DNA from: Xiphydria camelus
Taxonomy: Eukaryota; Arthropoda; Insecta; Hymenoptera; Xiphydriidae
Assembly: GCA_963678675.1 (NCBI GenBank)
Contig: OY783198.1
Span: 4,097,001-4,161,000, forward strand
DNA length: 64,000 bases
Direction of reading: 5' to 3'
Shown: positions 1 to 64,000 of the stretch, in pieces
How positions within the stretch are numbered: the stretch's first letter is position 1
How the letters are laid out: every line of letters begins with the position of its first letter
Notes under the pieces: generated by a model
What the model saw: only the letters and a program-made list of their open reading frames with translations
The model's database searches: none
What the model was told of the DNA's origin: nothing
Program-made: the position numbers and the translations under genes

Positions 1-913
1 TCGTTGATATTCTTCCGTCGTATGTCCCGAGAGGGGACTCCTGCCGGAGATCAATAGCTGTTTGACCGACGGTCGATCAGCCGAGTCTGCGTACCGGTCG
101 GACGAACTGCGGCACAAATCTTAATCGCGGTTTAACGACGCGAATTCGTTGTAAAAACGGAGTTCAAGCCTGGCGACGCCGGCGGCAATTATCGTCGGCG
201 GGGTGAGGTATGTTCCGACACGCGTCGGATGACGATGCCTGGTAATTACCGGACCGCGCACGCGCCCGTGGGTTATGAAGTCACGGGGAATATTTGTGAA
301 GGTACGGCTCGCATCGATATGGGCGGTCGTCGACGTTCCGGGGAAAAGTGTGCGTCACTCCGCATCGTAGGGTGGGTTTAATGAGAAAATCGGGGCAGGG
401 GGTCGTTTTCAGCAGTTGCGCACCGAGAGGACTTTTGGGGAAGTTCTTTTTTAAACGACTTTCGTGTCGAGAGCTCTCCTCTACTTTCGTTACTCTTAAG
501 TTGTGCCCTAATTACCGAAAACTAAATAAGCTTTAAAAGAGATGACTTCGTCCCTTTAAGGTGAATTTCCGTCGAACGAGAAGACGTTTCTTCCCGCTCG
601 TTTCTATCGGCTTTTACCGGAGCGAAAAGCCACGTATTGCGCCGCACAGACTCCGCGAGATCCGCGCAAAATATCATTTTCCTAAAAGAATTTAAAGTAG
701 CACTCACAGCTCCGCCCCTCGAGAACTTCTTTCGCCACGGCGCGCGTGCACGCGTGGAAGATACGCGTACGCGGGCTATGCTCGAATTCGCGTATACAAA
801 AGAGCGTTTCAGCGGGGGAAATAACGCAGGAGAGACGAGACTAACAAGTGGATCGATACGCCCGGGAAGATCGAATCGCACTCCGCGATATCGTGGAAGT
901 AGCGATGCATAGA

Positions 914-917
<4 letters not shown>

Positions 918-1000
<83 letters not shown>
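918..1000. repeat. (CT)n microsatellite
   Basis: An uninterrupted CT/GA dinucleotide run of about 41 units. On either strand it produces artificial poly(Ser-Leu) or poly(Arg-Glu) open frames, which are not genes. Confidence 0.97.
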
Positions 1001-1003
<3 letters not shown>

Positions 1004-3130
1004 CCGGAGAATCACAAAGACCCTCCCCGCGCGGCAGCGGTATAAAATCTTCATCAAATCTTTGGAAACCCGGGAAGAGTTTCTTCTCTCTCCGCGACGA
1101 TTAGTCGCAGAGTACAATAGGGCAGGCTCTGCGTCCCGACGGTGCACCCTGACGTCATTAAAGCCCCGGGAAAGTATCGTCTGGACTGCGAGAGAGGAGC
1201 GGAGTTAAAATTCTAACCGTGTGTGTGCAGCCGCTGTTGAGAGTTGCAATCGCTGCTTGCAATTGCATCGTCGCTCGGGATATCAGGAGCCACTCGATTG
1301 ACGTAGCGTATATCCCTGACGGGAAAAGAAAAATCTACGCTGATTTATGTCAGTTCTACTTTAAAATACGGAGTTTTTAGAACACATTCGTGGTTTTCCA
1401 TAGTTTATTATGGCGTTATATTTTCCTTTCTACACTTGTTTTCTTTCCATAGGTACTCGGAGACCCATCGAGGAAATATCAGAAAAATGTTTCCACGCTA
1501 TTTACTTCGTTGAATTATCGCGACTATACTGAGGGAAGTGTTTATTTACAGTTGATAAATGTATACTTGATCATGGCGAAAAAAATTTTTCGTTGAGCCA
1601 ATTAAATGTATATTAATTATGAGAATGTCTCTCTGATTCAAACAGAAATAGAGTAATAGCTAACGAATATTTACTTGGCCCAAAGAAATATTTCTGTCGT
1701 AATAATCAAATATACGTATATCAACTGTAAAACTAAACTATTTTCTCAACAGGGAAAACTACAGATGTTCCAAATTCCGTGCTTTAACGCAGAACTGACG
1801 TAAAAATTGGCCTAGATATTTTTTCCGCCGAGGACGCGATACTTCGCCATAATATTCCCTTCAAATTTGTCATCGACCGTTTACACACCGCACACAGCGC
1901 AACCGCATCGTTCAATTCCACCTTTCAAAAGTACAGATACACCCATTTCCACCGAGCTTCTCTCACCGCTTTTCCCCGGCCTTTGAAATCGTTCGCAGAA
2001 TTCCTCCATCGGCGACGCTCAGCGCTTTGTCGCGTGCAGCTTCGTGCAGCGCGCACCGAGGCGAGCCCCGCGCGACGAGTGGCAATCGATGACAAAAGAA
2101 TAGGGTGTCTCGAACGCGGTAGAGCGATTTCCCCCGGTGTGCAATGAGAGACAGAGGAAACCAGAGAGGACCACACACACGACAAAATCAACAACCTGTA
2201 GATACCATGGATGCGGAATGGCGTGTTTTGGAGGCATCGAATTCGATAATCCCTTAAGGAATTTCACGGGCTAGACGAAATTTCTCCTCTAGCTGTTCGT
2301 CTTGCGCTTCGCCCGGTAACAACGCCGCGCGCGGAGCGAGCGCAGTCGGGGAATCCCTGAAATAAAAAGGGAAGCCGAGATCGCGCCGCGCGCGCGGACT
2401 CGTATTTCCTTCACGCGCGCGTGGCGCGGGTTGCCGACAATTTGAAGAGTGACGTTGCTAGAATTCAGGTGCGACGAGGTCGGGTGGAAGGTGAAGACAA
2501 CACTGTCTTATAACGCGGGGCTTTCGCCGGTGGCTTTTAGCTGGTGACCCGCACCGGAGCTTTTGTGCGTTTTGGAATATTCTTTTCCCGCTGTTGCAGC
2601 CCCGCCCGAGGTAACAAACGGGGCATAGCCCATTTATTTGATGGCGCTATTGTCGGCGGAGTAGGAGGCGAAATGACGGTGCTTCCTTTGTCTCTGTCCT
2701 CCGCGTATCCCTCCGCGAGCGCCCCTGAAAATGTCGCGGAGCGGGAGTAGCTCGCGTGCGTCGCGTCGCGTACTTCCTTGAATCCGCGTTGTTCCTTACG
2801 ACAGCCGAGGGCCGACGGAGTGATTCCGACGACTCCTGCACTCCAGCCCGTTCGTGTACCGGAGAGAAAGCTCCGAGGGAAATAAACCTATTGTCGATCC
2901 GGCATCAAACGGAGCGGAATAAGAAATGGAAAATTGTAGCCTCTGTAGAACGCGGTTATATCGCTGCACCGAGCTTCGGTGTTATCGTTAGAAACAATAA
3001 CGCACGAGCCAGAGGCTGCAACGAGGGATCGTGTTGATTTTCCTTCAGAGCTTTAGGTGTTTGGTTTCTCCGCAAACTCAAACTGAAGACTAATTCGACC
3101 CCAGTTCTCGCATCCGGAAGTTTAGTCGTA

Positions 3131-3379
3131 CACGGAGAAAAATGTTCGTTAAAAATTACCGCAAAAATCGCGTAACCATGAGACACGATGTCGACAACCA
3201 AATTTGTACTGCAGGGCATGGTAAAATTCACTTATCCCTCGCTCTATTTCAGTCGTTTAATTTCCCGAAAAAAAACAGTACATTCAACCCCGAAGCATAT
3301 GTAACAATTTCGTCGTTGACATCACGTCCCGTGGTTGCGTGAATTTCACGGTCATTTTTAATGAAAATTTCTCTCCGCG
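3131..3379. mobile_element. Palindromic MITE, about 250 bp
   Basis: The first roughly 55 bp (starting ACACGGAGAAAAATGTTCG) are an imperfect inverted copy of the last roughly 55 bp (ending AAAATTTCTCTCCGCGT). The interior has no coding capacity. Terminal inverted repeats with a non-coding core fit a non-autonomous DNA transposon. The family is not identified. Confidence 0.7.
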
Positions 3380-5211
3380 TAGCCACCGCAACTTTAAAAC
3401 GCACTGCGCAAAATTTAGCGCTAAACCCGCTCGAAAACGCGAAAGTCGAACTGGAATTTTTCGAATCGAGCTCTTCGATCGTTTCTCGAAACGTCGAGAT
3501 TCGCCGGGAAAGAGAGAAGCCGAATTTAATTTCTACGCGAGAAAAGACTCTCATTTTCATTCCACTGCTAGAAAGTGCCTCCGTCTTCCGCCAATTTGGA
3601 ATTCGTAGACGACGCGCGCCGAGCAGAATCGCGAGCTTACGAGACGCGTCGTCGAGACGACGTCGGCGTACCCGGGGCGGCGGAGGCTCCTCCCCCGCAG
3701 CCCCGCCGTCGACAAATTTTTTCCTCAAATATTCATTTTCCACCCTGTCGAAGCCCTCTCGACTTTATTCCATTTTTTTCGCTCCTCGCTCGTCTTTCCC
3801 CCGAAAGAGACTCCGCGCGAAATTGTAAATAGTTCCCGCGCACACCCCCTGCGATCCGACGGCTTTTCGCTGAAGGCCCTCCCCCGCCCCCGGAATACGA
3901 GGGTCATGTTTCGAAATGGTGTGTGTGTGTTTTTTTTTCCGAAAAAATGCCAATCTTTTTCGACGAGGCATGAAAATGCATGAGTAGGCAGCCTTGGCCT
4001 GTGCTTCGCTCATGTGTCGGGCACCGTACCCCACCGGTTACCCTGGAAACGGTATCGATTTCAACCCTCGGCTATGCAGTAGAAACCTACCCACCGGCAC
4101 ACCACCATGGGGTCTCTTCTCCTTGAACTTCGACGAAGCAAAGTACAGAGTCCGTTCCGGCGATGCGATTACGTCGAAGGGGCGGGGGTGGAGCGAGAAC
4201 GGACGTACTGAAAATTGAATTTTCCAACTCCTTCGCGCCGCGGTTCCGCTCATTGTCGGCGGCGGAACGGAGTTATGTACGGGGCCGAGGGTCGTCGGAC
4301 GAGCCTGACATTTCACGCGCGCGCGGCGAACGGCGGCGGTGCATTCTTTCGCGTCGCGTTGCGAGACGAACGGAAGCGGGGGAAACTCGAGATGCGCGCC
4401 GCTGAATAACGGGGCGAACGTTCGATTGTCGGGGACGGGGAAAAAGCCGGGGATTGACGTGTTCACGCGGGGGAGGCGGGGACTCGGCTTCCGAAGGAGC
4501 GACGCGTGGAACAGCGTACTCGGGGGCGAAGGAACGCACGGGTGGGGCGTTTCTTCCGCATTTTTTATTTCGTCTCGCGCGCCCACTCGAGTCGTACGAT
4601 ACACGTATGTTTGTTGGCTTTTCGAGAGTTCGCGTTTCATTACGCGGCGACGAGTGCTTCGGTCGTTGACGGCTCGAGTGGTGCCTATATACATATGTAT
4701 AGATGTACACGAGAAACGCGGGATAGTCGCGAATACGGAGCGTTCGCGTTCCGGCGCGTATCAAATATTTCAAACGATGGAGATGATTCCGCGTGTCACG
4801 CTCGCATCGAGCTTCGTAAGCTTCGTACGCGGAGACGGCAAGAAGATTGGACGCTTGGAAGGGGACAGCTTTCTCTCTGAAGAATTGACGTATACTTTCG
4901 CCGGCGTCGTCCTTCAGAGCTTCGCATCGAAAGGGAAAAGAAAATATCCGAAGCAAGAGCGTTGCCTCTGCATTTTCATGTAATCACGTATGGGTACTCA
5001 AACTATACAGGATACGCACGCGTATGCGTGCTCGCTGCACTCTCAAAAGTACGCGTCTTCGAGGGAAGGACTCGACGCGCGTTCGTCCCTCTCCAAATAG
5101 TCCTTCGCGTCATCCCGACAGCGAAAAAACTCTTCCCGACGAGTCGCTCTCCCGCCGCGTCGAGCGACTGTCCCGATCACGTGCGGAACCAGCGTTCCGA
5201 AAGTCGCTCTC

Positions 5212-8200
5212 TCACTGCTTCTTCTCGTCGCACACCTCGAACACCCCGCAAACTTTGTTGGCCGGCACGGCTTTGTCTGGAACAAAATTTATCGCGAGCG
5301 CATCGGTAAGGGCGTCGCGTGTTTCCGCCCCGCGCGGATGCCGGGAAATTGGAAAGTCTTACCCATCATCTTCGGATAGGGGAGGTTCAAGTTGTTCATA
5401 ATGCGAACAAACTCCTCCGGGGACTTTGACAGTCTGGGATTAAGCGCCCGCTCCTCGGCGACCGTGGTGACCGTCCTTCCGTTGTAATCGTGAGCCGGGT
5501 AGAGTCCGTAATTGTCCGGCAGATTGAATATCACGGAATGAACGGATTCGTAGAGAGTCTCCGGCGAGCCACCCTGAGACACGAGGAGTTAATGAACCTC
5601 CGATCGCGGGGGCGAGTTCGCCGTGTGTGCGAGGGTAGAGGGCGAGCAAACCTGGAAGTCCGTCCTCCCGCAGCCCCGTATCAGCAGCGCGTCGCCGGTG
5701 AACGCGATTCCTTGCTCGTGGCAGACGTAAGTCACGCATCCTGCGCGAAATGGGAGAATAAAAAATGCCGAAAGCCTCGCGAAAGCCGGCGATAAAATGA
5801 TTCGACGAATTTCCTCGACCTCTCTGTCGTTAAACAAGGAGTGGGTGGAAGGTGGAGGCGCGAGATAAACGTTCCACCCCCCCTCTCCCCGCCGCGAGAA
5901 AATTGAATCTCGAATCGCGAAGAATAACGCGCGACTGCTCGATCGTCTTGTTAATTAACTCGAAACGTATAAGAGCGACGCGTAAACGCAACTCCTGTGC
6001 GACGTGGCGTTAATTATCATCCGATCGGCTCGCAGTGCCATCGCGCCGGTTAACGAAGCCTCGACGGCGCGTTCCGAAATAACGGGGTGCGATGCGCGCG
6101 CGTCGTTAATTAACGGTGAAAATCGCGACGTGTGAGAAGGAAAATCTGCAAACGGATCGACGCTCCGGCGCGCGGCCGAATGTTTCGCGCGGAATTTTAT
6201 TTGCCCGGTGAGAGGAGCAATCAATCGCGGGAATGACGCGGCGCCGCGCTGCGTTTGCCGCGATTCGAAGCGCAATTACGCCCGGGTGCCGCGCGTAACC
6301 GACCTTCCGTGTGACCCGGTGTCGGCAGGACTTTCAGCTCGTGCCTCCCGAATTTGACTTGGTCCTCGGGCTGCAGCAAAACGTCCGCTTCGGCGCCACT
6401 GCTACGGGATATCATCGATTGACAGCCGGGCAATAATAGCTTCAGCCTTCCCGTACCGGTGATATGGTCCGCGTGCATGTGTGTGTTCACTGTATGCGTG
6501 GAATTCACCCCCCGCGAAAAAAAAAGAAGAAATATGTATGCGGTTCAATATTCAAGAGGAGCGTCTTGCCCCGGTGGTAATTTATAAGAAGGGGATGTGC
6601 TCGACGGGGAAGATGGAAGTAAAAGTGGTAAATGGCCGAAACAGCTTGGCGAAGGAAGCTTAAGCTCCTCGAGTCTGCATCGTTTCGCGCGCTATGCGAT
6701 TATTGACCCCTTCGAGGAGACGAGATTGCGATTGTTCGCTGAAACAAAAATTTGCTTCATTCAACCATCGGTGGAGTTGAATACAGCGAAGCTGACGGGG
6801 TGCAATTATTTCGATGCCATAAGAGTGCAAGGAAAAATAAATAAAGTTGAAGCAACCGAATTGAAGTTGAGACAAGTGAACATCTACTTGAAACAATCAC
6901 ACCGTGAGGTTCGCCGTATTTGACTTCACTGTCGGTTGAATAAAACAACTTTGTTGTTTCAGTGTCGAAGCTACCTCTGTACTTGTCTCTGGTGCTTCTC
7001 TTACTGTACCTTTTTTCCTCAATTCAAAAGGCCTTTTCCATCTGGTTTCATATTCTTGCCTGGCTTAAACGAGTGTCAGACGTCGCGTCCATAAAAAATG
7101 CCTATCATAATCGAAGATAATATACATGGGTATATATCCAGATATTGACCCGAGGTTTTATTTTTCTACCCTTAGCGTTTTATTTACCAAGAGAAATCTC
7201 AGCGACGATTAGCCCGGTTCAAACCGTTGTACTTACCGTTGAACTCGAGTGCTGTCGGCTCTTGAAAGTTTCACCTTCAATCGTTAATGTGATAACGAGA
7301 ATTTAACGAAGTTTGGGTAAATCGCCGCGAAGCAGGTACGAGCGAGCTTCGAATTTATGACCCCGCGAGGAAACTCCAAAGTTCGCCCGCGAGACCGGAT
7401 GTACGAGTAATAAGTCTGAGTATTATATCAGACTCGAGCAAAGACGGAACTATGCCGAGATTATGAAGGTCTCCACTTCGGCTTCCTCGCTAATCCGCCA
7501 AGGGGATCGAAGAATCCTCTCCAAGCGTTGCGCCGCCCCTTATCTAAATTATCTCGAGCCCGGCGAGGTAGCGTTCTTTATTAAAAAGCGCCCCCGAGCT
7601 CGATTCCCCGAACGAAGCAAAGATAGACGCTGTTTTCGCACTCGAAATCCCGGCAATCCGCCGTGGACATTGCGGCTCATCCGGTTTCACTCTCAAGCCT
7701 TCGTTTGAGGAACTGAGCTTTGATCGATCGACGAATTCAGCTGCAATTGAATAGGGTTGTAACTCACGAGCATATTTCAAACGAAGGCCCAGCTCCTCGA
7801 TGATTTTCGAATCTCGCTCCGCCCACTCGATAACCGGGTCGATCAAGACGGCTTCTTTATTACCGACATCCGCTAATAGGTACGTGTAAGTACTGGAGGT
7901 CGGATCGAAAAACTGAAAACAGAAAAAAGTAATATTGATTAAATTCAGAATCAATTCCTATACTTTTACGAAGTAAGGAAATGAAAAATACGTCTTATAG
8001 ATATTTCGGGGTCTTAGAAATGTATTAAATCAACAATCTCCGCCTAATCAATCGAGTAACAATCGAACCGTTTCAACGACAGGTAACGAACAATGCGAAT
8101 GACGTTCCGGCTCACCTGTCGAAAGAGAAAATCCTTAGAAAACGGTACACGCTCCGTTAAAACGTCTTTCGCACTTCGCTGCATGATTGACCGTGAAATT

Positions 8201-8265
8201 GTTGCTTCCGTCAATTTATACGCCTGACTGTAAAGTCGACCGAAGCTGCCGAGTAAAATGCGCAT
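5212..8265 (-). CDS. ETHE1: ETHE1-like persulfide dioxygenase, mitochondrial
   Basis: Six coding exons on the minus strand: 8265-8116, 7912-7768, 6489-6304, 5740-5652, 5573-5363 and 5276-5212. They total 846 nt, 281 aa, with consistent phases. The family is a mononuclear iron metallo-beta-lactamase-fold enzyme that oxidises glutathione persulfide to sulfite in mitochondrial sulfide detoxification. The hallmark THMHADH lies at residues 101-107 (H102, H104, D106, H107). H158 in PGHTEG, D177 in FTGDALL and H218 in PAHDYNG supply the other conserved metal-site positions. The segment around residues 174-190 ([17 protein letters not shown]) is nearly identical to vertebrate ETHE1. The first 50 residues are rich in Arg and hydroxylated residues and lack acidic residues at the very start, as in a mitochondrial presequence. 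Human ETHE1 is 254 aa; the excess is mainly N-terminal, and a start at residue 28 is the alternative. Two donors are weak (GTCGGT after 6304, GTTTGC after 5652). It is divergent from RpS19. Confidence 0.95.
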
Positions 8266-9428
8266 TTTTCTACCGTTACCGTGTGACAGTCTAGTAATAA
8301 CTTAGAGGAAGGAGCTCGTTGGAGTACAAACAAAGATCGTCCTGGCTCTTGTTGTCGTGCGGCGAAGAATCCTGCGCAAAAGAATATCCCTATCCCATAT
8401 GCGCTGTAAGCGGCAGAAACCCGGTTCACACACACACACACGCAGCCCGAACTTTTGGCACTGTATACAATGTAGTCACTATCATACTCAACTGTCGTAT
8501 GGCTGCGTACGTGCTTCGATCGTCTTGGGGATCGTGACAATGTCGCGCGTCACTCAATTATTTGTAGACTAATCAGCTGTGTCTTATTTGTTCAATATTA
8601 TGAAGTTATATAAAATATATATTATATAGTTCCTCCAAAAAAAACCTCGATGGAAAAATCGGAGTCAGCGAGAGAGGGGAATAATATAATCGTCGCCTGA
8701 AACTAAAATCAGCCGAGCGGAAATTATGAGTGTTTGGCACGGCTAAACTATTATAGCTAGGTATATGCCCTTATAGAGTTTTTTTTAGGAAATTGTATCC
8801 TCTACAAAATTGTCCATATGCAATTTTGGACTATCTAGCACCGTTTTCTCAGCGTTTAACTTTTTATTACTTATTACCACTTTTCGATTTTCTCTCCCGT
8901 GTCGAATAATTTATTTACAATAGCAATGCACTTGAAGAAGATATCTGGTGAGATAAGGTTCCATTCATTGTGAAATTACTCGGTTTACAAAATTTATAAT
9001 CACTGGCCTCATCAGTACTTCTAAACCTAACCTCTAGTCATTGAATTCTCGATGTGAACTACGTGTCGCAGCATTATATTCGGAACTAAAATCGTTACAT
9101 GAGCACTGGATGTAATGATAAGAAAAACAACAGATAAAAATAGAAAATTGCATCTTTATTTTTATACATACAATAAGGACATTAAACGCGTCGACGCGGT
9201 GTGTAAATCCAAGGCAAAAGTACGTGACGTACTCCGAGCCCGTCGCCTTTAAATAACGCCAAAGTTCTACGATGAAAATTGAAATTTTTCGCAAAAAACT
9301 AGAATGTTTTAGATCTACCGCGTGCCTTGACAGTTCGACGACAGCTCATCAGCTGGTCCTCCCTTCTCTTCACCTTGTGACGACTTCCGTCAACCATCTT
9401 GAACTCAGGCGGCCATCTTTATTTTAGC
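8266..9428. promoter_or_regulatory. Divergent intergenic region between ETHE1-like gene and RpS19
   Basis: About 1.1 kb separates the ETHE1-like start codon from the inferred RpS19 transcription start and must carry both promoters. A short CA run lies near 8430-8441. AT-rich sequence without open frames of note fills 8570-9330. No protein gene or RNA gene was recognised here. Confidence 0.5.
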
Positions 9429-9453
9429 CTTTCCGGGTAAAGCCGCCACGGAG
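9385..9453 (+). promoter_or_regulatory. RpS19 core promoter, TOP-like start and non-coding first exon
   Basis: Two CCATCTT motifs (about 9388 and 9411; the second reads GCCATCTT, resembling YY1/Pho GCCAT sites) precede a pyrimidine tract CCTTTCC at 9428-9434. The tract looks like a terminal oligopyrimidine start, the usual mark of ribosomal protein mRNAs. About 20 bp later GGAG|GTGCGT gives a good donor at 9453/9454. I infer a non-coding exon of about 25 nt (9429-9453) spliced to the acceptor directly before the start codon. The start position is not demonstrated. Confidence 0.55.
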
Positions 9454-9697
9454 GTGCGTCGATATTGACATTTTGCAAGGTATTTATTAAAATTGAAGGC
9501 AAACAAATAATTATATCGGTGTCTCACGATTATCGCGTATTTTAGAACATTTCGGCCCTTTTCTAAACGGCACTTTCATGTCAAATTTTCTCGCGACCGC
9601 CAGAACAATCACTTCGTTACTTGCTGCATCGACCCATGTGGGTTCTTCGGCACGATGTGTTTACCTGATAATTATTTGTATTTTTCTCATGTTTTAG

Positions 9698-10313
9698 ATG
9701 CCTTCTGTAACGCTAAAGGACGTTGACCAACACAAATTCGTGAAGGCCTTTGCCGCCTTCCTCAAAAAGTGAGTACGATATTCGGCGTACGACATAACCT
9801 CTGTGGTTTTTTTATGCGCGTGTGCCTTGTATCGTTGTATACTGTGTCTTTTCGCCGTTTGTATACTTCAATCCGCGAAATCGTTGCTAAATCGACTGTT
9901 CTTTGCATTTCAGATCGGGTAAGATGCGCGTTCCGGAGTGGATCGACATTGTAAAATCCGCTCGGTTCAAGGAATTGGCACCGTACGATCCCGACTGGTA
10001 CTACGTACGCTGCGCCGCGTTGGTGCGTCACATTTACATTCGTAGTCCGATCGGAGTGGGTGCCGTTACAAAGATTTTCGGAGGCCGCAAGCGCAACGGA
10101 ACGCATCCCAGTCACTTTTGCCGATCGGCAGGAGGAGTCGCCCGTAAGGCGCTTCAAAGTCTCGAGCAGTGCAAGCTCATCGAGAAGGCGCCTTTGCCTC
10201 TCGGTGGTCGCAAATTGACCAGCCAAGGACGCAGAGATCTGGATCGCATCGCTGCTCAAGTCAAAGCTAAGAGCAAGAAGCAACTCAAGATGCAAGAGAC
10301 CCTCGTTCTTTAA
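9698..10313 (+). CDS. RpS19: 40S ribosomal protein S19 (eS19)
   Basis: Two coding exons, 9698-9768 and 9914-10313, encode 156 aa. eS19 is a small-subunit protein needed for 18S rRNA 3' maturation and 40S assembly. The body is diagnostic: residues after the junction read [20 protein letters not shown], followed by [36 protein letters not shown] and [16 protein letters not shown]. The length matches insect eS19. The start codon follows the acceptor TTTTAG directly, so the upstream intron sits exactly at the 5' UTR/CDS border. Exon 1 ends in phase 2 (AA|GTGAGT), and the second acceptor TTTCAG|A restores Lys. An AATAAA lies at 10326-10331, only 13 nt past the stop, giving a very short 3' UTR, as is common for highly expressed ribosomal protein genes. 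Confidence 0.98.
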
Positions 10314-10325
10314 GCCCTGTATTTC

Positions 10326-10331
10326 AATAAA
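10326..10331 (+). terminator. RpS19 polyadenylation signal
   Basis: AATAAA thirteen bases after the RpS19 stop codon. Confidence 0.85.
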
Positions 10332-10589
10332 AAAAAACCTGAAATATCCATCCTACGTCTTTCAATCATTCGGCATGATCCGTGGGTGTGCATAATGAGC
10401 TGATCTACTGATATCGTAGTTTTGTTTGAAATCAGGATTTTTAAACGCGATACCGAAAGATGCGTACCAGGCTGAAAAGTAATTGATAAGAATAGATATT
10501 GTGATGAAAGTAAAAGTAATTTCTAAATGGTCTGTTGAAAAAAATCGTCACTTATAAAGACCAGTTCACAATACCGCGATTGGACTCGC

Positions 10590-11123
10590 CTACTTACGCT
10601 TTTCGCCGCTTAGCGGCGACACCGGACTCGCGGCCGCCGTCAGTCGCACGGCGCAGTTCTTCGCGAAACGTTCGCTCCGTGACGCGGTAACGCGCGCCCC
10701 GCAACGCCACCGAGAAACTCGAGTGAGGTAGCAATACAGAGCTTTGGCACCGACCGAGTCGAGTCGACTCCAACCAACAAAACAATCATAATAAGCAGCA
10801 GGAACTGTCGCGCAAGTGTGTCGCTTCCCGGGGCCGATAGTATGTATCCTCGCGGAACGTGAGCCTGAGGAAACCAGGAAGGAAAATGTCACGGAAATAA
10901 GCGATCCCTCGAGACGCACGCAGGGCGCTCGCGTGGTTAATTTTCATCCGCGGGGCAGCTCCACGGCCGCAGAGAAAAGTGTCCATCTCGCGGTTCCGTG
11001 ACAGTTCTCCGTCGGTGAAATTTATGGTAGTTGTTCGAAGTGGCATAAAGGCAAAGTGCGAAGTGAGTGAGCGGTCGCTGCGGCGCCGTACGGGGAAAGG
11101 GGCTCGGATAAACGGGGTAAAAA
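10590..11123 (+). promoter_or_regulatory. CpG-rich promoter and 5' UTR region of ASAP
   Basis: A GC- and CpG-rich block between the RpS19 3' end and the ASAP start codon, with no supported gene of its own. A start codon at 11024 opens a 41-codon upstream frame that ends at 11149, overlapping the ASAP start in another frame. GAA|GTGAGT at about 11061 could be a 5' UTR donor, in which case the upstream frame would be removed. Confidence 0.5.
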
Positions 11124-14100
11124 ATGCCGGGCCTAATCGCGGTCAGTGAATTCGTCGAGGAGACCCGGGAGGACTACAATTCGCCGACGACTTCGACTTT
11201 CGTGTCGCGGATGCCCCAGTGCAGGCAGACCATCACGGCCTTGGAGGAGGTGAGTTTCCGCGATTCCAAAACCTCGTTTCGCGAACGTGTCTCGATACGC
11301 GGCATTCGTGGGTGTTTAGCACGGACGATCCTCGTCGCGACGCATCGTCAAACGATGCATATAGGTGTACACGAAGCTCGGCTCGACGGACCACCCTCTG
11401 TGGCGATGTCGGCGATTTTGCGAATCGATCGACCAGACAGCCAGACCGCGAACATATCGGGACATCGCGCAGCGTCGGAATTCGCGAGTAAACAACAACA
11501 GGCCCGAGGCTATCGACGTGTTTCCAAGAAGGTTCCCGCGGAGAGAATTCGCATTTCGCATCGCCAACGAGCGTCCGCGATAAATCGCGCAGACTCTTGG
11601 CGGCGGAACGATTGCATTCCGTTTAATCGCCGCCGGAGAAATGCGAGGGGCGTTTACACGCCTGACAATCCCACACACACGTGTGTGGGCTTCGCCAGAG
11701 AATTCTGCGCGAGGCGAACGGGTAATAGAATGTCTTCGCATCGTGTAGGATCGACGTAAAATATCCTCGGCGATCGCGTGGAAAACGGAAATAGACACGC
11801 TGCTCGACCTGATGAAATATTTCGAAATTGCATGGCGTACGGATGGGTGGGTGCGAAGTCGAGAGTCAGGCGCGAAATGCACTGTATCATTGCGAGTCGC
11901 TCCTGCGGAATGCGGCATAGCGGTGAGCGATAAAAAGTGCGAACGAGTTTCTGCGTGGCGGAAACCACGGAAGGAAGCTGGGGCGTCACGTTCTTATTGT
12001 TTACATCCGCGGTGGAAAACAGCTGTCGAATCGCGTGTAGAAATCGCGACGAATTTAGAACCGATCGATGCTTCGGCGAAGTGCAGCTATAGCGCATCGC
12101 GAAGCGCAGCGTCGATCGAACGTACAAGGTCGTCGTGCACAAAGCCCGTGCAGTGGGAGCTTCGACGCGTCGCGCCGATGAGCTCGGGGGGTTTTCAAGG
12201 GAAGTATTTCAGGAAAAGCTGCGACGCGACCTCTCCACCGGAAGTGGCGTCGACGGACGTTCGCCCGGCCCCGATTTTTTAGCCGCCGCTTTCTTATTGC
12301 TTACATCCACGGTCGAACCAATTGACGTTTCGCCGAAGCGCACTTAAAAAGTAAATGCAACAGTAGCCGGACACCCATAAAAATATATGTAGCAGATTCG
12401 ATTGAGTGTTCTTACTAGATGGAATTTGTCAGGGGCGTTTCTAATTTATTGAAGATTCTTTCCCAGCGATTGATTCTTTCTACCACATTCAATAATTTAT
12501 CTTATACATCGATATGTCCGGATATTGAGACGTGTCCGGCCACTGGTGCTTTTGCCTTACGAGCGTCCGATAAAGCGCAGCGTCGGTCGTTTGCGAGAAG
12601 CTTTCCAGAACGATCATCACGATGCTCACACAAATTACAATAATAGATTGTTCAAAAATCTGCGTCTATTTTGCCATATGAACTTTAAAAAAACACAATT
12701 CTTAAACAAATCATTAAATTTACATCATAATGTGATTCAAATTAATTGTATTTACTTTAGAAACACCAACGAAAAATTGTGCTTATATCGAATAAACGTC
12801 AAACATTTTATTTGTATTATTTTGAAATCATTAATGTCGCAAATATGCTTGCTTATCGGTGACTCATTGAGCGCACAATCTTGATGCATCTGATGAGCCA
12901 ATACTACCTAAAGTTTCTTTACAATCAACGTACATTTGTCTGTCTGAATTACGCTACCCCGAACGTCTCGCGCGAGCATTTCCAACGAGAAGAATATCGG
13001 TCCCCGGAGAAGTCACACCACCGGAAGCGGCATCGACGGATATTCGTCCAGCCCCGGTTTTTTGTCCGCGTCAGCCCGACCGTCGTAACGCGCGCGAGAG
13101 AATCTCCCGTTTCCTCCTTGGCCGAAGCTCGCGCCCCGAGGCGTGCTTTACACTTCCGACGGGGCTATTTAAAAGCGGTCGCGTTTATTTTCGTTCGCCC
13201 TGGCCTCCGTGATTTTTGCGAGCGCGCCATAGTGACGTAGACGGCCTGATGCGAGAGGCGTGGCCGTGGTGACCTACGCGTTTTAGAATCCACAAGTGTC
13301 GCGTTCCATTAACGCGGCGACTCGCCGGGGGGGATTCTGCAGTAATCCGCGCTCGTGCGCGCGTATGCAGCGTGCAATTCACGGCTACTGCGCGACGCTA
13401 ACGCGCGCGGACGACCTTTGGGTAACAATTTAGAGCCGATAATGGTCTTAACTTTTGATCGAATGAGTATCTGAGAATTACCAGTCCGGCGTGATGTAAC
13501 GACGCTGAAGCTCGACATGCGAGTTAATCCGATTCGATTATTTATAACTTTCCGTGTAAATTGGATAAAGTGGTGGAAATCCTTATCGGCATTTTTCTCG
13601 ATACAGTAGGACCTCGATTATCCGAACCACGGGGAATAACTTGCTTCATCCGACCATTTTATTATCCGAACCACGATTTGCTTCATCCAGATTTTGTATT
13701 ATTTCAACATCGTTTCAAAACTTTAGAAGGCTTACATTGTCGCGCGTTACAACGTTGCAAATCAGGACTTTAATTCGCTTGTATATTTTTTTCTCATTGT
13801 GCCCTTATTAGATCTTCGTGACGCGCATTCATAAATGCATATCGGTAATTCTTTTATTATTGTTGGTCATACGTCGACAAAAGATTAAAAATTTCGTGAT
13901 AAACAAACCCTAAACTAAGCATTCAATTTCTATAATCTTTTATAAATATTTATAATTAAAAATATATACGTACCTATTGTGAGTTATGTTTCAAATATTG
14001 TTTCATTATAGAACATCGTTTCACCCATCATGACTCTTATTATCCGAACTTTCGCCACTTCAAATTAAGTCGGATAATCGAGGTAGTGCGGTATATCCGC

Positions 14101-17100
14101 GGAGGAAAAAAGTTTGGACGTTCATATAAGCTAAGATCCGCTGTCGTGTATCCTTATTATTTATTTATTTATTGGTTTAATAAATAATATTTCCAAGAAA
14201 TCTTCCAAGTTCATTATTTCGAAGAAATACATCATCTAAAGAGACGAACGAAGTCTCTTCCGTTCGTCGCATTCCAAATCAGAGCCGCCGTCGTTCCGAT
14301 CGCTCTGCCATCCCGTCTCCCGTATGCACGAGCGGCGAAGCAGAAGAGAAGCTCGGAAAAACATGAAGCGTTTCCCCAGCGGAGGCGGCAGCCTCTCCTT
14401 TGCAACAGTCTGCCACGAGGGGGGGGGGGGGGGCTGCGCAAGATCCTTTTTGACATCACGGTTACCCCTCTGAACAACTGACGTGCAGAAAAACTAATTG
14501 GGTCAGCCTCGTTCGCGCGCCGTCGAACGGTCCACGACCCGGAGCGGATGACTTAACTTTCCACGCGCTAAGAGTACTGTCGAGAGTCTAGCCGCCCGAA
14601 AAACGCGTCAACGCGCGCCCTTCGGCAACAAAGGCTGCGTAAAAATAATCGTTCCCCGCGCGTAAATCGCGTCGTCGAAAAATCTCGCGAGAACCGCCGC
14701 TTCCGGTGGCCCACGCGGCCCGACGAATCGTTCGTATGGCGAACGAACTCGCTTAACAAGTCGCGAAGCATGTAGACTCGCAATGACTGCACGCCGCGGC
14801 GTCCCCTCGCGCGCGGCACAGCGAAGTACATATCTTCCCGATAAAAAACGGGTACATCATTAAGTGGTCGCGCCGCGCCCGGGTATAACAGTGCCGTCGT
14901 TATTCGCGCGGGCCAATTAACAATTCGCAGCTGTCCACCGCCGATTTCTCGCAGACGGACGAGAATCCCGTATCAAGGTCGACGATAGGAATTCCCCCCG
15001 GGACCGGGGACACAGCTGTGTCACCTGCATTTATAAGGAAACTAGGGAGGGAGGGGCGTGGGGGGGAGAAGAAAAGAAATACAGTCGTGTGCATTCCCCG
15101 AGTCGCGTGCACGGACGTACGCTGCGGCGTACAGTGTGGAGAAAAAGTACGTCCTGTTTGATAGTTGCTCTCTCTCTCGAGAGAGAGAGACTTTTCGTAC
15201 ACGGAGAGAAGACTACATTAATCACTGTTATACTGGATAGTAAATTTGATATTTTGGGGAAAGAGTATTGCGTTCATTGCTCATCCGTATGACGACAGTT
15301 GACGAATCATATGAGACATATACATACTTACGTGCCAGGAAAAAAATTCGATCACTGTTATTTCATTATCTATGGGCTTTTGGCTCATATTTATGTAATA
15401 CTTTTTTGAAGTTTACATTTTAATCTATAACAAAGTCTTATATCGATATAGGGCAACAATTCATAAATAATGAGACAAAATAGTGATTGAAGTTTCTTTT
15501 CTGGCGAATAAGTTTAGCTTCATATGGTACATCCACAGTGAACTTCACTAAAAACGTATGAATGCAATACTTTCCTCAAGATGTCAAACCTGTTATCTAG
15601 TATGGAAACCCACTTTTACTCAGCCGAAACGAAATTAGCATTTATATCGGTCAAGCGGCGTTTCGCTCGAATCGAGTGAATAAGTTAGTCGAGGAGGCGA
15701 GGTGGGCGGATGCAAATTCTCGTTACCTCGCAAGAATTTATTTCCTCGCGTCTTAAAGACGCCTCGAGAAGTCGTTGATAAAATTCTCGTCGCTCCAGCG
15801 TCCGTGGAAAGAAAAATCCCGAATAATCGTACGTCCCAGCCCTCGCAGCGATCCGCCTCGTTCTTAAATTCTCCCCTGAATCGGGTATCGCGCGCATAAA
15901 ATACAAATTATTCCATCCCCCTTGTTTCCGCGATATCCGAGCGAAAAGGCGTTAAACGCGAACTGCGTAACGGAGAGAAATTCTTCCAATTCGATTTCCA
16001 TCGCCGTTCGTACGCCTCCGCCTTATCCCCCTTGTCTGCTTAGATACGCATCTCGAGATCCCCGCGAGGGATTAACTATATTCCCACACACGCGCACCGC
16101 GGAGAGAGAGTGCGCGCGGGCGCGCTCGTCTACTGCGTTCCATATTACCTCGCAAGGACGACTCTCGACGGAACCCGCCGCCGGCCACGGGACCCGTTAG
16201 GTACAGCGACAGAACCGCGCGGCGAAAGTAAGAGTGCGCATCTCCGCGCGCCGTTCACTCCGCGTTTGTCGTTCGTGCTAACGCGCGACGATGGTTTTCG
16301 CGCCCTTATCGAAGTTTTATAATTATCCTCGCGCCGCTGCCAGCGATAGACGCACGCACGCGCGCGCCACGTATCGGGTGACCCGGTTACGGCTTCGTTT
16401 CCCGTCGCGTAACGTGGAGCGGAGCAAAATTGACGATCAGGAACCGCTCTACACGAATTTCTCGAGTTAAATCGCTCCGCTCTCGGAGCAGCGCTTTAAT
16501 ACCGGCTCGCTGCAGCGGCGGCATATACGTCGGGAGAAAATAACCTGTTCTCTCGGCGCGAACGCCTTCCTGCCCCGAGTCTCTCGGCGCGCGGCACGAA
16601 AGTAAGCGAGGTCAGTATCTCGCTCCTCATTCGCGCACATCGGGCGTGCTCCACTCTCGATGCACCTCCGGGCGCGGCCGAAATTAGCCGTCGAAGGATG
16701 ATAAGGGCGATCGAGCTGGAAGAAGAAATCGGAGACCCGATAAGTCCTCATCCGCGTCTGCGACGGGCGGAGGAGATATCGAGCTTCGTCGCGTACGTTC
16801 GGAAACTGTTTATTAGATAACGGTTTTATCTCCGTAGTGCATTCGAGTGTGAATTCCCCGGGGAAATGTTGATACGGTCGATATTTCTTTCCGTATACAG
16901 ATTGAAGTTAAATGGTAGAAACGTTGATTCGATTTAAAGGTAGTTTTATCAGCAGACGAAAGAATGCAGAAAATGTCATTTTTTGATATAATGTTTATCG
17001 GACTAGTATTGATTTGTTAAAAAACTTCGGAGGTAGGTTATCGATGATTTTCCCGCGAAAAATTTAATTGAAATTGTGCTCTTAGACGTAGAAAAGAAGG

Positions 17101-20100
17101 AGCTTTATTTTCATATTTCCACGACTCATATAGGTACTGCAGATTTATGACAAAAACTTTTAAATATACTTCCGAAACGATTACAAAATTTAATATTAAG
17201 AAATAAAAGGCTCTCACCAACTAATTGGATGAGAAAACGTAATTGAAGGCTATAAATCTTGAGAATCTCGATCGCTACAAAAATATGACCGCCATGCGTA
17301 TAATTATTAAATCAACAGTAGAATAATGCTAAAATTGTTATATTTTTTTTGAGGTTGATCAGTATGTCATCAGTTATGATTATTTTGAATCTAAAAATAT
17401 TTGTTCTAACTAATTTAATCGGACCCTCCTTATACACCCACCAAATACGTTCCTACGTGAGAGAACTGCCTGAAATGATATTGAAAAAGCGTCATAAATT
17501 GTGAAACCCGTACCACAGCGCCGGAGTTTCACCCCCCGGCGTGAAGATCAGATTCACGCCGCTAACATTCCCTTATCCGAATACGCTTCAAACTTCCGGA
17601 CGCGTCCGACGGTGAACGTGTACACAATGTAGCCACGCCGGTCACGCGAGCGACTCAACGCGCGACGATTGAAACGAACCAGGAAGGCGATACAGAATTT
17701 CCAATGCGCGTCACCACTCGTCACGCATCCCCGTGATTGTCACGCGCCGTACGCTTCGCGTTTCGTACGTTCGTTCGCCTCGCGAAAGACTGAAGTGCGT
17801 ATTGTCTCTCGAAGCGCCGTTGGCAAAAACGAAAATTACCACCACTATATATATACGGCGACTGCACGCGCGTGCAATACCCACCGCTGCATCGCGGCGC
17901 GCGCTCTCGCCGTTTACCAGAGTCCTCTCACTATAACTCGGTCTGCGGCAAAACGCTCGGGAGCACGCGCGCGTTGGGAACTCAAGGCGAATGAATTGCC
18001 CTTTGTGAGAGGGCACTGCACGAGGACCGTGCGCGCGCGCGTCGGCGTTATCATAAGTGCGCATTACTCCGCGTCTAACCGCTTGTTAATTAACAAAAAG
18101 GTCGAATTACACACCGAGCGACTGCAGCGAGAATTACCGGGCCGCGAGAGGCATGGCGTGGCGAATCGCGCGTGGAACCCCCGCGTCCTGGAACTGGCAA
18201 TTCGTTCCCCGGACGTTCTTATTCGTACAGCGGTGAGCGTGCCGCGTGTGCGTGCGTACACGCGGCCCGGCGTCTCGTCAGCTCGTTTCAGCCTCCCCCC
18301 GGGGGCGAAATTCGGCTTTGGGAAGTCGAGCGCGATTGGAGAGAGACGGAAAATCGAAGAGTTCGCGGAAATTGCAGGGTGAACCGAGCATGGAGGAGTG
18401 TTAAATATAAGCGTGTGGGTCTGGATCGTACGGCAGACGGTCGTTTGCAGAAAAGGTATGTGGTTTTATACGCGATGGGTGTATGGGTATGATTAGGGAG
18501 CGTAACGCGGTATTTCGATACGTGGCACGCACGCGTTATGTGACGCCTCTATGCCGTTCCCCTGTTTACATATGAAATTACAGTTTTCGTGAGAGGCACG
18601 AAATGAGGCGTTTCGAGATCTGATCAACGCGCGTCACTCTGATGGATCTTGGAGAATTTGGACACTGCGCTAAAAAAAAATAACACAATTAGTCAATTTG
18701 ACCGAAATCCTGGGGATGATGACCAAGCCGTTTAGTGAAATATGGATTCTCCGTCTGTTTGGTCAGACTGATCACTTTTTGGATAGAATAATTAAATATT
18801 TGTATTAAAAAAACGAAATATTCGATTGGGATAACTAAATAAACAATTTTATAATATCGAAAAAAGAGAATTAATTATTCGTTTTCATGTAAAAAAATTA
18901 TTTGTATAAATAATTTATTGGTCATGAAATGTAAATCGATCTTTTTGATATCTAGTTTGTTGAGAAATAAATTTAATTTAAATATTAATGAAATTTAAGC
19001 TAAACTTATTCGCCAGGAAAGAAACTCGTATTACTATTATGAGCTTTTTACCTCACATTTGTATATATATTTTTAAAAGTTACATTTTTATCTACAATAA
19101 AACCTTCTATCGATGTAAGTCAGCAACGTATACAAGTAATGAGATAATAGTGATTCGAGTTTCTTTCCCGGCGAGTAAATTTAGCCTCATATGACATTTG
19201 ATTAAATCGACTTATACTTCAGTTAGAATAACTAAACGCAGTTAACTAAATGCGTTTCGTCATTCCGACCCGATAATTTTTCTCAATATGCGCGGGGGGT
19301 CGATAGTTTCTCTCCCTTTTCTCGAACGCGCCATAGCGCTTTACCGCGCATAATTTCATCGCACAGCGACCGAGCCTACAATGTCGCCGCGGAAAACGAC
19401 ACTGCGGAAATTCAACCCGTCATCGACGTACGTACGCACATACGCACGCATCGCGTTACATGCTCGCCCGCAATCTCGAGCCGGCAATGCCGCGGCCAAA
19501 CAAATGGCACGCTTCCAACGGGCCAAACGTCAGCGGAGCCCGGGGGCCAATTGAGATCAGGTGATTCAGCAAGGCGAAGCCGCGGTGGCCACCCAGATAG
19601 ACAAATATACGCAAATTGTACAGCAACTTTAGATAATATTGGCTCATCAGATGCATCAAGGTTGTGCGCTTTAAAGTAATCACGAGGCAAGCAGAGAGAG
19701 ATTTGCGTTATTAAATAATTTCAAACTGATACAAGTAAAATGCTAAACATTTATTAAATATATCGTAAATTTTTCGTAGATATCTTGCTACGATAAATAC
19801 AGCGATTAATATGAATCACATTATAAGGTACATAATATATTTAACAGTCTCTTGAAGAACAATTATTTTTCTAAACTCATGCGGCAAAATAAACGTTGAC
19901 TCTCTAAGACAATCGATCATTGTATTTTGTATGAACGTCATGACGATCATACAGGGTGACATTTTGAAAACTTGCCACCCCAATATCTTAGAAAGTTACA
20001 GGGATTTTCTAAAAAACAAAAATACGGTTTCGGCAGTGGAGAGGGGGAACCAAAATGACATAATCGGAGACGCACCTACTCCAACCCCCTTAGGGGTAGC

Positions 20101-23100
20101 CCCCCCAACTTTGTAATCTTAAATAGCAACCCCCCATGTGTGATACAGCGTTGGAAAGCTCTTTAAAAATGCTTTACAACAACACCAAATTTTGGTACCT
20201 TTCGATGAGTAGTTTTTGCGCAAATCGAGAAAGAAACTGCTAGAAGTAAGTTGTCAATTTATTTATTAAAGGTCAATTACGTTACAATAAATTTTCGAAA
20301 TGATTTCCATTGATTTTTCGGACTTTTTCAAATGTTGTTCTTGAAATTTTGCGACATTCTTGCATAATTCTCTGTTTCAGTTGGTTAATGCTTGCTGGTT
20401 GAGTTTGAAAAACAACAGATTTCAGATGTCCCCATAAGAAGAAATCGCAGGGAGTAAGATCAGATAATGGAAATCATTTCGAAAATTTATTGTAACATAA
20501 TTGACCTTTAATAAATAAATTGACAAAACTTACTTCTGGCAGTTTCTTTCTCGATTTGCGCGAAAACTACTCATCGAAAGGTACCAAAATTTGGTGTTGT
20601 TGTAAAGCATTTTTAAAGAGCTTTCCAACGCTGTATTACACATGGGGGGTTGCTATTTAAGATTACAAAGTTGGGGGGGCTACCCCTAAGGGGGTTGGAG
20701 TAGGTGCGTCTCCGATTATGTCATTTTGGTTCCCCCTCTCCACTGCCGAAACCGTATTTTTGTTTTTTAGAAAATCCCTGTAACTTTCTAAGATATTGGG
20801 GTGGCAAGTTTTCAAAATGTCACCCTGTATAAGTCTATCCGAGCAGAGATACCGACTGCAAACGTTGATCAAGACAAGGTGCCGCACATACATACACACA
20901 CACACACACGCGGACACTGATGCCAGCGAGCCCCTGGCTGACCAAGTGAACCGATTCGCGGGTGAAGTGCACGACATTGTCGCCGCGCGCGACGCAGTCT
21001 GATCTATTTCGATCGCCCGATACCGGCGCGCCCGTAACACTTCGACGAAGCCTCTCGGAAAAGGGCGACCGAATCGCCCCCTGTATAGTACGCGCGCGCG
21101 ATCGCCTCGCCGTCTCGCGAGATTTCACGCCAGCCTGGTAAACGCGTCACGCTTTGAACTCTCCGACATCGCGCCGTCACCTTTCGCTGATAAGAGGAAG
21201 ACGTAAACGCGACCGCGCTCACCCGGCCGTATTTCTGCGGATCAAACACTCGCTGCTCCGTCTGTCTTCTGCAGTCGCCCGGGCGGGAACCGTCGCGACG
21301 GAGTGCCCTTCGTGTCGCTCGTCTCGCGATTTTTGCGCGAGGAACGCGCGTTCTCGTCCGCGGTACACACAGTGACGGGCTCGCGTCGTGTCGCCCGCGG
21401 CGGGAGTTTCTTTCGAGGATTTTTTTTTTCTTCGAGAAGTAGGACAGAAAATGGTGTTCAACTTGCTCGCGCGCTCTCAGAGCAAGGGACTGTCTTGCGC
21501 CTCCAAGACTTCGGTGAGTGGCGGCGGTGTGTCTTTAATTCGATTTTGAAATCGGGTCGCGCGATGCGATAAGAGGATCTCGTCCTGATTGGTGAAGCTG
21601 CCATGTTTTATGTACGTACACTCTTACATGCAGAGTCTATCCGCGAGTATGTAATAAATATCAGGCGGTGTTAGCGATGATTTTGATCCCTTCTTAATTC
21701 CAACGAAAAATGATTTCACTGACGAACTATGGTGTTTCCGGTAAAGGAAAGACCATACGTTCTCTTCACGGTAAACTGTCGTAGTACATTCCGGGGAGTG
21801 CTGGGAACTTTTCGTGAAGTTATGTTTCAATCAAAGGAAACTTTATTAACACAATTAAGACCACGTGTAACAATTTGAAGGGCTCCTTTATTAGAAAAAC
21901 CATGGTCCATCGGCGAAACATTCTTTATCTGGAAATGAAAAAGGAATCTGAAATCTTGGAAACAACATAGCGGCTGCCCTGGTGAATCGAACCACGACGA
22001 GATCCTTTTAAGGAATTTAAAGGTTTCAGTTCTACCTCGGAACTCGAATGAAACAACTCGGTCGATTCGATTCAATCGTCATAATTTTATTCGTCGTGAA
22101 ATCTCACCTAGAAATTACGGAAGCGAAGTTTCCATCGTGTCGAGCAACGTGCAACGCCGCGGCACGTTTAGTTGCAGCTGCAGTCGCCGCGCGCGCGAAG
22201 CGTCCGTCCCCGAGAGCGATCGTGGAAGTTTTAATGGAAAAGCGCAGTGACACGGGAAAGGGGGGAATCGAGGTCTCGACGCCCGATATACATATATGCG
22301 TATACCAGCGAAGTTTCGTTCCACGGCAATCCGTTTTCGCCCGCTCGAGCTTTAAGAGTGTCGAGAGCGTCGACTGCAGTCGCGGAAATGCAATTACCCG
22401 CAGGCCATTCGATGCATTGGCTAAAAAGGTCGCGTACCTATATAGAAGGTCTCGCGCCGGTTGAACCAGTAACGCCGTATCGAGGGGAACGCTTAGAAGT
22501 GCCGCGGAATGGACGAGAAATCGACAGAGTCGAAACAGCCGCGCGTTACGCACGGCCAAACGTTGTTTGCGTTTTCGACCGTCGACCTTTCGTCGATTCA
22601 AAACTCCGCGAAACGCCGTATTCCTTCGAGGAACTGAATAATGCGAATACTGTGAAGCGCGCGCAGGGTCGTCGCACGCAGATTCGAAGTACAAGCTTTC
22701 CCCGTTTTGCGAGCGTAAAATCTCCCGCTGCGTTTAAATACCCGCTACGCAGGTACGTGTTCACTTTCGACCTCGGGTATCACCTTGAGACGCGATTCTC
22801 GACACCTTTTAAAGCGGCCACATATCGTCCTATCCGACGCGCGCGTGCATACGTAATTGGAAGACCAACAACTTATCGCTTCAACGCCGCGGCTGAACTG
22901 AGAGCAGCGACTCGTATTTGAGAGCCCCGCTCGATATCGAGAGACAGTGTGTGCGTACATATCGGCGACGGGACACTTTGTCGTTTTTCTACGACTTTGT
23001 CGCGACATCGACAATTGTAATGTGTATTCTCCGTCGCACGGTACTCTTCCATGATCAATGCGATCCGCTTCGCGACATGCAGTCTTGAGCACTCGTACAC

Positions 23101-26100
23101 GGTTGACTGCTATAGGCACATGTGGTGTTTTTTCGGAGAAACTTGACATAGGAGATACCCGAGTACAAGAGAGAATGTGTGGCGAGTGCATAAAAGGTTC
23201 TCTGTCGCACACAAACTCCAACTGGACGTGTCTAGGGAAATGTGCTACGGAGAGGCTCTTATGCACTCGCCACATGTTCTCTCTCTCGCACTCGTGTGTC
23301 TCCTGTGTCAAGTTTCCTCGAAAACACCTCCACGGTGTCCAGCGGTCAGGGAATTCTGGAAGACCTGGAATTATCAGGGAATTATGTGGGTCAGGGAAGA
23401 TAAAGAATTTTCTGGAATTTTTTTTGAAAATACTCAGATCTTAACAATAGCTTGACTTCTAGCCCGTTAAAACTTTTAAGAATTTAGATAAAAATCTGAG
23501 AAAGTGTCCCATATGTATGTAACTGAGTTCTTTCTTGTTCTAAAAAAAAGCCATTAGATAGTAATATAATTCGACAAAATTAAATTATTTTAATGTTTGT
23601 TTCTCAGTTTTTATAACCCGTTCCACATGAATACTAGTTGATTTGTTCATTCGACGAATAATGATCGATGCGTAATACGAGCTTTATAATAGATGTATGT
23701 ATACTCATAGCGGTCAGGGAAATTTGACAATTTCAGGCTGGAAAACCTGGAGAAAGGTCAGAGAATTTCTTTTTCACATTTTGCTAGACACCGGTAACCT
23801 CGTATGTATTTCCCGGTGACACGCTTTCTGTCGCTCGTAAGTTGTTAAAATATCATTTTCAAACGTACTGATCAATGATTAATAAATGTTCATATTTTCA
23901 TAAGCCAGGTCAAATTCCGTCGTAATCAACGAGAGCATGAGAATTAGTTCTTCATTGACTGGTACATTTAAAAAAGACATTTTAAAAAGTCACCAGCGAC
24001 AATGTCCATGACGCCGGGACTAAGGCAACGTTTCGCTGCAAAAAATTTAATTCGACGGTCCCGGCGTAGGTACCGTATCGACGCGGTTTTCAGCTTCCCT
24101 CCCACGCGCCTCGCCGTTTCTCTCTTTCTCTTGCGCGCGCCTGGAGAGATCACGCGTGACGCGAAAACGCAGCGCGCAGCTTTGAAGCAGATAAGACTTC
24201 GGTAAACACACGACGCGCTCTCTCTTAGCGATACTCGCCGCGTATCAACCTGTTGGCGGGGAGCAATAAATACATAATATATATTTGACACACACCTGGC
24301 GCGACTTCCCCCGAGACCCACTCCGCCGTCTTCGCCTTATATTCTCGAAAGTGTCTCGCGAATGTAGAGCGCTTCCTCTCTCGGCGATCGACCTTGGTGC
24401 GGCGAACGACAATAGACGCGGGCGCGGTTGCGAGCGATGCGCAACGATCGCTCGCCACGAGCGCTCCTTGCGCGGTGGAACAATTATTGCGCACCGGCCA
24501 GACGCTCAGCCGCCTTTATCGTCTCGGAATGTAATTGCATCGTTTGGTTGCGTAAAGAGAGAAGCGGGCCCGTTTATAGCGCTATTGGAGCGCGCGGGTA
24601 ATAATTTTCATCGTCGGGTTTCGACCCTGTTGTTGAAGAGAAGAGCGATTCTTGCGCTACGTTGCAGCTATTTAAAGTAGATTTTATCAATTTCACGGAA
24701 GAAAAAAATTGATGCGTTTTCTATTATATTAAAACAAAATTGAGATGTCGGTGATTTTATGAGGGGAAAAACTGCACATAAAATCAATGATATTTTATAA
24801 TTCCTTTGAGATATAGACTTAATAACCGTACTTTTCGTAATCAACGCGAAAAAAATACATGAGATAGGGCGATCGAGCGATCTATTTCAAAGATTTCGAT
24901 TTTTGTGAAAATGTCGCGAGCTTCTCAAAATAAAAGTAACGAAGAAAATTAACAATTTTTTAACGATCTGTTGCAGACGCTGGACTTCGACAGAGATGGC
25001 CTGACGAAGCTGAAGAAGGCCATCAAGGCCATCCACAATTCAGGGAATGGTGAGTACGACGGGGGAACGGGGTTACGGCGCTTCGTTTTACCGCGACGTC
25101 TCGTTCGATAAAACGCTCGATTATTCAGCGGCACGGAACGCGAAGATGAAACGACACGTACGGTTTGAAAGCGTTGGACGTTAATGGTGTTAACGACGCC
25201 TCTCGTCGTCGCTGCCGATCGGGCAGGTTTGCGCATCCGATTCGAACGTCCGAAGGTGACGAGAGAGAGAGAGAGTCACTATTTCTTAATAGGGAGAAAA
25301 AGAGAGAGAGAGAAAATTGTTTTCCTTCTAAATATATATTCTTTTTCGTAAACAAGCTGATCTGTATCGTAATACACATAGATGGTACACACGTCAGTAT
25401 CAATATATAACAATTATCACGTGCCTCTCTTTACGCTCGTTTTTAAATATCTCAATCCTCTCATACAATGATATTCCCAGGATGAGGGACTTAAGGAACT
25501 TGTGTGTTCTAATCCGTACTCACACACGTTCTCCAAGTATCCTACTCTGGTAATGTCGCGGTAGAGAGAATAATTAGAAAAGTCCTTGTAAGTACTATAT
25601 CGCTATTATATTGATGAAATCTCAAAGGAAGTCTGAGATATCGATCATTTTTCGTGAAAAAATCATTTTTTTTCTATACAAAATCGCTGATAACTTATAT
25701 TTCCTTTACGATATCGACCTAATGACCATGATTTTCGGAATCAGCGTCAAAAAATTGAAAAAATGTTGAGGCAAATAATGTTAATGCCTTAAGATTTTGC
25801 CAAAAATCGAAATCTCTGGAATCGAACTCTCGACCATCCTATCTTATGTATTTTTTCGCGCTGATTACGAAAATTATGGATATATCGAGGATATCTCAAA
25901 GGAAGACCGAAATATCGATGATTTTCCGTGAAAAAAATAGTTTTCTGGTACATGAAATCACCGATATCTTATATTTCCTTTGAGATATCGTCAATATATC
26001 TGCCATTTTCGGAATCAGCGTGAAAAAATACATCGGATAGGGTGGTCGAGACTTCAATTCCGAAGATAAAAATTTTTTCGAAAAATTGAAAAAATGTTGA

Positions 26101-28375
26101 GTATATGCCTTAAGATTTTGCCAAAAATGCAAATCTCTGGAATCGATCGCTGATCCACCCTATTCCATGTATTTTTTCACGCTGATTACGAAAATCATGG
26201 TCATTAGGTCGATATCGCAAAGGAAATATAAGTTATCAGCGATTTTGTGTAGAAAAAAATTATGTTTTCACGAGAAATCATCGATATCTCGGCCTTCCTT
26301 TGAAATTTCATTAATATAATAGCGATTTTCGGAATCAGCGTCAAAAAATACATCGGATAGGGTGGTCGAGACTTCAATTCCGAAGATTAAAATTTTTTCG
26401 AAAAATTTGACATTTTGCTTAAAATGCAAATCTCTGGAATCGATCACCGATCCACCCTATTCCATGTATTTTTTCATATACGTATGTAGGGAAAAAACTG
26501 TGCAAACTAAATCACCTATTTTGAATATTTTTAAGGGGGATTTATTGAAAAAAATAATAGGTAATCAGTGTGACGATCGCGAATTCAAATATTCGGTCAA
26601 AAGAATACTCTGTAGAGAATACATATTTACATAATTTGTGTTACGGTATTCTAACCCATCAAAAATCGCTTCTTACCTATAATTTCTCGGCTCTCCGCGT
26701 GCACGGCTTTAATTAATTCCTTCGGTCGAAGGACGACGCCGGCATGCAGGCGGCACAGCTGACGCGCCGCATTTACCTGCATTGCGCGGGCGAGCGAGCA
26801 CGCAGAGCGCCGTGGTCAGGATTCCGGGCGGTAGACTTTTCCGCTTCCTGCCGACCGCCGGAAGCGTCCGCCCGGCAGGAAACATCGAGCATCGCGCCTC
26901 AATATTAGTATTAACGAGGAGCCGTCGCGCGGGAACGAGAAGAGAAATAATTATCAGCCGCGCGTCGATTCCCTTCCGGAAGTCCGAGCGCCCGTGGAAT
27001 GAATAAATCCGAAAGAGATTCGCCTCGCTTCTCGGTCGTGATACCACGCAAAATTCGGAATTCTCGCGGGAAGGAAAAACAAATAACCTCGCACTTATCC
27101 TTATCGCTTGCGTCGATCTGAAATTCGCAGCGCGAAGCAGGAGAATGTTAATCTAATCGCGCGAATTGCGCGTTGCGACACATGCGGCATTCCGTGCAGT
27201 ACGTGTGCGCGCGCGCGGGTCGAGGCTAGCGAGATTTTTAACTCGCGTGGAAAAGCGATCGGTTTCGAAGGATGAAGGAAAATCGCTCTCCGCCCGATAA
27301 CAATTGTAACTGTATACCTATACACGAATATAAATAATATCGCGGGAAGAAAGGAACGAGAAAAGAAAGTATTATCCTCCGCACCCCGGGTCTCGTTTCT
27401 TTCCGAAACTCTACTCAGCGTCCTTTCGATCTCTTCCCGCGGCGATAAATCATCGAGCGATCTTCGCAATTCTCCGACGATACGAACGAAGTCTCGCTTC
27501 GCTCCGCGAGAGTTCTGTAGCTCTGCCTATCGGTCCGCTCCATCTGAAGCTCGTGCTCCGACGATATTAGCACGTTACCACGCACGTCACGAGGAAGCAA
27601 TTGCAAAAACGCGAGCAAAATGCACGAGCTACATTTATTTAAAGTTCTGAGGAATGTACGTATATCAATGTAGAAAAAAACCTTTTTCTTCCCACTCTTT
27701 ATCTTATCGATTATTTTGTGCGTTAATTTAATTAGTCTTATTCGTTTTAATGTACACCGAGACTAAAATGCGCTTGATCGAAATAAACGTGCTTTTGGAT
27801 AGTCCTGAGAGCACATTTATTCGATTCAAATGAATATCGATTCGATCGAAATAATGTTCAATTAAATCGATAATATTTATATTCGTCCAATCGATATTCG
27901 TTTTAATCGAATAAATGTGCTCTTAGGACTATTCAGAAATACGTTTATTTCGATCAAGTAAATTTTTTTCTCAGTGTACCTAGTCCCTCAGAACGTGATA
28001 GAAGCTGTCCCTCTCTCTCGCATTTCTCTTATCTTGCTCGACTATAGCGCACGTACAGGTCAAGACGGTTCAGAGGCACAGGACCTCTCCTATACACAGT
28101 ACCGCGGCATACGCTGTCAGCCGGCTGCCAGAGCAGGCAGACAGATCGATTTCTCCGGCGCCCCGTTGCCGTTTGTTTGCTCGCTTTACGTGGCGATCCT
28201 AGAGCTCAACCGAGCGTCGCTTCTCTCCGCCTTGATTTTTCCCGGTCGGGATATGCCCGCTAAATTGCGCCGCCCTGAAAGAGTGGATCCACGTAAGTCG
28301 CGCGACCCTTCCTCCCTCCTTTCCCTCTTCGATTTCCATCCTCGTCAACCTCCTCTTTTTCCTTGTTCCGAGACG

Positions 28376-28452
<77 letters not shown>

Positions 28453-31400
28453 CTCCAGTCGGGCGTTTTTTCCGGAGTCAACACTCTCGCGCACGGCCAC
28501 GTCTCGAGGTGGAGAGCATCGCGCAACCGACCGCATTTGGCACGTGTCCGACAATGGACTGCTTTCCTCTCTCGTCTGAGGAGGCTCTCGTGGAGTGCCA
28601 GCACTCAATGCATAGGGGTATATCGCGCGTCGACTCCACTCGTGCCACAGGCGAATAGAACGTGTACCGGCGGTCCCAGGGACACGTTCACGCCGACGGT
28701 CGAGAATCGCCAAGCGCTCGGCGATTTTCGACCGACCCGGCGAGTGGTATTTTATCAGGTATCCATTGTACGAAGGTGCCAGCCAGACAATGGGCGACCA
28801 GCACCCGAAAGTACAGCTAGGAACGGAAACGCGACGCTTTGCTCGCCTCGTACGAGGTTTTGGCAGGTCGGAGAGACGGAGAAAGAGAGGGAGAAGACTC
28901 AGGACCCGGAGTGGAAATCTACCCGTTGTGCCAATAAAACGAACGTATAAAATTGGTACGGTCCGGATGCATTGAACGCGCGACTGTATGTCGGGGTTGT
29001 TTACTCGTGGGACGGTCGATGTTGGCTGTTAAGCGGGGACTTTGATTTTACGACGCCGGGTCGACGAGAAATCCTCGAATGTGCCAAATGAATTAGTTGG
29101 AAGCGATTCGTCAAATTGGTGGCTTCGACGAACCTCGGTCACCCTCTGGGAGCAGGTTGTATCGCCGTGCACTCATTGGATCAGGCTCGAGTGCACCCGA
29201 ACTACATGGCAATTGCAATCGCCGCACCGGACCGTCAACTTTGCTCAATTAAGGAGATGAAGTTACGGGCCGTGATGGGAATCCTCGGTGCTTCGTAATT
29301 TGTCCGATGAACTTTTCGACAGTTGCGCAAATATGCGATTAAAATTACGGCCACGAGACTAACGGCGTACCGTAAATACGACTTCCTCAGTAGCTGCCCG
29401 CTGCTTGAGATCAGTCGATGTCGTTCGTAGCGGGCAATCTTTGTTTATGAATATCTGATCAACTTGGAATGACAGGGCTCCCATTTGGTCATTTTTTTAA
29501 TGATTGGTTATTTTTTTCAATTAAATCAGAGTTGACAGTCATTTATATTTTTGAAAGCTATTGGAATGAATATCGATTGGCCGTATATATAAATATAATT
29601 TAATTGAATATTATTTAGATCAAATCGATATACATTCGAATCGAATAAATGTGCTCTCAGGACTATTCAAAAATACGTTTATGTCAACAAAGCACATTTT
29701 TTTCTCCATTTTCGGTTACAAATCTCAACCATTTTCGTTCAATATTATTTCCCCAAAAACCTTACCGAATTTATTGCAAACACCATTAGGCCGCTTTTTC
29801 TTATCCCTTCGTAATGCTCAAATGAGGAAAGATCAGTCATTTTTCTCATACAGATTTGAACCCACTATTTTTGAACACCCGACTGGATGGGAGCTCTGGA
29901 ATTCAATCTGTCGTTTTTTTCTCTCCAAGAACGCATCGTATTTCCAAGGCGAGAGCACTCCGATCTATTCGAAAATGCACTCGGACATTTCAAGCGGTTC
30001 AACGCAATTTCTCGACTCGAACAGTATGCATAACCGTCGTATATAAGCGCGGGTATCCCGGCAGTTATTGCTCCAAATACTCGGAATCGTTCGACCCGAG
30101 AATTAATCGTCGAGCGGTGAAAGCCAACCGCCCCTCGGAGCATTGAGCCATCAACCGTCGTGATCCTCCTCGAGCGGGAGATTAATAAGTCGAAAAAAGC
30201 CGATATCCTTTTCCGCATAGTCGCGACCAATACGCTATGGTATTTCGCCGAAGGGAATCCGCAAGCGACGCGGGGGTGGCCGTTCTCTCGCGGTGGGTTG
30301 CCACTGGCAACCCGTACCGCTGAAACGTCTATCACTCGAGCCGAGTCGCTTAAACTTTGTGACAGCGATTTGGAACCGTCGATGCTCGATTGGTTCGCCG
30401 ATGAAATAATTCGCGCGCGATGAGCTCGCTCGAACGATTCCGCTGCGGCGTCTGGCGACACTGCGATCCGGAAATTGCGACGTCGCCGGGGAGGGAGAGA
30501 ATGTTTTCATTTACTGCAAAATCTCCGCAAAAACGCGGGACGAAAGAAAGGGAATACGATCAATTGGTGCCCCGAAAAAGAGACCCCCGGAAGAACCACG
30601 ATCGTCGCGTGCGCGCGTTCGAGATGCTTAGGAGAGAAAATGAATTAGTCACCCCTTCTCCTTTTTATCAACGACCCGCCGTGCACTTAGTAACACTTCG
30701 AGGAACACTCGACTGCGCAGCCCGACCCGCGTCCGAATGCACGGTATCGATGCGTAAACGAGGGTACGTCAAGGTGCACGCGAAGGACTCTAATGCTTTC
30801 GCTCGTCTTCATCTACATTTTCGGATGAATCAGCATTCAAAGCCGTCCGACCGAGTCTTTCGTCTGCCGATGCATTTACATGGATGTGTCATTATACAGC
30901 GACTATATATTTCAACATATATGTACCGCGATGACTGTGTGCGCTATTCTCGATAATGTACGCGCGCTTCTCTCCCTCTTTCACTCTTTGCCTCTCTCCG
31001 ACTAGATTTTTCTCTCGCGTACCGCCGGCTTATCCTCCACGAGACAATTACTCGAATAAAGATTTTCTCTCCCGAGCGTGGGCTCTTTTATTCATCCGTA
31101 TTTTTTATCTTCTCTCGCAGCCCACGTGGACAACGAGGTTTACCTGGGCAGGGCGTTAGAGAGGCTGGGAGATGCGGCGCTGAAGGAGCTGGAACCCGAC
31201 ATCGGCGCGGCCTTCCTCAAGTTCGCAGTGGTCACCAAAGAACTGAGCGCCCTCATGAAGACTCTGGTTAGTGATCTTCCTCGTCGAATTGTAGTGCGAT
31301 CACGCCCGGGCGCCACGTCGCGTAATATTTGAATGTGTAAACGACGCACCCTGCTCCAACCCTTACTCGAGTCTCGCACTCTCGTCGGGGCGTCGACCTC

Positions 31401-34400
31401 TCTGTCAAATTTAGCATCTCATCCCGTGCTTCCACGTGCCACTGTTGCAAAATTGGGCCAAAATGCACACCGGGACGATCGCATTATACCGACGATGCGA
31501 TTCTTCTGACCGAGGGCGGCTTTCGCCGCTCTCTCACGTGCCAGCAGCGTTGACTGGAGTCGAGGATCGACTTCCCCCGTGATGGATAGCCGAGTGCTAT
31601 TATATCAGAGAGAGAGAGAGAGAGAGGGGCGAGAGAAAGTGCCAGACTCTTTTCGTACTGATTGCCGAAGGCCCTTATCCGGACTCTCTGCCTCGCGAGT
31701 ATTGATTCTAGCTCGAGCACCGGAGATGGCAACAAGCCTTCCATCAAATCGAATTTTCTTACATCCGCGGGCTCGCGGTCCTCGAGGTGGATTTCGTCTC
31801 CGTCGAGAATTTCCACTCCGAGAGCTAAAATTCGTCTCGCTATTCGGGTCCCGTTACGCCCTTCTTCCCAGCCGAAGGCGCACGAACCCGAGCCTCCGAA
31901 ATCCTTGGCCCGATTTCCCGTAACACGTGGCCGCACCTCGCGGGAACGTCCTGCACATTCGTCCCGCTTTCCCAGGAAGATAGTCGGGCGAGCCGCCGGG
32001 GAGCAAAATCGATCGACCTCCCCAGGAATTGCATTAAGAATCTCCGGAAAGCGACAATTGGAGGCGTTTCCGTCGACGCGCGCGAAACGAATTAGGTGGA
32101 GAATGCATAAACGTGGAACATTTCTCCTTGCTTTCCATTGCTCGTCGCTTTCGATTTTTCTGCTATTCAGCATTGCTCTCAACCTTGAGGATTTATATTC
32201 ATCTTTGTTTATGTTACGAACGCGCTTTCTTGTAAAATGAAAAATACGTGGGATACATTTCATCCCGCTGATAGCGCAACAGTGGCTTCTTTCAACGGAG
32301 GAGTTCAAAGGTGTTTACTTTATCGGAACGCGCAGATAGAGTACGATAAATATCATTAATCTCATCGAGGAATTTTCCGAGCAAAAATTTTATAGCGATA
32401 ATATTACAGAGAAAGGCATATTTCTTTTGGATGAGAATGAATACAATGGAACTAAACTGCAACGCGATATCGACGCCCCGTGCGTACGCGATACGTTCGC
32501 TTTGATCTCACGTTTCACGGAATAATTCCGACTAACATGATAAAGAGAGGGTTCACGCTCCAGAGGATCGAAAAGGGAGAGGGCTGCGTCCCATTGAATA
32601 GGCCTGCCGCATGCAGCCTGGCGAAATGCTAGCACAAAACATCGTGACTCATCGTGGACGTAAGAAAGTGGGAAGTGGGATGAGCTGCTGCCCCTATGCA
32701 CCATAAACAATATATATACCCCGTAAGATAGAGACTCGGCCGTGAGTCATCTTCTCGTTCTCGGCAGTTTTATTCGTTACCATGGAATTCCCATAAATCA
32801 CGCACGCATAAATATCCGTGCGTGCAGGAGCGGCGAGCGTGCGTTCCTATCTGACTTCATCTCCGCATAATCCCTCCTCCGTTATTGTAATAAGTGAAAT
32901 TCTAGAGAAACTTCTCTAACGAAATCATCTTCATCGTCACTCTTACGATATGTTCGAGCGTTCCGTCTTCGAGTCCGCAGCATTTTTGCGATGTCATTTC
33001 GGCATCTCGCATTTTTGCACGCAGATGCAGAACATCAACAACATCGTGATGTTCCCGCTGGACTCGGTCCTGAAGGGGGACCTGAGAGGCGTGAAGGGCG
33101 ATCTGAAAAGGCCCTTCGAAAAGGCCTGGAAGGATTACGAGGCCAAGTACGCGAAGATCGAGAAGGAGAAGAAGCAGCACGCGAAAGAGGCTGGCCTCAT
33201 TCGAACGGAAGTGACTCCGGCGGAAATTGCTGATGAGATGGAAAAGGAGAGGAGATTGTTTCAATTGCAAATGTGCGAGGTAGGCAAGCGGGGAGAGTCG
33301 CAAAGCGCTGCTGCATCTGGAGCAATTTCTGATGCTTCCGCCTTTTATCCCGAAGGAAATTTCATTCGGCGGCTAAATTGTCACGTTTGCTTTTGCAGTA
33401 TCTCATTAAAGTTAACGAAATCAAGACGAAGAAGGGTATCGAGCTTTTGCAGCATCTAGTTGAATATTATCACGCTCAAACGAAGTGAGTGACTCGCCGA
33501 TATATCGAATGTCTGTTGATATCTCTCGGAAAGGAGAAATTGCGAATCTTTGCACTTTCAGTTACTTTCAAGACGGCCTGAAAACTATAGAACATTTCGG
33601 ATCGTACGTCGCAGATCTGAGTATAAAGCTGCAGAAAATTAGACAGACGCAAGACGAGGAGAGGAGACGTCTGACGGAATTGAGGAGTTTACTGAGGAGT
33701 TCTGGTTGCGACAAAGAAGTGAGAGCGCTATCCATGGCTATTTGTAATTACGATGATCTAAATCGCGCCACTCTGACTTTATGATCTCTCGTCCATTTAA
33801 TTCGCAGCTGAACGCAAACGCTAGCGCCGGCTACTCTCTGCATCAACTTCAAGGAGACAAGCAACACGGCGTTACCCGATCGGGCCACCTCTTGAAGAAG
33901 AGCGAGGGCAAGATGAGGAGAGTCTGGCAGAAGCGAAGGTGCGCCGTGCAAGCCGAAGGTTACCTAGATATCTGCCACGCGGACGAAAACAAGCCACCTA
34001 CCCGAGTAAATCTATTGACATGCCAGATTAAGCTGGTGCCCGATGACAAGAGGGGTTTCGATCTTATAAGTTGTAAGCATTCGCATGTGGAATTGTTGCC
34101 CTTGCTTTACACCCTCGCGCGACGGTCGAATTTATAAGATCTCAATCGCTACAGATAACCGAACGTACCACTTCCAAGCGGAAGACGAAACGGATCAACG
34201 GGCATGGATGTCCGTTTTAGTGAATTGCAAGGAGCGCGCCTTACTGAGGGCGTTCGACGCTAGCGGCAAGGCGGAAGCTGGCCAGGGTAATCCAAGCTTA
34301 GTGGAGCTACAGCAGGCCGTTATACGATGCGTCATGCGGCTACCTGGTAACGACCAATGCTGCGATTGCTCTTCGCAGAATGGTAAGCCGAACGCTTCGA

Positions 34401-37400
34401 TGAACATTCGATCGTCGTTGATGTCGATGACGAGTTATCCGTTCGATTTCCCTTTCTAGACGCTACCTGGTTATCCACGAACTTTGGAATAATAGTGTGC
34501 ATAGAATGCAGCGGAATACACAGGGATCTCGGTGTGCATATATCGAGAATACAGTCGCTCACTCTCGACAATGTAGGCACCGCGCAGTTATTACTCGCGC
34601 GCTACATGACCAATCAGGCGTTCAATGAAGTTATGGAAGCGACGTTACATCACAATCTGAAGCCGTCGCCCACTTCGACAATGTGAGGAGACTGGATATT
34701 AGTTGCTTATCGTTATTATTGCGTCAATTATATCTCATCGCGGAATCTCTAACCATTGTTTCAGGGAGGAGAGGTACGAATTTATAAGGGCTAAATACGT
34801 GGACAAGAGGTACGTCATGAATACGTGCGCCGACGAGCGCGATCTCCTCTCCGATTTAGAACACGCTGTAAATAATCGTGACCTGCAACAGCTGCTGCAA
34901 GTTTATGCCGAAAACGTCGATCTCGCAGCACCTTTGCCCACATCGGTAAGATCCAGCGGAGCGAGGCCACTTTCGATGGAACGCCGGTTAATGTTCGGGA
35001 AAAATGAACAAACGATTTGCAAACTCGTTTCGCAATTCCAGGATATAGGTGAAACGGCACTACACTTGGCAATTTTACGCGAAATGGGCAACAGTTTGCA
35101 TCTCGTAGATTTCATAGTACAAAATATGCCGACTGGTGCAATCGACCGAACGACCATCGACGGAGAATCGGCCTTGCACCTGTCGGCGAGACACGACAGA
35201 GCGGAAGCAATGAAATTGCTTCTGAGAGCCGGGGCAGATCCGATGCTCAGGAATAAGCAGGACAAGACACCGCTGGATATAGCGCAGGAAATGGGCCACC
35301 ATACGTGCAAAGAATTGGTTAGAACTTTCGCGATAAACGTTACCCTCTTTTTCCACATCAACTCAACCGCGTTTGAACGTAGATCGCACATCGCAGATTT
35401 CTGATTTTCAGCTCAGCCATGCTTTGCAACGACAGAAGACACTATTCGACAACGTCAACATCGATTGGAATCTCTCTCACGACGAAGGCTCTACCGACTT
35501 TTCGGACGACGAAACGATAATTGAGGACAGGGTGAGTATTTGCGCGCGTCGTCGTATCGCATCTTTATTCGCCGTTTTCGCAGTCAAATCGACTAACTGT
35601 TCGGCATCGCACAGAATGGCTGTCTGACGCCCGAGAAGAAATCACGCAGCAGACCTCCCTCGTACGCCGGAGGCGGAGGGACAGGACCGGGAGACTCTCC
35701 GATAACATTACGAAGCAGAAGCAGCACTTGCGATAGTTTACAAAGCGGTTCCTCTCCCGGCTCCTCGTCGAACAGACAACAGATGCCACCGCCACCTCCG
35801 CCTCAAATTAGAAAACCAGTTGCCGGTAGGTTTTCCGTAGGAAATTGTTTTCTCCTGTATATATTGTTGGTTCGCAATATAATTCAACTATCCCTTCTTT
35901 CCCTGCCAGTTCCAACGCCAATGGTGCCGGATATCTCGGTGAATATTCACGGCTCCCTGAAGAAGCGAGTCGCGCCGCCGCCACCGCCGGGCAGCGTGAC
36001 CGGTAGCATCCAGGCAGCGCATTACGGCACGCTACCATCCTCGGTGTCCCTGGCAACCACATCACACAGTCGAACGACGAGTGAGCCGATTTTGGCTGGA
36101 CACACTTTGCATACTCTGCCGCACACACTGAACGCTCTGAATAGTCAACACCACAAGAGATCCCCCAGCGGAGATTCAGGGTCGGGACACGGTAAGTCGT
36201 ATTCAAAGCTAGACGCGATTTAGTCACGATTCAACTTTAATCGGACATTGAAATCTCGATCCTGACGGAATTGAATTAGATCCGATTGAATTAGAGCTCC
36301 AAGCCGGCTCTGATCAATACCTCTTCGTTTTGTCGTTTCTATTAGGTATGGATAAGACGAATAATTCAACGCTACAGAGGCCGCGAAACCCGCCACCCCC
36401 GGCACCTTCTGGTGTCAGCACAAGACTGAGCAACGGCCGGAGTAGTGAATCCTTGAGTTCCATGTGTTCGGATCACGGGTTGAGTAATCCCGTGCCACCT
36501 CCTCGAAAGGTAAGTTCGTTAGTTGCTCTAGAAATAGAATATATCTGGTTATATTGGGATTAGAGTGTGGGGAATAATCAACAAATATATCGAAGCGCCA
36601 GATGTGTGATAGCGGGATGTGATAGTGGTGTTATTTACTCACTTTCTCCACGATCCGAAAGCAATCAGCGATCAAATGGAAGTGACGATTGAATGTTCCC
36701 GTTGTGTCGGGAAGAGCGAACCAAATTTAAGTGTCGATTGTACGTGTGAAAGTGGTATCCTTACGTTGCATTTATCGTGGCAAAGTATATGGGTATAGAA
36801 TTCATTACACCTTTGGATCGGTTTTCTTAGCCTTTCTCATACTAACAGTAGCTCCATCGAATATATTTTGTGTTTGCTATATAGCATTTTGTATTTGTTT
36901 CGATTATTTCTATCTTAATAAATCCCATTAATACACGGAGTTTGGACATATCGAGCTTTTCATACTAATCGCACATTCCGCCCATTCGCCGTCTTACATT
37001 CACGTATCATAATTTACGATTTTCGGAAACTTGAGTATCACAGTATCACCATTGAGACTACTAAACGATTTCATTATTATGAGGGAGTATTTCGAATTCA
37101 TTATCTTTCCCAGCAAACATGTAATGTAGATGTTTAATGCATTATTCGAATCGCTTTTAGAAATCTTCCAACGCAATTTAGCAATACCTTTGGTACGTGA
37201 TTATACAGTTTAGCTACGAGCTACTAATTTTAAACGAAGCACAGTACGTGAAATTGTGAGCGTCGATAATTTTTTATTGACTAAATGACACTTGTATTTG
37301 AAGACATACATAGCAATACGTCACGGAAATTATAGAGTCGGGAATGAGTACGAGATATCTAGAGATTGCATGTCCTTGAAAGTCATGATGGTTTATGGTT

Positions 37401-38821
37401 TGTTATTAACGGTTGTTCGTACAGCGAAGGGACCGATCCAGACTAGAGAGCTACGCTGAGGAGCCTTCATCTTTGCTCCCAAACCTAAATCTGGTAAACA
37501 TTTGCCATCCCACTACGGCATGCTATACTTGAAAACAATGTTTTACACGTCGTATTTCATATTGACGGTTTATTGCATTGAACATTTGGACGTTATGAAG
37601 ACAAAAATATGAATAAACATTTGTTCAATATACAGTTGAAAGCAAGGATATTAATACTGTATAATAATCACTGTGTTTAACGAAATCCGAAAGAGAGTAC
37701 CAATGATATTTCCTTTTCCCGGATATAAAATTCTGAAAGTGTGTTATTGAATGCCAATTTCAAGTATAGTATCGTCTCGCATGGTCAGAGTCGTGTTGTC
37801 TCTACGTACGTTCACTTACCTCACCCTACACTGGAAACTTTGGATAGAATTTACGTTTATTTGTATCATTCGCTAAGAATAAATTCTCACAACAACGTCG
37901 CATCCAAGCAAACAAAGTATTGATTGAACTAAAGAACATGTAATTCAAATATTACCAAAGTTTCCTTTCTTACACTAGAGCTGAGTATTTTTCACTAATT
38001 TCCGCATGTTTTTTCTGGGTGCTTTACGTTCTAAACGATACCTTGCGAATCGTCTTATTTTTATTTCACTTTCACTATCTCTCTGAGCAATTAACGAAAT
38101 TATCTGATCGTTCATAACGTCTATACATAATTCGCTCAAGTTTCATACGATCCGTGCAAAATTAATGTCACGGTGTATGTCAATGCTGACGATGTTTTAA
38201 CGAATAGGCAGTGGTTCGTTTAAATACAACACGGGCAAAGCTCCGTATTTCTGCTTTCAACGTTTAATGTCTTCAGTGCTGTTTTCGTGTCTGTTAATTT
38301 CATCTAAGACCACCTAGAATGTCCAACCGATCCTTTCTCCCCGATAAAAAAGCAGCCTCTCTAGTTGAGCTTTATATTTATTTATGTATAATTTTTTCCC
38401 CATTACAAATCTGCAACGATCGGCACAATTGATATCATTTACACTTGCTTCAGTACGCTAATCAAGTCTGAACAGCCTTCAGTAAAAGTCTGCATACGCG
38501 TATGCATCGTACTGCTTTTTAATCGGGAGAACAGGATCACGTTTTTCTAAGTGTGTGCATTAATGCTTCCTATTGGGACAGCCATATCTGTTTTATTCCC
38601 TGCAGCCAACGTCGTCGAGTTTAAACGGCCTGCGACGCTGTCGAGCCCTCTACGACTGCGAAGCGGACAACGAGGACGAGCTTTCGTTTCGGGAAGGCGA
38701 AGTGATCATCGTTACCAACGAACAAACGGACGACGACAACTGGATGGAGGGTGCGTTGGAACGCGCGCCCGAAAGGAGAGGTATGTTCCCCATTAGTTTC
38801 GTACACATGTTGCAAGACTAA
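11124..38821 (+). CDS. Asap: ASAP: ArfGAP with SH3 domain, ankyrin repeats and PH domain
   Basis: Seventeen exons: 11124-11249, 24977-25049, 31121-31266, 33025-33279, 33399-33484, 33562-33718, 33808-34072, 34155-34382, 34460-34682, 34765-34945, 35042-35317, 35412-35531, 35615-35825, 35910-36191, 36346-36509, 37425-37493 and 38606-38821. The total is 3078 nt, 1025 aa, all phases closing. The family stimulates GTP hydrolysis on Arf1/Arf5, senses membrane curvature and links Arf signalling to actin and Src-type kinases. Order: BAR about 1-280; PH about 304-405; ArfGAP zinc finger C438-C441-C459-C462 with arginine finger R467 in SGIHRDLG; ankyrin repeats about 580-672; Ser/Pro-rich linker with PPPPPP motifs 710-930; SH3 about 963-1023 (ALYDC core). 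The cysteine spacing is CX2CX17CX2C, one residue longer than human ASAP1. Exon 16 (23 codons) is the least certain and may be alternative. Human ASAP1/2 are 1129/1006 aa. Confidence 0.96.
12660..12960 (+). repeat. Dispersed repeat, copy 1
   Basis: Diverged copy of the sequence on the minus strand at about 19610-19870. The two share CATAATGTGATTCAAATTAA-like sequence, then TTTGAAAT, and a well-matched segment beginning CTTGATGCATCTGATGAGCC. The conserved segment reads through in one frame in both copies, so a degenerate transposon coding end is possible. The family is not identified. Confidence 0.6.
13602..14093. mobile_element. pogo/Tigger-like non-autonomous element, 492 bp
   Basis: The left end TACAGTAGGACCTCGATTAT and the inverse of the right end TACCGCACTACCTCGATTAT match over about 24 bp (both continuing CCGA). 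They are flanked by TA, the target duplication of Tc1/mariner-type elements. TIRs beginning CAGTAGGACC and containing CTCGATTATCCG are typical of pogo/Tigger elements. The interior repeats the ATTATCCGAACCACG motif but has no transposase. Confidence 0.75.
14410..14425. repeat. Poly-G tract
   Basis: A run of about 16 consecutive G residues, which could form G-quadruplex structure and is a frequent site of sequencing-length error. Confidence 0.9.
15308..15526. mobile_element. MITE family A, copy 1
   Basis: A palindromic element whose arms include GCCAGGAAAAAAATTCGAT on the left and its inverse near TGAAGTTTCTTTTCTGGCGA on the right. It is clearly homologous to the copy at 18990-19197, including the interior. 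There is no coding capacity. Confidence 0.7.
18990..19197. mobile_element. MITE family A, copy 2
   Basis: The same family as 15308-15526. Ends carry CTAAACTTATTCGCCAGG and, inverted, CCGGCGAGTAAATTTAG. The arms are better preserved here (GAAAGAAACTCG against CGAGTTTCTTTC). Confidence 0.72.
19605..19870 (-). repeat. Dispersed repeat, copy 2 (inverted)
   Basis: Inverse-orientation copy of 12660-12960. On the minus strand it reads CTTGATGCATCTGATGAGCC and then diverges downstream. See that entry. Confidence 0.6.
19949..20830. mobile_element. 882-bp foldback element with long terminal inverted repeats
   Basis: Arms 19949-20311 and 20466-20830 are near-identical inverted copies of about 363 bp, beginning ATACAGGGTGACATTTTGAA and its inverse. 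They surround a spacer of about 154 bp. The near-identity of the arms implies recent insertion or gene-conversion-like maintenance. The spacer carries the 3' end of a transposase gene on the minus strand, listed separately. Confidence 0.9.
20282..20477 (-). pseudogene. Truncated mariner-like transposase, C-terminal fragment
   Basis: Minus-strand reading gives a short C-terminal tail with the segment [14 protein letters not shown], then about 40 residues and a stop at 20282-20284. D-x-x-P-x-D-F-F-L-W-G is the third catalytic-Asp block of Tc1/mariner DDE transposases in insects. Upstream the frame closes with a stop inside the inverted repeat, so only about 60 codons survive and the catalytic core is missing. 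The product cannot be active; mobilisation, if any, would be in trans. Confidence 0.75.
20950..21450 (+). promoter_or_regulatory. CpG-rich candidate internal promoter of ASAP
   Basis: A CpG-dense block inside ASAP intron 1, directly upstream of an exon-like open segment with a canonical donor. Its composition resembles the region before the first ASAP exon. No TATA box is evident. The call rests on position and composition. Confidence 0.4.
21451..21513 (+). CDS. Asap: Probable alternative first coding exon of ASAP
   Basis: An ATG at 21451 (context AGAAA ATG G) opens a 21-codon segment reading [20 protein letters not shown] then Ser. It ends at TCG|GTGAGT in phase 0, exactly the phase needed to join ASAP exon 2 (24977, Thr-Leu-Asp-Phe-Asp). 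An isoform made from it would replace the 42 residues of the first exon, at the start of the BAR domain, with a different N-terminus. The call rests on the ATG, open frame, donor strength, phase match and CpG-rich upstream DNA. No homology supports it. Confidence 0.5.
23124..23327. mobile_element. 204-bp hairpin/MITE
   Basis: The left arm (23124-23194, starting GTGTTTTTTCGGAGAAACTT) is inverted at 23259-23327 (ending AAGTTTCCTCGAAAACAC). Pairing continues inward through GTGTGGCGAGTGCATAA against TTATGCACTCGCCACAT. It is non-coding. Confidence 0.75.
23334..23795. mobile_element. TIR element with GGTGTCTAGC-type ends
   Basis: The left end CGGTGTCCAGCGGTCAGG and the inverse of the right end CCGGTGTCTAGCAAAA are similar. 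Both ends are followed inward by CAGGGAA/CTGGAA-rich motifs (TCAGGGAATTCTGGAAGACC; AGGCTGGAAAACCTGGAG). The core is AT-rich and non-coding. Class unknown. Confidence 0.5.
24727..24920 (+). repeat. Outlying copy of the 25.6-26.5 kb repeat family
   Basis: Contains TTCCTTTGAGATATAGAC, then AATCAACGCGAAAAAAATAC and ATAGGGCGATCGAG, matching the unit of the cluster at 25640-26480. It lies just upstream of ASAP exon 2. Confidence 0.6.
25640..26480. repeat. Cluster of repeats in alternating orientation
   Basis: A unit containing TTTCCTTTGAGATATCG, ATTTTCGGAATCAGCGTGAA, AAAATACATCGGATAGGGTG and GTCGAGACTTCAATTCC recurs at least six times. Successive copies are inverted (for example plus at 25960-26110 and 26290-26420, minus at 25800-25990, 26100-26300 and 26420-26480). 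Such arrays form nested hairpins. No transposase is visible. Confidence 0.75.
27750..27979. mobile_element. MITE family B, copy 1
   Basis: About 230 bp, palindromic. The left end TGTACACCGAGACTAAAATG pairs with the right end ending TTTTTTTCTCAGTGTAC. The inner arms share GCACATTTATTCGATT and its inverse with AGTCCT-type flanks. The TACACYGAG termini match the element at 52024-52220. Confidence 0.75.
28378..28449. repeat. (CT)n microsatellite
   Basis: About 36 CT units in ASAP intron 2. Confidence 0.97.
29536..29709. mobile_element. MITE family B, partial copy 2
   Basis: Shares GAATCGAATAAATGTGCTCT, AGGACTATTC and AATACGTTTAT with the right half of 27750-27979 and ends with a similar TTTTTTTCTCC tract. 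The left terminus is diverged or lost. Confidence 0.65.
31267..33024 (+). other. ASAP intron 3, possible internal promoter near its end
   Basis: Contains a GA run near 31606-31626 and overlapping open frames on both strands at 31.5-32.3 kb that I treat as compositional. At 32711-32720 ATATATATAC resembles a TATA box. The last 75 bases are open in frame with exon 4 from an ATG at 32950, so a transcript starting here could encode a protein lacking the first part of the BAR domain. Confidence 0.4.
36510..36922 (+). terminator. Possible intronic polyadenylation site of ASAP
   Basis: If the donor at 36509/36510 is not used, the frame continues for 17 codons (starting with Val-Ser-Ser-Leu) to a stop ending at 36563. 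An AATAAA follows at 36917-36922. Such a transcript would encode ASAP without exon 16 and the SH3 domain. The call rests on the signal and open extension only. Confidence 0.35.
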
Positions 38822-41800
38822 CATTCGGCGAGTCTCAATTCCTTGACAAGTGTCTCCAGTGCCGCCAGCTTGCTGAGTATAGCCAGTCTTGGCAGGAGAG
38901 CATGGTTGCGAAAATCTAAAGATTGAATACAGAAGCGCATTTCGACAGCTCGAATGCGACTTGCAATCTCGTCTCTGTCCGCTCGAATGCGTCAGTGATT
39001 GGGCACTGCTTTCTTAATGATCGTCTTTCGATCGTCCGGTGCGATTTTCTTTGTATAAGCAAGAGAAGTTTCGGATCTGACTTACTTTTTATAAATCTAT
39101 TTCATCGACAGTCTACGGCTTTATCGTTTCTACATGCGCGATGCAATCCTATTTGACGGTGTTTAGCGCGATCAGGAAATTTTACTTTCACGATTTCCCT
39201 TCACTTTGCGCATTTGTCTAATCTGTCGCAGTTTTTCACTTTTCGTTTATGTGCGATTCACGATTCCGTGGTGTAGTTAAAAGAGAAACAGGCGAGAGAG
39301 AAAGGCGCTCGCACTGAGAAGCCCTCATTTTTAATGGGATGTCATTTTAACTGTTTAGGAGGAAAAAAGAACTTAAGCATATTTTCATTCGCTGACTCTG
39401 AGTATATAAGAAAAATGTGATAGAGCGATGGCAAAGCCTAAACTATGTATTGTGAATAGTATAAATTCATACTTGGAAGTCGCGTAATAAATGTTATATT
39501 GGTCTATATAACACTGTTCAAAACTCATATCTAATTAGACTAATACAGGATATGAAATCTATACGGTTCGATTCAACGTTTATCCGTCTGATACGTAAAA
39601 ATCTGAATAAAAAAGAATAGGCTTTAACGGACTCTTAATTCTGACTTTGAAACTAACGCTATAATATGCGACTCGTGTATCAGATGTAAAATGTGATAAC
39701 CAATAATAATTCACTACACAACTCGTTAGTAAATTAGTATTACGAAAACAACAATGAACTCGTTGACGAATTGTAGTGTGGCATAGTATTATCATTGCCC
39801 AGTAAGTCAAAACTGTTTCGGTGCGCGGAGGATACGCGAAAAAAAATCCCACACCTGATGTTTAAAGTCTATTAGATCTGCCATTAGGAGCTTTGCACGT
39901 ACATATTGACCAAGAAGTACACAGCTTCGAAACGAAATCCGATGCACGTTGTTTCAAATCAGTCAAAGATCAATCGATCTTTTTTTTTTCTCGATACTCT
40001 GTCATTGCATTGATTTTTTATTCATTTTTTTTACTTATACCGACAATCCGGTATCGCGACGTTTTTGACGCTGATAAACACGAGATACAGGGGGAGTAAA
40101 AGGACAGTTCTCTAAAGGACTCGCCTCTTCTCTATTGTGACTCAAATGTCAGCATAAAATTCCTGGAACGATATCGCATGACATTAAAGAGTATTATTAG
40201 TATATCAGTCACGAAAATACCAAGTGAACGTATACATTTTTATATTGCCATACTATAAACTATACAATCAAGTAATACAATACGACTATTAACATTTATT
40301 AGTCACTAGATATGTTATCGTGATGTTAGACGAGTGCAACGTATTGGAATGGTGAGAGGTGATTTGCGTTTATCAACGTTTTACTTGAATTGCGAGACCA
40401 AAGAATATAAACTGCGAGTATATGCTCTTTAAAAGCACGACCGATCAGTTGCAAAACAATTCTTGTATTGGATATACATATTTATTGTAATATATACGAT
40501 GGAAGAGCAAATGTTATCGTTACATTTGCAAACGCTAACAAATATTTCGCATTGAACTTCTCGAGCTGAAGTAATTTCATCTAGGAGATCGCAACACTCC
40601 ATCATCTATAACACTTTCCGTGGAATATAATATACTATATGTGCACACCATGCATTTCTTAAATACGCGCTGAGTAAATTGATTCATATTGAAATATGTA
40701 ACAATTATCTGTCCGAAATTGCTTTGCAACTGGCTCCGATAGGACAATTGCTGTCTAATTATAAAACCGGAGTATTTCGCGCGATGATTTCACGTGGAAT
40801 GTTCCACTGTGATATTTGGGCAGTTAAACGTGTTATTAGAATTGTTTTTTTTTTAAGAAGATACGAGACTAAACGGAGTGTATATAACAGTAAACAGCAT
40901 TAAGATGTTTCTATAGCCCTGATACTATACTACTGACGCGCATAGACGTAATAATTAACTACAGCTGTACACCGTTAAATCGCACAGGGATTTCATTGAA
41001 GAGGGCAACTAGTTGTGTAAATAATTTTTTTTATCACATCACTTATTGCTAGCGCGTTTGGTATTAGTTCGAGAACGCATGCGTTTCCTGTAGTATGCAT
41101 ATATTTATTTAATATGGCACATCTACTGTAATAAAAAAATACACACTTTTGCAGTCCTCTTTAACTATCTACTATTCCGTCTAACCGTCAAATTAAAAAC
41201 TGAACATCATAGAACAGCAGCTTTTAATTGCGTTTCTAATGCAATCTAATATTACGGTGGTCCGCGTTATGTACTGTCCGAAAAAATTAAACATGTAAAC
41301 TGCTGTTTTCAATTAAAAAATCACTATGATTCGTGCATCGTGAGTTAGTTTGAAATAAAAAAAATACGACATTGTCCGATACGAATAATTCATTAAGCTA
41401 GCAAATCTGTAAGAAAAACGGACACACACCCGACAGAAGATGGATATGTAGTGTCAGTGTATATATATAGAGATCGATGTTTATATTATAAAATAAAACG
41501 AAATGTAGAATCGCAAGACGTGTGGATATTATCCGTTGTAAAATTTAAGTAACCCGCCCTTCGCATTTCAAGTATAAAAGTAGACCTTAGATAGTCCATA
41601 AGTATTTATTATTATTCTGTACGAAAACAAATATAAATTGTAGGTCAGAGTCTTAGGTTTTTTAAATACCTGGACCCACATTCAATTCAATTGTCGCTGT
41701 GCGTACGGGTAATGTACGACGAAGTGTATCATGTTCCAAAGCGTTCTAGATTTAAAGGATACCACATTAATCCGGTATTTAGAAAACCTTGCTTAAGAAG

Positions 41801-43149
41801 ATATATTAATATATTCAGTCTTTGTATGTATCTGTCGTTCTATCGAAAACTAAATGCTTAATATAATACGAAGAGGTGGACCTACGTGTAGATTAGAGTA
41901 AGAACGGTACGATAGTTCTAAGTATTTGTATGACACGAATGACAACATGGTATCGACATTTAACGTATTCTTCACAGTTAAATTTGTGCACAAAGTCATT
42001 TAAGAAGAAGAGAGCGATTTGAGGAGTAAAAATAAACGCCGTTTAGAGAGCTCTAATGTATATGTATCGTTATTACCCAAAAACCTGGAGTCGTATTGAT
42101 ATCCGACGTGCCAAACAGAGCCACCGTCTTTCGAATTGAATTATTATCCGACGCACTGCCCCACTATTAAGTGTAAAGAGTCAATAGGAAAGGTGAACCT
42201 AATATGGGCCACCCAAGCTTAACCCTTCACCCCATAAGATGTAAGTACTTTGATAAATCAAAACGTCCCACAGACGATCTAATCCAAAGGAGAGGGAGAA
42301 ACGACGTCCCGATGAATTAAGGTGCAGTAGGATATGTGAATTGTTTGTTGGATAATTTAAATAAATTATTAACACACTCCACGTGCTTGCGTATGAAAAA
42401 TTTTTTATTGAAAAATGGTCTTTCACGCTACAACGTCAGTGTATTCCGTCTATTTAACTTTGTAACAGTACAAAAATTGCATTTTTACAAGTTGTCCAGC
42501 TTACATGACTAAATATCCCAGTTAGCAACCTGATCGCAAAAAGTACGTTTCACTTGCGAAGGATACGGTTGTGCGCAGTGCTGCGTATATCGCATCGTTG
42601 GACGCCAGTTCTTAGTACAAGCGTTCCGTTCGCACAATATTTTTCTCTTCTCATTGTTTCACGAGATTTTAAAAACGGCTCGCTACCATCGTGCCAAATC
42701 TCGTATTGCTACCTGGGTTGCAAACGGAGATATTTTTGATCGTACACTTCTTAACCCCCAGTCGTACTTCCCTCGGAGTTGCGGTAGACAACGGACTCGC
42801 GAAATCAAACATCTGGCATTTCGGCACAATTGTGGCGCGTGTGTCCGGTCAAAAACGCCATTCTCTATACTATTATAATACACACGTGTCGATTACATTT
42901 CCGCTCAGCATAATCATAGCCACCGCCAAAGTCAATCGAAGGCAACATAAGTACCACCGAGTCCTTATCCTTTTCTGCCATTCACGCGCGAATAACGATC
43001 GTCTAAGTACAATTTTGTTCGTCTGTGTCCGTGCTACTCGCGGCGGTGGACGATTACGTTCTACGCATAAATGCAATAGACAATATCCTGAAGTACTTAA
43101 GTTGCATCAGAATTCAATATAGTTGATAAACAGTAGTTATAGGGATAGT

Positions 43150-43178
43150 AGTAGTAGTAGTAGTAGTAATAATAATAA
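43150..43178. repeat. (TAG)n/(TAA)n microsatellite
   Basis: Seven or so GTA/TAG triplets followed by four ATA/AAT triplets. Confidence 0.9.
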
Positions 43179-43436
43179 CGAAGTATATGGCGGCGACCGA
43201 ACCTCGGCGTGATACCTTCTCCTCATATATTTTTTTTTGCAAATAAATTCTCTTGAATCCTCTGTTAGTTAGGTCCTGCCTTCATAGAATAGATACTGCG
43301 TTTCACGTTAGATAATTACGGTTAACAAAATTCCTGAAGTCGCGTATAGGAGAACAGTCTTCATTTTTTCGCGTGTGTTTGGCCTGGTTTCGCTTTGCAA
43401 TCAAAGCGTGTTCGCGCGAGAGCACATTTCGTATGC

Positions 43437-43494
43437 GTGTGTAAGTGTGTGTGCGTGTGTAAGTGTGTGTGTGTAGGTGTGTGCGTGTGTGTGC
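43437..43494. repeat. (GT)n imperfect microsatellite
   Basis: GT-rich run with interspersed AA and GC interruptions, probably within the Smaug 3' UTR. Confidence 0.9.
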
Positions 43495-45177
43495 AATGTA
43501 AACTATAATTATCAACTATACGTTTATTAACTGATAGAAATAAAAAACGTATCGTTTGACTAGCTTTTGATCATCTCTCATAAAATTCACAAAGTCGCAC
43601 AATATGTATGCCTGCTGTTGGATGTTGCGTGTTGTCGAGGTTGGATAAAACATTGATTGATTGTACAACGAGAGACCGTTCCGGCACCCCCCGTTTCTGG
43701 CTTACACGATAAAATATATCTTGAGTGTCGGTAATTGCTCGACACGGCTATCGTCGAGCCAGCCCGCTAATCTTGGCAGCCCCTGGGATACTTGAATTCA
43801 GCAATCACCATGTAGCCTTACATCGATCAATCGTACGATAGGATATAATATTGTAATCAATTAATCTAAACACTAATAGTACTTCCATTATTCGATACCT
43901 TTCTCCTAATTTTTATTATTTTGACAGGTTTTTTCCCTTCCGCAGTCTTCCAATTTCCATTCACGCGCACGTAGGACGTCAAAGTAAAAAAGAACCTCTC
44001 GTGTGACGGGGACTCGATATTTTTACCTATCATTTCTTTTCTCCCTTTCTCTAACTACCGAAACGCGTGAAATAGTCAGTCTTTCATTGTTTTCACTTTA
44101 GTTATACAATTAATAATTAATTATTTAGTAGATTTTGTTGCACGAAAATATTACTAAGGTATTCGCAAAGCTATATAAAATGCTAATGCGTAATAATACA
44201 ATGTATGCTTATAATTTAAAGCCACAGATTTCGATGTTAAAAAGCATGACCGCCGTGTGTCATTGCAATTTCCAGTACGATTTAACAAACTATCGACCGC
44301 TTATACGTGTACTCGTTTTGTTAAGGCCGTTCACAATTCATAAGAACAGTTGGGTCGTAAGAAAGTACACTTGAAATGTGGTTTACGAGGAAACGACCGA
44401 CCGGACGAATGTATAAATTACGAAATCTGTGCATGAACTACAAAGCATACACACGATGCAAATTTAAGTGTAATTCTGACAGAATTCAAAAAGTACGTAC
44501 ATAACACTACATCTTACGATACATGATAAACAGCCCGTTTGGAAAACACAGAGATTTACGTTCGTGTACGAAGCATGCGGGCCATTCTAAGTATGCATGT
44601 CTAGAGACAGTGTAATAAAAAGTAAAATCAGTCCGTTCGTTAAAATGAACCACATTACATTATCATAATGCGTTTCAGTTGTTTAAAATCAGAAGAATTC
44701 CATTTCCCGAAATGGATAACACAAAACAATATTGCAAATACAGCTGACTTTTTTTTTTGTATTTTATACGTTTTTTTTTCTCTTTAATTCTATCGTAATA
44801 TATATAATATATTCATATAGATGTAGTAAATAGTAAAGGAAAGAATCTATCTTTCTAATAGCATTTGGCTTGCCAAATTCTGTCAATTCATAAATAGTAC
44901 GATTATAATGAACGTAATAAAATGATTTACAAATTGCGACAAATCATTTATCATTTGCAAGAAATAAAGAATTTTCGGTGATGTCACACACGCGTCGGAC
45001 ATTGCATTTGGTTGGGCTATAGTGTGTATTGTGATCACTTCGTCTTCTCTTAGCAAAGTCGATTAGAGTGAGCCTCGCCTCGCGGCCAATATGGGACGAT
45101 ACATTTGACATCTGATACAGTAAGTTGAAATTATTATGCAAGACTTACTGTAGTAGTCCAACGTGAAGAATTACGAA

Positions 45178-48003
45178 TTAGGCCTCGCCAAATCCACCGA
45201 TCGCTTGTTCAGTCATTCGAAGACAGAGAGATTCAAGGCGAGAGTTTATCTCCGGCTCTGTAGTTTCGGACGTGTTCGTTTGCCCGAGGAAGTGATCTCT
45301 CGGTGCACTGTACGTACGCTGCAGCGTTCTTTGTAATTGCTGAAACACAGAGCATGAACCAACGTGACTTTGAGAGACGCAAATATTACTAAGATAATAA
45401 GTAACTACAAAATGTGTCATATCTGAAATGAAACTGGCTTTACGCTTATTTGTTTCTTTAACTCTAAGCAGAATTGCTAAGCGTACTTTAATCATTTTTA
45501 AACCGCAAAGTAAACTCACCTCCAGGCTCGTCTCTTGCAGACTAGGTCTCTTCTCTGTTGCGTGGAGTGGACGTAAGGTATTCTGATTCACAGTTTGGTT
45601 CTGATTGTTTTGCAAGTACGGAGTCGATATACTGTTTCTGTGAGGGCTGACCATGAAGGAGTTGGTATGTGCATGGGTGTTGTGAACGTGGCTTAAATTC
45701 AGGCTAGGCTTTCTGTTGGGCAAATTGCAGTATCTCCTGCTGCTGTACCCATAATTGTGTTGCCACCTGGAACAACGGACGACTCGTTAGTTTTGGAGAA
45801 AGAAACCTTATGAATATAGCCGATCGAGACTCGTAACTTACTTAGGTGTAGGCCTGGGATTCCCAAGTCGACTGCGCCACTGCTGCACTTTCTCCTTCTG
45901 ATTTGGCGTGAAACAATCATGCTGCAACACCTTCTCCAAGATATTAATACAGGCACACAATACCCCGTCATCTACGCTGTCCAAGGCCAGCCGGCTGCAT
46001 ACTGCAATCGTACGTATTTTGAACTCACACGAATGTCCTTCCAATTAACAATTTATTCGTCGTGCAAGTACTGCCGACGTAATCCGTATGAAAAATTATA
46101 CTTACGTTTACCGAGGACTTTAGTGAACTGGGCTGGAATGTCTTGAGGATCATTCTCACGACTGGGTTTCAGTGGGGTCGCTATAATCGTCTTGAGCTCG
46201 TCCAGTGTGTTAACTAAAAATGCTGGACCCTGAGAGAAAGACGCCTGCTGGTTGTTGTCTCTCGTTGGTTGCACCAAATCCTTCTCCAAGTTTAAGAGCG
46301 TCGAGTGGCGTTGCTGCAACTTGGTAATGGAAAGCGCCAGTTTGTGCCTCGCACCCTTCGTCACCCCTTGCTCCGCCAATTGATCCTCCGTCAATTCCAG
46401 CATCTCTTCGTAGCTCAGCGTCGCGAACAAATAACTGTACTTGTGTAGGCGCAACGTCTTCAACCAGGAAGCTACATCTGTGTGAAAACGAGAAGGGGAG
46501 CGCGTGAATAGACTATTCGTTTCTACGATACTTTCAATCGCGAGTAAAAAAAAGATACAGTTCAAGAGTTCCAGTCGCTTAAGAGTTGCAATTCTTTTTT
46601 GCCAGATACTGAATTGGTACATTTGGAAGGCTGATTCTTGTAGACGTATTCGGGACTAAGATTCTAACATATGCGATTCAATTAATTCGTCCACAAGAAG
46701 AAACTGCTCTGACGATCTGACAATATAAACAACTGATGAGAGGGCGAACAGACCTCTCATGCCGCTGGCGAGAGTTCGAGTTGAAGCCTCATCTAAACGA
46801 CCTTCACTGCCGCTACTTGCACAAGAACTCTGTGGGCTCAGAGGACCCAGACCGACGAGATTGCCTGTGTTACAACATTAAAACAAAATTGGAGTCTGCA
46901 TTGTCCATAGCTATAAGTCGATTAAGTAGAAACTAGGGCCACGAAAATTGTTCGCGTGTGATCCGAGAATCGATCTAGACATTAGAACGGAGAGAAAAGA
47001 GGTAGGAGAGTGCGCGATGGCACGGGGAAATATCTCCTACTCACTCGTGTGATCTCCAGAAACACTGAAACTTCGTGGTTTGTGTCGGGATGAACTGTTA
47101 GCATTGTTACTGCGGTCGATGACCTCTAGATGATGAGCGGAAGCGACTGGGGGTGTAAGACTGTTCGAACGACGCTGACGAGCTATGGGCGGTGGAAACT
47201 GAAGATTGAACGTTGTGCCTGGTTGTGTGTTGTACAAATTTGTCGGTTCGGCTTGTTGTTGCTGCTGTTTAGAACTACGTTGCCACACGTTGTCCCATCT
47301 TGAAGTAGAGAAACATTTCAATGACATTTCAGACACATTGTAAGGAGCAAGAACGAATCTTTGCTTCTATCAAGTACAATACAGTTTTCGCGATGTACCT
47401 GATGGAAGTATTCGTGTATTCTTCTAGGCTATGAATGGGAGGAGTGCCACTGATTCGCTCTTCGAGGTGTTTCAGCCACTGGGTTAAGGATCGTCTATCT
47501 TGACTAGTTATTGCAGGATGAATCAACGTGTAGCTTAAGAGCTGTTGAGTTTGTTCAGTGTGCTGGCCAGTTGTTACACAATGACTGACCAACTCTGGTA
47601 TTGCTACTAGGTAGCACTGCTTACATTCTATATTTCCAGGCCTCAACAGAGGGAGGTGGGTAAGCAATTGATTGATCGCAATCTCTGTGGACTCCGACAG
47701 CAATGAATTGATAAAAGCTGTAAATTGAAAAGTTGTTAGATTCGATTTCTTCCTTTCGTGAATGAGAATAAAACGTGTGGATTTCTCGCCTGGATTGTTC
47801 GCGTTCAATTCTTGCGTATCCAGCTCAGAGACAGAGTGTAAAGAGTGTTGCACCGCCTGGGCCAAGAACCTAGCTTGGACCGCAGGAATACGACGCAACA
47901 AAGCATAGAGAACCACAGTTTGTTCGCACTCGTTCCATTGGGAGAATACACGAGTGAGTTCGCCCACTTGCTCGCAGAACAAAGCACCCGGAGACCACTT
48001 CAT
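45178..48003 (-). CDS. smg: Smaug: SAM-domain RNA-binding translational repressor
   Basis: Eight coding exons: 48003-47790, 47717-47399, 47298-47045, 46864-46754, 46477-46106, 46001-45842, 45766-45520 and 45339-45178. They total 1839 nt, 612 aa. Smaug binds CNGG-loop hairpins in mRNA through its SAM domain and recruits the CCR4-NOT deadenylase and translational repressors. The N-terminus (ALFCEQV, then [16 protein letters not shown]) is the dimerising region. The SAM domain starts near residue 296 ([17 protein letters not shown]), with the RNA-binding basic patch KGARHK at 340-345. The pseudo-HEAT region follows (FTKVLGKLCSRLAL at the exon 5/6 junction). The C-terminal [18 protein letters not shown] is shared with vertebrate SAMD4. 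It is shorter than Drosophila Smaug (999 aa) and nearer SAMD4A/B. An ATG at 48015 is an alternative start; 48003 has the better context (G at -3). Intron 1 uses a GC donor. The exon 4 donor is weak (GTCTGT). Confidence 0.95.
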
Positions 48004-48015
48004 TGCGATTCGCAT

Positions 48016-49695
48016 GTGCGTTTGCGACGTACGAGCGAGAATGAGTTTTAGCTGTGTCAGCTATATAAAAAATACTTAACAGAGTCGCCACAACGCTCTT
48101 GATTCTCTATCAACAAATTCCGTGAATTCCTGAAAAACAATCGATCGGAAAGTGCTTACCGCGAATGAACGAACGACATATTATAAATAAACAATTAATT
48201 ATTTATTACTAAATACAAAAATTTATTAAAAATTGAAAATTGATAAAAGATAATCAGAAGCTCGTCAATTTATTCCAAGAACAATCATTAATTCTTTATC
48301 AAAGCTCGTATGGCTATGGAAAAATAGGAAAGGTAAGGAAAAAGACTCCAATTTTATTAAATTTTTTGAAACTCGGGAGTGTCGTATACCCCTCCGAAAT
48401 ATACGTTATTAGATTTCCTGTAAATTTAAAATTCGGACATCTCAAATAAATATGTTTACAGACGGTACGCCGAGGGGGGCTACGTGTTCAATAACAGGCG
48501 GTAGATACGCCACATAACCTCAAAATGCCCGAGTACCGATAAGAATCCGCTGAGGTCAAGTTTGTTTACCCCGTGTTGGGTATATTTATAGCCTTCCTGC
48601 CATATTCCATTCTAGCGGTGCAATGGCATCGAAACCAACACGCTTCGTTCCGCTCGAAAAAAGTTCCGCGCTTTTTGTTGTAAAAGGGGCGAAGAGACGG
48701 ACGATAAAATGTCCAGAGAAAGGTTGTTTCACTTTAAATAATTACAAATATTCCATGCGCTTCATTCGAATACATCCGAGAAAATCGTTCTACCCGCTTT
48801 TAATCGTTTGTCGGTGCGCACGGCCTACGAAGAGTGGGGGGGAAACAAGGAGAGGCAAAGAACGCACTCGCATTCGAATTACCGTAAAAATTGATCGGAA
48901 ATTATTCGAACGTTCTAATCGCGAATAGCGCCGAGCTTCTCGTTCGTCCGACGAATATCGGCGAGAGCAAACTAGACCCGACAGAAGTTACAGGGGAGTT
49001 CCCGACCGTCCGCCGTGTGCGACATATAGGATTCGGCCATTAGCCGAAGACAAACATTTTGCCTGCTCCATTCGAGTCGAGTATTTTATATTTAGCGTAA
49101 CGGGGCGTGCAGTGTTACCGTATCGGATGCCGTAGAGGACTGGTTCACGGGTCACAGACTTTTCACACAGAAAGATACACCGTTAAAGCATTTTACTCGG
49201 CGCTTATGAGAACATACAGCATCCACCATGCGGTACGGTGGGCCTACGTGACCACACTGTTCTCTACTCTGTTTGCTTCGGCCAGAGTATTGGACGAAAC
49301 GACTGGCTGCGACCAATGATGAGAGTCGCGTTTACGCACTGTTTGCGCAGGTGCGGATGGATGCTCCGCGATGGTGCTTTATGGCACGGTCACAGCACGC
49401 AAATGTCGCGCTTATTTATCGCGTGTACGAGTAAATCCCTATTGCATTAATTACTGAGGTCAAAGCCATAACTTTGCTGCCTCGTTCTTTGTAGTATGTA
49501 TTCTGGCGCTACGCGCGTTATCTGTACGCAGGCCATGTTCATACGCAATATGAAAATGGAGCAGAATGAACTACATTTAAATTACTTTTGGGTTCTTCGT
49601 TATTTTTGACTCTCAGAGGTTTAACAATTCCTTTCCAATAATTCACTCTACAATAATACTTCCTGCCAAGTCGTGAAAACAAATTGATATAAAAA
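48016..49695. other. Smaug 5' region and intergenic DNA toward Ypel5
   Basis: On the minus strand, CGCG|GTAAGC at 48160/48159 with an acceptor such as ATATAG near 48070 suggests a 5' UTR intron for Smaug. The remainder has short open frames only. One (49207-49319) begins with a hydrophobic stretch after MRTYSIHHAVRWAYVTTLFS, but no splice context or homology supports a gene. Confidence 0.45.
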
Positions 49696-49696
49696 C

Positions 49697-49702
49697 TTTA
49701 TT
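49697..49702 (-). terminator. Probable Ypel5 polyadenylation signal
   Basis: Minus-strand AATAAA about 485 nt past the Ypel5 stop codon. Confidence 0.55.
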
Positions 49703-50186
49703 TCACCACAAATTTAATATTAACATAACACAATGCAACCAAGAAATATTACATAGCCTCATTTTGTGTCGCTTTTAACGTTCGTGTTACGTTTTTAAAC
49801 CTATAATTAATCTAAATACCTTATTTCCATTCTCTCGCCTATTGTATCATGGCATATATCTCATCCGTTGTGCTATATCTGTCAATGAACATGCATACCT
49901 TAAAATACGCATTCAAGGATGAGAACGAGAACGTGTTTAATATTCCTTAGAGATCTGAGTTGAAGCGTTCAAAACAGAATAGAGAGAACTTAAATAAGAA
50001 TTAACAAGCGTGTTCTGATAAAAAAATACTTTTCTCCTGAATTTGTCAATTTTTAAGTGATGGAATCAAATACAACAACAAACATTTAATCAGGACTCTG
50101 AAACTTAAAGTACATTAGCAAAAAACACCTTCTTTCGATACCAAATCTTACGATCAACGCTATTTCACACTCTTTGGTATTAAGTA

Positions 50187-50853
50187 TCATATGTTTTCAC
50201 CCATACCGTCACTTTCAGTGACGAGGGCACGCTCTAGGATGACGCGACCTTCCTTGTAACGTTGATTATCATCGGTGGCAAACTCGTAGACCCATCCTAG
50301 CTTAGCATCGCAGTTCTTACAGCTGACATCTCGAACCATATGACGTCCTGTCAACATCACTCTATCTTGGACCTCGCTGCACATAATTAAATCAAATTAT
50401 ATGTTAAAATTAACTCATTTACAATTGCTTTACGGGATATCTACTATAATTGAGCGGAGGAAATCGTGTTACACGAACGTGAATAGAGTGTAGACTTCAA
50501 GGGCTACCTTATGTCTTTTATTTTTGAGGAAGGCTTATGTGCCTGGCATAATAAACTATAAAAAAAAATAGAATTAAACGAGAAGTATATAGTAAACGAA
50601 GCTAAAGACGTTTAATCGTCATGACGAAGCTGCTTCGAAAAGCAAGAAGATTGTTTACTTCTATCAGCTGACTGCGTAATGGTTAGGTATACCTGTAGTT
50701 GAGGTTGACCACTTTGTTGAAAAGAAACGCGCGTCCCGTCGCCCCCGTGAAACGAGTACTTATCAGCTGTCCTCTGTTAGTGAGGTTGGTGTCGCAAGAC
50801 GCACAGGAAAAAAGGCGAGTGCCTCCGATGTGCTCTAAAAATATGACTCCCAT
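50187..50853 (-). CDS. Ypel5: Yippee-like 5 zinc-binding protein
   Basis: Two coding exons, 50853-50693 and 50376-50187, encode 116 aa. Yippee-like proteins carry one zinc-binding domain with two CxxC pairs, here C17/C20 (SCASC) and C73/C76 (SCKNC). Most of the sequence matches vertebrate YPEL5, including [51 protein letters not shown] and [13 protein letters not shown]. Human YPEL5 is 121 aa. Known biology links YPEL5 to the CTLH/GID ubiquitin ligase and to spindle and midbody localisation. The exon junction TAC AG|GTATAC to GCAG|C restores Ser54. I chose the ATG at 50853 because homology begins there. The 26 residues open upstream probably belong to the 5' UTR, with an acceptor TCCAG at 50869. 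Confidence 0.96.
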
Positions 50854-52023
50854 TTTGACAGCAGCGATCTGGACATCAGATTCACCGGCACTGCTGTGAA
50901 CTTTAGATACCGTACATATGTCCGCGATCAAAACTGCAAGTTTTGCATGAACACTCCTATGTGCGGTTGAGTACCGCTCTGGGTCTCCTCGACCAATGAA
51001 GCGTCATCGAAGAAGCGTGAATCCGCATGCGTGGTCATACGTGGGGGTTGGCGTGTTGTCTGCGAGTGCAATGCAAGCTCAATTAAAGGTTTAATGGGAA
51101 GATAATGTCTGTTGTAAATCATTTCTGAGTATATAGGTAGCTCGAGATAAATCCTAAAGATTCGTAAAACATTTCGAAAGTAATTGACGGCTCTTTCAAA
51201 TTCTCGGTATTTTCTGTTTTATCAATTGCTTGCTACGTAGATAATTCATCACTGACCGTTAAGGGGGCGCTTAATGAGGTTGTGTGTTGCGTGGGTTGCG
51301 TGCCAAACCGGCAGTCCTCGTCGAATCTAGAGGGCAGGTCCGGGCCCGTAGAGCGCTAAGGCACTCTGCTCGAAAACGCGGGAAAACGAGAAAATGAGAC
51401 TTGGAAAACTGTTTGATAGTTTGACGATCGCCGTATATTTCAGTCGTTGCACAACGTACATAGAAAGATTGATCTGCTCTGCTCGAGCGTCGAAATACCC
51501 TTTTTAATTACATAAGCCCAGCCCCTCGGCAGGAGGAGGGCACCAATCGAAACGCTAGTCGCGGATCGTTTTACAACGGTTTTTCTCCCTCTCAATCTGC
51601 ACTCACGCACTCATGATTTCGTGACTTCATGGAAGGGCGAATTCGGCGAACTCGTTTACAAATCAGAAATGCTACGCGATGTCGTTTACGATTTCTCGAG
51701 TCGCCAAAACTCAGTCGCTGATATGGAAGAAGGTGTTTATACCTAGCTGTTGATCTCGCAAACCGAACTCGCGCGGCCGGAAATTTATAAATCTCGCAGT
51801 TGCCGGTACCCTAATATTCGATACGCCTTTCTTTCCGTGGGAATTCACCCGTACATTATTTCTCAGTATTCAATAGTTATACGTTTGTTATACATTTTGT
51901 ATTAAATGTAGATAACTTTTTGAAAATTGCCACCTTGTTCTATCTGGGATACTCACTTTCAAAACTCTACAAACACAGGATTGATTTTTATTTCTCAAAT
52001 CGCCTTTTTTCTTTTAATTCGAT

Positions 52024-52220
52024 TACACTGAGAAAAAAAAAGATTAAAATTTATTCTGTTAAAAGGATAATCTGAGTACGAAAGGTAAAACAGATCAAAA
52101 ATTATCCTTCCAGGGTATAAAATTTAACCTTCCTTAGAATAATTTTCGATCCACTTTACCTCTCGTACTCAGATTATCCTTCTAACGGAATAATTTGTAA
52201 TCTTTTTTTTTCTCAGTGTA
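52024..52220. mobile_element. MITE family B-like, 197 bp
   Basis: A near-perfect palindrome beginning TACACTGAGAAAAAAAAAGA and ending TTTTTTTTTCTCAGTGTA. Inner arms also match (GGATAATCTGAGTACGA against CGTACTCAGATTATCC). Ends in TA, consistent with a Tc1/mariner-type MITE. The termini resemble those at 27750-27979. Confidence 0.85.
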
Positions 52221-55200
52221 TGATAGCGTTGCTTTCGGCTATTTTTCCTAATGTATTAATTGCTATCATCGATCGGGATCGATTATGGCCTTGCCGTATG
52301 GTTTTCCACTATTAATGCCTCTTGTTGCACAAAGCGGTGCGTTCTCGTAAATAAGGAGGATATTCTCGTAAATAAGATTCTAACTGATATAAAGAATTTG
52401 ATAATGGTATCTAGATACCTATGCCTTGATGAAATAGTTAAAAAAATTATACACTAGCAGAAGGGTTAATAGATGTAAGTTGAGGAAATTATTTTCCCCA
52501 TCACACATGCTTAATGCCTGTATTGCGTTTCAGCGTTCTTTCAGACTTTCCCAGAATATTTGAGGATTTTCCATGAATTTTTTTGGCTCCCAGAGGACCA
52601 TACATATAGCCATGAAGCTACAGATGACGTCGCTGGATTTTTAAGAGATCGCGCGCAATGCTTTCTCATAGAATCCGTGTTGATCACGAAGTTTTTTTTA
52701 TTCTAGTCGAACAGCTTAGATCGCGCAGTCAATGTATACTTATCAGCCGCGATTAGAGGCTCACACCCGCGTGTGTGCACGCTGTTCGACTCCGAGCTTT
52801 TCCAGACCGCGATGATAGAGTCAGCGAATTTCATCGACGCAAATATCAACCGTCGGTCGCGATCTTTTGCCGGTCGGCCCTTCTTCATCGAAGATGTGAT
52901 CGCGGCCGTTCGTTTGGCGTACTCGCGTGTACACCCGCGTGTCGACCGGCCCTCCCCTGTTGCCCGAAGCGGTTATAAAGTCAGTGGTACTCTTTTTTTT
53001 TTTAGTTAAAGCAACAGTGTGAAGTAGAGTCACGGGATTTTTTTTTCAAATCCGATAGTCACCTCAAGATATTCAGGTATGCTGCAGACGACGACGCTGG
53101 ACTGAAGAAAGAAGCCATCAATGAAAGGCCGGTATAAGTCCTACGGTCTGCTTAATGATCGATTTCCGTTATCGCTGGTTAAAACTTCATAATTTTAATC
53201 AGTGATCGGGAAATCGTGATTGATGGGAGGGATCTCCGAGGCAGCCAAGAAGATATGGAGATGCAGCCATCGCCTCGACGAAGGGATGAACGCAGAGGGG
53301 TTCTATGAGCTTTAATTTCCTCGAGTCCCCATCATGCTGCAGGACATTTGATCCGAACCAGCACGGGGACTCTGGTTGTAATTTATATGAGACGTATAGT
53401 AGCGGCAGGTCGACCTTAATTGCGTCGATTTGTCTGCAACTTGATTTTATGTACCCATGTCATTTCATTTTTCTATGTCAGGATCATGTGTGTGAGGGCG
53501 CCTTTCTCGTCTCCTCGCGAATTTCTCCATATCTTTATTCTTCGCGATAATGCGTAATCCGAATTAATTTTGAAGTCGGATGACCCTCCGACTTCGTCAT
53601 TCTGTGTCTTGCAATAGCGATCGAGATAATCTGCGAGAGTATCGTTGCTGTTTTTAATATGGAGCGAGAAGGGGTTTCGCGACGGGTCGTTTCTCAAATC
53701 GAAGCAGGCTCTCTAAATGGACTCTAAACTGTAGCTCGTCCGCTTTTATGAGGGAAAGACCCGAGGGCTTATTTAATGAAATTGTTCAATTTCAATCGAG
53801 CTCTTCAAGCTCGCTTTTCATTACCAAACTCTCCAAATGTTATCAATTTTAAATAATTTTCATTTATGGATATTTGCTATTTGCTAAATTTGTAAAACTA
53901 ATTTTTCAATAAATTACCATTACTTTCAAATGATTACAATTTTTGTCCGAGCCATCTGTAGACCGTTTAGAGTAGAGTTATACTAATGAAGCATTATAGG
54001 ATGTTTTCAGCGATTATAAAGTAAGTGAGTTTATTCGACCACTTTTGGAATGAGTTGATGAATAGTGTGTGATGAATAATGCGTTCACAAGTCAGTAGTG
54101 ATATTTCGCTTTAAATCTTCAACTCTGTGAGAAAAGTAGTACCGTTCTATCCGTTTGTGAAATCAGGGAATCCTCGAGTCCGCCATGAAGGACATCAGAA
54201 GAGCTCCGGGAGCTTTGGCTCAAAGAGGCTGTCAGCCGAAGAGAACTTGTATGTCGAGAATGACACTCCGCTTTGAACGGAGTGCCATTCTATGCTACTG
54301 TTTCTTGTCATCTTGTCACTATGCGTCTCTAATTTCATAAAATACGTAGCCTCTCTGTATTTGGAAATTTGCAATTCATTTCCAGTAAATAAATGTTCTT
54401 TCTTGGAATAACGTAATTCTTTTTCGATATGAATTCTGATTCTTTTTCCTTTATTTTATGACTACGTATTTTTGACTTTGAATGGCCATCGACGAGCACT
54501 TTCTCGGTCGATGCTAGTTCACCAAGAGAGAAACGCCATTTATGGCTCCTCATCATTTTTAATTTGTCTCACCTTGTCTGCTGCAATGTTTCAGGGTAGC
54601 ACCTTATTTTCGAAAAAGCAATTATCCTAATCCACGATGTTGAAATGATTGACCGCTGTAGCTCCTGTCACAGCGTGTCTTTAATAATGAAGGATGAAAT
54701 CCAAGGATGAAAATTTGGATAATGACGTACAGGAATATATGAGACCATTACTCATCCTCACTGTTCGACAGTCAGGTACAAACTGAAGGGATAACCCGGC
54801 TAGGGCATTCCTTATAAGTATGGTCTGTATCAAAGTGCCGTGCTTCTACGTATTCCATAGTCCGCCTAAGTAAATGCGTTGTCCTCACCGTTCGCGTGGT
54901 GCGCGCCCGCATCCGATAATCCATTCGTGAGATACTTACCATCGATCAATGAGTAATCTATTCTACACGCGACTAATGGTAGGCACATTCGACTCTGTGA
55001 GTGCGAGCAGTCGCAGTGATACACTACGTTCGCGTTTAGGGGAATCGCTCATTTAAACGGGCCCTATTTATGAGAAGTTCAAATAATAGAAACGGCAAAG
55101 GGAAGAAAAAGAAACTCGAATTAACTCGCCTACAAAACGAAGCGCTCGGTGTCTCTTTCGACGCGAGAGTTTTACTCTCGAGAGCGCGCGAATTCGTTAG

Positions 55201-55957
55201 CTACGAGTGGACGGGAGTGCTACAAACCAACCTGCATCATGTTCACGAGGCGATGACCTCGCACGTACTGACGGAAGGTTTCAACTCCGCGCGGATGGCG
55301 CCTGGTAAGAGCATTCAGAGATTTCAGCCAATCCTGGCGACCCATGCGCTAGAGTGTCCAATCAGATTGCCGAAATCCCCGCGAGGCCTGCCAACGGTAT
55401 CTACCCACTCCACTGTAGCCGGCCTTCTGTGGAATGCGAGCAAAGCCGGTGTCTGGGGGAACTGGAGTGAAAGTTATGGCCGTACGGCGCAATCGGTAGT
55501 ACGTTGCCCTAGGTCAGGATTGGGTCACCGCGCTACGTATGGAGGGAAACTTTAAACGCTTATAACTTTGGAACCGAGCAAGATAATCGAACCGGACAAA
55601 GTGCGCTGTATTCAGCATACGATCAGGCTTAATTGGCGGGTGAAATTGTACATGATTTTTCAAGTGTAAGGCGAAAACTTAAAATGCTTATAACCGGTTT
55701 GAAGTCGAGCGAGTTAATTCGATCGAATAAAACGTGACGTATTTGGCGTGTAATTAAATTCGAACAATGCAAATTTTTACAGCGCTTGCCTTCGGTTCCA
55801 TATTTCAGAGATTCTCGTATGCACACACGCAAATATTTCGAGTTTTCTATCTCCGAGCGGAAATGGGAAACAATGTTCTCGCTAAATAGAGGGGTTTAAC
55901 ATCTCTTTGTTACATTGCAAATTGTTACATATATTAACAAATTGATGCTATTACAAT

Positions 55958-56853
55958 TACACAGCTCCACAAAAAAAATCGAAAAAATGCTTCCTCTCTG
56001 ACCAAACCAATATATCTTTATGTTTTTGGGGTCGCTGAATCCGAATCTGGTGTCCGTTTGTCTCCATCACGTCACATTTTTTTTAATCTCAAAAAATCAT
56101 CAATAGATCATGATTTTCAAAAAGTTCATGGACTTAAACCAAATTCGCTATAAGGGGTTTTTTGGGTCGCTGATCACGAATCTCAAATCGGATTTCAAAA
56201 ATTCCAGATGGCAGATCCAATATGGCGGACGATATTTTTGAAAATCGACGGATTCATGCCGAATTTGGTATAAGGAGTCTTTTTGGGTCGCTAATCATGA
56301 ATCTGAAGTCAGATTTTAAAAATTCAAGATGGCGGATCTAATATGGCACACGAGATTGTCGAAAATTTTGAATTTTTGTAAATATAACCATATTCGTCAT
56401 CGGCGATCGAAAAAAAAACCCTATACCAAATTTTGCATGAATCCGTCGATTTTCGAAAATCTCGTCCTCCATATTGGATCCGCCATCTTGAATTTTTAAA
56501 ATCTGACTTCAGATTCATGATCAGCGACCCAAAAAACCCCCTTATACCAAATTTGGTATGAATCCGTCGATTTTCAAAAATCTCGTCCGCCATATTGGAT
56601 CCGCCATCTTAAATTTTTGAAATCCAATTTAAGATTCGTAATCAGCGACCCAAAAAAACCCCTATAGCGAATTTGGTTTAAGTCCATTACCTTTTTGAAA
56701 ATCATGATCTATTGATGGTTTTTTGAGATTAAAAAAAATGTGACGTGATGGAGACAAATGGACACCGGATTCGGATTCAGCGACCCCAAAAACATAAAGA
56801 TATACTGGTCTGGTCAGAGGAAGCATTTTTTCGATTTTTTTGTGGAGCTGTGT
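55958..56853. mobile_element. About 0.9-kb foldback element with internal subrepeats
   Basis: The ends ACACAGCTCCACAAAAAAA and its inverse TTTTTTTGTGGAGCTGTGT bound the element. The whole sequence reads the same on both strands with few mismatches. Within each half a unit of about 128 bp is repeated: GGGTCGCTGATCACGAATCT, then AAGATGGCGGATCCAATATG, then GAAAATCGACGGATTCATGC. A single hairpin of more than 400 bp per arm is possible. No transposase. Confidence 0.85.
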
Positions 56854-57195
56854 TATTCTTACACATAAATGAGCTGCTCTGCATAAAGAAAGGCTTCTGC
56901 TATTTATGCAACTACATTGCTAGCATATGTAACAGCTTGACATAAGTCAAAAGAGGTTTTGGGTCGAAGGAGAAAAAGAGGCGCATAGTAGAAGTAGACA
57001 AAGGAGCATGTACAATTTCAACGGAGAGCCTAAACGAAATCGACGAAAAGCCTATACGAATTCAAAAAATACCACAAACGAGTTCCACAATACCATAAAC
57101 TAGTGGAACAAGGGGTTGCGAGAGAGTGTGGAATAAAGGTGGCTCGTCTCGTGGCTTTCTTTCCCAGTATCTAGGATTGTAATATGATTATTTCT

Positions 57196-57900
57196 TAATG
57201 CAGCTAGAAGTTCGTTAAATGTTTCTACAAACGTCATTTGCATCGTAGCTGCTGGGGATTGCATAGGAATGCATTGACTAGACTCGGTGACGCTTGTAGG
57301 GATATACAACGAGCTTCTCTAAGATGCATCAAGCGATACCTGCATTGTTGCGCGTCCCTGCAAACGTCCTTGTATCTGATCAATGCATTTCGCTGCAATT
57401 CTCACATCTACGATACGACGAACGATTGCAGACACACGCAACGATGCTGGCATACAGCTCGGTGCATATCTCTGCAAGCATCATCGTGTTTAGTCGATGT
57501 ATTTCTGTGCAATCCCGGCAGCTACGATACAAATAGCGTTTGCAGAAACGTTTTAACGAACTTTTAGATGCACCGTGCTCTGTACAAGCATCGTTGCACG
57601 TGTCTCCAAGCGTTCGTCGTATCATAGACGTGAGAATTGCAGCGAATTGCATTGATTGGATACAGGGACGTCAGCAAGGACGGGAGACGATGCATGTATT
57701 GCTCGGTGCATCTTAGAAGTCCATTGCATAACTTTACAAGCGTTGCCGTATCTAGTCAATGCATTCCTATGCAATCCCGGCAGCTATGATGCGAATGACG
57801 TTTGCAGAAACGTTCAACGAACTTCTAGAAGCACCGAGTTATATGCAAGTATCATAGCGTGTGTCTGTAAGCGTTCGTCCGTATCGTAGCGCAGCGGAAC
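57196..57900. repeat. Cluster of about 110-bp repeats in both orientations
   Basis: The unit contains TAGAAGTTCGTTGAACG, TTTCTGCAAACGTCATT, ATCGTAGCTGC and GATTGCATAGGAATGCATTG. It occurs at 57199-57310, inverted at about 57715-57845, with more diverged copies at 57380-57470, 57479-57570 and 57570-57660. The outer pair is roughly 85-90% alike by eye. Confidence 0.7.
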
Positions 57901-57965
57901 ACCTGTCCGCGCAGGTATACCGATGTCGTTCGGCAACGATTACAAGCGTAATTTATGCTTCAAAT

Positions 57966-58058
57966 GTTAATTCTTAACTGGTATACACCTTTATACTATC
58001 GTAGCGATTTAATGCGCTTGGGGTCCGGAGAGACCCCAGTATACCAGTTATGAGTTAA
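57966..58058. repeat. Short palindrome with TTAA ends
   Basis: TTAATTCTTAACTGGTATAC and the inverse of GTATACCAGTTATGAGTTAA match at 18 of 20 positions. Between them GGGGTC...GACCCC forms a second hairpin. TTAA at both borders recalls piggyBac-type target sites, but the element is very short and the assignment is tentative. Confidence 0.5.
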
Positions 58059-58146
58059 AACTGTAAGAAACATTCATCGAGTTCCGTACGCAATTAACAT
58101 TGCTCGGGGTATTGCAGAAACATTCGTTTCAGTCCGAAAAGCCCAA

Positions 58147-58164
58147 GAATCTTCCAGAGTTTTC
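58147..58164. promoter_or_regulatory. Heat-shock element array 3 (distal)
   Basis: GAA-nn-TTC-nn-GAG-nn-TTC: four alternating 5-bp HSF units, three perfect and one with a single mismatch. Confidence 0.55.
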
Positions 58165-58393
58165 GGAGCTCGTCGTGATCTGTAGATATTATTTCCCTGT
58201 AGTATTTCGTAGAGGATCGTTAAACTCGTTCTCCTGGATACAAAGTTGCAAGATATAAACACACGGACACCGGGTTTCAATGTGTACGAAGGTCAGGCGA
58301 GTTGGCTAAGGGATACATTGTAGCTGCGCCGTCTATCGCTCTATCTCTCTATCGACCGCACGACGCGCATATCGTGCCCTCTCGCTCGCATCG

Positions 58394-58416
58394 TTCGAGA
58401 ACCTTCGAGAGGCTTC
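58394..58416. promoter_or_regulatory. Heat-shock element array 2
   Basis: TTC-ga-GAA-cc-TTC-ga-GAG-gc-TTC: five alternating units with exact 5-bp spacing, four perfect. CT-rich GAGA-factor-like tracts (CTCTCACTCG) lie beside it. Confidence 0.75.
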
Positions 58417-58474
58417 GGTTTTCTCACTCGCACTCGCGATCTTCCATTGCTCTCTCACTCGCACTCATGGTCGT

Positions 58475-58492
58475 GAATTTTCGAGAATCTTC
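58475..58492. promoter_or_regulatory. Heat-shock element array 1 (proximal)
   Basis: GAA-tt-TTC-ga-GAA-tc-TTC: four perfect alternating HSF units, about 35 bp upstream of a TATA-like box and about 65 bp upstream of the inferred start. Confidence 0.8.
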
Positions 58493-58525
58493 TATCCCCC
58501 ACTCCCGACCACCTGTTGGCTGAAC

Positions 58526-58532
58526 TATATTA
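58526..58532 (+). promoter_or_regulatory. TATA-like box
   Basis: TATATTA downstream of the heat-shock elements. A start about 30 bp further on would fall near 58556-58558. Confidence 0.55.
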
Positions 58533-58989
58533 CCGAACGCAGCGGCGATTTCGGCGGAGTCTCCCAAGGGTTGTCAGCCCACTGGTAACACGGTGGGACG
58601 CTTTTTATCTGGCTTCCTACAGGAGGTGCTCCCCCTCCTTGTCTCGGTCATCTGCTGCATCAGGCTCAATCGTTAGCACGGTTCGAGACGTTTTGGGGCA
58701 TCGGCGAGAGCCGTGGGCCCGGCGAATGCGAGGAAAGCATTCACGGGTTGCGATGCCGAGCCAAGGAGCCTGGGTGTGGGGCCCAGGGCCCCCGGAATAT
58801 TCCGCGTAGGGCGACTTTATAGTCGCCTCTTGCGCCGTTTAATCCGGGCGCGATAGGAGGAAGGGTGGGATGGGTGGGTGGGTCAAGAAAAGAAGAGAGA
58901 AGAAGACGAGCGAAGACCAAGTGCCCGGCTCAACAAAGGATGGCCGGTTTTTGCATCTCCGACGGAAATTTCCGGTGAGATTTCACTCT

Positions 58990-59095
58990 CTCCCGCTTTC
59001 TCTGTGTTTCGCGATGATTCGATGTTCGCGATGTGTTTCCGCGATGTGTTTCTGTGATCGCGATGTGTTTCTGCGTTTCGCGATGACTCGATGCC
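58990..59095 (+). repeat. Short tandem GCGATGTGTTTC repeats
   Basis: Variants of GCGATGTGTTTC and TTTCGCGATGA recur about six times inside the inferred first intron of the candidate RNA. Confidence 0.75.
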
Positions 59096-60019
59096 CCTGA
59101 AACGCGTTCCGTGTCGATTCGTCCGACTCGGAGTGAATTCTAGAGTTTCGGCTTCTATTTTCGTGGAGCTCCGCTTCGTCGAGCGATTTCCTCGGGAATA
59201 CGTGGTCGTCTCTAATCGTAGTTTTCGTTCTGCGTTGCAGGCGGAGCGAAGGAGGATGAAAAGTCCACTAAACGCCCGTACTTCGGCTGGGTCGTGGACT
59301 AGAGCCCCGTCACGAGCACTATGTGGTGAGTGATATTTATTTCTGCAATAATTCGATCGATTCGCGGTTTCGAAGATCTGCTTATCATAGAAGTTATCGG
59401 CTTTCGCGTCGTCGACCGATTCCTTTCGAACAGTATATCCGCGTGCAATCCGTTTTTCGTGCGTCGCTCCAATTCAAATCGCTTCGAGATTATTTCCAGT
59501 GCGAATTAAAAATCTTTTTGTCTAACGATTCGAGCATCGGCTTATCATACAGTTTGTCGGTTCTCGCGTCGTCGGTCGAATTCGTTCGAAAAGTTCCTCT
59601 CCGCGCAGTTCGTGTTTGCACGCGTATTCGATCCGAAGGTTCCTTATCGTTGTTTTTATCACGGTGTCTCGTCGCGTCCGTCGTTTTCTCCTGAAATAAA
59701 TCATTTCGCTGATCACGTAATTATTCCGTGATCGCAGACGGAGAGCATAGGAAGTCGACTTCGGGGGTCGACATATCCATTCAACCGCGGATTGTCGACG
59801 TTTGAGCGCCGTCACTAGTCTTATGTGGTGAGTACTATTTTATTTCAATATCCCGGGAGTTGTGTTCTGTGATTGTGTATCGCTTAAAATCAAACGCGTT
59901 TATCGTTTCGGGAATATCATCGCGCTTTCAAGTTTTCTTCGTACGAATGGGATATTCATTTCGAATCTTGTCGATGTGAATCCTAGGTTATCATTCGCGT
60001 TATTTATTAGAAACTTGTA

Positions 60020-60164
60020 CAATAGGAAGAACAATGAGCGGGAAACAGAATAGTGCTCTCGACTAATCTCGTCACTGCTTTAGAGCATCCTTTGCTAAAG
60101 CAGTAATGTGATTGGTCGAGAGCGCTTGCTTCTGTTCCCCGTTCCAGACCTATTCCTTCTATTG
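60020..60164 (+). repeat. 145-nt hairpin in the fourth proposed exon's upstream intron
   Basis: CAATAGGAAG...GGAAACAGA...GCTCTCGACTAATC...ACTGCTTTAG pairs with CTAAAGCAGT...GATTGGTCGAGAGC...TCTGTTCCCC...CTTCTATTG around a loop of about 12 nt (GAGCATCCTTTG). It could be a long miRNA-like precursor or a MITE. Which, if either, is undetermined. Confidence 0.6.
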
Positions 60165-61138
60165 CGCAGAGGCCGTCAGTTCTCGTGCTGTCATTCCGTT
60201 CGAAAGAAATACAACGGTCGGAATCGTTTAATTGTTGCAGACGGAGTGAATTAAAGACACAATGTCCAGTTCGACGACGAGTACGAGGCCTCGGCTTCGA
60301 TTCGTGCGAAAGGCTGTCGTCCTCGGGCTTCCGTCACGAGTATTTCATGGTGAGTTATGATTTCTCAATTCGCGAAGTTATTGCATTATCCGCTGCGCTC
60401 TTTCGGATGCGCAGTCGTTAGTTCCCGAATTTTCCCCGCGTATACGTTTCAACTTTAATTTTCATCGACGCAACATTCGGTTCATCGTAAATTCTCGCGA
60501 TACTGTTCGACTCTCCGCAAATTATATTCCTTCGTTGATCCGAATACTCGTTTGTCTCAGATGGAACGAATAATAAAATACGACGTTCGATTCGACGACG
60601 AAATCAAGGCCCGAGCTGCAATTTTCGCGAAGGGCTGTCGTCGCGGGGCCTCCGTCACGAATATTTCGTGGTAAGTTCCAATTTCTCTTCATTTGAAATA
60701 CAACTTACATTCCAATTCGAACGTAGTCATTAATTCGCGAGTGTTATCACTGTGCGTTTGTTTAGACAATGATTTTTATCCGAAAAGTTCAGTTCATCGT
60801 AAATTTGACTGATTCTCGCATTACTGCTCGATTCCTCTCAAAATAAACTCTCTCGTTGATCCAATTGTTCGTTTGTCGTAGCCGGAGCGATCGCTGAATA
60901 TTAAGTCGACTTCGAGGGCTGATAGCTTCGGCTGGACCGAAGACTGTCGGCATTTGGCTCCGTCACGTGAATTTCGTGGTGAGTACAGATCGAATATAAA
61001 ATCCACTCGATATTTAAAAGACGATCCACCGAATTTCGTCCAAAAAACAGCGATTCCTAATCGTAAACGTCTGTCCATTTCAGATATTAATTGGCAGCCG
61101 TATCTCGGAGACGAGCGTCGCGGGATCCTCATCGCCGA

Positions 61139-63300
61139 GTAAGTCCCAGCTGTCAAAGTTCTTCCACCGTCTCTCGGTACGCGATTTGGCGAAATACCGA
61201 GAGCGCGGTGGTCGTATTTATCTATCCTATGACTATCCCTTTTTTCGCGTGGTGCAACGACGTCCGCGTTACATATTTGCAGCGAAATGCGCGGAAATTT
61301 AATAGCTCCCAATTGTATTGCTTGGAGCGGAACGCTTCGTGTTCACACAGGTCGTTAGTTAAATCTCGAAATTGTTTTATCTTTCAAGAGAAAAATATCA
61401 AATCTCTTTAAACGTTTCATCTCAAATGTAGGTTCTAATTTTCGCTGCAAATTTAGATCTAAGCCCGAGGTGCGCAGACGTTCGATGGACGCGAATAAAA
61501 TGAAATTCCTTCTTTTCTTCGAAAATTAAACATCGAACGTTCTGTGCATCAATCGGAACGTATATCAGGGAACTTTGTTCGCTCAGCCGCGATACGCGAA
61601 TACTTGAATATTTTTTTCGAATCGTTGCCAGAAACCAACGTAAAAACTTGGTTTCACGCGTTTGAATCGCGGTCGGTTATTTTTCTTGGATTTTTTTCAG
61701 GAGTCGAGTCAAGTTAAAAAATTCGAGTTTTCTTATGTTTCTTTCAGAGTAGATTCTCGCTCGTTTTGTCATCGTAAAGCTAATAATAAATTGGTTAAAG
61801 TCGTCCGGTAAAAATACGATAGCACTTGTCGAAAGTGCAGTCGCGGCGTAGAATCGTAGAGTAGGACAATCGCGATCCGATCCGTCTTTCGCGTCGTATT
61901 CAACCATTGAGAAGGGGTTGAGGAGGAATCTCCCCCTTCTCACGCGACGAGGGAGCTATCCAAAGGAGGAACCAGATATACCACGTGCGAATGTTGAATG
62001 TATGTGTTGGTGAGCATGTTCGTTTTTTTGGATATACAGGGGTTAGGTAGGCTTTTCGCGATTATGGCCATCGTTTTTAAATATAGGTGGATAGGTAGGG
62101 CTCCGATATACGAATTATCGCGTCGCGAATTTGGCCAAAGTGTGACTGAGAGTGCGAGGTGTTTAATTTTCAAATAACTGCACCGTTGCAGTCTTGCCCG
62201 CTGCTAGTATTAATGCGGCTAACGATCGTTGGTCTCGTTTCGTTTTCCCTTCCGGCTCGTACTTGCGAGATGATTATTCTTCGGTAAGTCATTGTCGCGC
62301 GGCTTTCATTTCGATGTTTGAAGGCTTCCATCGAATTCGAAAAGCGGTAGGCAAAGACATGCGAAGGATATCCTTTCGCGAATTCGATTTCGAAGTTTCG
62401 TTATCGCTTACTGGAGCGCTCACGAAACGCGTTCGCGTGCAATCGAATTTCGCGACGCACCGCGAGATCATGAAAATTACATCCCATTGCTTTTTCGCCC
62501 GCGTTTTCCAACGATCGTTAGGCGAGGCAACGGCGAAGTCGCTAACACCGTGATGCGTGGTGCATGGTGGCAATCGGTTTCGCAAGCCGTCTGCGACTTC
62601 GCCTTGCCAGAAGAAAGAAGAAAGAAGTCATCAGTGAAGAGGACGCCGGTCGTTGCACCACGCACCCGACCATAACGGTTCGTATAATTTCGGAGGAGTT
62701 CTCGAGACTCTTCTGCAAATTTTCGAAATTTGCAGAACATATCGAGAATGAATCTGGAATTGAATACGTCCTATGGTTTTTCTTCTTTTCCTCTATCTTT
62801 CTCTCCATATGTTCTTTCTATTCAGAAGAAAGCAAAGTAGGCGTGCGATTTGTATGCATTTATTCTGAACATATAATTTTCAGAATTTTAGAAATTCAGT
62901 CATGAAACATTTAATTTCTCCAGTTCAATTTAATTCATTTTAATGTATTCCTTGCTTTTGATAAAAGTCAATTCTCTTTGAACGATATTCTTCATGGTTT
63001 AATAAGCTTCAAAATTTATTTCCGGTGCATATTGAATATGCAATATTTTGTGAGATTTTTTAGTTCTTTTATTCAATCGTAAATTTGATACAGAAAATGA
63101 TTTTACAAACTGAAATATAGTAAAGGAAATGTAATAGAGTTCCTCGTATAACTAATGATATACTACAAATAAGGTTCATGGCTATAATATTTTCAAAAGA
63201 TTATTCAATCCAATAAGTGTACAGCTTTGCTTCCGCCGTTTTTCCGAAATTCAAGGCTTTATTATAAAAAACTGGTTATACATTTATGATTCAAAGTATT
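61139..63300. other. Region between exon array and satellite
   Basis: No supported protein gene; open frames at 62.2-62.9 kb are short and lack homology. An exon-like segment at 62192-62283 has an acceptor GTTGCAG and donor GTAAGTC. The nonamer ATAGGTAGG is at 62091-62099, with near matches at 62043-62051 (TTAGGTAGG) and 62083. Confidence 0.5.
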
Positions 63301-64000
63301 GGGGCCGTGGTCGTTTCGCTTCATAAATCGCGGATCGCGGTAGTAATACGTTAGGTTCGTCCGTAATTATTTAGAATGCATAGCGCGATAAAAATTAAAG
63401 GAGAGAGTGTCGGATTTGGTGACTCTCACTGACGTGGGCGTGGATGGGGCCCTGGTCATTTCGCGGCATACCTAACTCGCGGATCGCGGTACTAGTACGA
63501 TTGCTTCGTTCGAAATTATTTAGAATGCATAGCGCGATAAAAATTAAAGGAGAGAGTGTCGGATTTGGTGACTCTCACTGACGTGGGCGTGGATGGGGCC
63601 CTGGTCATTTCGCGGCATAACTCGCGGATCGCGGTACTAGTACGATTGCTTCGTTCGAAATTATTTAGAATGCATAGCGCGATAAAAATTAAAGGAGAGA
63701 GTGTCGGATTTGGTGACTCTCACTGACGTGGGCGTGGATGGGGCCCTGGTCATTTCGCGGCATACCTAACTCGCGGATCGCGGTACTAGTACGATTGCTT
63801 CGTTCGAAATTATTTAGAATGCATAGCGCGATAAAAATTAAAGGAGAGAGTGTCGGATTTGGTGACTCTCACTGACGTGGGCGTGGATGGGGCCCTGGTC
63901 ATTTCGCGGCATACCTAACTCGCGGATCGCGGTACTAGTACGATTGCTTCGTTCGAAATTATTTAGAATGCATAGCGCGATAAAAATTAAAGGAGAGAGT
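63301..64000 (+). repeat. 149-bp tandem satellite, open at the window end
   Basis: Monomers start (GGGGCCSTGG) at 63301, 63446, 63595, 63740 and 63889 and continue past the last base. The first copy is diverged. Later copies are nearly identical, except that the monomer starting at 63595 lacks four bases (CATAACTCGC against CATACCTAACTCGC). Each unit contains TTTAGAATGCATAGCGCGAT and GTGACTCTCACTGACGTGGG. There are no long open frames. Confidence 0.95.

Follow-up and report, generated by a model that had tools for sequence, protein, structure and literature searches.

The window, which is the whole 64-kb stretch of DNA analysed, carries near its right edge a locus with a predicted heat-shock-type promoter, a predicted spliced transcript and a tandem satellite, all of them lying within a larger dispersed repeat unit. 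The features are as follows.

54815..64000, continuing to ~69426 outside the window, plus strand: dispersed repeat unit (genome searches with 50000-56000 and with L009:5400-10000)
58147..58164, no strand assigned: HSF-site array 3, scoring 11/12 (HSF-site scan of the window)
58394..58416, no strand assigned: HSF-site array 2, scoring 14/15 (HSF-site scan; deleted in several copies)
58475..58492, no strand assigned: HSF-site array 1, a perfect four-unit site (HSF-site scan; TTCnnGAAnnTTC core kept in 17/17 distinct loci)
58526..58532, plus strand: TATA-like box TATATTA (sequence; also checked in copies)
58550..58813, plus strand: near-invariant structured 5' block (a single site of 264 variable in 11 copies; fold z -3.3)
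58550..58974, plus strand: predicted exon 0 (TATA spacing; donor GTGAGA in all 18 aligned rows)
58726..58809, plus strand: 27-codon ORF, starting at the first ATG downstream of 58550 in the predicted transcript
59241..59325, plus strand: predicted exon 1 (exon-end and acceptor patterns, copy alignment)
59738..59827, plus strand: predicted exon 2 (same evidence)
60241..60349, plus strand: predicted exon 3 (same evidence; damaged or lost in L030 and L031)
60561..60670, plus strand: predicted exon 4 (same evidence)
60882..60978, plus strand: predicted exon 5 (same evidence)
61084..61138, plus strand: possible exon 6 (donor GTAAG kept in 11/11 aligned copies)
61164..61211, plus strand: predicted long hairpin CCACCG..CGGTGG (copy alignment, sequence)
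62034..62107, plus strand: conserved block with TTAGGTAGG (62043) and ATAGGTAGG (62091), the latter kept in 10/11 aligned copies
62505..62723, plus strand: second long conserved block (copy alignment; predicted long stem 62526-62608)
63324..64000, continuing to 66507 outside the window, plus strand: 149-bp satellite array (tandem-repeat analysis; satellite matches of the copies)

Much of this plan had been described in an earlier note on this DNA, namely HSF-site arrays phased upstream of a TATA-like box, repeated spliced-exon units, a first short ORF of 27 codons, the lack of any credible protein, a 149-bp tandem satellite with a single nonamer outside it, and a genome of hymenopteran type. 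The analyses given below bear these points out, and the last agrees with the adjoining Smaug gene, which is 74% identical to that of Orussus and ~67-75% identical to those of named bees.

Putative HSF sites are concentrated at this locus. Overlapping four-unit windows scoring at least 11/12 number six in the 64 kb, five of them here, versus 1.0 on average in dinucleotide shuffles (n=20), which counts against chance HSF sites. The array at 58475-58492 is the sole perfect four-unit site of the 64-kb window, and its two best five-unit sites lie 58-156 bp upstream of 58550; as a yardstick, a five-unit array of 15/15 lies upstream of the Hsp83-type HSP90 gene of this genome, compared with two arrays of 14/15 at the window locus. 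A four-unit site of at least 11/12 was found within 450 bp at 17/17 distinct loci, versus 0.75% of 400 random 450-bp stretches. The HSF array and the TATA-like box lie ~58-75 bp and ~24 bp, respectively, upstream of the invariant block, and the HSF core and the TATA-like box are retained in the copies examined; array 2 is missing by deletion in at least 5 of 10 copies. In having a promoter of the HSF-controlled type, to judge from these sites, the locus agrees with hsr-omega.

Transcription is predicted to start at ~58550-58560, giving an exon 0 of ~420 nt. The repeated exon units further downstream are recognized by their CCGTCAC...TG/GTRAG ends (n=5; the slash marks the junction) and by AG.[CT]GGA[AG] acceptors (n=5), which occur nowhere else in 58.9-71 kb. 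The predicted introns number six (105-413 nt), the acceptor of the sixth being the least certain, and nearly all splice sites are kept in the copies examined, with an exception around exon 3 in L030 and L031.

A protein-coding gene is argued against by the Pfam scan of ten ORFs in or near the unit, in which no domain scored above cut-off and no transposase or other TE domain was found, and by a protein search with the frame 58480-58809, which gave 11 candidates, none at E<=1. The Pfam scan also returned a sub-threshold Spatacsin_C match (E 0.0052, 16.4 of 25 bits). A leader of the next gene was rejected as well, the next recognizable frame (ALG9-like, by eye) lying at ~71 kb, past the satellite and the unit end. 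A snoRNA host gene was discarded because no Rfam match in the window reached its gathering score; the nine matches in 58-64 kb, at E 0.12-9.3, all fell far short of theirs. A tRNA search of the window found none, and the patterns tried against viral and prokaryote collections gave no match.

Downstream of the predicted exons, the nonamer ATAGGTAGG occurs a single time in 121 kb, with its sister TTAGGTAGG 48 bp upstream. The predicted fold of 62520-62700, within the second long conserved block, is not significant (z -1.6). The satellite array of the window copy is ~3 kb long and contains no nonamer, and none of the best 14 HSF sites per array length falls inside it (63300-64000). Among the matches listed, the satellite lies downstream and in the same orientation at 22/22 loci, one of them judged from a partial unit, and this linkage argues against an independent neighbor; in the copies examined, the matches make the satellite part of the unit.

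The window locus belongs to a set of at least 41 copies, scattered over 10 contigs, of a unit of ~14.6-15 kb. This unit is wider (~54815 to ~69426) than the feature first noted, whose coordinates were right, and the multicopy nature of the whole had gone unseen in that first reading from the window alone. At the sequence level, the copy number and the retention of the promoter and splice sites are firm in the copies examined.

Sequence divergence among the copies is very uneven. In sampled nearest pairs, from which L021 and L016 were left out as duplicates of L025 and L029, respectively, introns differ at 353/11454 positions (3.1%) versus 3/2038 (0.15%) for the block 58550-58813 (p ~2e-21), and on terminal branches 3 changes were seen in the block versus ~66 expected. 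A 113-bp stretch is identical at 39 loci; exact 113-mer matches among 15 other copies averaged 0.39 for introns (at most 4/15), and the block scored 15/15. The fold predicted for 58550-58900 is better than that of shuffles (z -3.3). That exons are more conserved than introns is untrue for exons 1-5, which diverge like introns (117/3816 versus 353/11454 in nearest pairs), so that most of the spliced body is without sequence constraint. In the aligned copies, the 5' block and 62505-62723 are both strongly constrained, which adds support for a functional RNA. That a 5' RNA stretch is nearly letter-perfect in DNA that has otherwise drifted suggests a working stress RNA resembling hsr-omega.

On balance, the locus appears to belong to a multicopy family of HSF-driven, spliced, structured noncoding RNAs with a satellite tail, hsr-omega- or SatIII-like in their working. 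Each copy would comprise an hsp-type promoter and a structured exon 0, followed by small spliced exons, by two more conserved blocks and by the satellite tail. Heat or proteotoxic stress would lead HSF to fire the copies in concert, and Pol II would read on into the satellite. The RNA would then stay nuclear and, like hsr-omega and SatIII RNAs, serve RNA-binding proteins as a scaffold or sponge, with partners that might include hnRNP A/B-type proteins at UAGGUAGG motifs; hsr-omega is itself heat-induced and forms nuclear omega speckles. Several points speak against such an RNA family: exons 1-5 diverge like introns, the satellite lacks the nonamer, HSF array 2 is deleted in at least 5 of 10 copies, selection holding each of ~40 copies would be unusual, and the sharp left end of the unit looks like that of a mobile element. 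The family would give hsr-omega a candidate counterpart beyond the flies, unexpectedly in many copies, and its precisely delimited conserved RNA block lends itself to probing, to removal and to a search of other Hymenoptera. It would also be a test case for a dispersed repeat kept under selection at ~40 sites.

With hsr-omega (93D) the locus shares an HSF-type promoter, noncoding character, splicing (predicted here), downstream tandem repeats and the ATAGGTAGG motif, and its ORF of 27 codons, opened by the first ATG, is comparable to the 23-27 codons in exon 1 of hsr-omega. In hsr-omega the nonamer sits inside the tandem repeats, whereas here the 149-bp repeat lacks it and the lone nonamer at 62091 lies outside the array. 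The near-invariant structured 5' block is a further difference. The classic plan of hsr-omega, as outlined in PMC9865238, consists of two exons and one intron of ~700 nt, in contrast with the six introns predicted here, and a passage of PMC9032817 presents it as a single-copy gene, in contrast with the at least 41 dispersed copies, 39 of them with an exact block copy. Parts of both papers describe conservation of hsr-omega across Drosophila species and human SatIII as a proposed analogue (PMC9865238, PMC9032817). A literature search found no described hsr-omega counterpart in other insects. The earlier proposal of an hsr-omega-like locus finds support in the HSF-type promoter, the spliced noncoding model, the short ORF and the unit-integrated satellite; a single locus of 93D type, a two-exon plan and a nonamer inside the satellite find none. 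Human SatIII (HSATIII) stress RNAs also involve many genomic satellite copies tied to HSF control, as is predicted here from the putative sites; unlike in SatIII, these sites lie in a promoter with a TATA-like box and spliced exons, and the array in the window is ~3 kb.

The main rival, which is somewhat unlikely, is a selfish non-autonomous mobile element whose HSF promoter and 5' block serve its own spread with no gain to the host. In line with it, the copies are dispersed, with a left end at the same single base in 8/8 fetched copies, picked because their match began there, and a right end common to three. Three of these eight left flanks are alike, and another two carry fold-back sequence; fold-back sequences occur near the unit ends, and TACCGTATGTA adjoins the left end in 1/8 flanks, with its complement at 3/3 right ends, a target-site duplication not being established. 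Moreover, 38/41 loci lie at most 8 Mb from contig ends, compared with 20.7 expected if uniform. The lack of a transposase or TE domain in the ten ORFs counts against a mobile element, but it is compatible with one of TIR type, as many copies in TIR-type families are non-autonomous. As the copies include the introns and the satellite, they did not spread by way of spliced RNA, and constraint on the block extends to terminal branches, something not expected from selection for past transposition only. Heat-responsive mobile elements of the ONSEN type and transposon-mediated duplications share the heat-type promoter, the dispersed repeat and the sharp end, but here no coding capacity was found, the splice sites and the RNA block were constrained after dispersal, and any inverted ends are putative. 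Dispersal was probably transposon-like, the copies then being kept by selection.

It is improbable that selection acts on the 27-residue peptide as the product, with the remainder serving as leader and noncoding tail. The first ATG does open this ORF, and the invariant run 58650-58813 stops 4 nt past its stop codon, but the 176 nt upstream of the ORF are equally invariant, the surrounding frame has no protein homologue (none at E<=1), and ~19.7 synonymous sites are unchanged, when at the intron rate ~4.5 of them would be expected to differ across 11 copies. That the locus is truly orthologous to Drosophila hsr-omega, though highly diverged, is very unlikely: its parts would come in the same order (HSF promoter, exon-1 short ORF, splicing, tandem repeats and a nearby nonamer, as in the plan outlined in PMC9865238), but copy number, intron number and the nonamer-free repeat differ, and the likeness lies in the architecture. 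There is likewise scant probability that the block, which starts at the predicted start site, acts as DNA, for instance in pausing or as a downstream promoter, with the RNA incidental, in view of its 264 bp, long for such a signal, of the second conserved block 4 kb downstream and of an RNA that folds better than shuffles.

Within the RNA family favored here, an elaboration that must be considered doubtful is a heat-inducible, satellite-tailed architectural RNA that has spread as a mobile-like gene family to 41 or more sites, nearly all of them maintained by selection, and whose exon junctions complete hairpins (CUCCGUCACGAAUAUUUCGUG/CCGGAG) so that the fold would report splicing during heat shock. 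The internal exon stems and junction hairpins behind it are weak leads from folding predictions. An internal stem (e.g., GUCCAC/GUGGAC in exon 1) is present in 5/5 exons, with a chance of 0.26-0.51 per exon (product 0.013), and when the stem registers were scored (n=5) exon 2 did not fit (28.6% paired). At five junctions the spliced folds reach -10.1 to -15.0 kcal/mol versus -5.2 to -9.7 unspliced, with decoy acceptors doing equally well in 1-5 cases of 111; the sixth, between exons 5 and 6, completes no hairpin (-6.4 spliced, -8.4 unspliced), 69/116 decoys being as good. In the pairing matrix an exon end often pairs better with the start of another exon than with that of its own partner, and the hairpin between exons 1 and 2 is absent from the best fold of joined exons 1-6, whose z of -4.3 compares with values down to -4.8 in some introns. 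Comparison of the copies showed no stem pair with changes in both partners; 8 changes kept pairing and 6 broke it. Variable sites in exons 1-5 amount to 13/100 in stems versus 114/404 in the rest, a difference due in part to splice-site constraint.

Searches of the assembly (357 Mb in 38 contigs, the window being C22:4097001-4161000) revealed that what the earlier note had described as a single locus is real yet of a different nature, namely one copy of a dispersed family whose anatomy, copy number and constraint are evident in the assembly itself. With 59230-61150 as query, 109 matching pieces were found, spread over 10 contigs; identity of the main ones is 87-97% and extends to the introns. 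Promoter plus first exon yielded 40 scored loci from 60 candidates. An exact 113-bp pattern spanning the 27-codon ORF matched 39 times (19 forward, 20 reverse), and its reversed control had zero matches in the assembly. Two scored loci, C10:38.78 Mb and C17:5.43 Mb, have no exact match to this pattern, and C28:24.056 Mb, which does match it exactly, is absent from the promoter and first-exon set; the 39 exact loci and the two inexact ones therefore make at least 41. Of these 41, 38 are no more than 8 Mb away from a contig end, the uniform expectation on the same contigs being 20.7. The satellite rows listed, which are part of 253 matches, were grouped by eye into 22 loci, and in all 22 the satellite lies downstream of a co-oriented unit, at a distance of 4.3-13.3 kb from the first exon of that unit; C24:26.77 Mb was judged from a partial unit with no exon 0 match, and C17:5.44 Mb was placed by an approximate unit coordinate.

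The left end of the unit is near 54815, where twelve long matches begin exactly and a few others within 13 bp; leftward of it, some copies still share additional sequence. Eight left ends, chosen from matches beginning there, have identical starting bases; three of their flanks are mutually alike and two more carry fold-back sequence. On the right, similarity of the window copy ends around 69426, and three other copies run ~315 bp further to a common end. A fold-back sequence is present near the right end of copies (181-421 in the fetched copy L057), and several copies have related sequence directly beside their left end. Fold-back sequences at both ends suggest that the unit may be bounded by small inverted-repeat elements. 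Within its left part, a large palindrome-like repeat (55955-56857), with 121-bp repeats in opposite orientations, is present in several copies, and another palindromic stretch spans 57200-57890.

The promoter is of the heat-shock type. When the whole 64-kb window was scanned for alternating GAA/TTC triplets in 5-bp phase, the best two five-unit HSF sites were those at 58394 and 58470, and the sole perfect four-unit site that at 58475. Five of the six (overlapping) four-unit windows scoring at least 11/12 fall within 58147-58492, while 20 shuffles of the window gave a mean of 1.0 such windows. CT-rich tracts are interspersed among the HSF arrays, and a TATA-like box, TATATTA, follows at 58526. 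All 17 distinct loci (in 18 rows, of which one is a repeat) have a best four-unit site of at least 11/12 within 450 bp, a value attained by 0.75% of 400 random 450-bp stretches from the window, and all keep a proximal TTCGAGAATCTTC core and a TATA-like box. The array at 58394-58416 is missing by deletion in copies L024, L026, L027, L028 and L030. As a yardstick, the genome's Hsp83-type HSP90 gene (C17, identified by eye) carries a five-unit array scoring 15/15, located ~400 bp or more ahead of its coding frame. For another HSP90 match, on C29, the 1.5 kb retrieved showed no strong array, which is no clean negative, the coding start not being visible there.

The window copy has the 27-codon ORF, the one nonamer and the satellite of 149 bp, all as described in the earlier note. 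Five exon ends share CCGTCAC...TG/GTRAG, and the only AG.[CT]GGA[AG] sites in 12 kb are the five matching acceptors. Across 18 rows (16 distinct copies), every donor from exon 0 to exon 5 and every acceptor from exon 1 to exon 6 is kept; the exceptions lie around exon 3 of copies L030 and L031, whose acceptor at exon 1 reads AAG. Hairpins at the junctions are a lead, with results pointing both for and against them. Predicted intron 2 contains an imperfect inverted repeat (60014-60160; intron fold z -4.8), and most other aligned copies have ~270-300 bp extra near 59880-59941.

Ten fetched copies were aligned with the window over 58100-63330 (L032 from 58418 only). About a third of the columns vary or are gapped, and 633 windows of 40 bases contain two such columns or fewer, against a mean of 0.13 and a maximum of 12 in 500 permutations. 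The conserved blocks include:

58541-58922, long conserved block
62505-62723, long conserved block
62034-62107, shorter conserved block holding both nonamer-like motifs

The fold of 58550-58900 beats 100/100 shuffles (z -3.3); at 62520-62700 the fold does not reach significance (z -1.6). In the 5' part of predicted exon 0, 58550-58813, a single one of 264 sites varies among the 11 copies; this block begins ~18 bp past the TATA-like box, the expected place of transcript start. In eight disjoint nearest pairs of 16 distinct copies, differences number 353/11454 in introns and 3/2038 in this block (Fisher p 1.7e-21), 24/1288 in the rest of exon 0 and 117/3816 in exons 1-5, which, splice sites apart, evolve at an intron-like pace. 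Terminal branches of the intron tree total 0.25, predicting ~66 block changes (34 once the three longest branches are left out); three were seen, at two positions. As the sample comprised 16 of the at least 41 copies (row L022 without 58550-58621), some terminal branches contain unsampled splits. Gene conversion limited to the block may explain its invariance, although it would need to stop right at the transcript start. In the ORF, all ~19.7 synonymous sites are invariant, where ~4.5 were expected to vary, and so are the 176 nt preceding it, which favours a role of the RNA (or DNA) rather than of the peptide alone.

hnRNP A/B proteins prefer UAGG. Given this preference and the analogy with hsr-omega and SatIII (PMC9865238, PMC9032817), HSF would activate unit copies, transcription would proceed into the satellite, and the RNA would be retained in the nucleus and bound by proteins. 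An hsr-omega-like working is something we infer only, and the family is not classed as an hsr-omega member. In the titles and abstract openings of the matches listed on hsr-omega or heat-shock noncoding RNA with Hymenoptera, honeybee, other insects or satellites, no non-fly hsr-omega or such dispersed family was recognised.

The following genes and frames lie around the unit:

45-48 kb, minus strand, Smaug gene
33-36 kb, Asap-like reading frames, by eye
downstream of the locus, ALG9-like, filamin-like and Bms1-like frames, by eye

Over 92% of the query, the fused Smaug translation shows 74% identity to Orussus abietinus; for the named bee proteins among the matches listed, identity is ~67-75%. 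The insect is therefore a hymenopteran, and none of the best 120 proteins listed comes close to being identical. About 12 kb from smaug, CUUCGGCUGGACCGAAG in exon 5 (60926-60942) forms a hairpin with a CUGG-type loop, which resembles a Smaug recognition element, possibly by coincidence.
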